Position numbers and translations under genes: made by a program
From: Haladaptatus caseinilyticus
GTDB lineage: Archaea; Halobacteriota; Halobacteria; Halobacteriales; Haladaptataceae
Direction of reading: 5' to 3'
NCBI RefSeq assembly: GCF_026248685.1
Contig: NZ_CP111037.1
Coordinates: 310,001 to 374,000 of the forward strand
Length of the DNA stretch: 64,000 nt
Part shown: in pieces, positions 1 to 64,000 of the stretch
Layout of the letters: each line of letters starts with the position of its first letter
Numbering within the stretch: the stretch's first letter is position 1
The notes under the pieces: generated by a model
Told to the model about the DNA's origin: nothing
Seen by the model: only the letters and a program-made list of their open reading frames with translations
Database searches by the model: none

Positions 1-2
1 TG

Positions 3-305
3 CTCGCGGAGGGCGGCATCCGAACCCGAGACGGGATCGATCGGCTACTCACGCATGGCGACTGTGACGCGGTCGGAATGGGACGCCCGTTTTACGCCGA
101 GCCGCGACTTCCGGCGCGAATTCTCGAAACGGATGTCGAAAACGACCGAGCAGCGCGCGTCATCTGCGAGAACTGTAACAACTGTACCGTCCCACAGGCA
201 ACCGGCGCTCACGGTGTGTGCCGAACACCGGATGTCCTCGAAAAACGAGGGACACTGCGGAAGGCAGGTGCCTACGGCCGGGGAGGCTCAGACAGCGAAC
301 GTTGA
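3..305 (+). CDS. NADH:flavin oxidoreductase (old yellow enzyme family), C-terminal fragment
   Basis: The gene is cut by the left edge of the window; the frame is open from base 3 to the TGA ending at 305. Visible are the end of an OYE-type TIM barrel (GGIRTRDGIDRLL, then DAVGMGRPFYAEPRL, the phosphate-binding end of the barrel) and a C-terminal tail with CENCNNC and a further Cys in GVCRTP. The Cys-rich tail resembles the one that binds Fe-S in 2,4-dienoyl-CoA reductase-like members, but here it closes the protein. The family reduces activated C=C bonds with FMN; the substrate is unknown. It lies 52 bases upstream of the helicase on the same strand. Confidence 0.8.
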   Translation, partial: LAEGGIRTRDGIDRLLTHGDCDAVGMGRPFYAEPRLPARILETDVENDRAARVICENCNNCTVPQATGAHGVCRTPDVLEKRGTLRKAGAYGRGGSDSER

Positions 306-357
306 CCACCCGATGGAGTCGTAACGGGTATTCCACGGGGGACCCAATCAGGGAGCA

Positions 358-2205
358 GTGACCGACGAGGATATCGAGATTTCGGACGTATTTGACGCCG
401 TCGAGGACATCGGTCGGCCGGTGCTCACCGCGGAGGAAGTCGCTCGGGTACTCGGCTGTTCCCACGAGGAAGCGAATCGTGCACTGGAACGGCTCGCGAA
501 CGAACAGGAAGTCTCCCGTCTCGACGTGGAGCGCGACCCAGTCGTCTGGTTTCCGACGGAGTGGGAACGATTGGCCGACCGTGAACGAATCGTCGTCTTT
601 CCGAAACGACGAGAAATCATCGCCGACCATCCCCGGCAGTTCACTCGGGCGCAACTCTCGCAGTTCGCGCACCTAACGGACACGACTCGTACCGGTGGGT
701 ACAGCTATCGGATCCGTCAAGAGGATATCTGGTCCGCGCCGTACGACTCGCTCGAGACACTGATGCGAACGGTCAGACAGGTCCTACCGGAACCGTCGCC
801 GGATTTGGAGGCGTTCGTCGAACAGCAGTGGAAACGCGCCAAGCAGTTCCGTCTATACACCCACGAGGACGACTACGTCGTTCTCGAAGCCGCGAGCGAT
901 GACCTCATGGGAAACGTTGCACGACAGAAATTGGACGATAGCCACTTGCGTGCGCCGCTTTCGGATAACGAGAGTTGGGTGGCGGCAGAAAAGGTCGCGG
1001 AGGTCAAACGAATCCTCTACGAGGCGGGGTATCCAGTACAGGACGAGCGGGAGTTGGAATCGGGCGACGAACTGGACATCGATTGCTCGCTCGATCTGCG
1101 CAAATACCAGCGTGCGTGGGTGGAGGAGTTCGTGGACCTCAAATCCGGCGTCCTCGTCGGTCCGCCAGGAAGTGGAAAAACGGTTGCCGCGATGGGCGTT
1201 CTCGAAGCGATTTCAGGCGAAACGTTGGTCCTGGTTCCGAGTAGGGAGCTCGCCGGACAGTGGCGCGAGGAACTGCTGACTCACACCAGCCTCGCTCCGG
1301 AACAGGTCGGCGAATATCATGGCGGTGAAAAGAACGTCCGCCCGGTGACGATTGCGACCTACCAGACCGCAGGAATGGACAGGCATCGCCAGTTGTTCGA
1401 TCAGCGACGCTGGGGTCTCATCGTATATGATGAATGCCAGCACATTCCAAGCCGGGTCTTCCGCCGAAGTGCGAACCTCCAGAGCAAACATCGGCTCGGA
1501 CTGTCTGCCACCCCCGTTCGAGAGGACGACAAGGAAAAGGACATCTTCACCCTGATCGGTCCACCGATCGGGACGGATTGGGACGCCCTGTTCGAAGCCG
1601 GGTTCGTCGCCGAACCGGAGGTAGAAATCAGGTACGTCAGTTGGGACGACGAAACGTATCACGGCGAGTACGCCGACGCCGACCAGCGCGGAAAGCGTCA
1701 GGTGGCCGCATCGAACCCCGCGAAAGTGGACGAAATCCGCTATCTATTGGCCGAACACCCCACCGCGAAAGCGTTGGTGTTTGTGGAGTATCTGGAACAA
1801 GGAGCCGACATCTCGGAGGCGCTCTCCGTCCCGTTCATTAGCGGGGAGATGCCCCATCCGGAACGCGAGCGCCACTTACAGGCGTTCCGTGATGGCCGCC
1901 TCGACACGCTCGTCATCTCCCGCGTCGGGGACGAAGGGATCGACCTGCCGGATGCCGAACTCGCGGTCGTCGCCTCCGGACTCGGCGGGTCACGGCGACA
2001 AGGTGCGCAGCGCGCCGGGAGGACCATGCGTCCGGCGGGGCGTGCCCGAATGTACGTGCTGGCGACCCGCGGAACGCGCGAGGAGGAGTTCGCTCGTCAA
2101 CAGTTGCGTCATCTCGCGTCGAAAGGAATCCGGATTCAAGAGACGGTCGCGAAGGAAACGCTCGCGGAAGGGAAGAATACGGAAGAAACGGTTTCGGAGG
2201 AGTAG
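358..2205 (+). CDS. XPB/Rad25-like superfamily 2 DNA helicase
   Basis: A 615-residue SF2 helicase starting at GTG 358. Walker A GPPGSGKT is at residues 268-275, the DExx box reads DECQ (358-361), and SATPVREDD follows, matching the RED motif typical of XPB. Motif VI appears as QGAQRAGRTMRP. The roughly 250-residue N-terminus starts with a winged-helix-like stretch (LTAEEVARVLGCSHEEANRALERL). Known XPB proteins unwind DNA in repair and, in eukaryotes, transcription; an archaeal partner nuclease (Bax1) is not seen next to it. DECQ instead of DEAH/DEVH is a sequence observation; its effect is unknown. Base use is like its neighbours. Confidence 0.9.
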   Translation: MTDEDIEISDVFDAVEDIGRPVLTAEEVARVLGCSHEEANRALERLANEQEVSRLDVERDPVVWFPTEWERLADRERIVVFPKRREIIADHPRQFTRAQLSQFAHLTDTTRTGGYSYRIRQEDIWSAPYDSLETLMRTVRQVLPEPSPDLEAFVEQQWKRAKQFRLYTHEDDYVVLEAASDDLMGNVARQKLDDSHLRAPLSDNESWVAAEKVAEVKRILYEAGYPVQDERELESGDELDIDCSLDLRKYQRAWVEEFVDLKSGVLVGPPGSGKTVAAMGVLEAISGETLVLVPSRELAGQWREELLTHTSLAPEQVGEYHGGEKNVRPVTIATYQTAGMDRHRQLFDQRRWGLIVYDECQHIPSRVFRRSANLQSKHRLGLSATPVREDDKEKDIFTLIGPPIGTDWDALFEAGFVAEPEVEIRYVSWDDETYHGEYADADQRGKRQVAASNPAKVDEIRYLLAEHPTAKALVFVEYLEQGADISEALSVPFISGEMPHPERERHLQAFRDGRLDTLVISRVGDEGIDLPDAELAVVASGLGGSRRQGAQRAGRTMRPAGRARMYVLATRGTREEEFARQQLRHLASKGIRIQETVAKETLAEGKNTEETVSEE

Positions 2206-2384
2206 TTCTCGGAACCGATTTCGTGGATGTCGAAGTGATGGGGTGTCGGGAGAGCACATAGCACACGGAGTCAGACACACCGCAACTGCGCAGCTGCAAA
2301 GGGAGCGAATTCAGTATACCTACGAGTGATAAGGGGGTAAAAGGTGGCAACAACTCATAACCGACTGAGAAGCGTGTGGGTGGT

Positions 2385-2867
2385 ATGTCTTCTGGGAGGA
2401 GATCCGCGATACCGCTCCGGATACTGGTCGTCACGGTCGTAATCGGTACCGTATTTTCGATGTCCGTAATGGCACACCCACCTGCAAACATACCGAATCA
2501 AGTCACACCGACCGCCGACATCGAGTACACCTGCAACAACGTGACCGTGTCGGTCGAACCGAAATGGGTCACGTACAGCCTCGTCGTCTACTATCGAGAC
2601 ACAGTAACGGGTGACGAAGGGAAAGCGTTGCTCGGGCCGATGAATGGAACCGTGGTCGAACCCTATGGCCCGGAGATCCTGTTTACGAGCGTGGAAGTGG
2701 TAGTCAACGGGAATACGATAGCGACCGATTACATATTGGCACGGTGTACGCCCGAAACGAGCGAGCGAATACGTTCGGAAAGGTTGGAAAGCGAAATCGA
2801 CCGTGAAGCGGTCGTATTCGCCGACGGCTCACGGAATCCCGTACCGGTCGCGATCGCGACAACGTGA
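2385..2867 (+). CDS. small exported protein of unknown function
   Basis: 160 residues from ATG 2385 (a GTG three codons earlier at 2376 is possible). A basic N-terminus (SSGRRSAIPLRI) is followed by one hydrophobic segment ending at MAHPP, which looks like a Sec signal peptide or anchor. The remainder is beta-rich, with N-glycosylation sequons and two Cys that could pair. I do not recognise the family. Its last 139 bases overlap antisense with the 3' end of the threonine synthase reading frame, so one of the two C-termini may be over-called. Confidence 0.55.
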   Translation: MSSGRRSAIPLRILVVTVVIGTVFSMSVMAHPPANIPNQVTPTADIEYTCNNVTVSVEPKWVTYSLVVYYRDTVTGDEGKALLGPMNGTVVEPYGPEILFTSVEVVVNGNTIATDYILARCTPETSERIRSERLESEIDREAVVFADGSRNPVPVAIATT

Positions 2868-3998
2868 TCGTCCGACGAAATCTCGTCCGACTCCGACAGG
2901 TGGCGAATTCCCGCCAACGTGGTCGCGGAAGCGGGTTCGACACAGATACCGGCGCGACGGGCGAACTGACGCTTGGCGTCGAGGATCGCATCGTCAGGGA
3001 CGGAGACCACCGCCCCACCCGCTTCACGAACGGCCGCGAGGACGCGGTTCCCACTGGGGGGTTCGGCGTTTGCGATGGAGTACGCGACCGTTTCGTCGCC
3101 CTCGACGGAACAGACTTCGTCCGCGTTAGCACGAAACGCCCGTGCGATAGGGTCACAGGCGGACGCCTGTACGAAGTACAGTCGCGGAAACGAGTCGAGC
3201 AGGCCCGCAACGCGGAGGTCTCGGAGTCCCTTCCAGATGGCACTCGCGTGGCCGCCGCTACTGACCGGCGCAACGATCGCATCGGGCGCGTCGCGGGATT
3301 CCGGAATATCGATACCGGCGAACGACGACCCCCCTGAGGGTTCGTCGTGAGGGGTCGCAAACGCTTCACAGATTTCGAGCGCCGTTGTCTTCTGGCCTGC
3401 CACTCGATAGGGGGTATCGGAGTTGACGAACCGAATGCCCGGTAGTTCCAGGCTATCATAATAAAGCCGACCGTATCGTCCTTTCACTTGTACGAGTTCA
3501 GGGCCATACTGCGCGATATGTCCGAGTCGTTCCGGCGGGATGTCGTCGGGGACGAGGACGAAGCAATCGACACCGACACTGGCCGACATCGCGGACATGC
3601 TCATCGCCATGTTTCCGTGTGAAACGGTTCCGATCCAGTTACCGTTCGCGTCGGTATTCGTACCCATTTCGAGGGCGGATGCGACGCCGACCGCACTGCC
3701 GCGGTCCTTGAACGTTCCCGTTGGATTCGCACTCTCGTCCTTGACCCAGAGCTTGCACCCTGCGTAGTCGTCAATCTTGTCGGTCCGGATGAGCGGCGTT
3801 CCCCCCCACCGCCGAACCGACACCCGCCAACTTGTCGGTTGGAAGCAAATCGGAGTACCGCCACATACCCGGGTCCGACGACCCTGACGACGGCCACGAA
3901 AAACCGTCCGCATCGGTTTTCAACCAGAGTGGTTCACCACACGCACAGCGCGCACCAGCGGTCGCTTCATTGCCACACCGATAACAGACGAGCGTCAT
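2729..3998 (-). pseudogene. thrC: threonine synthase, interrupted by a +1 frameshift
   Basis: PLP-dependent conversion of O-phosphohomoserine to threonine. The N-terminal part starts at ATG 3998 with a zinc-ribbon-like CYRCGNEA...CACG segment and runs to VGSAVGG; the rest lies in another frame from GGTPLIRTDKIDDYAG. The PLP lysine is in NPTGTFKDRG (codon 3707-3709), and glycine-rich SSGGHAS and ATGTGF follow. The switch lies at a run of seven C (3801-3807; G on the coding strand). Reading six G would restore AVGGTPLIRT without a gap, so this is either a recent mutation or a base-calling error. The start overlaps the stop of the upstream aldolase as ATGA. About 40 residues after GTGFRE are unlike the family and overlap the convergent gene. 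Confidence 0.85.
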
Positions 3999-4756
3999 CG
4001 AAGTACATCCTCGTAGCGTTGTTTCGCGCGCTCCGCGCCGTGGATGAGATAGTCCATATCGATACCGACGACCTGGAAGTCGAATCCCGTTTCCGCCCAC
4101 CGTTCAACGTCCTCCGGATCGAGTGCGATAGTTCCGACGGCAGTATCCGACTCACCGACTGCGTCCAAGACAGCGGAAATTTCGGTGTCGAGCGAATCCG
4201 TCTCGCCGAACTGACCCAGCGACGCCGAAAGGTCCGTCGGACCGACGAACAGTGCATCGACGCCATCCACGGCCGCGATAGATCCCACGTGTCCCACGCC
4301 CTTTGCCGATTCTATCTGCACCATCACGAGGAGTTCGTCGTTCGCACGTTCGAAGTAATCATCCAGCTCGAGTCCATACGCCGATGCCCGCGAACCGGCA
4401 ACGCCTCGAACCCCATCCGGAGGGTAGCGCGTCGCTTCGACCACCGAACGGGCTTGTTCTGCCGTCTCTATCATAGGAGCGATTACACCGGAAACACCGG
4501 TGTCGAGGGCCCGCTTGATTCGGGTCGGATCGTCGTCGGGCAAGCGGACGATCGATTTCGTCTCGCCGTTCGCCGCATCCACGGCGCGGACGAGGTTTTC
4601 GACGGTCGAAATCGACATCGAGGAGTGTTCTGCATCGATGACGACGAAGTCGAAGCCGAGTTCACCGCTTATCTCGGCGACTGCCGGATGTCCGATCGTA
4701 ACCCACGTTCCGACGACGGGATCACCCGCATGCACCGCGCGTCTGAGTTCGGTCAT
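3995..4756 (-). CDS. HpcH/HpaI family aldolase
   Basis: 253 residues with the class II pyruvate aldolase fold of 2,4-dihydroxyhept-2-enedioate/4-hydroxy-2-oxovalerate-type enzymes and 2-keto-3-deoxy-rhamnonate aldolases. Visible are the catalytic His in DAEHSS (H44), Arg71 in IVRLP, and the metal ligands Glu149 (VQIESAKG) and Asp175 (VGPTDLSASLG). The length is normal for the family. These enzymes reversibly cleave 2-keto-3-deoxy acids to pyruvate and an aldehyde; the substrate cannot be read from the sequence. The stop overlaps the threonine synthase start by four bases (ATGA), so the two are probably co-translated. Confidence 0.9.
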   Translation of the reverse strand: MTELRRAVHAGDPVVGTWVTIGHPAVAEISGELGFDFVVIDAEHSSMSISTVENLVRAVDAANGETKSIVRLPDDDPTRIKRALDTGVSGVIAPMIETAEQARSVVEATRYPPDGVRGVAGSRASAYGLELDDYFERANDELLVMVQIESAKGVGHVGSIAAVDGVDALFVGPTDLSASLGQFGETDSLDTEISAVLDAVGESDTAVGTIALDPEDVERWAETGFDFQVVGIDMDYLIHGAERAKQRYEDVLR

Positions 4757-4848
4757 ACGTCTTCCGACGTTCGGAGGGGAAAAATAGCTGTGCAGTGTGT
4801 CAACTTTCGTCCAGTCATTTTAAGAGAATAATCGTTGCTTCGCTCCGG

Positions 4849-5130
4849 TCAGTCCGCTCCTGTTACACTGTAAATGACGAATAGGTAGCCGACAGTCGAA
4901 ACGCCGTAGTTCACCGTCAAAAGTACACGGCTGTTTTGGAAGTCGTACAGGAACGCGCTGACCGTCGTTGCGATAGCGGCCGCGACGAGTATCGAAAAGC
5001 CGATACAGAGGACGAGCATGGACCGACGATTGGTCTGCAGATACGCTCGCATCGCTAGCCCCACCATGGTAAGGCCCGTCATCGCGAGGACGGCACTGAG
5101 TATGATATAGGTGATTTCGATAGGTTGCAT
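4849..5130 (-). CDS. small three-helix membrane protein
   Basis: 93 residues starting at ATG 5130. Three hydrophobic segments at about residues 7-28, 38-60 and 67-88 are joined by short loops, with Arg-rich turns inside (LQTNRRS). It resembles the short haloarchaeal DUF7521-type membrane proteins that often sit beside HTH genes, but I cannot confirm membership by eye and no function is known. On the coding strand an AT-rich TTTTAAAT lies about 50 bases upstream and could be the TATA element. Confidence 0.7.
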   Translation of the reverse strand: MQPIEITYIILSAVLAMTGLTMVGLAMRAYLQTNRRSMLVLCIGFSILVAAAIATTVSAFLYDFQNSRVLLTVNYGVSTVGYLFVIYSVTGAD

Positions 5131-5305
5131 GTGGTGAGTCCCCCTTTGTGCTCGTCACCTACAATTCAGGCTATCGATTTAAAATTATTCAATACATATA
5201 GTTAGTAATTGGACAAGATATGAGTCCAACAGTTAGATACGGGGATTGTATCGACGGGCAGGCGAAAAACATGGCGATCGGATGAAAAGCGTCAGGCGAT
5301 GGAGT

Positions 5306-8272
5306 TTACGAACGATGGAGCGCCGCCGCGACCTTCTCGATCGGGTGTGGCGGACGCGTTCCGCGACCTTCGAACTGAGTTCGACAGGACGCGCCGGGAG
5401 CGACGACGGTTTCGGCGTCGCTCTCGTCCACTTGTTCGAACAGGATTCGCCCGATGGCCTGTGAGAGGTCGTACTGGTCGGTGCGGTAGCCGAAGCTGCC
5501 CGCCATGCCACAACACCCGCTGTCCAGCGGGTCGACCTCGTAGCCCGCCCGCCTGAGGACGCCGACGGCGTGGTGATCCGTACGAACGGCCTTTTGATTA
5601 CAGTGGCCGTGATAGGCGAGCGATTCATCGACGGCACCGAACTCGATGTCATCGTCCAATCGGTTGCGGTCGATGAACTCACAGACGCTGAAGGTGTTCG
5701 ACGCGACCGTTTCGACGGCCGAATCGGAGAGCAAATCACGGTATTCGTCCTGGAACATTACCGCATCGGACGGTTCCACGAAGACGACCGACCAACCATC
5801 ATCGACGCGATTTTCGAGGAGCGAAACGTTCGTTTGCGCCTTTTCGCGCGCATCGTCCAAGAAGCCTTCCGAATAGGCGGCACGGCCGGTCGCCGAAAGG
5901 TCGTCCGGAACCTGCACATGAACGCCCGCGGCTTCGAGCACCCGAACGGCGGCTTTTCCTGGTTCCGGATAGCTGTAGTTCGTGAACGTGTCCGGAACGA
6001 AGAGGACGCGCTCGCTGGCGATATCGGGTGGGATTTGGGCCCCACGAGATTCGAACCATTCGGTGAACGTCTCGCTAGCGAATCGCGGCAGGTCGCGTTC
6101 GGGTGCGATTCCGAGCGTTTTTTCCGCGAAGAATCCCGTTCCTGGCAGTTTCGTGACCCAGTTCGAAATGGGTGCAAGTGCGCTTCCGAGGGCCGAAACG
6201 CGCTCCGCCTCGGCGAAAAACCGGTCGCGGAGACTCGCGCCCTGTTTTTGATGACGGGCGTGTTTTACCTCGGCTTTCAGTTTTGCGAGGTCCACCCCGG
6301 TCGGACAATCGCGAGCACACCCCTTACACCCGAGACAGAGATCCAACACCTCACGTTGGAACTGGTCGGTGTGCAGTTCATCGGCCGGGAGTTCACCGCT
6401 GATTGCGGCCCGGAGAAGGTTTGCCCGTCCTCGTGTCGTCGTCATCTCGTCTTTCATGCCGCGGTAGGACGGACACATCGTCTCGCTCCCGGTTTGCCGA
6501 CAAGTCCCACAACCGTTACATAGTTCGACGAGGTGTGAGAAGCCTCCCTCATCGGAAAAATCCTGAACCGTTCGTAGTTCTAGCGATGAGTATTCGGGAC
6601 CGTATCTGAGATGTTCGCGCATATCCGCTTCGTCGTCGCGAAAGACGACCTTTCCGGGGTTCAGTCGCCAATCCGGGTCGAATGCGGTTTTGAGGTCCTT
6701 GAACGCGTTCCAGAGTTGCGGGCCGTACAGTTTCGGGTTGAACTCCGTTCTGGCCAGGCCGTCACCGTGTTCGCCGGAGAACGACCCATGATGGGAGAGG
6801 ACGAGCGACGTTACGTCCTCGGCGATGGAATGCATCGTCTCGATGCCATCGGCGTCTTTCAAGTTCAGAATCGGTCGGATATGGAGGGTACCGCTTCCGG
6901 CGTGTGCGAAGTAGGCCGCAGTGGTATCGTGGTCGTCCAGAATCGCCATGAACTCCCGAACGTACTCGGCCAACTCTTCGGGGGGAACCGAGGCATCTTC
7001 GATGAAGGGGTACGGTTTCGGGTCACCCTCCATACTCATCAAAAGCGGAATCGCCGCTTTCCGGAGTTTCCAGAGGCGCGCCTGGTCGTCGTCCGAATAG
7101 GCCTCCAGCACGTCGAAGGCGTCGCCAGCGTGGACAAAGTGAGCGTTCGTCTCCGCGATGGCGTCCTCGAAATCCGAGTGGAGTTCGGAATCGAACTCCA
7201 ACATTAGACCCGCCTCCGCGTTCTCCGGAATCGGGTCGGCGTACTCGGCAAATTCGGTCGATTCACGGGCCAGGCGGAACACCTCGTCGTCCATCAGTTC
7301 GACGGCGCTCGCGTCGAATTCGAGTGCGTCGGGCACTGCGGAGAGCGCGGAAACGAGGTCGTCGTAGCAGTAGAGCGCGAGCGCGGTGTCTTTGGGGCGT
7401 GATACCAAATCGAGCGTCGCGCCGACGACGACCCCCAAGGTCCCTTCAGCTCCGACGAACAGTTTCGAGAGGTTCATGTACGTCTCACCGTCTCGCTCGT
7501 AAACGACCTTGTGGAGGTTGTACCCGCTGACGGAACGCTTGAGTGTGGGATAGCGCGATTCGATTTCGTCGTCGTTTTCGGCGACCAGTTTCCGGACGGT
7601 TCGATACAGTTCCGCCTCCCGGTCGTCCTTATCGACGATTGTGTCCCATTCGTCGCCGTCAACTTCGATTTCGCGGGTGTGAATCAACGACCCGTCGGCG
7701 AGCACGACGTCCAGTTCCGCGGTGTATTCGTCCGTGATACCATACCGAACCGAGTGCGCGCCGGTCGAGTTGTTTCCGATACCGCCACCAATGGTTGCGC
7801 GGTTCGAGGACGCGGGGTCGGGCGCAAATTTTAATCCCCATCGAGAGAGATGGTCGTCCAAATCGTCCTGTACGACGCCGGGTTCCACGATTGCCTGTCG
7901 GGATTCGGTATCCACGTCGAGTATGTCGTCCATGTGGCGAGAGAAGTCGAGGATGATACAGTCCGTGCCGACCGTTTGTCCGGCGAGCGATGATCCAGCA
8001 CCACGCGGAAGAACTGGCGCGTCGTGTGTTTGTGCGATGCGAATCGCTGCCTGTACGTCTTCGATGCCTGTCGGAAAAACCACACCTGCAGGAAGCGCTT
8101 GGTAAATACTCCCGTCGGTGGCGTACAGCAGTTGTGTGTACTTGTCGAACCGAACTTCGCCGTCGATGGTGGAACGAAGGTCGGAGGCGAGTTCGGGGTG
8201 AACTTCCTGTGGTTCGTGACCGAGTGACTCGCGGTACGTTTCGAAGTCGGGAGTTTCGTCCCGTGTTTCCAT
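5306..8272 (-). CDS. FAD-linked oxidase / Fe-S fusion protein (D-lactate dehydrogenase or glycolate oxidase type)
   Basis: 988 residues from ATG 8272. The long open frame upstream of this ATG lacks family similarity, so the ATG is preferred. The N-terminal half is a VAO-type FAD domain (VLPRGAGSSLAGQ, then AIVEPGVV and GAEGTLGV). Two 4Fe-4S motifs follow: C585-x2-C588-x2-C591-x8-C600-P and C646-x2-C649-x2-C652-x3-C656-P. The end carries a CCG-type heterodisulfide-reductase-like domain (HGHCNQKAV, DSGCCGMAGSFGY). This order matches D-lactate dehydrogenases and GlpC-fused glycolate oxidases, which pass electrons from a 2-hydroxy acid to quinone at the membrane. A minus-strand AT-rich box (about 8346-8362) lies upstream. 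No lactate permease is adjacent. Confidence 0.9.
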   Translation of the reverse strand: METRDETPDFETYRESLGHEPQEVHPELASDLRSTIDGEVRFDKYTQLLYATDGSIYQALPAGVVFPTGIEDVQAAIRIAQTHDAPVLPRGAGSSLAGQTVGTDCIILDFSRHMDDILDVDTESRQAIVEPGVVQDDLDDHLSRWGLKFAPDPASSNRATIGGGIGNNSTGAHSVRYGITDEYTAELDVVLADGSLIHTREIEVDGDEWDTIVDKDDREAELYRTVRKLVAENDDEIESRYPTLKRSVSGYNLHKVVYERDGETYMNLSKLFVGAEGTLGVVVGATLDLVSRPKDTALALYCYDDLVSALSAVPDALEFDASAVELMDDEVFRLARESTEFAEYADPIPENAEAGLMLEFDSELHSDFEDAIAETNAHFVHAGDAFDVLEAYSDDDQARLWKLRKAAIPLLMSMEGDPKPYPFIEDASVPPEELAEYVREFMAILDDHDTTAAYFAHAGSGTLHIRPILNLKDADGIETMHSIAEDVTSLVLSHHGSFSGEHGDGLARTEFNPKLYGPQLWNAFKDLKTAFDPDWRLNPGKVVFRDDEADMREHLRYGPEYSSLELRTVQDFSDEGGFSHLVELCNGCGTCRQTGSETMCPSYRGMKDEMTTTRGRANLLRAAISGELPADELHTDQFQREVLDLCLGCKGCARDCPTGVDLAKLKAEVKHARHQKQGASLRDRFFAEAERVSALGSALAPISNWVTKLPGTGFFAEKTLGIAPERDLPRFASETFTEWFESRGAQIPPDIASERVLFVPDTFTNYSYPEPGKAAVRVLEAAGVHVQVPDDLSATGRAAYSEGFLDDAREKAQTNVSLLENRVDDGWSVVFVEPSDAVMFQDEYRDLLSDSAVETVASNTFSVCEFIDRNRLDDDIEFGAVDESLAYHGHCNQKAVRTDHHAVGVLRRAGYEVDPLDSGCCGMAGSFGYRTDQYDLSQAIGRILFEQVDESDAETVVAPGASCRTQFEGRGTRPPHPIEKVAAALHRS

Positions 8273-8644
8273 GTTAGAGAAAAGCAGACAGACGGACATA
8301 AATCCGATGCAGATTTGTAGGAATAAATTCGTTAGAAGAGAGACACATAAATTATTATATATGAATCGGTCAATCCGCGGCGTTGTCTGACATGAGAAGT
8401 CCGATACCATGCAGTCACTGGACGACGCAGTCCTAATTTCGCGGGGGTCACGCACGAGACGTGACGGGTGGGAAACTATCTTCGTAGTTTGGATAAAGAC
8501 GAATATAGTCAAATAATCTACAATCCAGGACGGTAGTAAGGGAATAGAATGCATGAGTTCAAATCGCAAGCAAGCGACAAGGCGAGCTCGATTTGGCCAT
8601 CACTCTTTTGTCTGTTGCATGAATCTGTAGTATTAGGGAGAACC
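8273..8644. other. 372-base intergenic region with divergent promoters
   Basis: This separates the reverse FAD/Fe-S gene from the forward PadR gene. The AT-rich TAAATTATTATATATGAA around 8347-8364 could give a TATA box for the reverse gene with a leader of about 60 bases. A second AT-rich stretch at 8490-8525 may serve the forward gene. A TTCAAATC at about 8554-8561 recalls a tRNA T-loop but has no pairing stem. No gene is supported here. Confidence 0.6.
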
Positions 8645-8944
8645 ATGCACGACCTGACTGGTTTCCAGCGAGACTTGCTGTACGTCATCGCTGGACTAGA
8701 CGAACCCCACGGCCTCGCCATCAAAGAAGAACTCGAAGCTTACTACGAGAAAGAGATCCATCATGGGCGACTGTACCCCAATCTCGACTCACTCGTGGAT
8801 AAAGGGCTGGTCGAGAAGGGGCAGCGAGACCGTCGGACTAACTACTACACGCTTACCCGACGCGGGGCACGCGAGATAGAGGCACGCCGAGAGTGGGAAG
8901 AGCAGTACGTCGGCGAGGACCTCGCGCAGACCCAAACCGTCTAA
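8645..8944 (+). CDS. PadR-family transcriptional regulator, RosR-like
   Basis: 99 residues from ATG 8645. The in-frame upstream extension to 8549 has no family similarity. The sequence is a compact winged helix: LTGFQRDLLYVIAGL, recognition region HHGRLYPNLDSLVDKGLVEKG, wing RRTNYYTLTRRG. It closely resembles, from memory, the haloarchaeal PadR-like regulator RosR, which controls the oxidative-stress response in Halobacterium salinarum; orthology would need alignment. The stop shares four bases with the stop of the convergent regulator at 8941. Confidence 0.85.
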   Translation: MHDLTGFQRDLLYVIAGLDEPHGLAIKEELEAYYEKEIHHGRLYPNLDSLVDKGLVEKGQRDRRTNYYTLTRRGAREIEARREWEEQYVGEDLAQTQTV

Positions 8945-9588
8945 GGAGACAACGCAGTCCCAAGAACCGCGGCGTCGAGTGCTTTGACGTGTCCGAGCAC
9001 CGGACTCGCCTCGTGGATTACGTAGCTATCGCCGGATTCCTCGAGGACGCCGAGATTTGTAAGCCGATCGACGTGCATCCACATCGATTTTCTGGATTCA
9101 CCGACGAGTTCGTGAAGCGTGTCTTGTGTGAGTTCGTCGTTCGAGTCGGTCGAGAGAAGCGCATCTAACATCAACCGAACTACCTCCGGACTGGCAATGT
9201 CGCGGAAGCCATCTTCGGCACCGTGTTCGTCGGCAGTGACGCGCAGTCGCTCGGCCGTCTGTGCGACAACGCTCTGGTTGTTTGGACGATACGCCCCGTC
9301 TACTTCCCGAAAGACAGCGAGTTCGACGAGGTCATCCAACCGTCGCTCGACATGGTCTGTACTCTGGTCGAGTTCGTGCGCGAGTTCGTCAGCCTTCCAC
9401 TCGCCACCTGTTGCGGCAGCGAGGCGAACGAGTTCGCGGGTGGCGTCGTCGCGCGTCAAAAAGAGCCAGCCGGAAGGGTAAGCCAGTCTTGCCGCTCGAA
9501 TTCCTTCTTCGTCTGCGAGCGCCCACATCTCGTCTTCGTTGTGGGCAGTGCGGAGTGTCCAATCGCGGGCATCTGCGTGGAGCGCCAT
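8941..9588 (-). CDS. haloarchaeal winged-helix regulator
   Basis: 215 residues from ATG 9588. Two helix-turn-helix-like stretches are visible: WKADELAHELDQSTDHVERRLDDLVELAVFREVDGAYR (about residues 63-102) and LTQDTLHELVGESRKSMWMHVDRLTNLGVLEESGDSY (about 152-190). There is no sensor or membrane segment. A TATTTAATA box at 9612-9620 is about 27 bases upstream, fitting a leaderless transcript from this ATG. The targets are unknown; the divergent neighbours do not suggest a pathway. Confidence 0.75.
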   Translation of the reverse strand: MALHADARDWTLRTAHNEDEMWALADEEGIRAARLAYPSGWLFLTRDDATRELVRLAAATGGEWKADELAHELDQSTDHVERRLDDLVELAVFREVDGAYRPNNQSVVAQTAERLRVTADEHGAEDGFRDIASPEVVRLMLDALLSTDSNDELTQDTLHELVGESRKSMWMHVDRLTNLGVLEESGDSYVIHEASPVLGHVKALDAAVLGTALSP

Positions 9589-9638
9589 TAGTTTGCATCT
9601 GTGCGTAATGGTATTTAATACTGTACCCTGGTTTTCTA

Positions 9639-10028
9639 TCAGGTTGGAGTCGATTCACACGAAACTGACCACGTGATGTCCGAGAGAGCGGAAAGCCGAC
9701 GATATATTGCACGGAGCCCCTCCGAGCGCGTGTCAGGAAGAACGTGTAATTCCACGGACTCGTACCGAACGACGACGCGAAACGTCGTATCTCGGTTGTG
9801 ATCATGAACCAGATACATCGGGACGGGAAGATCGAACCAATCGCCGTAGGTGTACGGTTCGTCGTCCAACACGTTCCGCACGAGCGTCGTCAGCTGCTTC
9901 TCGGAGCACTCGGTCCCGGGCGACAGGCGAAAGATCGTCTCCCCTTCGTAGCTGACACCGCCACCGCGCGGATATCGGCGGCGTGGCCGGTGTGGAATCG
10001 AAAACGATGGGGACGTATCGTCTGCCAT
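9639..10028 (-). CDS. conserved haloarchaeal hypothetical protein
   Basis: 129 residues from ATG 10028. It is a soluble alpha/beta sequence with no membrane segment and no motif I recognise; the core includes YEGETIFRLSPGTECSE and WFDLPVPMYLVHDH. A TTTAA box at 10052-10058, about 27 bases upstream on this strand, supports the start as leaderless. It stands between a regulator and a membrane protein on the same strand, with gaps of 50 and 33 bases. Confidence 0.6.
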   Translation of the reverse strand: MADDTSPSFSIPHRPRRRYPRGGGVSYEGETIFRLSPGTECSEKQLTTLVRNVLDDEPYTYGDWFDLPVPMYLVHDHNRDTTFRVVVRYESVELHVLPDTRSEGLRAIYRRLSALSDITWSVSCESTPT

Positions 10029-10061
10029 CCTCCCTCAATATGCCGTCATCCGTTAAATAGT

Positions 10062-10760
10062 TCAGCCACGGGAGCGAACAAAAATGGCGCTCCCGGAGAC
10101 ACAGATCACCGCTACGACGTGACCGATGAGGGCGACAACGAGCAGGTCGTATCCCCAGACGAATGGAACGAGGACAAGTTGTATGACCGCGAATCCGATA
10201 ACGATCGAATCGACCTGCCGAAGTTGGGTTCGCGTCGAATCATCCGGTTGGTGACGAACCGCCACCCAGAATCCCGTAACACTGGACCACCACGCAGTAC
10301 CGATTCGGTAGCAAACGTCCCAGAGGACGAGAAGGGTGAGAAACACGGCCGGAATCGGCGGTCGGGTACCGAGAAGCGATTCGAGCAGTGGTGTCCCACC
10401 CTGTCGAGGATTGTAAACGAACAGATACGTAATAAGTCCGATGTAGGAAAACAGACCGAGAACGACCTCGATACTCGACCCAAACAGGAGTTTCCTATAA
10501 GCAGATGGTGTCGTCAGTTTTCGAATCCGTCGGGAGATCGTGAGCATCACGGCGCTTCCTGCAGTTGCGACGACCACCGCGGCCGTTCCTGCAGGAACGG
10601 CGTTCCAGAGGTCATAGCGCCACGCGAAGATAACGAGCAGGCCTTCGAAAAGAGCGAGCTGAACCGTCAGCGCGAACCAGTCGGGAAACGTAACACCCGG
10701 AACCGCATCGACGATGCTCTCGTAGGTCCACTGATACGGGCCGCGATTCATATCGCTCAT
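10062..10760 (-). CDS. multi-spanning membrane protein of unknown function
   Basis: 232 residues from ATG 10760 with about six hydrophobic segments (roughly residues 28-47, 54-76, 90-113, 135-158, 188-206 and 208-228). No transport signature or catalytic motif is visible. The ATG overlaps the stop of the SDR gene upstream as ATGA, so the two are likely translated together. The function is unknown. Confidence 0.7.
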   Translation of the reverse strand: MSDMNRGPYQWTYESIVDAVPGVTFPDWFALTVQLALFEGLLVIFAWRYDLWNAVPAGTAAVVVATAGSAVMLTISRRIRKLTTPSAYRKLLFGSSIEVVLGLFSYIGLITYLFVYNPRQGGTPLLESLLGTRPPIPAVFLTLLVLWDVCYRIGTAWWSSVTGFWVAVRHQPDDSTRTQLRQVDSIVIGFAVIQLVLVPFVWGYDLLVVALIGHVVAVICVSGSAIFVRSRG

Positions 10761-11635
10761 GCGACTGCCTGCGTAACTGCCTCTTCGAACGGTGTCAATT
10801 CGACCGGTACGAGGGACCGAATTCGGTCGTCTTCGACCACCGTCCGCGTCTTCAGACCGAGAATAAGTGGATGCGCAACCTCCTTTGGCACGTCGGTGAC
10901 GAGATCAACCCAGTAGGCCGATAGTTTCGGTGTCAGCACCGGGACGGGAATCATCGTCGCGCGTTTGTCGAGGATTTCTCCCGTGTTGAGCACCATTTCA
11001 CCATACGTTAACACGTCCGGACCTCCGATTTCGAACGTCTCGCCCGCCGTCTCAGGGGTGTCGAGAACGCCGACGAGGTACGCGACGACATCGTCGATGG
11101 CGATGGGTTGGCAGTTCGTTCGAACCCACCGTGGCGTGATCATCAACGGAAGACGCTCCGCTAACTGTTGGACGATGCGAAAGCTCACGCTACCGTCCCC
11201 GATGATGATGGCGGCTCGAAGAACAGTGAGGTCGAACGCTCCGTTCGAGAGGATGTGTTCGACTTCGCGACGTGATTTGAGGTGGTCGGACAGAGTTGCT
11301 CGCTCTCCACCAAGACCACTGAGATAGACGACGCGCGAAACGTCCGTTCCGCGTGTCGCATCGACGAAGTTTCGTGCCGCAGTTCGGTCCTGTTCCATGA
11401 AATCACCGTCTTCGCCCATCGAATGAACCAGATAGTACGCGGCATCCACGCCGTCGAAAACGCCGCGAAGACTCGCACGGTCGTTCAGGTCGGCTTCGAC
11501 GACAGAAACACCGTCCGGCGGGTCGTAGGACGAAGCGTCACGAACTAATGCGACCACGTCCTCATCGTGTGTGACGAGTTCGGGGACGAGATGGCGACCG
11601 ACGAATCCGGTCGCTCCGGCGACAAGTACCGTCAT
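10757..11635 (-). CDS. atypical short-chain dehydrogenase (NmrA/NDUFA9-like NAD(P)-binding protein)
   Basis: 292 residues. A Rossmann fold begins at VLVAGATGFVGRHLVPEL, with acidic VVEADLND in the adenine-binding loop. The usual YxxxK is replaced by HLKSRREVEHIL, as in atypical SDRs of the complex I NDUFA9/YbjT group. Such proteins often bind NAD(P)H without classic dehydrogenase activity, in quinone or lipid metabolism. An AT-rich GCTTTTGAAC lies about 27 bases upstream on this strand. The membrane protein downstream overlaps it by four bases. Confidence 0.85.
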   Translation of the reverse strand: MTVLVAGATGFVGRHLVPELVTHDEDVVALVRDASSYDPPDGVSVVEADLNDRASLRGVFDGVDAAYYLVHSMGEDGDFMEQDRTAARNFVDATRGTDVSRVVYLSGLGGERATLSDHLKSRREVEHILSNGAFDLTVLRAAIIIGDGSVSFRIVQQLAERLPLMITPRWVRTNCQPIAIDDVVAYLVGVLDTPETAGETFEIGGPDVLTYGEMVLNTGEILDKRATMIPVPVLTPKLSAYWVDLVTDVPKEVAHPLILGLKTRTVVEDDRIRSLVPVELTPFEEAVTQAVA

Positions 11636-11714
11636 TATAGATACTGAGTACGCTAGCGTTCAAAAGCTATCGGGCAACCCGTGAGGTTATGATTCGTCCG
11701 TGCGACAGTTCAAT

Positions 11715-12168
11715 ATGGACTGGCTTTTCCTCGTCGCCATCGCCCTTCTTATCGCTGGCGTCCTCGGAAGCGTCCTCCCCCTCCTACCCGCAGTTCCGCT
11801 GTCGCTCGCCGGAATCTACGCCTACTGGTGGGGGACGGGATTTTCCGAACCCGGGCTCCCTTTCGTCGTTGGAGCGACTATCGTCGGCGTCGTCGCGTTC
11901 GTCGCGGAGCACACGGCGAGCGCCGTTTCGGCCAAAGCGAGCGGCGGGTGTCGTCGGTTTGATCGCGTTGGTAGTTACCGGGCCGGTCGGAATGATTGTC
12001 GGGGTCGCGCTCGCGACATTCATGGTCGAATTGTATCGTACACAGGACGCGAAGAAAGGCGCGAAAACCGCCACCTACGCCGTGGCCGGTCTGTTCGCCT
12101 CAGTAGTGTTCCAGGTAGTCGTCACGGGGTCACTGCTCGTCGGATTCGTCGTCACGGTGCTGATTTGA
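11715..12168 (+). pseudogene. DUF456 membrane protein, interrupted by a +1 frameshift
   Basis: The first part (ATG 11715, MDWLFLVAIALLIAGVLGS...) holds the hydrophobic hairpins and Gly/Pro loops of DUF456. The frame then breaks after AVSAKASGG, and the second part (VVGLIALVVTGPVGMIVGV ... ELYRTQDAKKG ... VTGSLLVGFVVTVLI) continues in another frame to 12168. Removing one G from the GGG at 11946-11948 restores a single protein of about 150 residues. The family is a small integral membrane protein of unknown role. It could be a real lesion or a one-base sequencing error. Confidence 0.8.
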
Positions 12169-12199
12169 CGCGGGATTTTTGTCTCCTGGCCTCGTTTCC

Positions 12200-12745
12200 A
12201 TGGCTATGCGTGTGACTCCCGCCCTCTTGGTTATCTGTCTCGTCGTCCTCGCCGGTTGTACGGGGGGTCTCGGAATCGGCTCCGATGGACCGATGCAGAC
12301 GGAGAAACGATCCAATTCGTCAGCGACAACCAATACGGACGGCAACATATCGGCCGCATTCGTCGCGAACGATGGACGAACGAACGTGACGCTGGAAGTG
12401 GCGAATTCGGACGGCGAGCGAACCCGAGGGCTCATGTATCGAGAGTCGCTTCCCCAGAACCACGGCATGGTGTTCGTTTTCGAGTCAGCACAGCCGCAGT
12501 CGTTCTGGATGAAAAACACCGTAATTCCGCTCGACATCATCTTCATCGCACCGAACGGAACCGTCATAAACGTGGAACATGCCGACCCGCAACCGGATGC
12601 CAATGAGTTAGATCTCAGGAGTTATCGGAGCGACGCACCGGCTAAGTACGTGGTCGAAATGCGTCAAGGATTCGCCAACAGAACCGGAATCGAACCGGGG
12701 ACGAAGTTCAAGTTCGATGGAAAACGCCCGTCGACCGAAAGCTAG
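12200..12745 (+). CDS. DUF192 lipoprotein
   Basis: 181 residues from ATG 12200; a second ATG lies two codons later. A signal peptide ends in a lipobox (VVLAGC), so it is probably lipid-anchored outside the cell. A Ser/Thr/Asn-rich linker follows, then a DUF192 domain with TRGLMYRESLP, GMVFVFES, FWMKNTVIPLDIIFI and the closing VVEMRQGFANRTGIEPG. The family is a small beta-barrel of unknown biochemical role. It is a stand-alone gene between the broken DUF456 gene and an acetyltransferase. Confidence 0.88.
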   Translation: MAMRVTPALLVICLVVLAGCTGGLGIGSDGPMQTEKRSNSSATTNTDGNISAAFVANDGRTNVTLEVANSDGERTRGLMYRESLPQNHGMVFVFESAQPQSFWMKNTVIPLDIIFIAPNGTVINVEHADPQPDANELDLRSYRSDAPAKYVVEMRQGFANRTGIEPGTKFKFDGKRPSTES

Positions 12746-12823
12746 ATTTATTTTCCCCAACCACAGTGGTGATTCAGAACTGTTACCACGACACAAGGTG
12801 AACCACGGGTGGAGATGAGAGGG

Positions 12824-13309
12824 ATGGAGATTCGACCCGCGAACGAGGGAGATTTCGGGGCGATTCGGCGAATCGCACACCGAGCATGGAGCGAGGCGTA
12901 CAACGACATTTTAAACGACGAGACCATTACCGAAACCGTGTCGGCGTGGTATTCGAACGACTCGTTGACGGATGCCCTCGACAGACCTGGTACCGCCTTT
13001 CTCGTCGCAGTTACCGGCGAGGAGCTCGTTGGATTCTGTCACGCAGTCTGTCACGAGGACGAAGGGGACGTTCTTCGCCTCTACGTGGACCCGGACGATT
13101 GGGGAGATGGCGTCGGAACCGCGCTCCACGAACGACTGCGCGAGGACTTCGAAGATTTCAGCATGAAACGGATTCGGGCGATGGTGCTCGCGGACAACGA
13201 CATCGGCAACGAGTTCTACCGGGGATTGGGATTCGAGAAAACTGACGAAGCCGAAGTCGAGATGGGTGGGAAGGCGTACGCGGAGAACGTCTATACGTAC
13301 GCACTCTGA
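12824..13309 (+). CDS. GNAT family N-acetyltransferase
   Basis: 161 residues from ATG 12824 (MEIRPAN); in-frame ATG 12815 and GTG 12809 are possible. The GNAT fold shows as strand EIRPANEGDFGAIRRI, strand LVGFCHAVCHE, then DVLRLYVDPDDWGDGVGTALHERL containing the acetyl-CoA-binding loop, and the C-terminal motif NEFYRGLGFEKTDEAEVEMGG. This pattern resembles small-molecule and RimI-like acetyltransferases; the substrate is not evident. Confidence 0.88.
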   Translation: MEIRPANEGDFGAIRRIAHRAWSEAYNDILNDETITETVSAWYSNDSLTDALDRPGTAFLVAVTGEELVGFCHAVCHEDEGDVLRLYVDPDDWGDGVGTALHERLREDFEDFSMKRIRAMVLADNDIGNEFYRGLGFEKTDEAEVEMGGKAYAENVYTYAL

Positions 13310-13425
13310 TCGAATAGGAACACAAAGCATATACATCATGGTAGACAAGTCAAAGATAACTCAAGTATGAGTACACGAGGTTTTCTTTCGGACTACGTAC
13401 TCAGCTACTGCTCCGGTTTTCACGG

Positions 13426-13797
13426 CTACTCGACAGTCGACCAATCGTCATCGAACAGCTGATACGTGCTGGCGATATTGAAAAGAAGTTCACGTTTTTC
13501 GCCACCAGCCTCGAGTGAACGTGCAGCCGCGTGAGCCACTTGCGAATACTGTATCGTCCCTTCACTGACTTTCACGTGATCGGAGCCGAACTCACCGTCG
13601 GAAAACGATGCGTGAATCGCGGCTCGTTGATACTGTTCGACGAGTTCGAACAGTCGCCAATACTCCAGTCCATCCCGGCGTGCGTCTACCATCGCCGAGA
13701 GAAGACGGCGTTCGAATCGCGCCTCGGGTGGTTCGAACGCTCCCTCGTCAGCTACGCCGAGCGCGGCCAGAATTTCGTCCGTGTCATCGACGGACAT
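13426..13797 (-). CDS. small acidic haloarchaeal protein of unknown function
   Basis: 123 residues from ATG 13797. A GTG at 13818 is open in frame, but it would lie within a base or two of the TATA box; the box at 13822-13831 lies the right distance (about 26 bases) for a leaderless start at 13797. The protein is mainly helical and soluble, with no recognised motif (FERRLLSAMVDARRDGLEYWRLFELVEQYQ). I cannot assign a function. Confidence 0.6.
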   Translation of the reverse strand: MSVDDTDEILAALGVADEGAFEPPEARFERRLLSAMVDARRDGLEYWRLFELVEQYQRAAIHASFSDGEFGSDHVKVSEGTIQYSQVAHAAARSLEAGGEKRELLFNIASTYQLFDDDWSTVE

Positions 13798-13821
13798 GTT
13801 CGGAACCTGTGAAGGCACTTC

Positions 13822-13831
13822 TTTTATAAAT
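13822..13831 (-). promoter_or_regulatory. TATA box for the gene starting at 13797
   Basis: On the reverse strand the bases read TTTATAAAAG, close to the archaeal TATA consensus. It is centred about 29 bases upstream of ATG 13797, which suits a leaderless or nearly leaderless transcript. Confidence 0.6.
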
Positions 13832-13924
13832 TCTTATATGTAAAGTCCGCATTCAGTCACAGAATCGACAGCTATCCCCGATGATTTTGATACTGCTCGC
13901 CGTACCGATGGTCGGGTGGGAACC

Positions 13925-14518
13925 ATGGGAACCGAAGTACGCGACACGACAGATCGGAGTACAGCAAACTCGACGTGGAAAACACTCTTCGCGAGCGGAA
14001 CAATAATCGCGGTTATCGGCGTCCTTGCCATCTTCTTCCCGTTTTTGGCGGGGGTTACCTTGTCGGTGCTGCTCGGAGCGGCATTGTTAGTCGGTGCGGC
14101 GCTTCACGCCGTCCACGCGTTTTCGGCTGGGGATTGGAAAGGCGTTCTGTGGCAGGTGGTGCTCGCAATCGTCTATGCCGTCGCAGGCGTCGCGCTCGTG
14201 GTCAACCCCGTCTTCGGCCTGGTTACGCTGACGATACTGGTTATCGCCTATCTCGCGGTAATCGGCGTCGTCGAAATCGTCATGGGAATCGCACTCCGTC
14301 CAGAAAAAAATTGGGCGTGGGTCGTCGCCAGCGGCGTCATTTCGCTCCTGCTCGCTGGTCTTCTCTTTGGAGGATGGCCGGGAAGTGCCGAATGGGCGCT
14401 CGGACTCCTGTTCGGTGTCAGTCTGCTCACCAGTGGTCTGTCGATGGTTGGCGTCGCCATGGGTGGCAGGGAAGCGGAGCGGGAAATGCCAGCCGGTAGA
14501 ACGGAACGGGCTACGTAA
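13925..14518 (+). CDS. HdeD-like DUF308 membrane protein
   Basis: 197 residues from ATG 13925 (an upstream GTG at 13916 is in frame). About six transmembrane segments lie in three repeated hairpins, with the small-residue pattern of the HdeD/DUF308 family (GVLAIFFPFLAGVTLSVLLG, AVAGVALVVNPVFGLVTLT). E. coli HdeD is an acid-resistance membrane protein; the archaeal role is unknown. The last eight bases overlap the convergent response regulator. Confidence 0.85.
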   Translation: MGTEVRDTTDRSTANSTWKTLFASGTIIAVIGVLAIFFPFLAGVTLSVLLGAALLVGAALHAVHAFSAGDWKGVLWQVVLAIVYAVAGVALVVNPVFGLVTLTILVIAYLAVIGVVEIVMGIALRPEKNWAWVVASGVISLLLAGLLFGGWPGSAEWALGLLFGVSLLTSGLSMVGVAMGGREAEREMPAGRTERAT

Positions 14519-15077
14519 GGTCTTGGAAGGCCCCGACGAAATCGTCGTGGCCGTCGAGGGTCGAGCGCGCGTCGTCGACGGTTTCCCGAAGTTCATCGAC
14601 TCGGGTAGAAAGCTGTCGATATTCGTCGCTTTCGGCGAGTTCTTCCTCGGGTTTTTCGGCCTCGAGCACGGCTACTTTCGAAACCAGTGAGAAGTACTCC
14701 TGCATCTGATCATCGTACTCGACACGTGTCAACATCCCTTCAACAGTCGTATAGAGATCGTCCTTCGAAACGGGTTTGACGAGGTAATCGTCGAATCCCA
14801 TCTCGATGATGTCGAAATCGGGCTTGACTGCGGTCACCATGACGACGCGTGAGTGAAGGCCACGGTTTCGGAGTTCCGCAAGCACCTCGTCGCCGGAGAG
14901 ACCAGGCATACGACGGTCGAGCAGAACGACGACCACCTCATCGTCAAGTAACTCCAACGCCTCGCGGCCCTCGTATGCTCGACGGACATCCAAGGAGTCC
15001 TCTAACCACGTCGCGTAGAGATCAGTCACGTCTTTCTCATCATCGACGACAAGAATCGTTGGTTCGTCAACAGACAT
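14511..15077 (-). CDS. response regulator with C-terminal HalX domain
   Basis: 188 residues. A CheY-like receiver (residues about 6-120) shows the acidic pair in VVDDEKD, the phosphoacceptor Asp in LLDRRMPG (about D54), Thr in MVTAV and Lys in LVKPVS. The C-terminal 60 residues form a helical coiled-coil HalX domain (KVAVLEAEKPEEEL ... VDELRETVDDARSTLDG), a haloarchaeal output module of unknown mechanism. No histidine kinase is adjacent, so the partner is an orphan kinase elsewhere. An AT-rich upstream region holds two TTAACAAAAT copies. Confidence 0.9.
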   Translation of the reverse strand: MSVDEPTILVVDDEKDVTDLYATWLEDSLDVRRAYEGREALELLDDEVVVVLLDRRMPGLSGDEVLAELRNRGLHSRVVMVTAVKPDFDIIEMGFDDYLVKPVSKDDLYTTVEGMLTRVEYDDQMQEYFSLVSKVAVLEAEKPEEELAESDEYRQLSTRVDELRETVDDARSTLDGHDDFVGAFQDLT

Positions 15078-15097
15078 AATTTATCTTAAGTGTTCAA

Positions 15098-15124
15098 ATT
15101 TTGTTAACCCAGGCATTTTGTTAA
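15098..15124 (-). repeat. two direct copies of TTAACAAAAT upstream of the HalX regulator
   Basis: The identical 10-mer occupies 15098-15107 and 15115-15124 (plus strand ATTTTGTTAA), 17 bases apart, 21-47 bases before the response regulator start. It could be a paired regulator site or simply AT-rich promoter sequence. Confidence 0.4.
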
Positions 15125-15230
15125 TAGACCATTCGCTATAGCATTTTTATATTTTGTGTTATGGAATCAGGAAAAGTTTCGATCGGATCCACCCATCCTC
15201 CATCTTCAATAGAGAGGATCCTCACCGGAA

Positions 15231-15240
15231 TAAATAATTA
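15231..15240 (+). promoter_or_regulatory. TATA-like box for the gene at 15261
   Basis: TAAATAATTA is centred 26 bases before ATG 15261, the spacing expected for a leaderless archaeal transcript. A purine-rich GGGAGGG directly abuts the ATG and is too close to act as a normal Shine-Dalgarno. Confidence 0.55.
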
Positions 15241-15260
15241 GATGGGGAGCGAAGGGAGGG

Positions 15261-15572
15261 ATGGAATGTCGAACCCCAGTGGTCGTTTTTGCCGGACGTT
15301 CCGGCAGTAACACATCCCAAGAGAAACGGTTTGAACGGCTTCTCGAACTACCACCCAGTGCAAAGCTCGTCTACAGAGTTCTACAAGAAGACGCACCCAA
15401 AACACAGCGACAAGTGCGCGATGAAGCGTTGTTACCCGCACGGACAACGCGAGATGCACTCACGAAGCTCAAGGAGAACGATCTCGTAGAAGAACGATTG
15501 TACGTTCCCGACGCGCGGAAGCGTCTGTACGCACCGCTTCCGATTACACGACCCGACGACGGAGGAGGGTAG
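15261..15572 (+). CDS. small MarR/ArsR-like winged-helix protein
   Basis: 103 residues. The core is a haloarchaeal winged helix: RFERLLELPPSAKLVYRVLQED, TQRQVRDEALLPARTTRDALTKLKENDLVEERLYVPDARKRLYAPL. Proteins of this type occur in many haloarchaeal genomes next to varied genes; the targets are unknown. The first about 20 residues are not part of the domain, so a later start is possible, but the TATA box at 15231-15240 fits ATG 15261. Confidence 0.7.
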   Translation: MECRTPVVVFAGRSGSNTSQEKRFERLLELPPSAKLVYRVLQEDAPKTQRQVRDEALLPARTTRDALTKLKENDLVEERLYVPDARKRLYAPLPITRPDDGGG

Positions 15573-15799
15573 TGACTCGGGAAAACCAAAGATAGACGTG
15601 GAAAAATCATTTGCAAGTCGCCATATGGTATAGATAACCACGTGGCGGAATCCTTTTTCATGACGTTCGTTTTCCGCTGCCGATGGTCGATCCGGCTATT
15701 TCCGATTCGCCTTTTGTTTACGATCACAGTATATTTCAAACTCGATAGAACGCGCCGACCACTTCATTATCGTTCATGGCATTATTACCAAGTAGGAAC

Positions 15800-16093
15800 A
15801 TGCCGACGAACGAACGCCCACCGTGGTTACGGAAACGACAACCACGAATCGACCCGTCGAGCCGTCGAGTGGAAACCAACCAATCGGAGCTATACACCCA
15901 GCTTCGCACGGAACTAGAAACGCTTCGACAACGACTCGCCGAAACCGAGGCGAAACTCGCAACGCTCGAAAAGGCGTATGACCGCCGAGAACGCCTTATC
16001 AGAGCGTGTTCGATGTGCGGTCGTGTCAGCACTCGACCGGGACCGAATGCCGATTGCCCCTACTGTAAAACCGGACGACTCCATCAAGTGTGA
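15800..16093 (+). CDS. small coiled-coil zinc-ribbon protein
   Basis: 97 residues from ATG 15800 (an in-frame ATG at 15776 is an alternative). A basic N-terminus leads into a heptad-like helix (LRTELETLRQRLAETEAKLATLEKAY), then CSMC at about residues 71-74 and CPYC about 18 residues later, which would form one rubredoxin-knuckle zinc ribbon. The function is unknown; such proteins may bind nucleic acid or act as adaptors. Confidence 0.65.
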   Translation: MPTNERPPWLRKRQPRIDPSSRRVETNQSELYTQLRTELETLRQRLAETEAKLATLEKAYDRRERLIRACSMCGRVSTRPGPNADCPYCKTGRLHQV

Positions 16094-16167
16094 AACGGCC
16101 AGACTACCGCAGTGTGGAGGGCCACGAACGTTCCGTTGCGGTCATATCTACTCACCGTCTTGGAATG

Positions 16168-16188
16168 ACAGAATATCCATATGTCTGT
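16168..16188. promoter_or_regulatory. imperfect palindrome upstream of dhaK
   Basis: ACAGAATAT-CC-ATATGTCTGT pairs as a 9-base arm against a 10-base arm with one bulged base, centred about 194 bases before dhaK. It could be an operator, though the distance is large. Confidence 0.3.
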
Positions 16189-16192
16189 AAAT

Positions 16193-16232
16193 GATGAGTT
16201 TTGTGTCCTCATGAGTGATGAATTTTGTATCC
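16193..16232 (+). repeat. tandem 16-base near-identical repeats upstream of dhaK
   Basis: GATGAGTTTTGTGTCC (16193-16208) and GATGAATTTTGTATCC (16217-16232) match at 14 of 16 positions with a 24-base period. They sit 140-179 bases before dhaK in a gene-free stretch. Repeats of this type can be paired activator sites; this is inference. Confidence 0.45.
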
Positions 16233-16371
16233 GGTGTGATTCTTCGTTTCGATAATTTCCGAGCGTGTTCGCAGTTCCGTAACGAAAGGAGGGCAACGTG
16301 TAGTGCGCCGGTACCTCTCTCCCGACCCGAGGAAATTGTTATGCGGGAACAGGTAGTTGTTAGCGTGTCGC

Positions 16372-17373
16372 ATGAAAAAGCTCATCAACGAACCGTCCGC
16401 CGTCGTAGACGAGATGTTGGACGGGATGGTTGCCGCACATCCGGACGAGATTCGGCGACTGCCGGACTCGAAAGTCCTCGTCCGGCAGGATGCCCCGATA
16501 GCCGACAAGGTCGCCGTCGTCAGTGGCGGTGGAAGCGGGCATGAACCGACACACGCCGGATACCTCGGACCGGGTATGCTGGACGGGGCGGCGGCGGGCG
16601 AGGTGTTCACATCGCCGACCGCCGACGAAATCAGTGAGATGATTCAGGCCTGCGACGCCGGAAAAGGCGTCCTGAATGTCGTGAAAAACTACGAAGGCGA
16701 CGTGATGAATTTCGAGACCGCTGGCGAGTTGGCCGAGATGGAAAGCGACGTAGAGGTCGCCGAAGTAGTTGTCAACGACGACGTGGCAGTTGAAGATTCG
16801 CTGTACACCTCAGGACGACGTGGCGTCTGTGGCACCATCTTCGTCCACAAAGTCGCGGGCGCGATGGCCGACAAGGGCGGAGACTTGGACGACGTCAAGC
16901 GTGTCGCACAAAAAGTCATCGACAACGTGGCGACGATGGGAACCGCCCTGACCTCTTGCATCACGCCGGAAAAAGGCGAGCCCACCTTCGACCTCGCGGA
17001 CGACGAAATCGAACTCGGCATCGGCATTCACGGCGAGCCCGGCGTCGAGCGCGTGGAGATGACGTCCGCGGACGAGATTACGGAACGACTGACCGAACGG
17101 GTGTTGGAGGACCTCGTCCCGGAATCGAAATCGGAAGTCGCCACCATCGTCAACGGGATGGGTGGCACCCCGCTGTCGGAACTGTACATCGTGAACCGCA
17201 AACTCCAGTCGATACTGGACGACCGCGATTTACGGACATGGGACGCGTGGGTCGGTGACTACATGACCTCGCTCGACATGCAGGGCTGTTCCGTGACGGT
17301 GCTCGTACTGGACGACGAACTAAAGGAACTGTTGTCCCATCCGGTCGAAACGCCAGCGTTGACCGTTCAGTAG
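16372..17373 (+). CDS. dhaK: dihydroxyacetone kinase subunit DhaK
   Basis: 333 residues from ATG 16372 (MKKLINEP). DhaK binds dihydroxyacetone covalently as a hemiaminal to a His; here that is H220 in GIGIHGEPG. The substrate pocket is marked by VVSGGGSGHEPTHAGYLGPGMLDGA and by KNYEGDVMNFE. The length is normal. With DhaL and DhaM downstream it forms the PTS-dependent kinase that makes dihydroxyacetone phosphate. Unlike compact dha operons, 566 bases separate it from dhaL, with a hairpin 67 bases after its stop. Confidence 0.95.
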   Translation: MKKLINEPSAVVDEMLDGMVAAHPDEIRRLPDSKVLVRQDAPIADKVAVVSGGGSGHEPTHAGYLGPGMLDGAAAGEVFTSPTADEISEMIQACDAGKGVLNVVKNYEGDVMNFETAGELAEMESDVEVAEVVVNDDVAVEDSLYTSGRRGVCGTIFVHKVAGAMADKGGDLDDVKRVAQKVIDNVATMGTALTSCITPEKGEPTFDLADDEIELGIGIHGEPGVERVEMTSADEITERLTERVLEDLVPESKSEVATIVNGMGGTPLSELYIVNRKLQSILDDRDLRTWDAWVGDYMTSLDMQGCSVTVLVLDDELKELLSHPVETPALTVQ

Positions 17374-17939
17374 GGACCTGAAGAGTGGTTTTCGTTTCGC
17401 ACCAGAACGAGCACTGACGCTCGGGAGAAGCGGTATATCGTGCCGTCCACCCCGGTAGACGGCAGAATACAGGCTTTTTATCATGATTTTATAAAGTAGT
17501 GACGGGGAAAGCCGGTGCATAAACCACACACTGTCGACGTCCTAATCGAGCGGGACGGTACACTCGTCCACTAGACTGACCACGAAGTGGCGGCCGGCGA
17601 TGACGCTGGACCCGGCAGGACGATTCTCCCGTGTTTATGGTAGATCGAAGAGGGGCGTTACGTCGTGCGTGTTCGCCTCAGCAGCCGAAGAACGTGGGGA
17701 TCTATCGACTCACTGACGGAATCGATGTCCTTCGCCTCTCTATTTCGGTCGCCGACGGAAACACGGAGCCACAGGATACACCGCCTCTTACCATCTGGCA
17801 CACCGGAAACCCGAACAAACGCTGTAAACCGACCACGTCGGCCACAAAACCTCGATGGATTGATTTCCAAGCGAAAACCATCGTTCACCCGACTCGGGAG
17901 AACGCTTTACCCCTCACACCTCGTGCTACCACACCACAG
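17374..17939. other. 566-base gap between dhaK and dhaL
   Basis: No gene is recognised in either strand. It contains a hairpin with T-rich tail (17441-17464 and after). The dhaL reading frame is open upstream back to 17631, but that 103-codon extension has no similarity to DhaL and is Pro/Arg-rich, so I treat it as non-coding. It may be the remains of a gene or a long leader carrying a separate dhaL promoter. Confidence 0.5.
17441..17464 (+). terminator. hairpin after dhaK
   Basis: A perfect 7-base inverted repeat TGCCGTC / GACGGCA encloses a 10-base loop, followed within about 10 bases by CTTTTTATC. It would end or attenuate dhaK transcription before dhaL. Confidence 0.45.
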
Positions 17940-18671
17940 ATGGGAACTACCGAACGAGAAGCAATCCGCGACGCAGTCGAACGCATTGCGGACCGGATGG
18001 CCGACGAAAAGGAGTACCTGACCGACCTCGACTCGGCCATCGGCGACGCCGACCATGGGGCGAACATGAACCGCGGTTTCCAGGCAGTTCGCGAGAAGAT
18101 AGCCGAGATGGACGACGCATCGCCCGACGAACTCGTCAAAACAGTTGGAATAACCCTCGTCTCCGAAGTCGGGGGGGCCGCCGGGCCGCTCTACGGGGGA
18201 TCGTTCATGACCGCCAGCGCGAAACTCGAAGACGGAATCACGGCCGACTCCAGCGTCGCGTTCGCCGAGGCGTTTCTGAACAAGGTAAAAGACAGGGGTG
18301 GCGCGTCGGTCGGCGCGAAAACGATGGTCGATGCCATCACACCCGCGGTTCACACCTACAAGAAATCGATCGAGGAGGACGACCTCGAACCGGCAGAGGC
18401 TCTGTCGAAGGCGGTCGACGCCTGCGAACGTGGCGTGAATTTTACGACACCGATCAGGGCTTCGAAGGGCAGAGCCTCGTATCTCGGCTGGCGGTCGGTC
18501 GGGCACCAGGACCCCGGCGCGACGAGCACCCTGTTCATTTTGGAGGCCATTCGGGATACCGCAGTCGAATATTTGGGAGACGGGAATCTCGAAGCGGATG
18601 CGACTTCACCGACGGTTCCTGACGGAAACGAGGCAGGAGAGGAGCGCGACGAAACACAGGAGGAATCGTAG
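17940..18671 (+). CDS. dhaL: dihydroxyacetone kinase ADP-binding subunit DhaL
   Basis: 243 residues from ATG 17940. DhaL is an eight-helix barrel holding ADP and two Mg ions through three Asp; here they lie in LDSAIGDADHGANMNRG. GGAAGPLYGGSF and RGGASVGAKTMVDAI are the nucleotide-binding loops. The C-terminal 30 residues are an acidic tail outside the fold. In the PTS-type enzyme the bound ADP is a permanent cofactor recharged by DhaM. The dhaM ATG follows the dhaL TAG with no gap. Confidence 0.95.
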   Translation: MGTTEREAIRDAVERIADRMADEKEYLTDLDSAIGDADHGANMNRGFQAVREKIAEMDDASPDELVKTVGITLVSEVGGAAGPLYGGSFMTASAKLEDGITADSSVAFAEAFLNKVKDRGGASVGAKTMVDAITPAVHTYKKSIEEDDLEPAEALSKAVDACERGVNFTTPIRASKGRASYLGWRSVGHQDPGATSTLFILEAIRDTAVEYLGDGNLEADATSPTVPDGNEAGEERDETQEES

Positions 18672-19049
18672 ATGGTTGGTCTCGTTATCGTGTCACACAG
18701 TGAGCGGGCCGCTGACGGAATCAAGGAAATCGCCGCCGAAATGGCGGGAGACACACAAATCGAAGCCGTTGGTGGCGACGGAGATGGCGGAATCGGGACG
18801 AGTGCGACGGAGATTCAGGACGCACTCGATGCGATTTCCGACGGGGAAGCCGTCGTGTTGGTCGACCTCGGAAGCGCGGTGATGAACGCCGAACTCGCGA
18901 TCGAGATGTCGGCCACCGACGCGGAAATCGCGGACGCCCCGGTTCTCGAAGGTGCGGTCAACGCTGCCGTCTCAGCGACCAGTCCGAAGGCAACCCTCGA
19001 ATCCGTCCTCGAAGCGGCAAACGAGGCGGGAGAGATTTCGAAGGTATAA
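18672..19049 (+). CDS. dhaM: PTS phosphocarrier DhaM (EIIA-mannose fold)
   Basis: 125 residues, a single EIIA-Man-type domain. The phospho-accepting His is H9 in VIVSHSERAADG; GGDGDGGIGTS and VLVDLGSAVMNAELA line the active site. It lacks the fused HPr and EI domains seen in E. coli DhaM, so it needs separate HPr and EI, both encoded in the convergent operon starting 73 bases downstream. It transfers phosphate to ADP on DhaL. Confidence 0.93.
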   Translation: MVGLVIVSHSERAADGIKEIAAEMAGDTQIEAVGGDGDGGIGTSATEIQDALDAISDGEAVVLVDLGSAVMNAELAIEMSATDAEIADAPVLEGAVNAAVSATSPKATLESVLEAANEAGEISKV

Positions 19050-19122
19050 CCGCTCATCCGACGCCACAGATACGGAGTTACGCGCGTTTCTTCGGCGTGT
19101 GTACCGCCGAGCACAGTTCTCT

Positions 19123-20811
19123 CTATTCGTCCGTCCCCTCCGACAGCAGACGACGAACCTCCGTCCGTGTTTCCGACCGAAGGAGGCGCTCGGCACGTTC
19201 TCGCGCATCCTCCGCGTCGATAGTTTCGAGGGTGGATTTCACTTTCGGCACCGTCACGGCACTCATGCTCAACTCGTCCAATCCGAGGCCGACGAGCAGT
19301 TCCGTCAGTTCGGGGTCGCCAGCCATCTCGCCGCACATTCCGACCCATGCTCCACCCTCGTGGCTCACTTCGATCGTCCGACGGATCGCACGCAGAACCG
19401 GGGGGTGAAGCGGATCGTGCAGGTCGGCAACGTGTTCGTTCTCCCGGTCGGCAGCCATGACGTATTGGGTTAAATCGTTCGTCCCGATACTGCAGAAATC
19501 GACGCGGGACGCAAGTGACTCCGCAACGAACACCGACCCGGGCGTCTCTATCATGACGCCGATTTCCGGTATCTTGTGTTCGATTCCATCCTCGATCAGG
19601 TCCTCGGCAACGTCTTCCACGAGGGAAAGTGCTGCGTCGAGTTCCTCGACGTGGGAGACGAGCGGGAACATCACGGCCAAATTACCTTCCGACCCTGCGC
19701 GAAGCAGAGCGCACAGTTGCGTTTCGAAGAGGTCCGCGTCGCTTCCGAGCGACCGTCGAATTCCGCGGGTCCCCAAAAACGGGTTCCCCTCCTCCGGCGC
19801 GTCGAGATACGGAATCTGCTTATCACCGCCAATATCGAGCGTCCGGATGATGACTCGGTCGTTCGGAAACGCCGACAGCGCCTCTACATAGGCGTCATAC
19901 TGCTCGTCCTCGTCCGGGGGTGCATCGCGGTCGAGGAAGAGGAATTCGGTCCGAAAGAGGCCGATTCCGTCGGCCCCCTGCTCGTTCGCCGTATCGAGTT
20001 CGGCGAGGGTGCCGACGTTTCCGGCGACTTCGATTTCCGTTCCATCCGTCGTCGTGACGTGGTTCGGGATTATTTCCGTCTCCTCGTCGCCGACGCGGTT
20101 TCGCGCTGATTCGTCCGGATCGATGACGACGAGACCGTCCGTCCCGTCGACCAATACCGGCCGTCCGTCACCGACTTGTCCCAATTCGTCGCCGACGCCG
20201 ACGACTGCGGGAATACCGAGCGACCGGGCGAAAATCGCGGCGTGTGAGGTTCGTCCGCCGAAGACGGTCGCAAACCCGGCAACCGCTTCGGGGTCGAGTT
20301 GCGCCGTATCGCTCGGTCCGAGTCGCTCTGCCAGCAAAACAGCACCGTCGGGGAGGTCACCGAGGTCGGTCCGCTCACGGTCGGTTAGGATTCTCAACAA
20401 TCGGTCACGAACGTCCCGAAGGTCGTCCGCTCGCTCGGCCATCTGCCCCTCTAGCCCCGCAAGCCGAGCGATAGGGTCTTCGAAGGCCTGTCGAACCGCG
20501 TGCGGAGCGGGAAGGCCGTTTTCGATAGCGACTTCGACACTACCAGTGATTTCGGGATCGTCGAGGAACGCCCGATGGGCGTCGAAAATTTCGGCCTCGT
20601 CCTCACCGAGGCGGTCGCGTGTTTGATCACGTTCGTCGGCCAATTCGTCGTGGCCACGCTCGCATGCAGCCTCGAACCGAGCGATTTCCTCGTCCGTATC
20701 GACCGTTTTCGGGTCCGGGAGTGGAGGTAAGTCGGTTACTCCGCGATGCCAGATCACATTCCCAAATCCGACACGGGGCGTCACACCGGTCCCGGTCAGT
20801 TCGACGCTCAC
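19123..20811 (-). CDS. ptsI: PTS enzyme I (PEP-protein phosphotransferase)
   Basis: 562 residues, full length. It takes phosphate from PEP onto His190 in VFGGRTSHAAIFARSLGIPA and passes it to HPr. The PEP-binding barrel shows GIGLFRTEFLFLDRD, RTLDIGGDKQIPYL and the active-site Cys in VGMCGEMAGD. It starts with GTG 20811, overlapping the HPr stop by four bases (GTGA), so the two are translationally coupled. No sugar-specific EIIB/EIIC is in the window; the visible acceptor chain ends at DhaM. Confidence 0.95.
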   Translation of the reverse strand: MSVELTGTGVTPRVGFGNVIWHRGVTDLPPLPDPKTVDTDEEIARFEAACERGHDELADERDQTRDRLGEDEAEIFDAHRAFLDDPEITGSVEVAIENGLPAPHAVRQAFEDPIARLAGLEGQMAERADDLRDVRDRLLRILTDRERTDLGDLPDGAVLLAERLGPSDTAQLDPEAVAGFATVFGGRTSHAAIFARSLGIPAVVGVGDELGQVGDGRPVLVDGTDGLVVIDPDESARNRVGDEETEIIPNHVTTTDGTEIEVAGNVGTLAELDTANEQGADGIGLFRTEFLFLDRDAPPDEDEQYDAYVEALSAFPNDRVIIRTLDIGGDKQIPYLDAPEEGNPFLGTRGIRRSLGSDADLFETQLCALLRAGSEGNLAVMFPLVSHVEELDAALSLVEDVAEDLIEDGIEHKIPEIGVMIETPGSVFVAESLASRVDFCSIGTNDLTQYVMAADRENEHVADLHDPLHPPVLRAIRRTIEVSHEGGAWVGMCGEMAGDPELTELLVGLGLDELSMSAVTVPKVKSTLETIDAEDARERAERLLRSETRTEVRRLLSEGTDE

Positions 20812-21074
20812 GATTCACCCTCCGGTGTGGTGAGGACTGCTTCCAGTGCGTCGAGTGCGACCTCGGCGTCGTCGCCTTCCGCGACGAGGCGAACCGTCTC
20901 TCCCTGTCGAGCATCGAGAGTCGTCACCGAAATCATGCTTCGTGCGTTTACTGGGTCGCTTTCGGCTGTTGCGACGGAAATTTCAGCATCGAATTCGTTC
21001 GCTGTCGTGACGAATCGTGCTGCGGGTCGGGCATGAAGGCCGTCCTTCGGGACGATGGTTACTGTTCGCTCCAT
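20808..21074 (-). CDS. ptsH: phosphocarrier protein HPr
   Basis: 88 residues. The phosphorylated His is H14 in KDGLHARPAARF. Ser46 is kept in NARSMISV at the position that HPr kinase modifies in Gram-positive bacteria; no HPr kinase is seen here, and E. coli HPr also keeps this Ser, so this alone does not show regulation. Downstream ptsI overlaps by four bases. It lies 50 bases after the small membrane protein gene. Confidence 0.95.
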   Translation of the reverse strand: MERTVTIVPKDGLHARPAARFVTTANEFDAEISVATAESDPVNARSMISVTTLDARQGETVRLVAEGDDAEVALDALEAVLTTPEGES

Positions 21075-21124
21075 TGCAGTCTCCGTTCTGATACTGTTGA
21101 ACGGGAACTTGCTTCACCTTATCG

Positions 21125-21373
21125 CTACCCCCATCGTTCGAGACCCCACTGTGCTCGCGTGTATCCAAGGGCGAACAGCACCGTTCCGACCAGCATGAGT
21201 GCCCCTCCGAGCATCGGTTTCCCGACTCGGGTGCCGGGGTTCGAAATGATGACCAGCACGATTCCCGCGACGAGGACGGCCAACCCCGCGAGGGTTATCG
21301 GGTCGAGAAATACCAGCCGAAGGTAGTCGACCGTCGAGTGTGTCTGGTCGTCGCTATCCGACACGGTTGACAC
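21125..21373 (-). CDS. two-helix membrane protein inside the glycerol/PTS operon
   Basis: 82 residues. A hydrophilic N-terminus (about 20 residues) is followed by two transmembrane segments at roughly 26-45 and 54-70, with a short loop SNPGTRVGKPM between and a Trp-rich end. I do not recognise the family. Its start abuts the glpF stop, so it is almost surely in the glpK-glpF-ptsH-ptsI transcript. It might help the glycerol channel or be an unrelated passenger. Confidence 0.75.
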   Translation of the reverse strand: MSTVSDSDDQTHSTVDYLRLVFLDPITLAGLAVLVAGIVLVIISNPGTRVGKPMLGGALMLVGTVLFALGYTRAQWGLERWG

Positions 21374-22297
21374 CTAACTTCCCCCTGTCGGGCGTTCGTG
21401 CTCTTCGTCGTGAACCGCCGGCTCTTCCGGCTCGATATCCTGTTCTTCGAGTCGTTTGACGTACCTCCGAGTGAGGACGTCGTAGAGGCCGCCACCGATG
21501 AGACCACCGACGATTGTGGAAGTGGTTGGAAGCCACCAGCCCCCGCGTGGTCCCGGGAACGCGATTTCCCCCCATCCGGCGAGATAGCCGAAGATTCGCG
21601 GTCCGAGGTCGCGAGCGGGATTCAGTGCCGCCATGCTCACCGGCGCTTCGTACTGAACCAACGCCGCGACGAGGAGACCGATGAGGAACGCCGAGATTGC
21701 GGGCGTCGCTCGGGTTCCCATCGGGTTCCAATCGTCCACAAGGGCGAAGATGACCCCCACGAGGATGGCCGTGATGACGACTTCGCTGAAGAACGCTTGC
21801 GGAAACGAGACGAGGAACGCCGCCTCCTGAAGGCTGTTGAAATCACCGACCTTTACGCCCGCAAACGCCGGGTTCGGAAAGAACGTCCAGAGGGTCATTC
21901 CCGTGATGGAACTCCCCGGTTCACCAGTGACGACGTTGTTCGCCTGGTTGAACTGCCGGTAGTAGCCCGACCACGTGACGAACAGCGTCGCGGCGGCGAG
22001 AAACGCCCCGACGATTTGCGAGACGATATAGCCGGGGACGTGTTTCCACGGGAAGTCCCGCCAGACGGCGTTCGCGATCGTCACGGCGGGATTGATGTGA
22101 CCTTCCGAAACACCACCGACCCAGTAGACCGCGAACATGACCGCGAATCCCCACAGCACGGCCACGCCGAACAGGTCGTATCCGCCGGTCAGCACCGAGA
22201 CGACGACCGCACCGTCGCCGAGCAGGATGAGGATAAACGTTCCGACAAGTTCGTTTAGGTATTTCGCCCGCCAGTACTCTTCGGCCATCTCACCCAC
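21374..22297 (-). CDS. glpF: glycerol uptake facilitator (MIP/aquaporin family)
   Basis: 307 residues with six membrane helices and the two half-helix motifs: HINPAVT (first NPA) and AALNPARDLGPRIF (second NPA, with the Asp after NPAR found in glycerol-conducting GlpF rather than water-only channels). It is slightly longer than E. coli GlpF because of a long loop near residues 120-160 and an acidic 30-residue C-terminal tail. Its start lies inside the last bases of glpK (8-base overlap), which couples uptake to trapping by phosphorylation. Confidence 0.93.
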   Translation of the reverse strand: MGEMAEEYWRAKYLNELVGTFILILLGDGAVVVSVLTGGYDLFGVAVLWGFAVMFAVYWVGGVSEGHINPAVTIANAVWRDFPWKHVPGYIVSQIVGAFLAAATLFVTWSGYYRQFNQANNVVTGEPGSSITGMTLWTFFPNPAFAGVKVGDFNSLQEAAFLVSFPQAFFSEVVITAILVGVIFALVDDWNPMGTRATPAISAFLIGLLVAALVQYEAPVSMAALNPARDLGPRIFGYLAGWGEIAFPGPRGGWWLPTTSTIVGGLIGGGLYDVLTRRYVKRLEEQDIEPEEPAVHDEEHERPTGGS

Positions 22298-23828
22298 CTC
22301 CCTCCTGTGCCCAGTCGAGTGAGCGGGAAACCGCCTCTTTCCAGCGGTCGTGTTTGCGGTCGGCGTCGGCGCTCGCCATCTCGACGGCGAACTCGCGGTC
22401 TACCTGCCAGTTGTCCCTGAGGTCGTCCACCGAGTCCCAGTACCCGACCGCGAGCCCGGCAGCGTAGGCGGAACCGAGCGCGGTCGTCTCGTCTACGACC
22501 GGGCGGACAATATCGGCACCGAGGATGTCGGCTTGGAGCTGACAGAGGAAGTTGTTCTTCACGGCGCCGCCATCGACCTTTAGCGATTCGACCTCGATGC
22601 CGCTGTCGGCTTCCATCGCCTCCGCAACATCGCGAGTCTGGTAGGCGATGGACTCGAGTGTCGCACGGACGATGTGTTCTTTCCGGGTTCCACGCGTCAT
22701 CCCGACGAGCGTCCCGCGTGCGCGCTGATTCCAGTGCGGTGCACCCAGTCCAGTGAACGCGGGGACCATGAAAACGCCGTCGGTCGAATCGACGTTTCTG
22801 GCCATCGACTCGGTTTCGGCCGCGTCGTCGATAAACCCGACATCGACTAGCCATTCGATCGCCGCGCCCGTAACGAAGATGGAGCCTTCGAGGGCGTACT
22901 GAACGGGTTCCCCGGACCGCTGGAAACCGACCGTCGTCAGGAGGCCGTGCTCGCTCTCGACCGCTTCCTCGCCCGTGTTGAGCAGGAAGAAGCTGCCAGT
23001 TCCGTAGGTGTTTTTCGCGTCACCCGCGTCGAAGCAGGTCTGCCCGAACAGGGCGGCCTGCTGGTCGCCGAAGGCACCTGCTACCGGAACCGCAGCGCCG
23101 AGGAACCCGTCCGGATCGGTCGAACCGTACGTTTTGTCGTCGCTGGACGGGCGAACTTCCGGAAGCATCGCCATCGGAACGCCGAACTCAGCACAGAGTT
23201 CGGCGTCCCACTCCATCTCGTGGATGTCGAACAACATCGTCCGCGAGGCGTTCGTCACGTCCGTAATGTGCTCACCAGTCAAGTTGTAGATGAGCCACGA
23301 ATCGATGGTTCCGAATAGGATTTCTCCCTCTTCCGCCCGTTCACGGATGTCTTGAGGTCGAGCACGCTGAAGCTTGATCGGATCTGCGTTGTCGAGCAAC
23401 CACTCCGCTTTCGTCGCCGAGAAATACGCGTCCGGTTCGAGACCTGTCTTCGACCGCACCATCTCGACTTTGCCTTCGTCCTCGATTCGCTCTACGCGGT
23501 CGGTCGTTCGCCGGTCCTGCCAGACGATGGCGTCGTGAACCGGCCGCCCCGAATCGTTGTCCCACAAAAGCGTCGTCTCCCGTTGATTGGTGATGCCGAT
23601 CGCCTCCAACTGGTCCGCAGTGACTGCGGCCGTATCGAGTGCAGTCGTGACGACGTGCTGTGTGTTCTCCCAGATTTCGAGTGGGTCGTGTTCGACCCAT
23701 CCCGGTTCCGGATATTTCTGTTCGTGTTTTTCATAGGCGCTAGCGACGACCCGACCGTCGTGGTCGAATAGCATGAATCGGGTGCCGGTCGTCCCTTGGT
23801 CAATCGCGCCGACGTATGTATCTGTCAT
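22290..23828 (-). CDS. glpK: glycerol kinase
   Basis: 512 residues from ATG 23828; an upstream in-frame extension to 24002 lacks family similarity. It phosphorylates glycerol to glycerol-3-phosphate with ATP. FGGY-kinase signatures are visible: YVGAIDQGTTGTRFMLFD, GITNQRETTLLWD, WQDRRT, AGAFGDQQAALFGQ, KNTYGTGSF and LKVDGGAVKNNFL. It is first in the operon glpK-glpF-82 aa-ptsH-ptsI. An AT-rich TAATTATTC about 70 bases upstream may be the promoter. No glycerol-3-phosphate dehydrogenase is in the window. Confidence 0.96.
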   Translation of the reverse strand: MTDTYVGAIDQGTTGTRFMLFDHDGRVVASAYEKHEQKYPEPGWVEHDPLEIWENTQHVVTTALDTAAVTADQLEAIGITNQRETTLLWDNDSGRPVHDAIVWQDRRTTDRVERIEDEGKVEMVRSKTGLEPDAYFSATKAEWLLDNADPIKLQRARPQDIRERAEEGEILFGTIDSWLIYNLTGEHITDVTNASRTMLFDIHEMEWDAELCAEFGVPMAMLPEVRPSSDDKTYGSTDPDGFLGAAVPVAGAFGDQQAALFGQTCFDAGDAKNTYGTGSFFLLNTGEEAVESEHGLLTTVGFQRSGEPVQYALEGSIFVTGAAIEWLVDVGFIDDAAETESMARNVDSTDGVFMVPAFTGLGAPHWNQRARGTLVGMTRGTRKEHIVRATLESIAYQTRDVAEAMEADSGIEVESLKVDGGAVKNNFLCQLQADILGADIVRPVVDETTALGSAYAAGLAVGYWDSVDDLRDNWQVDREFAVEMASADADRKHDRWKEAVSRSLDWAQEGGG

Positions 23829-23962
23829 TGTCCCCCCACGGTGCGTCGGTTCGTTCCCCCTCCCGCCGCCGCACCTCTTCAGACAGACGACACGAAGAAT
23901 AATTACGTTTTCCCACGTCGATATCGCTGAATCGGCCACGTCGAATCGATCGGAGAAGGACC

Positions 23963-24400
23963 TTACAGGGATTTCCGCATACAGGTGGCCGTACTGGGAC
24001 AAAGATCGTCGAACTCCGTCGTCCCTCGGATAGTGGAGGGTGCGTCAGCACGCTCGATTTCGACGGAGTCACGCGCGACAAAGAAATCGGCCGCCGTCGT
24101 CGGCAGGGATAGAGCGTTTCGACGCCGTCCATAGATGCCCGTTTTTCCAACACGTCACACAGTTCCGTATCCCGTACCACGTGCCGACCGTTCAACAACA
24201 ACGGATCGTAACAGACCGCCCGTTCCATGGGTTTCGATGCCACCGACGCCGATAGCATCGTTTCCATCGTAGCCGATGTAGGAACAGTTCGGCTTCGACC
24301 GAACGTCTCGTGACGGCACCCCGTTTCGCTCCAACAGTGTTTGAACGTATGAGAGAGTGCTGTCATCCGCCCACAGAAGTGTGAGTGTTGCAGCAGTCAA
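23963..24400 (-). pseudogene. GNAT acetyltransferase (ArsN-like), broken by two frameshifts
   Basis: The first part, from a possible TTG at 24400, reads LWADDSTLSYVQTLLERNGVPSRDV...LLRSVVVERSARGTGYGT, the GNAT acetyl-CoA motif. The frame breaks near 24155; the next part reads LCDVLEKRASMDGVETLY and breaks again near 24105. The last part reads LPTTAADFFVARD...ADAPSTIRGTTEFDDLCPSTATCM and stops at 23963. The joined sequence resembles small haloarchaeal GNAT proteins annotated as ArsN-like. Two independent deletions and no clear ATG mark it as decayed. Confidence 0.8.
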
Positions 24401-24479
24401 ACCGATCGTATACGTGGACGGGAGTAAAATACGTTCATTAGAATACAGTACTCGGTAGCAGTTCAACGGGACGACGGAA

Positions 24480-25445
24480 TCAGCTCGCGTCCGCAATTCG
24501 GTCGTACTGGTCGTCGGAGAGTTCGATTTCGACAGCGCCAGCGTTCTCCTCTAATTGGTCGGTCGTCCGCGCGCCGACGATCGGGATACACGAGAAATCG
24601 CGCTGTTGGATGAGCCAACGGAGCGCGACCTGTGCCGGTGTCGCACCGAGGTCGTCCGCGATCGACCGAATTTCGTCCAACACCTGCCAGCCGTCTTCGG
24701 ACATGTAGTAATCCTCGAAGCGGTCGGTGAGGTCGCCGCGTGACCCGTCCGGAACGTCGCCGTCGCGTTCGTATTTGCCCGTCAGGAACCCACCTGCCAG
24801 CGGCGAGTAGGGACAAACTGCGAGGTTTCCGTCGGCACACACGTCGAGATAGTCCTGCACGTCGTCACCTACCGCGGCGTGATACATCGGCTGCGTCACG
24901 TCGAACCGTTCGAAATCGTTGACGTCGCTTTTCCAGAGCGCCTTGGTCAACTGCCAAGCAGCCATCGAGGATGCGCCGAGGTAGTTGACCTTCCCGTCCT
25001 CAACGAGGCCGTTCAAGGTCGAGAGCGTCTCCTCTATCGGCGTCGTCTCGTCCCAGCGGTGGATGTAGTACAGGTCGAGGTAATCGGTTCCGAGACGGTC
25101 GAGCGTCCCCTGAATCTGCTTTCGGATGTGTTTGCGCGAGAGCCCCCGTCCGTTCGGGTTTTCGCTTTCGAACGGGAAGTACACCTTCGACGCGATGACG
25201 AAATCTTCGCGGTCGTGTTGGGAGAGCCAATCCCCGATCCACTCCTCGCTGGTACCGCTCGGGTCGCCGTAGACGTTTGCGGTATCGATGAAATTGATGC
25301 CGTTTTCCCACGCCGTGTCGAGCAACTCGTGAGCCGTCTCGCGGTCGGTTTCGACCGTTCCGTTCGATTCCTTGGCGAATCGCCACGTGCCGAAACACAG
25401 TTCTGAGACCTTCGTACCGGTCGCACCGAGGTTCCTGTACTCCAT
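24480..25445 (-). CDS. aldo/keto reductase
   Basis: 321 residues with the AKR TIM barrel. The catalytic tetrad is visible: Asp54 and Tyr59 in FIDTANVYGD, Lys near 87 in IASKVYFP, and His near 128 in LDLYYIHRWD. NADPH binding is marked by IPIVGARTTDQLEENAGA near the C-terminus. It resembles the YajO/voltage-gated K-channel beta-like AKR subgroup. It reduces carbonyls; the substrate is unknown. It is a single gene between two pseudogenes. Confidence 0.92.
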   Translation of the reverse strand: MEYRNLGATGTKVSELCFGTWRFAKESNGTVETDRETAHELLDTAWENGINFIDTANVYGDPSGTSEEWIGDWLSQHDREDFVIASKVYFPFESENPNGRGLSRKHIRKQIQGTLDRLGTDYLDLYYIHRWDETTPIEETLSTLNGLVEDGKVNYLGASSMAAWQLTKALWKSDVNDFERFDVTQPMYHAAVGDDVQDYLDVCADGNLAVCPYSPLAGGFLTGKYERDGDVPDGSRGDLTDRFEDYYMSEDGWQVLDEIRSIADDLGATPAQVALRWLIQQRDFSCIPIVGARTTDQLEENAGAVEIELSDDQYDRIADAS

Positions 25446-25518
25446 GGGCGGGAGTCGTCGGGAACGAAGGTAAAGTTCGGGAAAGCGGTGAGATACGGAT
25501 CCGATTCGAAGGAGGGTG

Positions 25519-26466
25519 TCAGCCCGAATACGTCTGTCGGATCATCTCATCCCCGTCCGCGTCCCGGACGATTATCGTATCACCGCCGTTGTTCCAGACT
25601 GCGCTGTCCGACCCCCAGTACAGTTCCGACGTGGAATCCGACCCATTCCCGGTGTAGAGCGTGACGGTCTCACCCGGCTCCAGAGAGACCCTCGATGGAA
25701 CAAGATAACTGTGACCGGCGTCATCGGCGACCGACCAGCCGGAAACATCGAGAGCGTCGTTTCCGCTGTTTTTCAGGACGATGTACTCGTCGTTCAGGTT
25801 ATCGTGGTCGTTGTCCGCAGCATCGGCGTGAATCCGGACAATGGAAAGGTCGGTGGTGCCATCGGTCCTCCCTGCCGTTGTTCGACCTCCGACCTGTCCA
25901 TTCCGACATTCCCACAGGCCGATTTTCTCGTGCTGGGCGTTCGACTCGGCCGAATAGAATCGGTCGCGTTTCGTAAAATCGCTGTCATACACCCGAGCGT
26001 AACCCTGTGCGACCAACTGGAAGTTGAACAGTTTTCATTTGTGCCGGATATACGCCAGCAGTCGATCGTACCTATCGCGGGGACCCTCGTTCGGGTCGAG
26101 GACGAGGGTCACTCGTTCGCCCACGAGTTCGGTCTCCGCGAACTCGCTCGCCCTGTGACCCCAGTCCCGGAGGCACCTCGCACCCGAATCGTCGGTCGGC
26201 ACGCCCTCGAACTCCACCGGGTCGTTCGTGGTGTGGATTTCGGGCGTGTTCACGCCGAGCAATCGGGCCGTGTCCTCCGTTCCGTTTCGGTATTCGAACT
26301 CGACCGTGTCGCCGTCGACGATTCTCGTAATCGTTACCGTCCAGCCGTCGCCGTCTTCACTTGGCAGTTCCGTCGTCCGCGTCGTCCCGGGGTGCGAGGA
26401 CGAACAGCCAGCGAGGAGAACCATCGAAACGACGAGCAGAATCAAAAGCGACAACCTGAGAGACAC
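25519..26466 (-). pseudogene. thermonuclease-lamin tail lipoprotein split by an in-frame TGA
   Basis: The N-terminal part from ATG 26466 has a lipobox signal (VLLAGCSS) and a staphylococcal-nuclease-like domain: VTRIVDGDTVEF, TARLLGVNTPEI, CLRDWGHRASEFAETELVGERVTL, DRYDRLLAYI. A TGA at 26035-26037 then interrupts, and the same frame continues KLFNFQLVAQGYARVYDSDF, the end of the nuclease fold, followed by a beta-rich lamin-tail domain (YIVLKNSGNDALDVSGWSVAD) to 25519. One base change (for example TGA from GGA) would join it into about 315 residues. Intact homologues are secreted nucleases. Confidence 0.85.
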
Positions 26467-26825
26467 GATACAGGGAAGGGGGTGTCGTGGATTAAATCTA
26501 TGCTCGATTGGCGGCTGCGTTCGCCGACGGATCCAATTGGAGAAGACAGACTACGATGGGGAATCGGCAGCCAATCCTTCCAACCGAAATAGAACGTCGG
26601 AATCAGCAACAGTCCAGTGACAGCCCACAGAACGTCTCCCTGCAAGTCGTGCCAGCGGAAGGGGAACATTGCAGGGGAGTAGTAACACAATTGCGTCAGC
26701 GACGTTGCGATGAGGAACGCGAAGGATAGTCGCCTGTCCCGTGATCGACTCGGACACCTGTACGCCCACCACGCGGCCGGGAAGGCAAAAGCCAACGTTC
26801 CGACGACAAGAAGCCACTGGATCAT
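26442..26825 (-). CDS. possible small membrane protein
   Basis: 127 residues from 26825 with three hydrophobic segments (about 3-21, 34-52 and 65-83) and positive residues in loops. The last 40 residues are polar and look unlike the rest, and the end overlaps the start of the nuclease gene by 25 bases, so the true C-terminus may be shorter or frameshifted. I do not recognise the family. Confidence 0.4.
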   Translation of the reverse strand: MIQWLLVVGTLAFAFPAAWWAYRCPSRSRDRRLSFAFLIATSLTQLCYYSPAMFPFRWHDLQGDVLWAVTGLLLIPTFYFGWKDWLPIPHRSLSSPIGSVGERSRQSSIDLIHDTPFPVSCLSGCRF

Positions 26826-26966
26826 CTCCTTCAGAGGTCGGTATCGATTTATTTACTGTCGTCGGGGCAGACACACCCTCTCGTCGCTTTCCGATTCACT
26901 GCTCACCATTGCGGGGAGAACATACCAACGGTGACACTTAATAATCGAGGCAATCGATCTACGAGC

Positions 26967-27443
26967 ATGAACGATACTCCCCGTGAGCGCCTCCACCAAA
27001 ACGCGACGGAAATCACGTCGATGCTGGTCACTGGTTTCTGGCTCGTCGCCCTCCTCACCGGACAGAGTTGGTGGCTCGCGGCCCTCCTCTTCGGTTACGT
27101 CGTCGTCATCCCGGTCGTCGCCATGCTGTTCGACCAGGAGGACGAGGTCGATAACTGGTGGAACGACATGTGGAGCGATTCGTCAGGGACGCCCGACTGG
27201 TGGAACGGGTTCGGCGGCCTCGGAGAGGCGAAGTCGGACAGAAAGAAATCAGCCGAGCACTCCGAACCGACCGTATCGAGCAAGGACGCCCTCGAAACCC
27301 TGCGAAACCGGTACGCCAACGGCGAACTCACTGACGAGCAGTTCGAGCGAAAGCTGGAACGCCTCATCGAAACCGAGACGATGGAGGATGTAGAAGACCG
27401 GTTTCGTGCGGACAAAGGCGGACGGGTTCGGGAACGAGCGTAG
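26967..27443 (+). CDS. SHOCT-domain membrane protein
   Basis: 158 residues from ATG 26967. Two adjoining hydrophobic segments (about 18-33 and 36-52) are followed by a Trp-rich acidic linker and a C-terminal SHOCT motif (ALETLRNRYANGELTDEQFERKLERLI). SHOCT segments are short oligomerisation-like modules that occur at protein ends; no enzymatic role is known. It converges on the MutS-like gene. Confidence 0.85.
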   Translation: MNDTPRERLHQNATEITSMLVTGFWLVALLTGQSWWLAALLFGYVVVIPVVAMLFDQEDEVDNWWNDMWSDSSGTPDWWNGFGGLGEAKSDRKKSAEHSEPTVSSKDALETLRNRYANGELTDEQFERKLERLIETETMEDVEDRFRADKGGRVRERA

Positions 27444-27467
27444 CCGGGAACAGTCGAAAAATCGGGG

Positions 27468-29195
27468 TTATTCCCCTTCAGCCCACGAACTGAGCGTCTG
27501 CTGAACCGCCGCCTCGCCGACCGCTCGACCAAGAATATCGTATCCGGCGCGTTCGGCGCGGTCGTTCGCGGAGGCGATGAGACGCGAAACGATGAACTCC
27601 GGCGTCGATTTGCCGACCGTGTCGAATCTCGGCTGGTAGTCCACGAGCAGTTCGAGGTCGTCGTTCAGTCCTTCCGCGAAGATGCCGTCCTTCCGCGCTT
27701 GGTCAGGAAGCGGGTTCAAATCCTCCGCGAGGTGCGTGACGAACACGCCGAGCGCCCCACGATCTACCGTCAGGCCGACCAGTCCGTGGAGGAGGTTGGC
27801 CGCGCTTCCGGGTTCCGTAATCGCCTCGAACTCGTCTACGAGCATGAGCGTCCGCCCGTCGTTCGTCAGCGGCGGCACGATGTTCCGGAGCGTGGATTCC
27901 AGCACCCCGGCGTTGAAACTAGCGTGTCGGCGGTGGAAGACGATGGTATCCGAAACGGATAGCTGTGCTCGGTCCGCTGGAACCGGGAGTCCCATCTGCG
28001 CCAGCAGGGCAACCTGACACAACGTTTCGAGCAGGGTGGTTTTCCCCCCGCTGTTCGCCCCGGTCAAGACGGTCACTCGGTCGCCTCTCGGCGGTCCGGC
28101 GACACCATGTTCACCGATACCGTAGGTGATCGGCTGGACGTCACCGCTACCGGTAGCGAGAAAGAGGTTTCGGGCGTCTTCGACCGCGAATCCCTCGTCC
28201 ACGAACTCGGGGCGGGAGAGGGAAAACTCGTCGGCGAATCGGGCCAACGAGAGCGAAACCGCGAGGTCGTTGACTGCGGACACGGCGGCGTCGATAGCAT
28301 CGCGAGTATCCTCGATTCGAGTTTCGAGTTCCTCGGCGACCGTCGATTCTCGCTCCTCGACCGATTCGCGCTGTTCGGCGACGAGTTCGCGGAGCGACCC
28401 ACCAACGAAATCCGTGGCGTCGGTGGCATCTCCGACGGTGGCGCTTCGGATTCGCTGTGGTTCGATGTCGGTCTCGCTGGCGACGTGTTCAACGTAGCTC
28501 TCCCGGAACTCATCCGGGTTTCGGAGGTCGTCGGATTGGACCGCTTCGAGTACATCCAGCGCGCCGCTTTCCATTCGTTCGACTGCGGCCAGTTCCGTTC
28601 GAAGGCGGTCTAGCGTGTCGTCCGCCCCCTCGGCGACTCGGTTATCATCAAGTTTGCCAAGCGCACCGGTCGCGGCGTTCAGCGCGTCCGAATCGATATC
28701 CGCCACGGGAGCGAATGCGCCCTCCGTCGTACCGATTGATTGTAGTGCGAGCGCGGTTTCGACCGCGGTGCGCTCGCTTCCGTCGTATTCCTCGAACGCG
28801 GTAACAACCGACTCGCGTTCGGAGTCGGTCAGTTCATCCCACGACGTGACGGCGGCCATGACCGAATCGAGCCGTTCGTTCGCTTCCGTCGGGGAGCGAA
28901 CCGGCGTCATAACCCGAATACGGTCGGCAGCGTCAGGCGTTACTGCGTAGTTGCTAGCGATATCGAGAAGCGATTTGTAGACGGAACGGCTGTCCCGCGT
29001 CGCTAGAACTGCCATTCCCTCGCCGCCATTCGCCTGTCGAAGAATACGAGTTGCTCGTCCTCTCGATAAACCCGCATTCGAGAGCACACGAACGTTACTC
29101 GCTTCGATCGCCTGGATCGCTCGTTCGGCCCCCAGTTCAGCTTCGAGAAGGTCGCTCGTCTTTGGCCCAACGCCCCAGTAGTCCTCCAACCTCAT
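27468..29195 (-). CDS. HhH-MutS-like ATPase (MutS2/MutS5 type)
   Basis: 575 residues from ATG 29195; longer open extensions to 29564 are not like the family. The N-terminus carries two helix-hairpin-helix stretches (YWGVGPKTSDLLEAELG and SNAGLSRGRATRILRQ). The middle is acidic and helical, with a coiled coil near 300-370. The C-terminal MutS ATPase domain has Walker A GANSGGKTTLLE, a Walker B-like LMLVDEFEAITEPG and the HLAEDL switch. The mismatch-recognition and connector domains of MutS1 are absent, so it is unlikely to be a mismatch detector; MutS2-type members act on recombination intermediates or stalled ribosomes. Confidence 0.85.
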   Translation of the reverse strand: MRLEDYWGVGPKTSDLLEAELGAERAIQAIEASNVRVLSNAGLSRGRATRILRQANGGEGMAVLATRDSRSVYKSLLDIASNYAVTPDAADRIRVMTPVRSPTEANERLDSVMAAVTSWDELTDSERESVVTAFEEYDGSERTAVETALALQSIGTTEGAFAPVADIDSDALNAATGALGKLDDNRVAEGADDTLDRLRTELAAVERMESGALDVLEAVQSDDLRNPDEFRESYVEHVASETDIEPQRIRSATVGDATDATDFVGGSLRELVAEQRESVEERESTVAEELETRIEDTRDAIDAAVSAVNDLAVSLSLARFADEFSLSRPEFVDEGFAVEDARNLFLATGSGDVQPITYGIGEHGVAGPPRGDRVTVLTGANSGGKTTLLETLCQVALLAQMGLPVPADRAQLSVSDTIVFHRRHASFNAGVLESTLRNIVPPLTNDGRTLMLVDEFEAITEPGSAANLLHGLVGLTVDRGALGVFVTHLAEDLNPLPDQARKDGIFAEGLNDDLELLVDYQPRFDTVGKSTPEFIVSRLIASANDRAERAGYDILGRAVGEAAVQQTLSSWAEGE

Positions 29196-29255
29196 ACCTG
29201 TCGGCTGACACTGGGCGGTATTAACGGTTCCCGTTGGACCGAAACATAAAGATGG

Positions 29256-29265
29256 TATAAAATAT
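29256..29265. promoter_or_regulatory. TATA box between the MutS-like and PAS genes
   Basis: TATAAAATAT lies 62 bases from the reverse ATG and only 12 bases before the forward ATG at 29277. The spacing suits the reverse gene with a leader of about 40 bases; for the forward gene the predicted start of RNA would fall inside the annotated frame. Confidence 0.5.
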
Positions 29266-29276
29266 TTAATATTAGT

Positions 29277-32060
29277 ATGATCCTTGATGAAGAATGTAGG
29301 AATGAGCCACGAATCCTCTACATTGGTGCCGGGAAAATAGGTATTGAGACGGACATCGAGCGAGCGATGAATGCGAACGAAATCCCCGACGATCTCGAAA
29401 CGATCGATTGCGTCGTCTGCGAGCATTCCCCCCCTCGATACGACGCACTTTCCCTCCTCGATGCGGTTCGTGCCGACGACTCGTCGCTTCCAGTTCTCGT
29501 TCTCACCACCGACGAGAGGGTAATACGCGATGCAATCGAAGCCGGTGCGACCGATTGCGCTCATCCGGACTGTCCGGAGCTACTGACATATCGAATCGAC
29601 GCCCTCGTCGATCGACGCCAGAACCGGCACGAGTCGTTACAAACCGAAACACCACCCGGTGAACCGTCGGACGCAATTATCGAGATAAGCACGAATGGAA
29701 TCATCGAGCACGCAAGCGATGGAGTCGAACGGATCTTCGGATACGACCCGGATACCCTCCGCGGACGTTCGCTTGCGGAGTTGATACCCGCACGATCGCA
29801 ATCGGGACCCAGCGACTCCTTCATACAGTCCATCGAAACTGATGGGAAGCAGGTCGATTTGGACCGCGTCGAAACGTTTGCTCGGCATCGAGCTGGTCAT
29901 GAGATGCCCGTCGAGATATCATCCCGGAGTAAATCCCGAAGAGATGGATGTAATAGTACCATCATCATCCGAGATATCTCGAAGCGGAAAGCGATGAAAT
30001 CGAAACTCGAAGCCTCACGTGAACGATACCGGAAACTGATCGAAACGACCCCGGAAGCGATACTCGTCGCCGACGCGGAGACGGGATCTATAATCGACGC
30101 GAACCCGGCGGCAGAATCCCTTCTCGACCGCCCAAAGGACGAAATTTGCGGGATGCATCAAACCGAAATACACCCCGTCGAACGTCGCGCGTACTATCGA
30201 GACATGTTCGAACAGCATGCGAAGCACGGTGGTATTACGAAGAACGCAACCGGCCTCGAAATAGCCAGACCCGACGGTTCGGAGATACCGGTCGAAGTCA
30301 GTTCGAACGTTACAAAGATCGACGGACGGCGGATCATTCACGCGACGTTCAAGGACGTTTCTGATCGAACCGAACGCGAACAAACTTTGGATACGCTTCG
30401 GTCAGCGACGCGTGACTTGATGGCGGCGGAGACGAAGGCTGAAATCTGTGAAATCGCGGTCGCTGCGGCGGACGAAACACTCGGATTTCCGCTCACCGCA
30501 GTCTATCTCAGCGATGAAAAAACACGTACGCTTCGTCCCGTCGCAACGACCGAGAGTACCAGCGAGATACTGGATAGAATGCCTACGTTCGAGGCGGAAA
30601 GCTCGTTGACGTGGTCCGTGTTCGAATCGGGGGAGTTCGCCGTCTTCGAAGGCGTCAACAACGAACTGGGAGCGTGCGATTCGGAGACGACGATCGAGAA
30701 GGAACTCGTCTTCCCGCTCGACGACCACGGTGTATTCCTCCTCGGGTCACAGCGTGCGGCGGAACTCGACGAGTTCGTCCTCGATTTCGCCGAAATTCTG
30801 GCAGCCAATGTACAATCAGCACTCGATCGTGCGGAACGCGAAGAGGCGCTTTCGACGCACAGGAAGGAGTTAGAGGAACTCAATCGCATCAATGCAGTCA
30901 TCCGTGACGTCGATCGAACGCTGGTTCAGGCCACGACACGTGAGGAAATCGAACGGGCAGTTTGCAATCGGTTGGCGACGGTCGAACCGTACGAGTTCAC
31001 GTGGGTCGGCGAGTACGATGCCAGCGCAGAAGCCGTCAGTTTAGTGGCACACGCCGACAAAGGGATCGACAACGCGTATTTCGAACCGGAAACCGAACCG
31101 AGCGAACCGGTTCAGGAACCCGCGATGAAGGCGTTAGAAACTCACGATGTCGTACTGGCCGAGAACGTCACAGCTAGTGCATCGTTCGACCCGTGGCGGG
31201 ACGAAGCGACTGATAGGGAGTTGCGGTCGCTCGCCGCGATCCCTATTCGGTACGACGAAACGTGTTACGGCGTCCTCGTCATCCACGCGAATAGAACCGA
31301 AGCATTCGATGACCGGGAGCGGGCGGTGCTTGCCGAACTCGGCGAAACCGTTGGCCTCGCCCTTGCAGGAGTCGAAAGCAGGAATGCGCTCGTCTCCGAT
31401 AGCGTGGTCGAAGTCGAAATCGAATCGAGGGACTCGGACGACTTCTTCGTCCAAGTCCCGAAGGAGGTCGACTGTGAATTTATCCTGCACGGGATCACGG
31501 TTTCGACGGACGGGTCGCCCTTGGCGTTCGTGACCGCGACGGATGTCTCCGCCGAGACCGTCCTCGAACAGGCAAACAGATTCGATGCGATACTCGATGC
31601 GCAACTCATTCACGAGGGAGACGACGGATGCCTGTTCCGATTCACCCACGTCGGACTAACGACACTCATCACAACGCTCGCCGACCGAGGGGCAACAATC
31701 GACCGCGCGGAAGCCGACGAGGAGGGAGCAAACGCAACCGTCGAACTACCGACAGGAACGCGCATCCGGCAGGTCATCGAGGAATTTCGGAAGGCGTTGC
31801 CGGATGCGCGTCTGGTCGCGCAGCGTGAACAGGACAGAGTGGAACCGACTCCCACGGAGTTCCGACCGACGCTCGACGAGTCACTAACCGACCGTCAGTG
31901 GTCGGCGCTAGAGACGGCCTATCTCGCGGGATATTTCGAATGGCCTCGAATCAGCACGGGCGAGGAAGTAGCATCGTCGCTCGACGTAACTCCGCCGACG
32001 TTTCACCAACATCTCCGACGAGCACAGGCGAAAATGGTCGAAACGTTCTTCGATCGGTGA
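29277..32060 (+). CDS. PAS/GAF sensor-regulator with Bat and HTH-10 output
   Basis: 927 residues. A receiver-like fold (residues about 10-115) has Glu where the phosphoacceptor Asp normally sits (CVVCEHSPP, E49). Two PAS domains follow (about 130-240 and 250-365; IRDISKRKAMKSKLE and FKDVSDRTEREQTL mark their ends), then two GAF domains (about 370-520 and 530-700), a Bat domain, and a C-terminal HTH-10 (LTDRQWSALETAYLAGYFEWPR ... DVTPPTFHQHLRRAQAKM). It resembles the bacterio-opsin activator family of one-component regulators that sense light, redox or ligands. The target is unknown; the DUF389 gene follows at 31 bases. Confidence 0.9.
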   Translation: MILDEECRNEPRILYIGAGKIGIETDIERAMNANEIPDDLETIDCVVCEHSPPRYDALSLLDAVRADDSSLPVLVLTTDERVIRDAIEAGATDCAHPDCPELLTYRIDALVDRRQNRHESLQTETPPGEPSDAIIEISTNGIIEHASDGVERIFGYDPDTLRGRSLAELIPARSQSGPSDSFIQSIETDGKQVDLDRVETFARHRAGHEMPVEISSRSKSRRDGCNSTIIIRDISKRKAMKSKLEASRERYRKLIETTPEAILVADAETGSIIDANPAAESLLDRPKDEICGMHQTEIHPVERRAYYRDMFEQHAKHGGITKNATGLEIARPDGSEIPVEVSSNVTKIDGRRIIHATFKDVSDRTEREQTLDTLRSATRDLMAAETKAEICEIAVAAADETLGFPLTAVYLSDEKTRTLRPVATTESTSEILDRMPTFEAESSLTWSVFESGEFAVFEGVNNELGACDSETTIEKELVFPLDDHGVFLLGSQRAAELDEFVLDFAEILAANVQSALDRAEREEALSTHRKELEELNRINAVIRDVDRTLVQATTREEIERAVCNRLATVEPYEFTWVGEYDASAEAVSLVAHADKGIDNAYFEPETEPSEPVQEPAMKALETHDVVLAENVTASASFDPWRDEATDRELRSLAAIPIRYDETCYGVLVIHANRTEAFDDRERAVLAELGETVGLALAGVESRNALVSDSVVEVEIESRDSDDFFVQVPKEVDCEFILHGITVSTDGSPLAFVTATDVSAETVLEQANRFDAILDAQLIHEGDDGCLFRFTHVGLTTLITTLADRGATIDRAEADEEGANATVELPTGTRIRQVIEEFRKALPDARLVAQREQDRVEPTPTEFRPTLDESLTDRQWSALETAYLAGYFEWPRISTGEEVASSLDVTPPTFHQHLRRAQAKMVETFFDR

Positions 32061-32091
32061 GGCTTTTACCACCCAGTCGGTTGCTTCTGCC

Positions 32092-33369
32092 ATGCGTCTC
32101 ATCCAGGCCCTCGTTCCTGACGGTTGTCGAGACGCTGTTCTCTCCGTCTTGGACGACGAACACATCGATTACGTACTGACACGGGAGGAGAGCAACGGCG
32201 ATGAATCGGCAATCGTCCAGTTTCCGCTGCCGACGCAAGCGGTAGATAGGGTTCTTTCGGACCTTCGGGAGGCCGGATTGACTGACGAGTACACCGTCGT
32301 TGGTAGTTTGGAGACGGCACAGACGCCGCACATCGAGGAACTGGAGAACAAGTTCGTCAAAGGGGGCGGCGAGAACGACAGCATCGCAACCGACGAAATC
32401 CGTACGAAGGCACTCGGCATGAACCCGAGTCCGACGACCTACTACGCGATGACCGTCCTTTCGGCGATCGTCGCAACTGCCGGGCTTCTCCTCGACTCGC
32501 CCGCCCTCGTCGTCGGGTCGATGGTCATTGCACCGCAAGTCGGATCGGCGATGACGACCAGTGTCGGCCTCGTCTTGAACGACCGGGATATGATACTAGA
32601 CGGCCTGCGTTCACAGATACTCGGCCTCAGTGTCGCCATCGTCAGTGCGACGGTTTTCGGGTGGGCGCTCAAATCCGTCCAGTTCATTCCACCGGCACTG
32701 GACGTGGTGACGGTGAGCCAGATAAGTCAACGCGTTTCCCCCGGGTTTCTGTCGCTCGCGGTCGGCATCTGTGCAGGTGCGGCCGGGGCGCTCGGACTTG
32801 CAACCGCGCTTCCGGTCTCGCTCGTCGGCGTCATGATCGCGGCGGCGCTCATTCCCGCCGCCGCAGCCGTCGGCGTCGGAGTTGCGTGGGGACCGCCAGT
32901 CATCGCACTGGGTGCATTCGTCCTGTTGGTCGTAAACGCGGTCTCGATCAACGCTGCAGGCGGTGGCGTACTCTGGTTGCTCGGCTATCGACCACTCGAT
33001 GGGGATTCACTCCGGAAAGCGGCACCGACGCTCGCAGCAATCGTGGTTCTGCTCGTTTCGTTCGCAGGAGCGGGCATCATCATGAGCAAACAGATGCAGA
33101 CGGAAAACGTCGTGAACGAGGAAGTACAAAAAGTGCTTCAGCAGGACCAGTATACGGAACTCGAACTCATCAAGGTAGAAGTCGAGTTCGACGACATGGG
33201 CATCATCGACCAGAGCCAGCACGTCACGGTGGTCATCAGTCGTCCGACGAACGAACCGTATCCGGAGCTGTCGAAGAATCTCGCCGGTAACATCTCGAAC
33301 CGATTCGATGGACGAGTGGTGGTCGAACTGGAGTTCACCGAGCGTCAGCGGTCGGTGGCGAGAACGTGA
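32092..33369 (+). CDS. DUF389 (TIGR00341) membrane protein
   Basis: 425 residues. A soluble N-terminal domain (1-110, MRLIQALVPDGCRDAVLSVL) precedes about eight transmembrane segments. The conserved core is SPALVVGSMVIAPQVGSAM near residue 140, followed by GLATALPVSLVGVMIAAALIPAAAAVGVG. A C-terminal beta-alpha domain closes the protein. The family is widespread, uncharacterised, and thought to be a transporter or sensor. The gene may share a transcript with the PAS regulator. It overlaps the convergent trypsin-fold gene by 35 bases. Confidence 0.9.
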   Translation: MRLIQALVPDGCRDAVLSVLDDEHIDYVLTREESNGDESAIVQFPLPTQAVDRVLSDLREAGLTDEYTVVGSLETAQTPHIEELENKFVKGGGENDSIATDEIRTKALGMNPSPTTYYAMTVLSAIVATAGLLLDSPALVVGSMVIAPQVGSAMTTSVGLVLNDRDMILDGLRSQILGLSVAIVSATVFGWALKSVQFIPPALDVVTVSQISQRVSPGFLSLAVGICAGAAGALGLATALPVSLVGVMIAAALIPAAAAVGVGVAWGPPVIALGAFVLLVVNAVSINAAGGGVLWLLGYRPLDGDSLRKAAPTLAAIVVLLVSFAGAGIIMSKQMQTENVVNEEVQKVLQQDQYTELELIKVEVEFDDMGIIDQSQHVTVVISRPTNEPYPELSKNLAGNISNRFDGRVVVELEFTERQRSVART

Positions 33370-34480
33370 ACCCGTATTCGTTCGTGATACGATAGGCCGC
33401 AGTACCCCAGATGTAATCCTCACCCGGCCACCACGTCCGGGCGTTGTTGAATCCCCCGACGAGTAGCCCCGAGTCCGGGTTTTCGAGGTCGGGGTGATAG
33501 CTGACGCTCCCACTGTCGCCGTCGGTAAAATCCGACTGAGATCCCCATTTCAGCTGTCCTCGCTTGCAGACTTTTCCGTACGCGCAGGTCATACCGTCGA
33601 TGGCTTGAATGGATCCGAACGTGTGACCCGAATTGGGTGCGAACTTCTCCAGTTTCGCACCACGTGCTTTGAGTTCAGCGAGTCCCTCGCGCGTTAACTG
33701 GCCCACGACGGGAAGTTGTGAGGTACCCAGTATCTCGCTCACCGGACGAAACCCGTCCACCGGGTCGATTCGGACGAAATCGTCGAGTTGATAGCCTCGA
33801 CGAACCTCGCCGATCTTCCGCGGTCCGTCCGCCCCGACGGCGAAAAACGGTTCGCCGGTGAACCGTCCCTCGTCGCCGCCGTACACATGGTTCGATGTGA
33901 CGAAGAACGGTGTATCTCCGGCGTACATCGCAGGGGCAAGCGTTCCGGCGGCAACTCGATTGGCGCATTTGACCCCGCCCGGGATTCGTTTTCCCTCGAA
34001 CGACGCTACCTGCTCAGTTCGTGCCATGTTCGAGGATACCGATTCGACCCGGTTCACTTCGACGGCCACGTCGCCGACGCGTTCCGGGACGACGCCACTC
34101 GCCTCACTTCCGGTTACGTCAACCGCGAGTGTGGCGTTCCGACCGCCAAACTCCCCCGGAACAACGGCGCTTCCGACCACGCCGGGAGTCGAATGCACGT
34201 CGAGTCGCCGGTGGGCGTCGATCGCGGACCGGAGATCGTCGAACCAATCCGCGGGAACCATCGTCGTGCGGGGTTCGGAATTTTTGCCCTGCGCGTACAC
34301 GAGTGGTATATCGCTTCGCCCCAACACCTCCACGTCCTCCGGGGTGAGTAGCCCGGCCATGGAACCGAAACCGGCACCGAGAAGCGTCGAAATGAAACGC
34401 CGTCGCCCCATGGTCGTGAGTCGTCTGTCGAACGTGTTGCGTGTCGCTGGTCGTTCCGTACTGTCGTCTTGTGTCCCCAT
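33335..34480 (-). CDS. secreted trypsin-fold protein with Tat-like signal
   Basis: 381 residues from ATG 34480; ATG 34411 (MGRRRFISTLLGAG) would place the twin-Arg motif at the N-terminus and is equally possible. After the RR signal and hydrophobic segment, a chymotrypsin-like fold shows His in SNHVYGG, Asp in DDFVRIDPV and Ser in FTDGDSGSV, a likely catalytic triad. Export through Tat fits the folded, salt-adapted proteins of haloarchaea. The substrate is unknown and there is no propeptide signal. Confidence 0.8.
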   Translation of the reverse strand: MGTQDDSTERPATRNTFDRRLTTMGRRRFISTLLGAGFGSMAGLLTPEDVEVLGRSDIPLVYAQGKNSEPRTTMVPADWFDDLRSAIDAHRRLDVHSTPGVVGSAVVPGEFGGRNATLAVDVTGSEASGVVPERVGDVAVEVNRVESVSSNMARTEQVASFEGKRIPGGVKCANRVAAGTLAPAMYAGDTPFFVTSNHVYGGDEGRFTGEPFFAVGADGPRKIGEVRRGYQLDDFVRIDPVDGFRPVSEILGTSQLPVVGQLTREGLAELKARGAKLEKFAPNSGHTFGSIQAIDGMTCAYGKVCKRGQLKWGSQSDFTDGDSGSVSYHPDLENPDSGLLVGGFNNARTWWPGEDYIWGTAAYRITNEYGFTFSPPTADAR

Positions 34481-34589
34481 CGTGTCGTCTCCCCACTCTC
34501 ATCACCAGGTACGACGAGGGACTACTTGAAACGATACCGTCAGGTTCGGCAGGAGAGACAAAAAATTATCGAGAGGTAGAACGCGAGGT

Positions 34590-34605
34590 TTTAGGTGTGC
34601 CGAAA
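34590..34605. promoter_or_regulatory. degenerate DtxR-type box
   Basis: TTTAGG-TGTG-CCGAAA differs by one base from the perfect palindrome 36 bases downstream. Two sites at this spacing could hold two regulator dimers on the promoter of the iron operon. Confidence 0.55.
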
Positions 34606-34625
34606 AATAGGAAGTTTTACGTATC

Positions 34626-34641
34626 TTTAGGTGAGCCTAAA
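34626..34641. promoter_or_regulatory. DtxR/SirR-type iron box
   Basis: A perfect inverted repeat TTTAGG-TGAG-CCTAAA ends two bases before ATG 34644. It matches the general form of DtxR/IdeR sites (TTAGG..CCTAA). Positioned over the RNA start region just after the AT-rich TTTTACGTA box, it would block transcription when iron-bound repressor sits there. Confidence 0.8.
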
Positions 34642-34643
34642 AC

Positions 34644-35822
34644 ATGAGTATGGTAGCAGACGAGTCGAAAACCGTCACCCGACGCCGGTTCATCGCGGGA
34701 AGCGGTGTCGCTGGCGCGGCACTGCTCGCCGGTTGTACTGGTGACAACAGCGAAGGCGCGAAGACGACGAACAACGGAAACGGTAACGAACCGAACAGCA
34801 CCGGGACGAGCGGTGACGGTACGACCCAGTCTGGCCCGTACTCGGTCTCGATGGAACCGGTCGGGACCGTCGAGTTCGACTCCGTTCCGAAAACGTGGGT
34901 CGCCAACAACGGCAGTTGGGCCGACATGGGCGTCGCCCTCGGACTCGAACCACCGAAAGCGGTCTGGCTGACGAGTCGATATCACACCCAGTACTACGAC
35001 GAGATACCGGGCGTATCAGTCGACAAAAGCGGTATGCGCGACCTATCGCAGGACGGTGTAAACAAGGAGCTGTTCTACGAACTTGACGGCGACGTTCACG
35101 TCATCGACCCGAACTTCCTGATGAACCGATTCAACGGCTGGAAACAAAGCGACATCGACGAAGTCGAGAAGAACATCGCCCCGTTCTTCGGGAACAGTAT
35201 CTTCTCGCACGGTTACGACTTCCATAAGAATTACCGCTACTACACGCTCTACGAAGCGTTCGAGAAGTTGGCGGAAGTGTTCCAACGGACCGACCGATAC
35301 GAGAAGTTCGCGTCGCTTCACGACGAGTTCCAGTCCGATGTCGAGTCGGTCGTTCCGAAGAAGAAACAGGACCGGCCGGAAGTCGCAACTATGTGGGCAT
35401 CGGGCAATCAACCGACGTCGTTCCTCCCGTACCTCATCAGCGAGGGAACGAGTTTCAAGCAGTGGCGTGATCTCAAGGTTCGTGACGCGCTCGCTAACAC
35501 GTCGGTTCGGGATTTCCACAGCAACCGCGGGAAGGTCGATTTCGAGACGCTGCTCGAAATCGATCCCGACGTGCTGTTGCTCCGCGGGCACGAACAGCAG
35601 ACCGAGAAGGAGTTCCAGAACACGGTCGTCTCGTTCATGAAGAACCACTCCGTGGGCAGCAAACTCACGGCAGTCAAAAACGAGGATGTGTACCGTGGTG
35701 GCCCGCTCTATCAGGGACCCATCACGAACCTCGTCGTCACCGAACGTGCGGCACAGCAGGTGTACGACGTTTCGAAGCAGCTGTTCGACCGGAAGAAGGT
35801 CGCCAGCATCGTTGCCGGATAG
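34644..35822 (+). CDS. iron-siderophore ABC transporter substrate-binding lipoprotein
   Basis: 392 residues. The N-terminus holds a Tat motif and lipobox together (TRRRFIAGSGVAGAALLAGC), so it is exported folded and lipid-anchored. A Ser/Asn/Gly linker leads into a periplasmic-binding-protein class III fold as in FecB/FhuD (VWLTSRYHTQYYDEIPG, VHVIDPNFL, VLLLRGHEQQ). The iron box directly before the ATG supports iron control. It is followed, after a 271-base gap with another box, by permease, FAD protein and ATPase. Confidence 0.92.
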   Translation: MSMVADESKTVTRRRFIAGSGVAGAALLAGCTGDNSEGAKTTNNGNGNEPNSTGTSGDGTTQSGPYSVSMEPVGTVEFDSVPKTWVANNGSWADMGVALGLEPPKAVWLTSRYHTQYYDEIPGVSVDKSGMRDLSQDGVNKELFYELDGDVHVIDPNFLMNRFNGWKQSDIDEVEKNIAPFFGNSIFSHGYDFHKNYRYYTLYEAFEKLAEVFQRTDRYEKFASLHDEFQSDVESVVPKKKQDRPEVATMWASGNQPTSFLPYLISEGTSFKQWRDLKVRDALANTSVRDFHSNRGKVDFETLLEIDPDVLLLRGHEQQTEKEFQNTVVSFMKNHSVGSKLTAVKNEDVYRGGPLYQGPITNLVVTERAAQQVYDVSKQLFDRKKVASIVAG

Positions 35823-35999
35823 AAAAACTGCAATTGCCGAGTCAGTGTATCGTTCCCCGAACGACGCGAGCACGGTGGGCATCGCGCTCGCGTTCTCCCA
35901 TATCACAGCGGATTTTTTGACGCACGACAGTCTGAGTCGAGACGCATGGTCATGACGGAACCGATCCGTTCGAACTGAAAACCAAAGCTCTTATCGGTG

Positions 36000-36015
36000 T
36001 TTAGGCAGACCTAAA
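36000..36015. promoter_or_regulatory. second DtxR/SirR-type iron box
   Basis: A perfect inverted repeat TTTAGG-CAGA-CCTAAA, 79 bases before the permease ATG. A second box here implies a second iron-controlled promoter for permease, FAD protein and ATPase. The surrounding 35823-36093 gap shows no gene. Confidence 0.8.
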
Positions 36016-36093
36016 AACCGAAACTGGAACTCGAAACCGAAACCGTGCGGGCAGAAGCGCTCGATTCGGCCGAAATGAACGGAAAGAAGACAT

Positions 36094-37185
36094 ATGACAG
36101 AGGATTTTGGAACCGGAATTCGGGAGACGTTCGACGGGGCACTCACCGCACTCGTCGCTGCTAGCATCGGTATCGTCGTCGTCGGGTCGCTAATACAGGT
36201 GAGTTTCGGCGCGTTTTCGATGACGCTCGAACAGGCGTGGCGGGCGGTGTTCGACCCGAAGGTGCTGACGAATCCCGACGTTTTGATCGCCCTGCTCCTC
36301 GGAAACGAGATTCCCGTGGACTTGAGCAGTGAAACGACGGTCGTCTGGAGCCTCCGACTGCCACGCGTCCTCGTCGGGATTTTCGTCGGGGCCAACCTGG
36401 CGATCTCAGGGGCCATCTTTCAGGCCGTGACGCGAAACGAACTAGCGAGTCCGTACATCCTTGGCGTGAGCCACGGCGCAGGGTTCGCGGTGCTACTCAC
36501 CCTCATCGTCTTCAGCGGCCTGTCCGTCTTCCTCCCCTTGTTTGCCGCACTCGGCGGTATCGTCGCGTTTGTCATCGTCTACGCCATCGCGTGGAAGGGC
36601 GGGACGAGTCCCGTCCGCCTCGTGCTGGCCGGATTCATCGTGGGGACGATTTTCTACTCCTTCCAGCGCGGGTTATTCTTTTTCGCGCAGGATATCGGCG
36701 TCGTGCAGACTGCACTCGCATGGACGACTGGGTCACTCACTGGGACCGGGTGGGAACAAGTACGAACCATCCTAGTTCCGACGGTGTTCATCGTTCCGGT
36801 CGCCCTGCTGGTGTCCCGTCAACTCAATCTCCTCCTCCTCGGCGAGCGAACTGCCCGTTCGCTCGGGATGTCGGTCGAGCGAGTCCGGTTCGCGCTGTCC
36901 GCGCTGGCGATTATCGCCGCGAGCGCCGCCATCTCGGTTGCCGGAATCGTCAGCTTCGTCGGCCTCATCGTTCCACATATCGTTCGGAACGTCGTCGGAA
37001 CCGATTACCGAAAGCTCGTTCTCGGGTGTGCCTTCGCGGGACCTGCACTGGTAGTCGGGGCGGACGTGGGTGCACGACTCGCGCTCAATCCGATACAGGT
37101 CCCGGTGGGAATCGTCACCGGACTGGTCGGCGGCCCATACTTCCTCTATCTCATGCGCAAGCAGCAGAAACTGGGTGAACTGTAA
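36094..37185 (+). CDS. FecCD-family iron-siderophore ABC permease
   Basis: 363 residues with about nine or ten transmembrane segments. FecCD signatures are visible: LRLPRVLVGIFVGANLAISGAIFQAVTRNELASPYILGVSHGAGF, and the coupling-helix region LLLGERTARSLGMSVERVR, then VGLIVPHIVRNVVGTDYRK. As a single permease gene it probably works as a homodimer. Its last base is shared with the ATG of the FAD gene (TAATG), showing tight coupling. Confidence 0.93.
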   Translation: MTEDFGTGIRETFDGALTALVAASIGIVVVGSLIQVSFGAFSMTLEQAWRAVFDPKVLTNPDVLIALLLGNEIPVDLSSETTVVWSLRLPRVLVGIFVGANLAISGAIFQAVTRNELASPYILGVSHGAGFAVLLTLIVFSGLSVFLPLFAALGGIVAFVIVYAIAWKGGTSPVRLVLAGFIVGTIFYSFQRGLFFFAQDIGVVQTALAWTTGSLTGTGWEQVRTILVPTVFIVPVALLVSRQLNLLLLGERTARSLGMSVERVRFALSALAIIAASAAISVAGIVSFVGLIVPHIVRNVVGTDYRKLVLGCAFAGPALVVGADVGARLALNPIQVPVGIVTGLVGGPYFLYLMRKQQKLGEL

Positions 37186-37964
37186 TGGAACGAACTGATG
37201 TCGTCATCGTCGGCGGCGGCGCATCGGGGCTCTCAGCCGCGGTGTTCCTCGCCCGGTACGGGCTCGACACGCTAGTGTTCGACGGTGGCACCGCCGCGAT
37301 TCGCCAGTGCGTCCATCTCGAAAATTACCTCGGTTTCCCCGGTGGAATTCCGCCGGAAACGTTCCTCGCGATGAGCCGGGAACAGGCCGAACTCACCGGA
37401 GCGGAACTGGCCCAGGAAATGGTTGTCGAGGCCGCGAAAACCGACGAGGGGTTTCGTGTCGTCACGGCGAGCGGCCGGGAGGTCAAAACGAACCGACTGA
37501 TCGCCGCATCCGTGTACGACGACGACTATCTGTCCGCCTTCGAGGACGAGTTGGGGTCCGTTGAACCGGATGGAAGAACCACCGTTTCGGGACTGTACGT
37601 GACGGGATGGCTCGGCGATGCCGAGCATCAAGCCATCGTAAGTGCGGGTGACGGTGCGCGGACCGCGCTGGCGCTCGTCCGCGACGTGCGGCGGGAGGAC
37701 GAAGGCCTTTGGGACGAAATCGCCGACCACTACTACGATTGGACGGTCGAAGACGGGCGATACAGCGAGACGGACTGGGTGTGGTTGGATGAATTCGTCG
37801 CCGAGAATACCCCCAAAGATGCGACTCCGAAGGAGAAACGGCGAATGCGGAAACGACTCGAACGAGAGTATCTCGCGCTAGAAATGGACGACGTAGAGCG
37901 AAACGAGCGCGCGGAACGCGGACGAAAACTCGTCCAAAAACACGTGGAGGAGATCGAACCATGA
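37185..37964 (+). CDS. FAD-dependent oxidoreductase inside the iron ABC operon
   Basis: 259 residues. The N-terminus is a Rossmann FAD site (VVIVGGGASGLSAAVFLARYGLDTLVFDGG) as in thioredoxin reductases, and GLYVTGWLGD near residue 140 is the second FAD motif. There is no NADPH domain and no CxxC pair, so it is not a thioredoxin reductase. The C-terminal 90 residues are charged and helical (KEKRRMRKRLEREYL). Overlapping starts and stops (TAATG before, ATGA after) place it inside the operon. A role in reducing or releasing siderophore iron is inference. Confidence 0.8.
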   Translation: MERTDVVIVGGGASGLSAAVFLARYGLDTLVFDGGTAAIRQCVHLENYLGFPGGIPPETFLAMSREQAELTGAELAQEMVVEAAKTDEGFRVVTASGREVKTNRLIAASVYDDDYLSAFEDELGSVEPDGRTTVSGLYVTGWLGDAEHQAIVSAGDGARTALALVRDVRREDEGLWDEIADHYYDWTVEDGRYSETDWVWLDEFVAENTPKDATPKEKRRMRKRLEREYLALEMDDVERNERAERGRKLVQKHVEEIEP

Positions 37965-38836
37965 ACGAGCGAACACCGGACGACGGAAAACGGGAAACCG
38001 ATGGTGGAATGGTCGTCGAACGAAGCGAGAACCGAGATGGACAGACGGCGACAGACGCGAGCGAACTCCGTGGAACCGACCTTGAAATCGGATACCCGAA
38101 CTCGGGGGTCATCGTCGAATGCGAGTCGATCGTCGTTCCAGCGGGCGAAATCACGGCGCTCGTCGGGCCGAACGGAAGTGGAAAGAGCACGCTCCTCAAG
38201 GCGATGTCCCGGGAGCTCGAACCTGCGTCGGGTGTCGTGCAGCTAGATGGCAACGACGTGCACTCGCTTGGAACGAAAACGTTGGCACAGAAGCTTGGTC
38301 TGCTGTCGCAGGAGAACGAATCGCCCGGCAATCTGACCGTCGAAGGACTCGCCTACCATGGACGCTACCCGCATCGTGGTTTCTTCGAGTCGAAGACGGA
38401 GGGGGACCACGAAGCGGTAGAGCGCGCGCTCGAACTCGCAGGGGTAACGCACCTCCGTGACGAGGAGATGGGCAGTCTCAGCGGCGGCCAACGACAACTG
38501 GCATGGATCGCGATGGTTCTCGCACAGGACACGGACGTGCTCTTACTGGACGAACCGACCACCTACCTCGACCTGCGTCATCAACTGCGCGTACTGGAGG
38601 TCGTCCGGACCCTCACGCACGAAGAGGACTTGACTATCGGCATCGTTCTCCACGATATCTCGCAGGCGGCGCGCTACGCCGACAATCTCGTCGCCCTGCG
38701 TGATGGCGAACCGTACGACTGGGGACCACCGAGCGAAGTCGTAACCGAGGAACTACTTGCCGACGTGTTCGGCGTCGAAGCGACGGTCGGAATCGGCCCG
38801 GAGGGGCCGGTCGTAACGCCGCGACGTCCGTTGTAA
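37961..38836 (+). CDS. iron-siderophore ABC transporter ATPase (FecE/FhuC type)
   Basis: 291 residues. About 45 polar N-terminal residues precede the ABC domain: Walker A GPNGSGKST, signature LSGGQRQLAWIAMVLAQ, Walker B DVLLLDEPT and the H-loop His in IVLHDISQA. It energises the FecCD-type permease upstream. It starts on the last bases of the FAD gene (ATGA). The 38837-38960 gap after it separates it from a convergent peptidase and holds nothing recognised. Confidence 0.93.
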   Translation: MNERTPDDGKRETDGGMVVERSENRDGQTATDASELRGTDLEIGYPNSGVIVECESIVVPAGEITALVGPNGSGKSTLLKAMSRELEPASGVVQLDGNDVHSLGTKTLAQKLGLLSQENESPGNLTVEGLAYHGRYPHRGFFESKTEGDHEAVERALELAGVTHLRDEEMGSLSGGQRQLAWIAMVLAQDTDVLLLDEPTTYLDLRHQLRVLEVVRTLTHEEDLTIGIVLHDISQAARYADNLVALRDGEPYDWGPPSEVVTEELLADVFGVEATVGIGPEGPVVTPRRPL

Positions 38837-38960
38837 ATACAGTGGTCGTGGAAGGTCAGGCCGGGCCGAGTTCGACGATGGACGTCGGATCGCATTGCAG
38901 TCCGGGGCGGGTTGCCGACCGAATACAACGGCGGATGGGCGCTCAAATATTCGAACGTTC

Positions 38961-40073
38961 TTACAGCGCCTGCCACGTCCGAGGGGAGTCGTTGAGGCGT
39001 TCACAGCCGTTCTCGGTGACGACGACCAAATCCTCGATTCGGACGCCGAACTCGCCGGGGATGTAGATGCCGGGTTCGACGCTGAAGACCATCCCAGTTT
39101 GGAGTTTCAAGTCGTTCCCCGAAACGATGTACGGCCCTTCGTGAACGTCCAGGCCGACGCCGTGACCGGTTCGATGAATGAACGCCTCGCCGTACCCGTA
39201 GGATTCGATGACCTCACGCGTGGCGGCGTCCACCGATTCGGCGGTGATGCCGGGCTCGACGGCCTCGACGCCCGCTCGTTGCGCTTCACGGACGGCACGA
39301 TGGACGCGGTCGAACTCTTCGGGCGGCGTCCCGGAGAAGACGACGGTCCGGGTCTGGTCACCCGGGTACCCATCCACGAATGCGCCGAAATCGAGGACGA
39401 CGGGGTCGCCGTATCCGATCCGTCTGTCGCCACATCCGTGGTGGGGTTTCGCCCCGTTAGGTCCGGAACCGACGATGGTGTCGAAAGCGGGTTTCTCGCC
39501 GCCCGCGTCGTCGAGTCTCGACTCGATTTCCCGTGCCAACTCGCGTTCGGTCATCCCGATCGCTTCCTCGCCGAGTTCGCGGATTTCGACACAAACGTCG
39601 TCTGCGACCTCACCGGCACGCCGCAAGGAATCGATTTCGGTCTCGTCCTTGCGCATACGAAGCGGTTCCATCACGTCGCTGGCGAGGCCGAACGTCGCAT
39701 CCGGGAGGGCTGTTCGAAGATCTTGGGTGAACAGCGCCCACATCGTGTCGTCCACGAGCAGATGCTTTCCGTCGAGCTCGAGCTCGTCGGCTACCGTGCC
39801 GACGAGTTCGAGGGGGTCGTCCCCGTCGCTCCACGTACGCACGTCGGAGATCCACGACTCGTCCGCGATTTGCTCGCCGTACATGTCCGGGACGACGAAG
39901 ACCGGATCACCGGAGGTCGGAATGAACGAGAAGAGGTGACGCTCACCGGGATGCTCGCGGAATCCGGAGAGGTAAAAGAGGTTCGTACTCGGGAACAAGA
40001 CTACTGCATCCGCATCGACCGTTCGGAGTCGCTGTTGACACCGACGGGTTCGTTCCTCGTAAGCGTCCGTCAT
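38961..40073 (-). CDS. M24 family metallopeptidase (Xaa-Pro aminopeptidase type)
   Basis: 370 residues from ATG 40073. The N-terminal creatinase-like domain (1-135) precedes the pita-bread peptidase domain. Metal ligands are visible: Asp in VVLDFGAFVDGYPGDQTRTV (two Asp), His in HRTGHGVGLDVHEGP, and Glu in FSVEPGIYIPGEFGVRIEDLV (two Glu). It removes N-terminal residues preceding proline from peptides. No operon partner is seen; it converges on the ABC ATPase. Confidence 0.92.
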   Translation of the reverse strand: MTDAYEERTRRCQQRLRTVDADAVVLFPSTNLFYLSGFREHPGERHLFSFIPTSGDPVFVVPDMYGEQIADESWISDVRTWSDGDDPLELVGTVADELELDGKHLLVDDTMWALFTQDLRTALPDATFGLASDVMEPLRMRKDETEIDSLRRAGEVADDVCVEIRELGEEAIGMTERELAREIESRLDDAGGEKPAFDTIVGSGPNGAKPHHGCGDRRIGYGDPVVLDFGAFVDGYPGDQTRTVVFSGTPPEEFDRVHRAVREAQRAGVEAVEPGITAESVDAATREVIESYGYGEAFIHRTGHGVGLDVHEGPYIVSGNDLKLQTGMVFSVEPGIYIPGEFGVRIEDLVVVTENGCERLNDSPRTWQAL

Positions 40074-40191
40074 GGGTATTGCTGTCGTTGGGTGTGCGTA
40101 AAAATTACACTCTTTCGGCGGTCCCATCACGGATCGGTTCCGGTGCGATCCGACCCCGAGTGCTATACCAGTGAGCGACGTAGAACGGGGT

Positions 40192-41415
40192 ATGGGTGGG
40201 GAACAGGGGCAACTGCGGGACAGACCGCGCCTCGCATGGTGGGTCGTCGGTCTCATCTTCGGAATCGTGACGCTCTTCGTTTTCTATACGTTCATCGGGA
40301 CGTTCGCACTCGGACTGTTCATGTACTACGCGACGCGACCGATATACGACCGACTGGAGTCACGACTGGGGCATCCGGGAGTGACCGCGATACTGTCGTT
40401 GCTTGCCATCGCATTCCCCATCCTCGTGCTGGTCGCTTATGCCGTCGCGGTCAGCGCGATGGAAGTCGCCGAAATCGCAGGGGGATCGGTCGAGGGGTAC
40501 GAGGGCATTCTCCGACCCTATCTCGACCTCTCGTCGCTAACGGTTCATCCCCACCGGATAATCGAACTCGCACGCGAGAGTCAAGACGCGTTCGTTCGCC
40601 TCGGCGGACCGGAACTGCTCGGCGGCATCGTAACCGCCGCGAGCACGTTCGGACTGACGCTCTTACAACTGTTCGTCGCGTTAGCGCTGGCGTTCTATCT
40701 CCTATGGGACGATGACAAACTCGTCCGCTGGTTTGTCCGTGACATCGGTGGCAAACGAAGTACGGTGTACAGCTACGGGTCGGCGGTCGATAGCAACCTG
40801 CAGACGGTGTACTTCGGAAGCATTCTGCAAGCGTTCATCGTCGCACTCGCCGCGGGGGTTGTGTACAACCTCGCCGACTTCGTCGCCCCACCTGGGTTGT
40901 CGATTCCCCTTCCGACCCTGCTCGGTCTGCTAACTGGCGTTGCCAGCCTCATCCCCCACGTCGGGACGAAGCTGGTGTACGTTCCGATCGCAGTGTCGCT
41001 CGTGATCCGGGCATTTGAACAAGGGATAACCCTCCTTTGGTTCCCGCTCGTGTTTGTGGTCGTCGTCGTGCTCGTCTTGGACGTAGTTACCGAAGCCGTC
41101 ATTCGACCGTACACGGCGGGTCGAAACCTGCACGTTGGGCTGATGTCCTTCGCGTATATCTTCGGCCCGCTGTTGTTCGGATGGTATGGATTGTTCGTCG
41201 GACCGCTGTTGCTCGTCCTCCTCGTTCAGTTCAACCGCATCGTCCTTCCTGAATTGATGCGGGGGGAGCCACTCCCAGTTCGACAGCTGACGGACGATAT
41301 CGAATCCGTTCCGGAAGCGGAAGGACAAGAGGAGCAGGATGAGACGAGCGAGGATTCGACGTCGCAGGCAGCAGAGCGGTCGCAACCGGAGGGCGACGAA
41401 GAAACCGGAAACTGA
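40192..41415 (+). CDS. AI-2E family transporter
   Basis: 407 residues from ATG 40192 (a GTG at 40171 is in frame). About eight membrane segments carry the family arrangement: an N-terminal hairpin, a soluble middle loop (about 95-150), VALALAFYLLWDDDKL, and the conserved TGVASLIPHVGTKLVYVPIA and LDVVTEAVIRPYTAGRNLHV. Members include TqsA/YdiK and the Na+/H+-type UPF0118 antiporters, so autoinducer transport is not implied. The C-terminal 45 residues are highly acidic. Confidence 0.88.
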   Translation: MGGEQGQLRDRPRLAWWVVGLIFGIVTLFVFYTFIGTFALGLFMYYATRPIYDRLESRLGHPGVTAILSLLAIAFPILVLVAYAVAVSAMEVAEIAGGSVEGYEGILRPYLDLSSLTVHPHRIIELARESQDAFVRLGGPELLGGIVTAASTFGLTLLQLFVALALAFYLLWDDDKLVRWFVRDIGGKRSTVYSYGSAVDSNLQTVYFGSILQAFIVALAAGVVYNLADFVAPPGLSIPLPTLLGLLTGVASLIPHVGTKLVYVPIAVSLVIRAFEQGITLLWFPLVFVVVVVLVLDVVTEAVIRPYTAGRNLHVGLMSFAYIFGPLLFGWYGLFVGPLLLVLLVQFNRIVLPELMRGEPLPVRQLTDDIESVPEAEGQEEQDETSEDSTSQAAERSQPEGDEETGN

Positions 41416-41477
41416 CCCGATGAAGCGTCGCGGGCTCGGATGACCGGAGAGGAATCGAAATAACCAACCGAAAGTAG

Positions 41478-41487
41478 TATAAAATAT
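41478..41487 (+). promoter_or_regulatory. TATA box for the DUF7504 gene
   Basis: TATAAAATAT is centred 33 bases before ATG 41515. The presence of a good promoter shows that the interrupted gene behind it was, or is, expressed. Confidence 0.6.
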
Positions 41488-41514
41488 ATTATCATTCGAG
41501 GATTACCAATACGG

Positions 41515-42096
41515 ATGCTACCCGTGCGGGACCAGTATCGAAGCGGAGACGGGCGTGATTTCGACGACACGCTGCGCGCTCTCAAACGACAGGGATGCAC
41601 CCTGTTAGTGACCGGCGCAGTGTCCGCGCGAGTGACTGCGCAAGCGACACAGCGTTTACTGGGTGACCCGCACCGCGAGCGAAAGCGTCGTCTCGTTTTT
41701 ACAGATGCTCGGGCGAACACATCGAGAACAGCTTCCCACCGGGTGTTCGACGCGCCGAACAGACCGTAAGGGTTATCAAATCGTATGGGAACGCCGTCGG
41801 CCGCGGATGGGGACGATCTTTCGGCGATCGATGGCGATAACGAACTCGAATACCTGCTCGAAGCCGACGACCGCTCCTCGACAAAGCGATTTCTCCGGGC
41901 GGTCAACGCGCTCGTCTGCGGCGTCGACGGTATCGGATACGTTCATCTTCCGCTTCCTGACGATTCACCGATAGTACGGGGGTTGTCGCCGCTATTCGAC
42001 GCGCGCATCGAACTTCGAAAGCGGGAAGCACTGGTCCCGGAACAGCGCTGGCACGCTCCACAACATGACACCACGACGCTTTGGTCGCAGTTGTAA
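41515..42096 (+). pseudogene. DUF7504-like protein, interrupted by an in-frame TAA
   Basis: The first part (41515-41769, RALKRQGCTLLVTGAVSARVTAQATQRLLGDPHRERKRRLVFTD) has the RecA-like start of haloarchaeal DUF7504 proteins. A TAA at 41767-41769 stops it, and the same frame continues with a second part (YLLEADDRSSTKRFLRAVNALVCGVDGIGYVHLPLPDD...ELRKREALVPEQRWHAP) to 42096, the family's C-terminal end. The joined length, about 193 codons, suits the family. The second part alone has an ATG at 41785, so two small genes are possible; I favour a recent nonsense change. Confidence 0.65.
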
Positions 42097-42147
42097 CCGA
42101 ACACCGTGGCAACTCCTCAGTCCGATTCGTTAGATAGACGATAGCCA

Positions 42148-42426
42148 TCAGTACTGCTCCCGTTCGATCTCGTCCAGATGACGGCGGATTCGGTCGAATT
42201 TCGAGACATCGACGAAGGCATACTCCGCACCGCCAAAAAAGGAATCCGGAACTTCGGAATCGGTGAGAAGTAGTTCGGGGTCCGAATCGACGTGATTCAC
42301 TTTTTGGAAGGGGATGACACGGGCGAGCGGTGGGTCATCGTTAAGACAAACCACGGCGTTTTCTTGGACGAGAACGGCGTCGTATTCCTGTGCTTCGTAT
42401 TCGTCTACCGCGAAGACGGTCGGCAT
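42148..42426 (-). CDS. small conserved haloarchaeal protein
   Basis: 92 residues from ATG 42426. A TTTAATATCT box on this strand (42448-42457) is centred 26 bases upstream, fitting a leaderless start here rather than at 42540. The protein is acidic and soluble (VFAVDEYEAQEYDAVLVQENAVVCLNDDPPLARVIPFQKV); no known domain is recognised. It diverges from the next gene by 29 bases. Confidence 0.6.
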   Translation of the reverse strand: MPTVFAVDEYEAQEYDAVLVQENAVVCLNDDPPLARVIPFQKVNHVDSDPELLLTDSEVPDSFFGGAEYAFVDVSKFDRIRRHLDEIEREQY

Positions 42427-42455
42427 AGGTAACTGGACGCGGAGCAAGATATTAA

Positions 42456-42737
42456 ATGGACGCGACGGAACTCGACCGGCGATTGCGCGAGGAGTTCGAC
42501 TCTCCAGAAGGAGCACGTCGAGTGGTCGTCCGACAGGCACGTGACCTCGTCGATTCGGGGGAGTATCGAAACGATACAGGTGTCGAACTGAGCGCCGAGG
42601 CGATCGTCTCGCATCTCCTGGACGCGCCGAGCGAGCGGTCGCTTCCCGAAAAGTGGAACTGGTGGATGGGATCGCTTGGAATCGCGTACGGTGGATATAC
42701 GGAATTCCTCATCGTCCGGTGGCAACGGACGGAGTGA
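42456..42737 (+). CDS. small conserved haloarchaeal protein
   Basis: 93 residues from ATG 42456. It is acidic and helical (LDRRLREEFDSPEGARRVVVRQARDL) with a Trp-rich stretch KWNWWMGSLGIAYGGYTEF. No membrane segment is certain and I do not recognise the family. It is transcribed away from the neighbour at 42426 and converges on the CPBP gene. Confidence 0.6.
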   Translation: MDATELDRRLREEFDSPEGARRVVVRQARDLVDSGEYRNDTGVELSAEAIVSHLLDAPSERSLPEKWNWWMGSLGIAYGGYTEFLIVRWQRTE

Positions 42738-42770
42738 AAAGGTGAAACAGCGGAGTGCCCCGAACTACCA

Positions 42771-43505
42771 TTACGACGGGAGTTGTCCGGTCATCATCAG
42801 ATACGCTAGTGCAAACTGGAGCGCGTTGAACGCGCCATGAATCAAAGCAGGAACGACGAGGTTTCGGGTATATTCGTATGCCGCACCGAGTATTGGGGAG
42901 AGAACGAAGAGGATACCAAGATAGACGAGTTTGCCCGCCCCCTGCAGCGAGAAAACGTGGACGAACGCGAAGATGAGACTCGCCAGCGCGATGGCGGGCC
43001 ACGGACCGAACGTCTCTCGGAGTCGTTCCTGCACCACACCTCGGTAGAGCAGTTCCTCCCCAGGTCCGATGAGGAGGAACGAGAGCGGAATCAACAGGAG
43101 GAATACCCGTGGGTCCTCCTCCCCAAGTGTGGAGAGTTCGTTCTGTGCGGACTGAATCCCGAACGTCGTCAGCACGAGTGACACCGCGATAAGTCCGCCG
43201 TAGAAGACGACGAACCCGCCAGCAAACCAGCCGAAATCGCGGAGCGTCGGGACACGCACTTTGATATAGCCGATTCCTCTGCCAGTGTATCGCAGATACG
43301 CCAGCGCGAACAGGCCGAAGGCGACGCCCTGTCCCATCACGACCGAAACGGCGACGAGTAGCGACGGACGACGAAGAACGGGGATGCCGAGCGCGATTAG
43401 TGAGAACGCGGCGAGAAGAACGATTACAGCGGCGAATGCGTAACCGCCGAGTCCCAGTCCAACCGCGGCGAACAGCGCTCTGGAACGCGAGTTCCAAAGC
43501 GTCAT
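42771..43505 (-). CDS. CPBP-family intramembrane metalloprotease
   Basis: 244 residues from ATG 43505, with about seven transmembrane segments. The motifs of the Rce1/CPBP clan are visible: GPGEELLYRGVVQERL (two Glu and Arg), SLIFAFVHVFSL (His), and ALIHGAFNALQF (His/Asn). Members process CAAX proteins or bacteriocin-related peptides; in archaea the substrate is unknown. The start overlaps the stop of the SDR gene as ATGA. Confidence 0.88.
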   Translation of the reverse strand: MTLWNSRSRALFAAVGLGLGGYAFAAVIVLLAAFSLIALGIPVLRRPSLLVAVSVVMGQGVAFGLFALAYLRYTGRGIGYIKVRVPTLRDFGWFAGGFVVFYGGLIAVSLVLTTFGIQSAQNELSTLGEEDPRVFLLLIPLSFLLIGPGEELLYRGVVQERLRETFGPWPAIALASLIFAFVHVFSLQGAGKLVYLGILFVLSPILGAAYEYTRNLVVPALIHGAFNALQFALAYLMMTGQLPS

Positions 43506-44434
43506 TTCGACCCCTCCCGGACCCACGCTACAGTGCGACGAATTCCTTCGTCGTAGCCCGTACGTGGTTCGAAGCCGACCGCTTCTCGGATCGCCTCATC
43601 GGACATCGTCGTATCGTGCGCGTATACGTGGAGAATTTCGCGTACGAGTTCGAGTCGTTCGCTGAACAGCGCACCTCCTTGAAGCACCCACGGCGGAACC
43701 CCCTTGATTCGACCGTCGGTTCCAGCGATATCGTACACGCGCTGGACGAAGGTTTCAACCGTGGTTGGGTCCGTACCGACGGTAAACCGACGGTCAGCAG
43801 TAGGTCGGTCCGCGACGGAAACCAATGCTCGCGCCGCGTCCTCGATGAAGACGAACTCGTGTGGAACGTCCACGGGGGCGGGGAACAGCACGTTTCGACC
43901 GGCGATAGGTCGCTCGAGCAGCGGGCGAACTAGGTCGTTCGTTACGCCCGGGCCGTAGAAATCGGGCAGGTGAACGACCGTGGTCGGGAACGAAGCGTTG
44001 ATGAGCGTCTCGTCGGTCTCGGCCTTTATTTTTGCCACGCGGGTAGGTGGGTCGATAGGTGTGTCAGGCGTAATCGGTGGCACCGACGTTCCGAATACCC
44101 ACGTGTTTCCGGGGTAGACGAGATGAGCATCTGTTTCGCCAACCGCCGTGGCGAGTAGGCGTGCCGATTCGAGGTTGTGGTAGTAGTTGGTGAGCGGAAA
44201 ATTGATGCAGTGAAAAACTACGTCCACGTTTCGAACTGCTCGACGAACATTGAGTGGAACGAGAACGTTACCCCGAACGACTTCGACCTCTGCTTGAGGA
44301 AATCGCTCACGGAAGCGCTGATCACTCCGGACGAAAACGCGGATTCGATCGTCCGGGTTCGATTCGAGCAGTCGTTCGACGACGGCACTCCCCAACGCGC
44401 CAGTCGCTCCTGTGACGAGATATCGTACCCCCAT
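43502..44434 (-). CDS. atypical NAD-dependent epimerase/dehydratase
   Basis: 310 residues. It has an extended-SDR Rossmann start YLVTGATGALGSAVVERLL and VVHLPDFYGPGV further on. The catalytic Tyr-x3-Lys is not visible where expected; the sequence there reads TRVAKIKAETDETL, with Lys but no Tyr. It may therefore be non-catalytic or use another residue. It overlaps the CPBP protease gene by four bases, suggesting linked function. Confidence 0.82.
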   Translation of the reverse strand: MGVRYLVTGATGALGSAVVERLLESNPDDRIRVFVRSDQRFRERFPQAEVEVVRGNVLVPLNVRRAVRNVDVVFHCINFPLTNYYHNLESARLLATAVGETDAHLVYPGNTWVFGTSVPPITPDTPIDPPTRVAKIKAETDETLINASFPTTVVHLPDFYGPGVTNDLVRPLLERPIAGRNVLFPAPVDVPHEFVFIEDAARALVSVADRPTADRRFTVGTDPTTVETFVQRVYDIAGTDGRIKGVPPWVLQGGALFSERLELVREILHVYAHDTTMSDEAIREAVGFEPRTGYDEGIRRTVAWVREGSK

Positions 44435-44645
44435 TCCACCCTCCGCATCCCGATTCTACGTCGAGGGTAGTCATTGTTGTGTAAATAATTTTTTATATTT
44501 TCCGATGTATATGGGAGGATGTGGTGAAACAAAACTCGGTCAATGCTCGGGGAGGGATGTACCATCGGAGGACGAGGTTCAGGGCATCCGGGCGAAAATT
44601 CCGATAGCCGAAATCCCTTCCCTCACCGAGTCACGAGAGTAGATC

Positions 44646-45089
44646 ATGCGCGTCGAAGCCATCGGGGCAGGTGTGTTGGTCGAACTCATTGCCGTGGCAG
44701 TCGGTGCAACCCTTCCCCTCCCACCGGAACTGCGAATAAACGCGGGAGTCGCGCTTCTAACGATCGGACTCGCAGGTGGGTACGTTGCTGGACGGGTCGC
44801 CGGCGGGAACTGGCGAAAGGGCATCCTTCATGGCTCGTTCGCGGGAGCGATCGGCGGCGTCGTACTCGCGGTCGTTCTCGGCTATACGATGGTGACGCCG
44901 GGGAGCGAAGTCGGTGCACTCTGGGGGCTGAACTATCTGATAGCGACGGGTGGCCTTCCGACGGAGTTCGCCGCGGTGTACGACCGACAACTCGCAATCG
45001 TGTTTCCGGCGCTGATAGGCGTTCTTCTCGCTATCGAAGGCGCGGTTGCTGGTGGTGCAGCCGGAACCGTGAGCGTCGAACCGCCATAG
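44646..45089 (+). CDS. DUF5518-like membrane protein
   Basis: 147 residues from ATG 44646 with four hydrophobic segments (about 5-24, 32-53, 62-81 and 119-140). Gly/Ala-rich helices (GLAGGYVAGRVAGGNWRKGILHG, AGAIGGVVLAVVLG) are typical of small DUF5518-type haloarchaeal proteins. The function is unknown. Its end meets the decayed 3' end of the PQQ-dehydrogenase pseudogene on the opposite strand. Confidence 0.7.
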   Translation: MRVEAIGAGVLVELIAVAVGATLPLPPELRINAGVALLTIGLAGGYVAGRVAGGNWRKGILHGSFAGAIGGVVLAVVLGYTMVTPGSEVGALWGLNYLIATGGLPTEFAAVYDRQLAIVFPALIGVLLAIEGAVAGGAAGTVSVEPP

Positions 45090-45090
45090 G

Positions 45091-46202
45091 GAGTCCAACG
45101 GAGGATTCGGTCGTCTTCGTTCGCTGGTAACCCGCGACCGTCCCCGGTTGCTGGTGGCGAAATACAGACCGTCGGGTCCAGCGACGACGCTTCGGAGACG
45201 GCCGAACTTGCCTTCGAACAGCCGTTCGTCGGATTCGACCGTCCGGCCATCGGAACCGAACCGCACTCGATGTAGGTGCTCACTCGCCAACGTTCCGAAG
45301 TAGAACGAACCGTCGTAGAACGCCGCGCTCGCCGGTGCGATGGTCGGGGTATACGACGCGAGAGGGTCGGTAAATGCTGGATCCTCGCTTTCACCGGTAA
45401 CGACCGGCCATCCGTAGTTGTTCCCCTGCTCTATGCGGTTGATTTCGTCGTCCGTATCGGGGCCGTGCTCGGTGCTGTACAGGGTGCCCATTTTCGGATG
45501 GAATGTAAGGCCCTCGGGGTTGCGGTGGCCGTAGCTGAACACCGCTCATTCGCAGTCGGGCACCGACCCATCGGGTTCGAGACGAAGAATCGAACCGTGT
45601 AGCGTCTCCGGGTTCTGTGCAAGTTCGGGTCGATCCGCATCACCGACCGAGGCGTAGAGATAGCCGTCCGGTCCGAAGGTGAGACGACCGCCCGTGTGTC
45701 GCTGTGCACCGGGGATATCGTCGAAAATCACGGCTTCACGTTCGAGGTCGCCGTCCGCGAGACGGTAGCGAAGGATGCGCTGTGAAATGCCGTCGTCCTC
45801 GTAGGTGTGAAACAGGTAAAGGTGCGGCGTAGTAGGGAAATCGGGGTGAAGCGTGAATCCGAGCAGACCGCCCTCACCGACCGCGTTCGTGTCGTCGATT
45901 TCGGCGAGGAACTCGACCCCATCGGAGTCGAGTCGATTGACGCGCCCCGACCGCTCAGTGAAGTAGAGCGTTGCGTCGGGTAAGAAATCAGTACCCCACG
46001 GGATTTCGAGGACGGTCGCAACCGTCTCGACGGCGGAATCCTGTTGAGCAGCACGTTCATCCATCTCCTGCAGTGAATCGGTGCGGGAGGCGTGAACGGA
46101 TGATTCGTGGTGTGCTCCGGACGTCGTGTTGCCGGTCACGACGCCAACCGAAAGGAGGACACCGGTACTGGCGAGGAGCTGTCTTCTGGTACTGGATGGC
46201 AC
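45091..46202 (-). pseudogene. PQQ-dependent aldose/sorbosone dehydrogenase, multiply disrupted
   Basis: It starts at ATG 46202 with a Tat motif (TRRQLLASTGVLL). The beta-propeller follows: LEIPWGTDFLPDATLYFTER, GEGGLLGFTLHPDF, GQRH-like AQRHTGGRLTFGPDGYLYASVGD. After GSVPDCE a TGA (45546-45548) interrupts, where homologues have about ten more residues. The same frame resumes at VFSYGHRNPEG. A further frameshift lies at a four-base C run (45142-45145; G on the coding strand): removing one G restores FATSNRDGRGLPANEDDRILRW. Two or three lesions suggest true decay of a secreted sugar dehydrogenase. Confidence 0.85.
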
Positions 46203-46384
46203 AGAATACCGAACACATTGATCAGGAATTAATTTTTACTAAATTTTAATAATTATCTAGAAAATCAGTGGTGAAGATAGTCGAACGAGGAACAGTTACC
46301 CGGAGAAACAGTGCATGGATTCGTTGCGATGCACATCCCATCAAATCATGATGACCCACTTCCAAGAAGTTTCGAGGCATTCGA

Positions 46385-46831
46385 CTACTTGAGTTCGATC
46401 ATAATTACGTCTCGGGGGTCACGTGTGCCTTGAATATAGCAAGTTCGGGTGGTGCGACGGACATCGAACACGTGGAACGAGACGACCAATCGACCTGCCG
46501 AAACCGTCGCCCGAAGAATCGGCCCGCGACTGGTCAGGGCGACGTATGGCGGGGCCGGGACTGGCGTTGCCTGCATCGAAAACCCGGCGGCGGAAACCGC
46601 CTCGGCGAGAATCGTTGAAAACACCGGCAGTAGTCCGGATTCGTGGAGTTCTCTCGATAGCGGTTCGACGACTTCCTCGCGGTCCGTGGTCGCCTGGAAG
46701 GTCGTTTCGCCGACTGTCGCCTCGTCGTTCCACGACTCGGCGACCCTGTCTGCACAGCGAATGACGGCGGTAATCGTTTCTTCGTGTTCGCCGAGGATGT
46801 ACTCGCGAATCGCTGTTTCCGGGTCGACCAT
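46385..46831 (-). CDS. conserved haloarchaeal hypothetical protein
   Basis: 148 residues from ATG 46831; the longer open frame upstream is not like coding sequence. It is a soluble alpha/beta protein with helix VDPETAIREYILGEHEETITAVIRC and a beta-rich end (GPILRATVSAGRLVVSFHVFDVRRT). It may belong to a DUF79xx-type haloarchaeal group, but I cannot confirm this. It diverges from the Spo0M-like gene by 97 bases. Confidence 0.65.
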   Translation of the reverse strand: MVDPETAIREYILGEHEETITAVIRCADRVAESWNDEATVGETTFQATTDREEVVEPLSRELHESGLLPVFSTILAEAVSAAGFSMQATPVPAPPYVALTSRGPILRATVSAGRLVVSFHVFDVRRTTRTCYIQGTRDPRDVIMIELK

Positions 46832-46928
46832 CGCTCTATGACGCGTCTTGAGGGGACAAAACCGTGTCGAACGATAGCATCCACAGGAGAGAAAGTTTAT
46901 ATCGGAATTGGATAGAACTTCCGATGGA

Positions 46929-47663
46929 ATGAGACGAATCCTCTCCCGCGTCGGAATCGGCTCCGCTCGTGTCGATACGGTCCTCCCGAAGACCACGCTC
47001 ACTGCAGGTGAATCCGTGCAGGCCGAAGTCCACGTCGAAGGTGGTTCGACCGAGCAGGAAGTAGACGCGATCTATTTCGCCCTGTTGACACGGTACAAAA
47101 CCGACGACAGCACCCGAACGGGCGTCATCGACAAGTTCCAGGTCGCGGACCCGTTCACGATCGCTCCGAACGAGGAGAAGACGTTCCCCATCACCATCGA
47201 CGTTCCCCTCGATACGCCCATTACTGCCGGTCGAACGAACGTCTGGCTCGAAACCGGTCTCGATATCGACTGGGCAGTTGACCCCGACGACAAAGACCCA
47301 GTTCAGATCGATCCCGGTCCACGACTCTCGACGTTCCTCGACGCGCTTGATTCGCTCGGATTCACCCTCCGAACCGCGAAATGCGAGAAAGCGCCCGGCG
47401 GACTGTTCTCAAGTCACCAGTTCGTTCAGGAACTGGAGTTCGTTCCCCACTCCGGCCCGTTTAGCGGCAAACTCGACGAGCTCGAAGTCGTCCCGACGGA
47501 AACCGAATCTGAACTCGAATCGAAGTTGGAAATCGACCGCAGAGGCGGCCTCCTCTCGGAAATGGCGGACATTGATGAGCGATGGACACAGCTTACGTTT
47601 ACGAACGAGAGCGCGAGCGAGATGAAATCGAAGCTCCACGACGAAATCGAGCGACACGCCTGA
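46929..47663 (+). CDS. Spo0M-like (sporulation-control / arrestin-fold) protein
   Basis: 244 residues from ATG 46929. The sequence begins RRILSRVGIGSARVDTVLPKTTLTAGESVQAEVHVEGG and shows two beta-sandwich halves, as in Spo0M of Bacillus and arrestin-like proteins. The pattern LPKTTLTAGE...EVDAIYFALLTRYK is characteristic of haloarchaeal members. Haloarchaea do not sporulate; the family probably scaffolds other proteins at the membrane or cytoskeleton, so the role is unknown. Confidence 0.88.
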   Translation: MRRILSRVGIGSARVDTVLPKTTLTAGESVQAEVHVEGGSTEQEVDAIYFALLTRYKTDDSTRTGVIDKFQVADPFTIAPNEEKTFPITIDVPLDTPITAGRTNVWLETGLDIDWAVDPDDKDPVQIDPGPRLSTFLDALDSLGFTLRTAKCEKAPGGLFSSHQFVQELEFVPHSGPFSGKLDELEVVPTETESELESKLEIDRRGGLLSEMADIDERWTQLTFTNESASEMKSKLHDEIERHA

Positions 47664-47681
47664 AATCGTTCATTCACGCCA

Positions 47682-48992
47682 CTAATCGTCGGACGATACC
47701 CCGACGCTCGGCCTGTCCCGCATATCAGTCCACACCCCGCTTTCGAGGTCGATGGCGTCGTTCCACTTGCCTGCCAGTGACGAGACTGCAAGGTCGCCAG
47801 TCACGTTGTTCATTGTCGCAATACGGCCCAAAATCGGGTCCACACCCGCGACGAAGCCGACGATTTCGAGCGGAAGGCCCGCGGCGTTCAGGATAATGGT
47901 GAGCATAATGAGCCCCGCACCGGGAACACCTGCGGTTCCGATACTGACGAGGACGACGGTTGCGAGGATGACGACTTGATCGGCGAGGCCGAGGGAAACG
48001 CCGACCACGTTTGCGGCAAACACTGCCGTCACTGCCTGCCGGATCGCGGCACCATCCATGTTGATGGTCGCACCGAGCGGAAGCGAAAAGCCATACACGC
48101 TCTCGTCGATGCGGAGGTGCTCCTCGGCATCGGTAATCGTCACCGGGAGCGTCCCGCTGGACGACCGAATGCTAAACGCCGTCACCATGGCGTCTCTCGC
48201 ACCGCTCAGGAACGCGAGCGGTGACTGCCCGAGTCCGGCCATCGTGATGAGACCGAGATACGTAACCGAGATGTGAATCGCAATTCCGAGCGCGATAACG
48301 CCGACGAGCGAAGCGAGCGAAAACAACGCGCCGACACCGTTTTGTCCGAGCGAGGATGCGACGAGGGCGAAGACACCGATAACTCCGAATTCCATCACGC
48401 CCCAGACGATGGCGAACAGTGCTTCGGTTCCCGCGTCGATAGCACGGAAGATCCCTTCGACGCCCTCACGGATTCGGGCGTCGTCGGTTTGGTCACGGAC
48501 GAGCGCGAGCGCGAGTCCGAACACGACGACGAAGAAGATGGTTGCGAGAAGGTCGCCATTTACCATCGCCGAGAGTGGATTTTCGGGGACGATTCCGAGG
48601 ATGACCTCCGAGAGTTGAGGAGCCTCCGCGGATTTCGCTTCCCCGCCGGTGAATTCGACGCCCGTTCCGGGGTTGATGAGGTTCGCGACACCCAACCCGA
48701 TGCCGGCGGCGATAGCAGTCGTCGCCATGTAGAGGAAGACGACAACGCCGCCGACTCGTCCGAGACGAGCCGGGGAGAGTCGCTTCATTCCCGAAATGAT
48801 GGTAAAGATGACCAACGGAACGACGAGCATCTTGAGGAGACGCAAGAAGAGATCGCCCACCGGTTGCAGGTTCGTCGCCGGTTGTCCGAACGAAAGGCCG
48901 ACAACCGCGCCGAGGACGAACCCCAGCGAGATTCGATACACGATCGGGACGGCACGATAGCGCCGCCATAGATTCCGAATTGTCGTACTCAT
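47682..48992 (-). CDS. dicarboxylate/amino acid:cation symporter (DAACS family)
   Basis: 436 residues from ATG 48992. Glutamate-transporter features are visible: the serine-rich hairpin SIRSSSGTLPVT, the transmembrane 7 motif GATINMDG (NMDG), and NNVTGD near the end, which lines the Na+/substrate site. About eight helices plus two re-entrant loops are expected. It imports acidic amino acids or C4-dicarboxylates with Na+ or H+. It is a single gene, convergent with Spo0M. Confidence 0.93.
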   Translation of the reverse strand: MSTTIRNLWRRYRAVPIVYRISLGFVLGAVVGLSFGQPATNLQPVGDLFLRLLKMLVVPLVIFTIISGMKRLSPARLGRVGGVVVFLYMATTAIAAGIGLGVANLINPGTGVEFTGGEAKSAEAPQLSEVILGIVPENPLSAMVNGDLLATIFFVVVFGLALALVRDQTDDARIREGVEGIFRAIDAGTEALFAIVWGVMEFGVIGVFALVASSLGQNGVGALFSLASLVGVIALGIAIHISVTYLGLITMAGLGQSPLAFLSGARDAMVTAFSIRSSSGTLPVTITDAEEHLRIDESVYGFSLPLGATINMDGAAIRQAVTAVFAANVVGVSLGLADQVVILATVVLVSIGTAGVPGAGLIMLTIILNAAGLPLEIVGFVAGVDPILGRIATMNNVTGDLAVSSLAGKWNDAIDLESGVWTDMRDRPSVGVSSDD

Positions 48993-49196
48993 GTGCGTTA
49001 TTACTAGCAGAATATTCAATTTCTGTCGAATGCGTCTAGTACTACCGGTATCTCAGACACCTTCGAAGCGTCAGTTCGACGATGATACCGTGGAACGCGG
49101 TAGCGTGGCGAGCAGCAACAGCTGACACGGTATGAAAACAGGTCGAACGGACGGGGAACGTGAACGCCAAGTGCGAGAGACGTAAAAATAGCGTTC

Positions 49197-49544
49197 GTGA
49201 GCGAGCAATCGGACTCCGATAAACCGCTTCGTGTCGAAGACGGCAAGGAACTCGACCGAATCATCGACCAACACGGCCTCGTCCTGGTCGATTGCTATAC
49301 GAAAGGTTGTACCCTCTGTCAGGCCATCGAACCGGTAGTCGGAAACGTCGCCCGAGTCACCGACGCGACGGTGGTGATGGTGAATCCGGCAAACGATCTC
49401 TCGCTTGTAGAAGAATATGCCATCCGGAGCGTTCCGACGCTCCTGTTGTTCGAAAACGGTCAACTCGTTGGTCGGATGGCGGACGGGTTTCAGGGAACGG
49501 ATGCAGTGGTCGAGTTCGTGAGAGCGACCACGAAACGAGAGTAG
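49197..49544 (+). CDS. thioredoxin-family protein
   Basis: 115 residues from GTG 49197. A thioredoxin fold has active site KGCTLCQ (C-x2-C with Thr-Leu between rather than Gly-Pro), the cis-Pro in SVPTLLLFENGQLV and a closing helix. The redox pair is complete, so it can reduce or form disulfides. It has no signal peptide and is cytoplasmic. It precedes tatA by 75 bases on the same strand. Confidence 0.9.
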   Translation: MSEQSDSDKPLRVEDGKELDRIIDQHGLVLVDCYTKGCTLCQAIEPVVGNVARVTDATVVMVNPANDLSLVEEYAIRSVPTLLLFENGQLVGRMADGFQGTDAVVEFVRATTKRE

Positions 49545-49619
49545 GGTCGTGAAGTCATTGTTATCCCTTAACAAGGAGCAAAAAACCTATAAATACCTAC
49601 GTGTGATTGTTTATCACAG

Positions 49620-49871
49620 ATGGTAGTTGAAACGATTCCGCTGTTCGGGCCGGTTCCCGGTGGGATGGAACTCGCGGTGATCCTGCTCATCGCAGTACTC
49701 CTGTTCGGTGCTAACAAGATTCCCAAACTCGCACGTTCCACGGGCGAAGCCATGGGCGAATTCAAGAAAGGACGACAGGAAGTCGAAACCGAACTCCGCG
49801 AGATGCAGGAGTCCGACTCGACGACCGATACGACGAGCGACTCGACCGTCGAAGCAGAGCCGGAAGCATAA
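49620..49871 (+). CDS. tatA: Sec-independent translocase subunit TatA/E
   Basis: 83 residues. One N-terminal membrane helix (GGMELAVILLIAVLLFGANKIPKLA) with the Phe-Gly hinge is followed by the amphipathic helix RSTGEAMGEFKKGRQEVETEL and an acidic tail; this is the TatA/TatE/TatB layout, and the single Glu in the helix suits TatA. TatA forms the protein-conducting part of the twin-arginine translocase. Four proteins in this window have Tat motifs, so this pathway matters here. No tatC is in the window. Confidence 0.9.
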   Translation: MVVETIPLFGPVPGGMELAVILLIAVLLFGANKIPKLARSTGEAMGEFKKGRQEVETELREMQESDSTTDTTSDSTVEAEPEA

Positions 49872-50006
49872 CCCGGATTCGGGGGGCGGCATATACTCGG
49901 CCCGACGATTTTTGGAGAATCAGTGGTACAGTGACTACTTCGACGCGAAAGTGTCCCCCGTTGGCCGACCACAACGGAAAAGTCACTCTCCCGCAAACGG
50001 AACACT

Positions 50007-50357
50007 ATGGCCGACGACACGACAGAGGCAGACAGCGACGACGCGAACGAACATTCCGAACAGTCAGGGTCGGGACTCGGGACGCTTCTCCTAGTCGGAT
50101 TTTCGTTTATCGCGGGCTACCTCGTCGGAAAGAGCCACGGAAGCGAGTCGAACCTGCGTGAAGGACTCGACGATTTCGGAAGGACCGAAAAAGGACCGAT
50201 GGAAATCGAGATACAGGGAACAGAAGATGAGTTGGCTGCTGAATCGGGAACTGAAGAGTTGGAGGACGAAACCGAACCTGAGACCGAAGAAGACGGGGAG
50301 GAGTCGGTCGCGGAGGAAGCGGAACCCGACGACGAAAACGAAGAAACGGAAGGCTAG
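50007..50357 (+). CDS. acidic single-helix membrane protein
   Basis: 116 residues from ATG 50007. A polar N-terminus, one hydrophobic segment (about residues 23-41, LGTLLLVGFSFIAGYLVGK), then a strongly acidic, low-complexity C-terminus of Glu/Asp. No domain is recognised. Its stop overlaps the last bases of the gamma-glutamyltransferase gene on the other strand. It follows tatA by 135 bases; a link with Tat is only suggested by position. Confidence 0.65.
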   Translation: MADDTTEADSDDANEHSEQSGSGLGTLLLVGFSFIAGYLVGKSHGSESNLREGLDDFGRTEKGPMEIEIQGTEDELAAESGTEELEDETEPETEEDGEESVAEEAEPDDENEETEG

Positions 50358-52024
50358 TATCCAGTAGCAGTACCGTCTTTTCGCGGTTCAGTCGCCCCGG
50401 AAAGCACACCGTTCTCGTTTCTCACTATCTGTGCACCGCCGAAAAGCGACGGCGGGAGTACCCGGACGTCGTGACCCTTTCGGACGAGTTTCGAAGCGAG
50501 GTTCCCATCGGTCCGTCCTTCGACTGCGAGCGTACCTTCCTCCCGGTAGCGCCATCGTGGGTGGTCGAGCGCAGCCTGGAGCGGCATATCGTAATCGACG
50601 ATGTTGGAAATCACCTGCGCGTGCCCTTGCGGTTGCATGTACCCCCCCATGACACCGAAAGCAGCCCAGTCGTCGTCGCCAAACCGTGCGAGCGCTGGAA
50701 CGAGGGTGTGGAACGGACGCTTTCCGGGTTCGAGACGGTTCGGATGGTCGGGATCGAGCGAGAACGATGCGCCGCGATTTTGAAGGCTGATACCGGTATC
50801 GCCAGCGACCAGTCCCGACCCGAATCCAGCGAACCGTGAATTGATGTACGAGACGACGTTGCCTTCGGCATCCGCAACGCAGAGCAGGACGGTGTCGGCG
50901 TCCTCGGCGTGTGCATCCGGAACGCCGAAACTCACGTCGTGATTCGTCTCGGTTCCGACGTGCTTTGCGCGTTTTTTTGCCCACGAATCGGACGCAAGTG
51001 GCGGGATTTTTTCGTACTCCGGGTCAGTGATGTACCGGTGTCCGTCGTGGAAGGCGAGTTTCATCGCCTCCGCGAAGTAATGAACGCGCTCCGGCGAGTC
51101 GAGCGGGTGGTCACCGGCACCGATCTCCTCGGCGATGTTGAGCGCCTCCAGCGCTATAAGGCCCTGATTGTTCGGTGGGAGTTCGAATATCTCCGTCCCT
51201 CGATACGTGGTCGAAACCGGGTCGATGAACTCGGGTTCAAACGAAGTGAGGTCGTCAACCGTTAGAAAACCACCCTCCGACTGGACTTCGTCGGCTATTT
51301 GCTCGGCGATATCGCCTTCGTACAGGACGTCCGCACCTTCCTCCGCGATTCGACGGAGACTTTCGCCGAGTCGGGGAAGTGTCATCGTCTCGCCGACGCT
51401 CGGGGCGGTTCCCTCCTTCAGATACGCCTCGCGGGCGTGATCGGATGTAAAAAGCGTTTCCGCGCCGGTCCAATGGGATGCGATGACCTCCGAGACGGGA
51501 TACCCACCAATCGCGTAATCGATAGCCGGTTGGAGTGTGTCACCGAGTGATAGAGTCCCGAGTTGCTCTACCGTCGCCTCCCACCCGCGTGCAGTCCCGG
51601 GAACGGTGACGGCGTGTGGTCCGAGAAATGGCATTCCGAGGGTATCCGTGTCATCGCTGTCATCGACCGCATATCCTCGGTTCTCCGGATACCACGACGA
51701 TGGGTCGTCGTGATTTTCAATAGCGGAACGAACGTTTTCGATGGTCGCATCGGCGGGCGCACCACCACAACTTCGCATCGCACCGACTTCGCCGTCGGCA
51801 GTGCGATAGAGTGCGAATACATCACCACCAAGGCCGGTACTCGTGGGCTCGACCACGTTGAGCGCGGCAGCAGTGGCGACGGCGGCGTCGAACGCATTTC
51901 CCCCATTCCGAAGAATCGAGACACCGGCTTGTGCCGCGAGGGGCTGGCTCGTCGCGACGATTCCGTTTGGCGCGTAGACAGTAGACCGTCGGGACGTGAA
52001 CCGATCCAAATCTGGTTTCGTCAT
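50354..52024 (-). CDS. ggt: gamma-glutamyltransferase family protein
   Basis: 556 residues without a signal peptide. It belongs to the Ntn-hydrolases that self-cleave before a Thr. The N-terminal part shows APNGIVATSQPLAAQAGVSILRNGGNAFDAAVA and STGLGGDVFAL. The likely nucleophile is T378 in DADTVLLCVADAEGN, followed by the small-subunit signatures SYINSRFAGFGSG and FHTLVPALARFGDD with GVMGGYMQPQGHAQV. It resembles the YwrD-like branch and hydrolyses or transfers gamma-glutamyl groups. It is divergent from the DUF1028 gene and close to the peptide ABC operon. Confidence 0.9.
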   Translation of the reverse strand: MTKPDLDRFTSRRSTVYAPNGIVATSQPLAAQAGVSILRNGGNAFDAAVATAAALNVVEPTSTGLGGDVFALYRTADGEVGAMRSCGGAPADATIENVRSAIENHDDPSSWYPENRGYAVDDSDDTDTLGMPFLGPHAVTVPGTARGWEATVEQLGTLSLGDTLQPAIDYAIGGYPVSEVIASHWTGAETLFTSDHAREAYLKEGTAPSVGETMTLPRLGESLRRIAEEGADVLYEGDIAEQIADEVQSEGGFLTVDDLTSFEPEFIDPVSTTYRGTEIFELPPNNQGLIALEALNIAEEIGAGDHPLDSPERVHYFAEAMKLAFHDGHRYITDPEYEKIPPLASDSWAKKRAKHVGTETNHDVSFGVPDAHAEDADTVLLCVADAEGNVVSYINSRFAGFGSGLVAGDTGISLQNRGASFSLDPDHPNRLEPGKRPFHTLVPALARFGDDDWAAFGVMGGYMQPQGHAQVISNIVDYDMPLQAALDHPRWRYREEGTLAVEGRTDGNLASKLVRKGHDVRVLPPSLFGGAQIVRNENGVLSGATEPRKDGTATGY

Positions 52025-52111
52025 ACCATGCCATACACGGAAACGGCCCTAAAATACCCACCAAATAGTTTCGGTGCCGGGTTTAGGGAAGCGTGATTAT
52101 ACTGGTATCGT

Positions 52112-52768
52112 ATGACGTTCTCGATCTGCGTTCGGGAAGAATCCGACGAGGGAACCAGTTTCGGAGTCGCCGTCTCGACCGACGCGCCGGCGGTTGGCGC
52201 ACTCGCGCCGTGTATCAGCCACGACGGGGTCATCAGCACTCAGAGTTTCGTCAACGTGTGTCTGGGCCGCCGCGGGATCGCGCTCCTCCCGGACATCGCC
52301 GTGGACGATGCGCTGAAAGGCCTGCTCGAGCAGGATGACCACAGCGACCTCCGACAGGTTCACGGACTCGATGTGCGCGGAAACGCCTTCGCCTATTCGG
52401 GAGACGGCTGTGACGGGTGGTTCGGCCACCGGGTTCACGAGGAACACGACCTCACGGTCGCCGGGAACATGCTCGTCGGGGAGGAGACGCTGGAGACGCT
52501 GGCCGAAACCTTCGTCGCGAGCGAGGGAGAGGACGACCTTGTCTCCAGACTCATCGATGCATTGGCCGCCGGAAAAGAAGCGGGCGGCGACAAACGCGGC
52601 CACACCTCCGCGGCGGTGATGGTGAAAGCACCACGAACCATGGCCCACCACGATTTGCGAGTCGATGCGCACGATGAACCGATCGCGGAACTCAAGCGTG
52701 TCTACGAAACCGCGAAGGAGGCGAGCGAGGGATTCAGTGAATCCTCGAAGGAGCGAATCTTCGACTAA
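52112..52768 (+). CDS. DUF1028 protein
   Basis: 218 residues. It matches the DUF1028 family: TFSICVREESDEGTSFGVAVSTDAPAVGALAPCISHDGVISTQSFVNV, GNAFAYSGDGCDGWFGHRV, AGNMLVGEETLETLAETF and DKRGHTSAAVMV. The family is thought to have an Ntn-hydrolase-like fold and is commonly found beside peptide transporters and gamma-glutamyltransferases; no activity is established. Here it is divergent from ggt, with its start 87 bases away, and convergent with the ABC operon. Confidence 0.9.
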   Translation: MTFSICVREESDEGTSFGVAVSTDAPAVGALAPCISHDGVISTQSFVNVCLGRRGIALLPDIAVDDALKGLLEQDDHSDLRQVHGLDVRGNAFAYSGDGCDGWFGHRVHEEHDLTVAGNMLVGEETLETLAETFVASEGEDDLVSRLIDALAAGKEAGGDKRGHTSAAVMVKAPRTMAHHDLRVDAHDEPIAELKRVYETAKEASEGFSESSKERIFD

Positions 52769-52886
52769 GAACGGCTCTGCTGGCTCGACAATCGTCGAAC
52801 CATGATCGGAGAAGTTAGATAGGAATCGACCGAAGTAGTCCGCACCTGTAGTACCGAAACGTCGTTCCGAAACCGTAGAAGGGTAG

Positions 52887-54206
52887 CTACACGGACCCGT
52901 CCGATTCCACTCGGTGGCAGGCCGCGGCGTGAGCCTCACCCGCTTGCACTACCTGCGGCGTTTCCCGCTCGCACGGTGACGGAAACGCCGCTATAACGGC
53001 CTCTTCCGCTTGATCGCGCCGTTCGGCCGCCAGTTCGGTGGCGGCCTTCCGAACCGCATCGACCGCCTCCGGTGGTAAGTCCGCCGAATCGCAGGGAAGC
53101 AACTGCGTCACGAGATACGACGCGACGCTCTCGTCGTCGGTTCGTTTCCCCTCCGCCGAAAGTCGCGTTTTCGCCGCGTGGGGGTCGAGTTCGCCCGACA
53201 AGACGCGATTTCGGAACGTGAAAGCGCTCCTGAATTCCTCCTCAGTTCCCGGCCAGTCGTCCGGCGGAATCACCATCGGACAACGAGTATGAAACCGGCA
53301 CCCGGACGGCGGATTCAGCGGTGAGGGAACCGTCCCTTCGAGGATGATTCGCTCGTCGCGGTCGCCGGGGTCGATTCGCGGCACCGCCGACAGCAACGAT
53401 TTCGTGTAGGGGTGCTGCGGGTCGTCGTACAGTTCCGCGACGGGAGCGGTTTCCACGATTTTTCCGAGATACATCACTGCTACGCGGTCCGCGACGTGAC
53501 GAACCACGCTCAGATTGTGGGCGATGAAGACGAGTGACAGGCCGAACTCGTCTTGTAGCTCATCGAGCAAGTTGAGGATCTGGGCCTGTACGGACACGTC
53601 CAGCGCGGACACCGGTTCGTCGGCGATTATGAGTTCTGGTTCCAGCGACAGTGCACGAGCGATACCGACGCGCTGTTGCTGGCCGCCGGAAAACTGGTTC
53701 GGGTAGCGGTCGATGTGCGCCGGTTTCAACCCGACTCGCTGGAGGAGTTCCTTCGCACGCTCCAGTCGTTCCTCCGCGTTGGCACCGATTCCGTGAACCT
53801 CCATCGGGGCGGTGAGGATTTCACCGACCGTCTGCCGCGGGTTCAGGGAAGCCAGCGGGTCTTGGAATATCATCTGGAGGTTCCGACGATACGGGCGCAT
53901 TTCGCTCGCCGACAGTTCGGTGATGTCCTCGCCGTGGTAGGTCACCGACCCCGCGGTCGCGTCGTGCAGGTTGAGAACCGTCCGACCGAGGGTGCTCTTT
54001 CCGCATCCCGATTCGCCGACGATTGCGAGCGTTTCACCTTCGTGAACCGTGAGGTCCACGCCGTCCACCGCCCGGACGCTTCCGGTTTCGCCGACCAATC
54101 GGTCGAGAACGCCGCTCGACTGGTCGAAGTGTTTTTTCAATCCGCGAACGGTCAAGAGCGGTTCGCCGTCGGTTCGTTTCTTGTGTTTTGTCGTCTGCAT
54201 GCTCAT
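52887..54206 (-). CDS. dipeptide/oligopeptide ABC transporter ATPase, DppF type
   Basis: 439 residues from ATG 54206 (MSMQTT). The ABC domain shows Walker [10 protein letters not shown], signature [15 protein letters not shown] and Walker [13 protein letters not shown]. The oligopeptide-binding C-terminal extension has the Cys-containing [10 protein letters not shown]; a further about 100 residues beyond it are longer than usual. It powers the peptide or nickel-type importer with DppD. The ATG overlaps the dppD-type stop (ATGA). Confidence 0.92.
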
Positions 54207-55264
54207 AACCGTTCCTCCTGTGGTCCGCGGCGAAGACATGCCGCAACGTGGCCCTCGTCGTTTTTCGTTCCGTATTCCGTTGATTTCCCGACCGGTCTGA
54301 AGTCAGGGTCGGTTTCGTAGCATTCCCGCGTCGCCTCCGGACACCGCGGAGCGAAGTGGCATGCGAAAGGAATATCGATGAGGTCCGGGACGTTGCCCCC
54401 TATCGGTTGAAGCGCCTCGGTCGGTGCATCGAGTCGGGGCGTACTGGCGATGAGGCCTTGCGTGTAGGGATGTTGTGGGTTGCGGAACAGTTCTCCCGTC
54501 TCCGCACGCTCCACGATTTTACCGGCGTACATCACGTTGACGCGGTCACAAACCTCCGCGACGACCGCGAGATCGTGCGTAATGAGGAGGATTGCCGTGT
54601 CGAAGGCCTCCTTCAAGTCTCGGAGTTCGTCGAGAATCTGGGCCTGAATCGTTACGTCGAGCGCCGTCGTCGGTTCGTCCGCAATGAGCAGGTCGGGTTC
54701 CGCGGCGAGCGCCATTGCAATCATCGCACGCTGGCGCATACCACCCGAGAACTCGTGTGGGAAATCGGTCGCCCGAGTTTCAGGTTCCGGAATCTCGACG
54801 CTCTCGAGCATTTCGATCGCTTTCCGCCACGCTTCACCGTTTTTCGAGGAGCCGATGAGTTTGCGCTTGAGTTCGGCGGGGAGGCTGATCGACTCGCCGA
54901 CCGGTTGGTGGAGTCGAATCATCTCGGCGATCTGTTCACCGACGGTCAACGTCGGATTGAGGCTGTTCATCGGGTCTTGGAACACCATCGAAATCGTACC
55001 GCCGCGGATCTCGCGGCGCTCCGATTCAGGCAGTTCGAACAACGAATCGCCGTGCAGTCGGATATCGCCGCCAGCGATCTCGCCCGGCTCCTCGACGATT
55101 CCCATGATGGTGTCGGCGAGGACGCTCTTTCCGGAACCGGACTCGCCGACGAGACCGACGATTTCGCCGGGTTCGATTCGCAGGTCGACCTCGTTCACGG
55201 CATCGACCGTCCCCCTCGGCGTCGGGAATCGAGTGTGGACCTTTTCGACTTCGAGGAGACTCAT
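54203..55264 (-). CDS. dipeptide/oligopeptide ABC transporter ATPase, DppD type
   Basis: 353 residues. Walker A GESGSGKSVLADTIMG, signature FSGGMRQRAMIAMALA, Walker B LLIADEPTTALDV, and the C-terminal oligopeptide motif FACHFAPRCPEAT are visible. It pairs with the DppF-type ATPase. The start is four bases before the end of the upstream permease gene (ATGA), so the whole cluster is co-translated. Confidence 0.92.
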   Translation of the reverse strand: MSLLEVEKVHTRFPTPRGTVDAVNEVDLRIEPGEIVGLVGESGSGKSVLADTIMGIVEEPGEIAGGDIRLHGDSLFELPESERREIRGGTISMVFQDPMNSLNPTLTVGEQIAEMIRLHQPVGESISLPAELKRKLIGSSKNGEAWRKAIEMLESVEIPEPETRATDFPHEFSGGMRQRAMIAMALAAEPDLLIADEPTTALDVTIQAQILDELRDLKEAFDTAILLITHDLAVVAEVCDRVNVMYAGKIVERAETGELFRNPQHPYTQGLIASTPRLDAPTEALQPIGGNVPDLIDIPFACHFAPRCPEATRECYETDPDFRPVGKSTEYGTKNDEGHVAACLRRGPQEERL

Positions 55265-56259
55265 CTGTTTTCGACCTCCCCTTCGCTCACATCGAAGATG
55301 TCGCGCAGACCGTCGCCGAGCATGTTGAACGCGAGCACCGTCAGCATGATTGCGAGGCCCGGCATGACGCTAATCCACCACGCTTGGTCGATGAACTGGC
55401 GACCGTCGGAGAGGAGCAGGCCCCACGTCGGGGTCGTCGGCTTGACGCCGAGTCCGAGGAAGGACAAGCCAGCCTCCGCGAGGATTGCCAGCGGAATCAT
55501 CAACGTCGCCTGCACGATGAGTGGGGCGACCGCATTCGGCAGGATCTCTTTCGTCATGATTCTGCGATTACTCATACCAATCGCGCGGGCCGCCATGACG
55601 TACTCCTCCTCGCGGAGCGACAGCACCTCACCCCTGACGAGGCGAGCAAAATCGTCGATGTACGCGATACCGATCGCGATGACGACGTTCGTGACGCCCA
55701 ATCCGCCGGAGATGGCGATGATACCGACGCCGAGGATGAGTTCGGGGAACGCCCACTGGAAGTCCACATAGCGCATCAACACGCTATCGATCCACCCACC
55801 GTAGAAACCCGCAAGGAGACCTATCGACGTACCGAGCGTGAACGCGACTGCAACCGTCGCGAGGGCGACGAGGAGCGAAACGCGCGCGCCGTATATCATC
55901 CGTGAAAGGACGTCGTGGCCGAACGAGTCAGTTCCGAGCGGATGCCAGACGCGTTCAGTTCCGGCGTCGTCATCGTAGTTTCCCTCCGAATAGCTGTTCG
56001 GCCCCTGCATGAAGCCGAACGAGGCTTCTGGGTCGTGCGGTGCGACATACGGCGCGAACACCGCCGTAAAAATGAACAGGACGACGATGACGGCTCCGAA
56101 CAGCGCCATTTTGTCGCCCAATATGCCCTCGACAACTCGCTGGCGGGTGGTTTTGTGTTCTTCGTACTGTTCTTCTTCCTGATATTCTGGCGGAACGTCG
56201 GCTGGCCCGGGTTCGGCGGGCGTGCTCGGGCCGACGCCCGGTTCGGTGTGTTCCGTCAT
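55261..56259 (-). CDS. dipeptide/oligopeptide ABC permease, DppC type
   Basis: 332 residues. A polar N-terminal extension rich in Glu/Pro (about 30 residues) is followed by a first helix and then five more. The BPD-transport motif EEYVMAARAIGMSNRRIMTKEILPNAVAP is the ATPase-contact loop; GGLGVTNVVIAI and LAEAGLSFLGLGVKP are typical of the OppC branch. It forms the channel with the DppB-type subunit. ATGA overlaps join it to both neighbours. Confidence 0.92.
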   Translation of the reverse strand: MTEHTEPGVGPSTPAEPGPADVPPEYQEEEQYEEHKTTRQRVVEGILGDKMALFGAVIVVLFIFTAVFAPYVAPHDPEASFGFMQGPNSYSEGNYDDDAGTERVWHPLGTDSFGHDVLSRMIYGARVSLLVALATVAVAFTLGTSIGLLAGFYGGWIDSVLMRYVDFQWAFPELILGVGIIAISGGLGVTNVVIAIGIAYIDDFARLVRGEVLSLREEEYVMAARAIGMSNRRIMTKEILPNAVAPLIVQATLMIPLAILAEAGLSFLGLGVKPTTPTWGLLLSDGRQFIDQAWWISVMPGLAIMLTVLAFNMLGDGLRDIFDVSEGEVENR

Positions 56260-57209
56260 TGGGAGCCTCCGTAGCCGATGCGGGGGTCGATGACCGTGTA
56301 GACGAGGTCCACCGCAAGGTTCGTGAACACCATCACGGCGGCGACGATGAGGATGACCGCCTGGGTCACCGGGTAGTTTCTATCGAGCATCGAGTCGACG
56401 AGCAGTCGCCCGAGACCCTGAATGCCGAAGACCAGTTCGACCGTGACGCTGCCGACGAGCACCAGCGCGAGTTGGATGCCCGCGACGGTGATCACAGGAA
56501 TCAACGCGTTCTGGAGCGCGTGCTTGTATAGCATCACGCGGTTGCTGACGCCTTTCGCGCGAGCGGTTCGGATGTACGGCTTGTTCAGCACTTCCAACAG
56601 CGACGAACGCATCATCCGCATCACGACCGCGGCGTACGGCAGTCCGACGGCGATACCGGGGAGCAGGATGCTCTCCAACCACGGCCGAATTCCTTCGCTC
56701 GGCGGCGTATACCCGAAGACAGGGAGGAGGTTCAGCCACACGCCGAACACCAGTGCCAACAGGATACCGACGAAGAACGCGGGCATCGAGACGCCGAGGA
56801 ACGCCGTAACGGTCGCCACATAATCGACTCCCTCACCCTTACGGGTCGCGCTGAGAATGCCGGTTGGAACTGCAACGCCAAGACCGATGATGATGGCGAG
56901 AACGCCGATAGAGAGCGTTTTCGGCGCGGCCTGTCCCACGAGCGTGGAGACGGGTTGGCCGGTGCTGAGGCTCTGGCCGAAGTTCAACGTGAGCATGTCA
57001 AACAGCCAGTCGAAATACTGCATGTACAGCGGCCTATCCAGTCCCAGTTTGGCGCGAAGGGCCTCAATCGCTTGCGGGGTCGCCTCCTGTCCGAGCATGG
57101 TGCGAACCGGACCGCCCGGTATCAGGCGGAGTCCGAAAAACACCGTAGTCGCCACTAACCACATGATGAAGGCGGCGTGCACCACCCGTTTCGCGACGTA
57201 CTGGCGCAT
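56256..57209 (-). CDS. dipeptide/oligopeptide ABC permease, DppB type
   Basis: 317 residues with about six helices. The family-typical start YVAKRVVHAAFIMWLVATTVFFGLRLIPGGP, the loop RTARAKGVSNRVMLYKHALQNALIPVIT with the ATPase-contact motif and the ending VDLVYTVIDPRIGYG identify it. It begins directly after the substrate-binding gene with no gap, and overlaps the DppC-type gene by four bases. Confidence 0.92.
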   Translation of the reverse strand: MRQYVAKRVVHAAFIMWLVATTVFFGLRLIPGGPVRTMLGQEATPQAIEALRAKLGLDRPLYMQYFDWLFDMLTLNFGQSLSTGQPVSTLVGQAAPKTLSIGVLAIIIGLGVAVPTGILSATRKGEGVDYVATVTAFLGVSMPAFFVGILLALVFGVWLNLLPVFGYTPPSEGIRPWLESILLPGIAVGLPYAAVVMRMMRSSLLEVLNKPYIRTARAKGVSNRVMLYKHALQNALIPVITVAGIQLALVLVGSVTVELVFGIQGLGRLLVDSMLDRNYPVTQAVILIVAAVMVFTNLAVDLVYTVIDPRIGYGGSQ

Positions 57210-58886
57210 CTACCCCTCGACCCACGTCGTGTGGAAATTGCGCATGAATGGGATGTGAGAAAACCCCTTCACGGTGGAGCGTTTCGCGGCGATGTCCTCC
57301 TGATGCATCAGGTAAGCGTGCGGAGCTTGCTTGATAAGGTGGTCTTCCAACTGCTGGAGCGCTTTCTTGCGCTCCGCACGTTCGAGCGCCGTGCGCTGTT
57401 TCGCTAGGAGTTCGTGGGTTTTGTCGTCCTCGAAATTCACCCAGTTCCAGACGCCGCCGTCGTCCGGCTTGCGATAGAAGTTCCAAAGCGACTGGTCGGG
57501 GTCCGGGTCGCCGACACTGCCGCTGATGGTGGTGTCGTAGTCACCCTTCTCGTAGCGTTCCCAGTAGGTCGAACTGGTTACCTGCTCGATGCTAACGTCG
57601 AACCCGGCTTTGTTCAACTGCTGACGCATCGCCTTCGCGCCACGAAGGCTACTCTGGGTGGTCAGAATGTGGAAGGATGCTCCTTCGGCACCCGCCTCCT
57701 TGATGAGTTTCTTTCCTGCTTCCGGGTCGTACTGTTGGTCCGTCGGCTTGTCGTCACGCCAGACCCAGTTCGTTGCCTTGTTGATCGGTCCCGTGTCGGG
57801 AAGCGCGTTTCCGAAGTAAGCCGCGTTCACGTACGCCTCGTTGTCGATGGATTTGGCGATACCCATCCGGGCTTTTCTCGAACTGAAGGGGTCACGACGC
57901 TGGTTCATTGCGAACCCGTACCAGTTGATACCCGGCGCGGCGAGTTTATCGACGTCGCGCGACTGTTCGATTTTCTTGACGTTTTGAAGTGGAACGAGGT
58001 TGGTGAAGTCGATGTCGCCGCTCCGAAGCGCGTTTACGAGTGTCGCGGGTTCCGGAATGGGTTTGATGTCGATACCATCCAAGTACGGGAGCGAATTCCC
58101 CTCACCGTCTTCCCCGAAGTAGTCATCGAACGCATCGAGCGTGATTCCGGACCCGATTTCGTGTTTCGTTACCTTGAACGGTCCCGTTCCGACCGGTTTC
58201 ACCTTGTACTGCTCCGCACCCATCTTCTCGATGGCGTCCTTGCAGACGATGGTCGCCGCACGACCGGGACCCCGCGTGAGGTAGATGAGTGCGGGAGCCA
58301 TCGGTTCTTCGAAGTTGAGTTCGACAGTGTGGTCGTTCTTGACGACGACACCGCCGTCGTCGACCGCTTTGAGCGACTCCAGTTTGGAAGCCGCGGGGGC
58401 TTCTTCCGATATGGTCCGGTCGATGGTATATTTCACGTCCTCGGCGGTGAAATCCGACCCGTCGTGGAATTTCACACCGCTACGAAGGTCGAACGTGAAC
58501 TTCGTCCCGTCGTCGCTGACCGTCCAATCTTTCGCGAGATCGCCTTGAATCGTGAGGTCTTTTTTCAGCGTGACGAGGCCGTTGAACACGTTTGCGGCCA
58601 CTTGGAAGTACTGTCCGACGCTGATAAACGGAGGATCTAGCACGTCGATACTGCCGGTGAACCAGCCCGCACTGAGCCGACCACCGCGCTGCCCCTCGGA
58701 CGGTACACCGGTAGTTCCGTCGCCTTTCCCGCTTCCGTCACCGCTTCCACTACCGTCGCCACTGCCACCGCTGGTACAACCGGCTAAACTGGTGATTCCA
58801 GCCGCACCGAGGAGTTTCATCGTCGTCCGGCGGTCGATGACCGGACCGCTCAGGTCGGCATCCGGAATATTGCTACTTTTTCCCAT
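57210..58886 (-). CDS. dipeptide/oligopeptide ABC substrate-binding lipoprotein, DppA type
   Basis: 558 residues from ATG 58886. A Tat-type RRTTMKLLGAAGITSLAGC signal with lipobox is followed by a Gly/Ser/Asp linker and an SBP_bac_5 domain: SEGQRGGRLSAGW, SIDVLDPPFISVGQYFQVAANVFNGLVTL, DGTKFTFDLRSGVKFHDGSDFTAEDVKYTIDR (the family hallmark). Peptides are the usual ligand, but gamma-glutamyl compounds, nickel chelates and sugars are known for relatives. It is the first gene of the operon; a 12-base palindrome lies just upstream. Confidence 0.93.
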   Translation of the reverse strand: MGKSSNIPDADLSGPVIDRRTTMKLLGAAGITSLAGCTSGGSGDGSGSGDGSGKGDGTTGVPSEGQRGGRLSAGWFTGSIDVLDPPFISVGQYFQVAANVFNGLVTLKKDLTIQGDLAKDWTVSDDGTKFTFDLRSGVKFHDGSDFTAEDVKYTIDRTISEEAPAASKLESLKAVDDGGVVVKNDHTVELNFEEPMAPALIYLTRGPGRAATIVCKDAIEKMGAEQYKVKPVGTGPFKVTKHEIGSGITLDAFDDYFGEDGEGNSLPYLDGIDIKPIPEPATLVNALRSGDIDFTNLVPLQNVKKIEQSRDVDKLAAPGINWYGFAMNQRRDPFSSRKARMGIAKSIDNEAYVNAAYFGNALPDTGPINKATNWVWRDDKPTDQQYDPEAGKKLIKEAGAEGASFHILTTQSSLRGAKAMRQQLNKAGFDVSIEQVTSSTYWERYEKGDYDTTISGSVGDPDPDQSLWNFYRKPDDGGVWNWVNFEDDKTHELLAKQRTALERAERKKALQQLEDHLIKQAPHAYLMHQEDIAAKRSTVKGFSHIPFMRNFHTTWVEG

Positions 58887-58928
58887 GGTATACTGGTACA
58901 CATGAACAGACCCACTTCGTTATATCCC

Positions 58929-58940
58929 CGAATATATTCG
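58929..58940. promoter_or_regulatory. 12-base perfect palindrome over the peptide-operon promoter
   Basis: CGAATATATTCG reads the same on both strands. Its AT-rich core (AATATATT) is a TATA-like box 43-54 bases upstream of ATG 58886 on the reverse strand. A regulator bound here would cover the core promoter. The divergent HTH gene at 59035 is a natural candidate. Confidence 0.5.
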
Positions 58941-59034
58941 TGTTAGAACCCACCATACAAGAAATGATAGACCAACAGCATTTTTATTTCTCCAATGCGA
59001 AGGTTGACTTCGGTTGGTTTCGTAAACTACCGGC

Positions 59035-59748
59035 ATGCGAGAAGTGACGTTCCGGGTACGACATCACGGCGAACCCGAGAGCGACATCAGCGCTGACTAT
59101 CCAGCAATTACGATTCGCTCCGTCTCCTCGATGACGGGACGCGCCGCGGAGCGAAAACGAATCATCGAAATCACCGGTCCGGAGACCTCAGTCGCGGGAT
59201 TTCTCGACGAGTTCGCCGCCGCCCCTGCTGTATTGAGCGTCGACCGGTTGACTCGCCTCGACGTTCCGCGCGTCCTCGTCGCCGTCACCATCGACAGCTA
59301 TCAGTGGGACAGCATTTCACAACGGTTGGCCGACCTGGGAGTCCACTATCGGACCGGGGCAACTATCGAAGCAGGTTGGGAACGCTGGACGCTGTACCTG
59401 GACGAATCGGACGACCTGAACGAGATCATTGCATCACTCGAACGGGCGGGAAACGAGACCGACCTCATTCGAAACGTCGAAGTGGACGAGGTGGCCGAGC
59501 ACGAACGGTTGGAGTTTTCCCGGGTGCTCAGCAACCTCACAAGCAGACAACGTGAAGTTCTCGGGACCGCCATAGAACTCGGCTACTATCAACCGAAAAA
59601 AGGGACGAGTATCGAAGACATCGCCGACGCGGTCGGAATCGCGTCGACCACAGCGTGGGAGCATCTCGCTCGCGCGGAGACGAAAGTAATGGAAGAGGTC
59701 GGAAACAAGATCACTTCAACTGGCGCTCGGTCCCCGAATCGAGAGTAG
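59035..59748 (+). CDS. HTH-10 (Bat-type) transcriptional regulator
   Basis: 237 residues. The N-terminal half is a Bat-like sensor region of beta-alpha repeats (REVTFRVRHHGEPESD, PRVLVAVTIDSYQ). The C-terminal HTH-10 reads LTSRQREVLGTAIELGYYQPKKGTSIEDIADAVGIASTTAWEHLARAETKVM. It is a member of the large haloarchaeal one-component family. It is divergent from the peptide ABC operon, 148 bases apart, so it may control that operon. The end overlaps the MFS gene by 33 bases. Confidence 0.88.
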   Translation: MREVTFRVRHHGEPESDISADYPAITIRSVSSMTGRAAERKRIIEITGPETSVAGFLDEFAAAPAVLSVDRLTRLDVPRVLVAVTIDSYQWDSISQRLADLGVHYRTGATIEAGWERWTLYLDESDDLNEIIASLERAGNETDLIRNVEVDEVAEHERLEFSRVLSNLTSRQREVLGTAIELGYYQPKKGTSIEDIADAVGIASTTAWEHLARAETKVMEEVGNKITSTGARSPNRE

Positions 59749-60939
59749 CGTTCCGAGCAAAGACGCGACAACCGCGAATCCGGCAAGCACCGCGAAGAGA
59801 ACGGTCGGCGAGAAATATTGAAGCACGACACCTGCGATCGTAGCGCCGAGCGCGCCGACGCCGAACACTCCGAGATAGGTGTAGCCGTACGAAATTCCAC
59901 GTGCTTCAGGCGGCGTGTACTCGGCGACAGTGGCCTGATAGAGCGGTTGCACGACGAACAAGAAGAATCCGAGGACGAAGCTGACGGCGAGCAAGGGAAC
60001 GAGTCCGGCGTTCGAGGCGGGCACGAAGACCAGTGCGATTATCGCCAGGATTCCGAACGAGGCCGCGATACCGTGAGCGTTTTTCACCCTGTCGGTGAGT
60101 TTCCCGCCGACGTATTGCCCGGCCATTCCAACCGTCAGCAGGCCGGCGTATAGGTACCGTGCAGGCTGTAGTGATTCTCCAGCGAACGCAACGGGTGCGA
60201 ACATCGGCAGTTGACCCAGAAGATCCGGCAGGAAGGTCAGTACGCCGCGATAATAGAGTCCTGACATCATGACGATGCCGAAAACGACGACGAACCACCC
60301 GGCGAACAACATTCGTGAGGTGGTGAAAAACTCGGAAAGCGAAGAGACACCGCCGTCAGCACGGGTTTCCTGTCCCTCGACCGCCGCCGACTCGTCAATT
60401 TCGGTTCGGAACGCGAGGAAGGCCGCGATGAGCGCCGGAATAGCGAGGATTCCGACGACGGTTCGCCAGTCGAACACGAGCAGGAGGAGCGTCGTGGCGA
60501 GCGGTCCGAACGCGATACCGAAGTTTCCGGCCATGCCGTGGTACGCGAACGCGCTTCCGCGTTCGCTGACACCTTTACTGAGGAGCGCGAGTCCGGAGGG
60601 ATGGTAGACACTGGCCGAGATACCCCACAGCACGAGTGCCAACGCGACCACAGCGAGCGTCGGTGCAACTGAAAGCAGGAGGAACGATCCAGCCATGCCG
60701 AGCAGGCAGAGAACGATGAGACTCCGCGAACCGTAGGAGTCGGAGAGGACGCCACCTGGCAGTGCTCCGATTCCGAACAGTGCGTATCCGACGCCGACGA
60801 CGATTCCGAGCGTCCCCGTCGTCGTATGAAACTCCGAGAGCCAGACGGTGAGAAAGATGGGAAACGAGAGTTCGTAGGTGTGAACCATCGCATGTGCGAG
60901 CATGGTGAGTCCGACGATGGTTCGGTCGTTGCGGTTCAC
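59716..60939 (-). CDS. major facilitator superfamily transporter
   Basis: 407 residues from a GTG at 60939; the longer open frame toward 61308 overlaps the divergent gene and lacks transporter character. It has twelve hydrophobic helices with the loop 2-3 motif GALPGGVLSDSYGSRSLIVLCL, a central polar loop (about 185-205), and GQYVGGKLTDRVKNA in the second half. The substrate is unknown; the arrangement resembles small-molecule efflux or sugar MFS carriers. It shares the promoter gap with the ThDP enzyme. Confidence 0.85.
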   Translation of the reverse strand: MNRNDRTIVGLTMLAHAMVHTYELSFPIFLTVWLSEFHTTTGTLGIVVGVGYALFGIGALPGGVLSDSYGSRSLIVLCLLGMAGSFLLLSVAPTLAVVALALVLWGISASVYHPSGLALLSKGVSERGSAFAYHGMAGNFGIAFGPLATTLLLLVFDWRTVVGILAIPALIAAFLAFRTEIDESAAVEGQETRADGGVSSLSEFFTTSRMLFAGWFVVVFGIVMMSGLYYRGVLTFLPDLLGQLPMFAPVAFAGESLQPARYLYAGLLTVGMAGQYVGGKLTDRVKNAHGIAASFGILAIIALVFVPASNAGLVPLLAVSFVLGFFLFVVQPLYQATVAEYTPPEARGISYGYTYLGVFGVGALGATIAGVVLQYFSPTVLFAVLAGFAVVASLLGTLLSIRGPSAS

Positions 60940-61045
60940 AGTGGGTGTTGGTTCGGTATCGGTTATAAAATGTGGCCCGAATCGAATCGGGTTCACTTCG
61001 ATAACCGACAGAACAAAGTCCGCAGGGTGGGTGGCTTCGGCTAGC

Positions 61046-62764
61046 ATGACAGGTGCTGACGACGAGGGGGAGACGACGAGCGAATCACTAGTTTCCATAC
61101 TCGAGTCGCTGGGTGTCGAGTACGTGTTCGGGTACCCCGGTGGACGAGTCATCGAACTGTTGGACGACCTGCCGGAGTCCGACGTAGGTGTCGTTCGACC
61201 ACGTGACGAACGTGAGGGAAGCGTCATGGCCGAGATGTACGGTCGCCTACACGGGAAACCCGCAGTCCTCGCCGGACAGGGGCCATGGATCGGAAGCCTC
61301 GGTGTCATCGGTCAGATGGAGGCCCGTCTCGCCTCGTCGCCGATGGTCGTCCTGACCGAGGCGAGCGAGCGTGGCGACTACTCGACGCTCGCCCCCTATC
61401 AGCAATCGCGGGGCGATTACGGCGGTCTCTCACTCCCGAAGATATTGGACGGCGTGACGAAAGAGCACTGGTTCCCGCGAACGCCGACCGAAACCCTACG
61501 AAGCGTCCAACTGGCGTTCAAACACGCGACGGCCGGTCGGTCGGGACCGACCGCCGTCATCCTCGATGGGGGAGCGATCACGGACGAAGTGCCGAGCGAC
61601 CCGATACCGCCAGTGTGGGACAGCGAGAAGCAGGTACGGAACTGGGAGTCGAAACCGACTGACGACGACGTCGCGGACTCGAAAACGGCACTCGAATCCG
61701 CCGAGCGTCCCGTCATCGTCGCCGGGAACGGCGTTCACTCCGCGAACGCCTACGATGAACTGCAGGAGGTCGCAGAGGCGTACGATGCAGTGGTGTCGAC
61801 CTCTTACCTCGGAAAATCGACGATTCCGGAGACGCACGAACTCGCCGCGGGCGTCATCGGGTCGTTCGGTCACGAAGGTGCGAATCGAGTCGTCAGCGAA
61901 GCCGACGCCCTCCTTATCGTCGGGTGTCGAATGAACCCGATGGATACGAACTGGCAAGCGTCGTCGTTCATTCGGCCCGACGAACAAACCATCATTCACG
62001 CCGACATCGATACCCGGAACGCAGGGTGGGTCTATCCCGCCGACGTGGGACTCATCGGCGATGCGAAGGAGAGCCTTCAGGCGCTCTCCGACGCCGGAAG
62101 CGCCGAAAACGACTGGGCGCGAGAGCGAGCGAAGACGGCACGCGAGTCGTTTTTCACCGAGAAGTGCGAGAGCGATGCGTCCCCCATCAAACCCCAGCGC
62201 GCAGTAACGGAAATCGAGGCGCTGGTTGACGAGGACACCATCGTCACTGCCGATTCGGGCAACAACCGATTCTGGCTGCTGAACTACCTACAGACGCCTG
62301 CAGTCCGCACCTACTTCGGCAGTGGTGGCGTCGGTGGAATGGGATGGTCAGCCCCCGCCGCGGTGAGCGCCGCCATCTCGACAGAGAAAGACGTTATCGG
62401 CGTCGCTGGCGACGGTGGATTCACGATGACGATGACCAGCGTGGAAGTAGCCGTCGAATACGGCGTCGCGCCGACCTTCGTCATCCTGAACGACACCAGC
62501 CTCGGCATGGTACGTCAGATGCAAGAGGAAGACGGTGACATTGCGGGTGTCGAGTTCCACGATACGGATTTCGTGAAAGTGGCTGAAGGGTTCGGTGCTG
62601 ACGGAACACGCGTCACGACGCCGGACGAACTCACCGACGCACTTCGAGAAGGAAAGAAAAGCGACCTCCCCTTCGTCATCGACGCGCGAATCGACCGTGA
62701 AGAAGACATGGCCGAACAACTGCAATCGTCGTTCTACGCGGAAGTCGGCGGGCTACACGAGTGA
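61046..62764 (+). CDS. thiamine-diphosphate-dependent enzyme (acetolactate synthase-like)
   Basis: 572 residues from ATG 61046. The three-domain ThDP fold is visible: catalytic Glu in RPRDEREGSVMAEMYGRL; middle domain SAERPVIVAGNGVHSANAYDEL; pyrophosphate site GVAGDGGFTMTMTSVEVAV ending in LND, a GDG-x25-ND motif. It resembles IlvB, benzoylformate decarboxylase and sulfoacetaldehyde acetyltransferase relatives; the regulatory IlvN partner is absent, so it may not make acetolactate. The substrate is unclear. It is followed after 95 bases by an epimerase gene on the same strand. Confidence 0.88.
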   Translation: MTGADDEGETTSESLVSILESLGVEYVFGYPGGRVIELLDDLPESDVGVVRPRDEREGSVMAEMYGRLHGKPAVLAGQGPWIGSLGVIGQMEARLASSPMVVLTEASERGDYSTLAPYQQSRGDYGGLSLPKILDGVTKEHWFPRTPTETLRSVQLAFKHATAGRSGPTAVILDGGAITDEVPSDPIPPVWDSEKQVRNWESKPTDDDVADSKTALESAERPVIVAGNGVHSANAYDELQEVAEAYDAVVSTSYLGKSTIPETHELAAGVIGSFGHEGANRVVSEADALLIVGCRMNPMDTNWQASSFIRPDEQTIIHADIDTRNAGWVYPADVGLIGDAKESLQALSDAGSAENDWARERAKTARESFFTEKCESDASPIKPQRAVTEIEALVDEDTIVTADSGNNRFWLLNYLQTPAVRTYFGSGGVGGMGWSAPAAVSAAISTEKDVIGVAGDGGFTMTMTSVEVAVEYGVAPTFVILNDTSLGMVRQMQEEDGDIAGVEFHDTDFVKVAEGFGADGTRVTTPDELTDALREGKKSDLPFVIDARIDREEDMAEQLQSSFYAEVGGLHE

Positions 62765-62859
62765 CATCGGGAACGGTCGGATCGGCTGCGAATCGGGTCG
62801 GGACAATCGGCTGACAACGGGAAGAAAACCTTTTCCTGCCACCCCGTGACTGAAAAATC

Positions 62860-63825
62860 ATGAACCAAAGCGAGACGGTGCTCGTCACCGGTGGAACAGG
62901 CTTCATCGGATCGTACACGGCCAAAGACCTCGTCGAACACGGCCACGATGTGGTCGCATACGACCTCTCGACCGACACGCGAATTCTGGAGAAGCTCGGC
63001 GTCGCCGACGACGTGGAGGTCCGCCGCGGAGACCTCTCCGATCCGACGGACGTGGTTCGCGCGGTCAAGGAGACGGGGGCAACGCGGATCGTTCACCTCG
63101 CCGCACTCCTGACGAACACGGCACGCGAGAATCCACGACTCGCGATCGATGTCAACATTCAGGGGACGAACAACGTTTTCGAAGCGGCGCGCACGCTTTC
63201 GGATCAAATCGAGCGAGTGGCGTGGGCATCCAGCGCGGCGGTCTTCGCCCCACCCGTGAACTACGACAACGGATGGGTCACGGAAGACGACCTCGTCTAC
63301 CCCGACACGCTATACGGCGCGACGAAGGAGTTCAACGAACATCAAGCGAAGGTGTATTTCGAGGACCACGACCTCTCGCATGTCGCCCTTCGACCGACCG
63401 TTGCATACGGACCGTATCGCGAAACAGGTGGGTCAGCGTTCCTCGCCAACATCATCGAAAAGCCCGCGCTCGGCGAATCGTTCAGTGTGGAGTACGGCGA
63501 CCAAGTCATCGACTGGCAGCACGTCGAGGATATCGCGCAGGCGTTCCGTCTGGCGGCGTTCGCTCCCGAAGAGGATATCGACCAGCGCGTCTACAACGTC
63601 CGCGGGACCGTAGCGACGATTCGGGAAGCCGCTGAGACGGTCGAACGGATCATGCCCGACGCGGACGTGGAGGTATCCGACGAGGGCGAACTACCGTGGA
63701 CACAGAAACTCGACATGGCGGCGATTCAGGAGGAGTTGGGCTACGAACCGCAGTACGACTTGGAGAGTGGCTTCCGGAAGTACATCAACGTGCTTCGGAA
63801 AGAGAACGGATTGGAAGAAGTCTGA
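62860..63825 (+). CDS. NAD-dependent epimerase/dehydratase
   Basis: 321 residues. The extended SDR pattern is complete: TGGTGFIGSYTAKDL for NAD, the Asp-rich adenine loop, HLAAL in the nucleotide motif, Ser in WASSAAVF, and the catalytic Tyr-x3-Lys in LYGATKEFNE, with ALRPTVAYGP after it. These enzymes act on nucleotide sugars such as UDP-glucose or on hydroxy acids. The role is unknown; the neighbour is a ThDP enzyme, not a sugar pathway. Confidence 0.9.
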   Translation: MNQSETVLVTGGTGFIGSYTAKDLVEHGHDVVAYDLSTDTRILEKLGVADDVEVRRGDLSDPTDVVRAVKETGATRIVHLAALLTNTARENPRLAIDVNIQGTNNVFEAARTLSDQIERVAWASSAAVFAPPVNYDNGWVTEDDLVYPDTLYGATKEFNEHQAKVYFEDHDLSHVALRPTVAYGPYRETGGSAFLANIIEKPALGESFSVEYGDQVIDWQHVEDIAQAFRLAAFAPEEDIDQRVYNVRGTVATIREAAETVERIMPDADVEVSDEGELPWTQKLDMAAIQEELGYEPQYDLESGFRKYINVLRKENGLEEV

Positions 63826-63914
63826 ACCCGAAAAGTAGCGCATAGATTCTATTTCCGTATTCGGTGCAAGGACGGGAAAATCCGAATTTTGATGCGCCCT
63901 CTTTTGGGTTTCTG

Positions 63915-63975
63915 GATAGATTTCTGAGAAAATATCCCGATAGATATCTAGAAAAGTAGATAGATATTCAGGTAT
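63915..63975. repeat. three GATAGAT repeats at the right edge
   Basis: GATAGAT-like units start at 63915, 63939 and 63959 in an AT-rich stretch after the epimerase gene. The middle copy includes a perfect palindrome TAGATATCTA (63941-63950). They may be operator units for a gene beyond the window; the bases 63826-64000 hold no recognised gene. Confidence 0.4.
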
Positions 63976-64000
63976 CTGTTTACGAAGCCACCGTGATAGA

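Follow-up and report, generated by a model that had tools for sequence, protein, structure and literature searches.

The DtxR/IdeR box of Actinobacteria is 19 bp in form, and MDR1 of Archaeoglobus fulgidus is a metal-dependent DtxR homolog. According to a 2024 paper on Haloferax volcanii, TroR is reportedly the main iron regulator and binds a conserved motif. The motif of this species reportedly lies ~100 nt ahead of the start codon. We know of no regulatory data for the genus studied here. DtxR-family regulators control haloarchaeal iron homeostasis (PMC11349517, PMC5605881), and siderophore synthesis in Hfx. volcanii is induced at low iron (PMC11349517, PMC7407949). An archaeal repressor bound inside the promoter obstructs TBP/TFB, and one bound past TATA but ahead of the start codon prevents polymerase from being recruited (PMC4158304, PMC5937170). 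MDR1, as it is cited in PMC4158304, represses from downstream of BRE/TATA and interferes with polymerase recruitment.

We analyzed a 64-kb stretch of haloarchaeal DNA (G000:C2:310001-374000), referred to as the window, that contains four importer genes. Judged by the suf-linked DtxR protein, the closest relatives with a name are Haladaptatus species.

34644..35822, + strand: siderophore/iron substrate-binding lipoprotein, Peripla_BP_2, with Tat signal, 392 aa (Pfam PF01497, E=1.2e-17; TIGR01409)
36094..37185, + strand: FecCD-type permease, 363 aa (PF01032, E=4.5e-90)
37185..37964, + strand: FAD oxidoreductase, thioredoxin-reductase-like in its N-terminal half (PF07992, E=6.4e-9; TIGR01292 partial, E=1.2e-18)
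37961..38836, + strand: ABC ATPase, FecE/FhuC-like, 291 aa (PF00005, E=2.1e-31; FecE model E=4.9e-75, under the model's cut-off)

With a Peripla_BP_2 protein, a FecCD permease and a matching ATPase in one cluster, the four genes are, as judged from their domains, a ferric-siderophore-type importer, to which the B12 and heme types are related. The FAD oxidoreductase is a candidate ferric-siderophore reductase; many genomes of the family have a homolog near a siderophore-binding-protein gene, with the gene order varying from case to case, and this fits the role. In two relatives, several paralogous siderophore-binding-protein genes stand in tandem (G024:C1:205244-211459 and G008:C24:370944-374648).

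The palindromes at this cluster are very probably operators of a DtxR-family metal-dependent repressor acting on the importer, because of site enrichment, target genes, conservation and position relative to BRE/TATA.

Promoters and putative operators of the importer cluster

34590..34605, no strand: putative distal operator TTTAGGTGTGCCGAAA, one mismatch, upstream of BRE
34606..34625, + strand: 20-bp linker containing a BRE-like element (AGGAAG) and a TATA-like one (TTTTACG, 34615-34621); in the family, the consensus of this linker is CCGAAGC..TTA
34626..34641, no strand: putative proximal operator TTTAGGTGAGCCTAAA, perfect, between TATA and the start codon
35863..35894, + strand: conserved RNA hairpin 3' of the binding-protein stop, which may mark termination or processing of the transcript; TTTTTT comes after it at 35913-35918
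35978..35996, + strand: second promoter core AAAACCAAAGCTCTTATCG, BRE and TATA, within the conserved island AAAACCAAAGCTCTTAT
36000..36015, no strand: putative third operator TTTAGGCAGACCTAAA, perfect, immediately 3' of the second TATA box

In the window letters, TTTAGG-N4-CCTAAA is perfect at 34626-34641 and 36000-36015 and has one mismatch at 34590-34605, all three exactly where the original prediction had placed them. It had also put one palindrome two bases before the binding-protein ATG and another before the permease; two bases indeed separate the proximal operator from the ATG at 34644, and 78 bp separate the third from the permease ATG at 36094. Operators stand on either side of BRE/TATA at the first promoter, and one stands directly downstream of TATA at the second. 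The first TATA is centred ~26 bp before the ATG, so the binding-protein mRNA is likely leaderless.

The operators of the window and their BRE/TATA elements are conserved in seven same-genus genomes, and the distal operator keeps the same 36-bp register in genomes of this genus. The stretch AAAACCAAAGCTCTTAT, followed directly by the third operator, is an identical island in seven same-genus genomes, within an otherwise divergent intergenic region; the third operator is kept in all seven, with one mismatch in two of these. In 27 of the 28 genomes of the family, the binding-protein homologs are likewise preceded by two operators, and in the homolog promoters that were aligned the linker between them contains CCGAAG-like BRE and TATA elements.

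Across haloarchaea, the single motif was found in 144 of 145 genomes, with a reversed-pattern control near zero. When spacings of 19-49 bp were permitted, perfect tandem pairs appeared in 113 of 292 genomes, and the reversed-pattern control gave no match. Among the pairs listed, the centre spacing was 34-37 bp in 67 of 75 perfect tandem pairs (hand tally; the binomial calculation on pair spacing ignores relatedness of the genomes). Tandem operators thus appear to bracket BRE/TATA at 34-37 bp almost always. Many haloarchaeal iron promoters follow this strict twin-operator rule, which makes targets predictable from sequence.

According to the original prediction, two promoters serve one operon. 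The two promoters stand, each with conserved BRE/TATA; the single operon is less certain, and the promoters may instead serve two transcription units, because a covarying hairpin and a T-run separate the binding-protein and permease genes. The hairpin has 12 consensus pairs, two of them with compensatory changes (seven genomes), and its loop, ACGGTRGGCATC, was located at this locus in the window. The T-run that follows is present in this genome. No Rfam element was found in 34400-36200. Partial read-through between the two units is possible. Alternatively, the binding protein could share one transcript with the permease, oxidoreductase and ATPase, and the internal site would only fine-tune it. 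The four genes lie on one strand in functional order, and the FAD and ATPase genes overlap, but the 271-bp gap with its covarying hairpin, T-run and conserved BRE/TATA-operator island speaks against a single transcript, which we take as a serious candidate but less likely than not.

Candidate regulators

Four clear DtxR proteins (D1-D4) are encoded in the genome, and two of them are the main candidates.

C1:2605713-2606378: D1, full-length DtxR protein, 222 aa, with HTH, metal/dimerisation and FeoA domains
L035:7931-8359 (G000:C1:2598430-2598855): D2, short suf-linked DtxR protein, putative TroR/HVO_0863 ortholog

D1 has the full domain set of a DtxR-family regulator, and it retains the DtxR/MntR ligand positions (RHHRLLE and EVHEEADRLEHH), making its metal-ligand set complete. 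Some of its features are MntR-like: the second metal site has Asp, not Cys, and the best NCBIfam model is MntR, at a score far below the cut-off. The gene of a GDT1 divalent-cation antiporter adjoins that of D1. One canonical ligand is missing in D3, whose gene on C5 is close to metal-ABC-transporter-like genes, and most are missing in D2 and D4. D4 (L036:5358-5792) is a short DtxR homolog with a cysteine-rich tail, HPCAGQCSAPQTEYSECCDD.

In D2, the equivalents of H79, H98 and H106 are replaced, and it departs from a classical DtxR sensor in the His/Glu metal ligands of the second domain. Four cysteines (C77, C121, C124 and C132) are invariant in 81 of 81 D2 orthologs and possibly form an Fe-S or Cys4 metal site; in the predicted structure of one ortholog, the cysteine-bearing tail has a pLDDT of ~55, too low to show whether the cysteines cluster. 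D2 is present in nearly all genomes at ~70% identity or more and lies with suf genes in 53 of the 59 long loci. In Haloferax-like genomes, a published primer that flanks HVO_0863 (PMC6801745) has its match ~540 bp ahead of D2, within the stated amplicon length; the reverse primer falls beyond the flank examined. By this one-primer mapping, D2 is identified as the ortholog of Hfx. volcanii TroR. Beside it, a 166-aa protein of no Pfam family (L035:7434-7934) occurs in 59 of 59 long haloarchaeal loci.

The repressor is most likely D1, possibly together with D2, as far as sequence comparison can tell. G119, the sole motif-less genome of the 145, is also alone in having no close D1; G312, of the same genus, carries D1 together with five sites. 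The joint loss of D1 and motif is a single case, and the genome of G119 is small and may have shed iron-uptake genes too.

The operators could instead be bound by D2 rather than D1, with D2 sensing iron via another site. This is suggested by the work on Hfx. volcanii TroR, whose role conflicts with or complements our assignment to D1, and by the near-universal presence and suf linkage of D2. However, the canonical metal ligands of D2 are lost, G119 has D2 without the motif, and G028, G034 and G048 keep two or three sites without a close D2 ortholog, although a D2-like paralog is present in them. Presence and absence across genomes thus do not support D2 as a regulator tracked by the motif. D2 as the sole binder deserves to be kept in view, at somewhat less than even chances. 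D1 remains the preferred repressor.

We also conceived, as a tentative and rather unlikely arrangement, that two kinds of DtxR protein act on the same operators, one being the metal-binding, SirR-like D1 and the other the suf-linked TroR ortholog, which has lost its metal site and whose four cysteines would sense an Fe-S cluster or hold a metal through their thiols. Both would use the operator pairs that flank BRE/TATA at 34-37 bp as their platform. A TroR ortholog without canonical ligands but with four cysteines raises the question of whether haloarchaea sense free metal or iron-sulfur status.

The motif in the genome and the effector metal

The genome contains 18 sites with zero or one mismatch. 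A search for the motif upstream of iron genes had been proposed with the original prediction, and the perfect and one-mismatch sites turned out to lie mostly at such genes.

L026: second Peripla_BP_2 gene, adjoining a site with zero or one mismatch
L027: siderophore cluster (class-III aminotransferase, IucA/IucC, acetyltransferase), two perfect sites 36 bp apart
L029: DUF5059-halocyanin gene, site pair 35 bp apart
L031: Fbp-type binding protein with permease and ATPase, adjoining a site with zero or one mismatch
L032: ZIP transporter, one-mismatch site

Sites also adjoin genes of unclear role at L028, L030, L031, L033, L034 and L038, among them DUF7552, RGP, cupin and DJ-1 genes. The targets are mostly iron genes for uptake, siderophore biosynthesis and the Fbp-type transporter, and sites in the promoters of metal-uptake genes are what a DtxR-family regulon would have. 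The sufCBD genes are included via a weaker site, CTTAGGTGAACCTAAC (L035:3791-3806), which has two mismatches and ends at the sufC start codon. The sufC site is strongly conserved in Haladaptatus/Halorussus relatives; outside this group it is mostly absent, 41 of 59 loci having no site at three or fewer mismatches. A clean iron regulon would thereby be available for this genus, tying the siderophore importer and its linked FAD oxidoreductase to predicted operators.

That the effector is iron rather than manganese we infer solely from the targets. The same operators and the same family could respond to manganese, or to both manganese and iron, since D1 is nearest to MntR-type models (with partial scores) and beside GDT1, and the ZIP transporter has a one-mismatch site. 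However, the transporters of siderophores and ferric iron and the cluster for siderophore synthesis, which are the clearest targets, have no manganese role, making a manganese effector improbable.

In the 64-kb window, the three sites are the sole matches at two or fewer mismatches. The shuffled expectation is 0.55, and three or more matches were reached in 2 of 100 shuffles. Two perfect motifs were observed, against a Markov expectation of ~0.0001-0.002, and nine in the genome (4.82 Mb), against 0.006-0.13, with the Markov model built on 253 kb of this genome. When the half-sites were tested genome-wide at spacers of 0-24, all nine occurrences had spacer 4 and no other spacer was found. The genome count at two or fewer mismatches was 41, approximately the scaled-up shuffle expectation, so two-mismatch matches mean little alone. 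The excess is confined to sites with no mismatch (9) and one mismatch (9).

The perfect motif is therefore not equally common elsewhere; it is enriched over expectation roughly at least 70-fold and lies just before iron genes. This is a non-random inverted repeat with TTAGG half-sites, as expected of a DtxR-family operator. An origin of the palindromes by chance, or as AT-rich repeats with no regulatory role, for which the near-chance count at two mismatches might speak, is ruled out for practical purposes by the perfect-site excess and the spacer-4-only pattern, together with position and conservation.

The original reading of DtxR-type metal-dependent repression is thus strengthened by the enrichment, the iron-gene targets and the encoded DtxR-family proteins. 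Operators flanking BRE/TATA and directly downstream of TATA make occlusion under iron sufficiency the best explanation. When iron is plentiful, metal-loaded repressor dimers would occupy the pair at 34590-34641 and the single site at 36000-36015. On the pair, the repressor would flank BRE/TATA and also cover the stretch from TATA to the start codon; bound at either promoter, it would keep TBP/TFB or RNA polymerase from loading. When iron falls, both promoters would open, and the siderophore-binding protein would be made, as would the permease, FAD oxidoreductase and ATPase, either separately or together with it. We infer binding, repression, and the identities of metal and repressor. The siderophore genes of Haloferax mediterranei fall together with a FecCD permease/ATPase/FAD-oxidoreductase set as a FeoA-domain DtxR ('SirR') rises (PMC11218638), a pattern that agrees with the repression reading.

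Comparison with known systems

The iron switch is real, well supported and essentially of a known type. What may be less expected are the strict spacing of the twin operators and a TroR ortholog that bears cysteines.

As in FecBCDE and FhuBCD importers, a binding protein, a FecCD permease and a FecE/FhuC-like ATPase are present, but here an FAD oxidoreductase gene sits between the permease and ATPase genes. With the DtxR/IdeR boxes of Actinobacteria, the sites share inverted TTAGG half-sites and a repressor with HTH, metal/dimer and SH3/FeoA domains. The palindrome here is, however, 16 bp long with a 4-bp spacer, not a 19-bp box, and stands in an archaeal promoter context. DtxR-family iron regulation is common to Idr1, Idr2 and SirR of Halobacterium salinarum and to Idr, SirR and TroR of Hfx. 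volcanii. In the latter species the motif reportedly lies far upstream of the start codon, whereas the sites here lie 2-78 nt upstream. The locus resembles MDR1 in that an archaeal repressor would act downstream of BRE/TATA, and differs from it in the recurring pair of sites, 34-37 bp apart on either side of BRE/TATA, and in that its candidate regulators are encoded outside the importer cluster.
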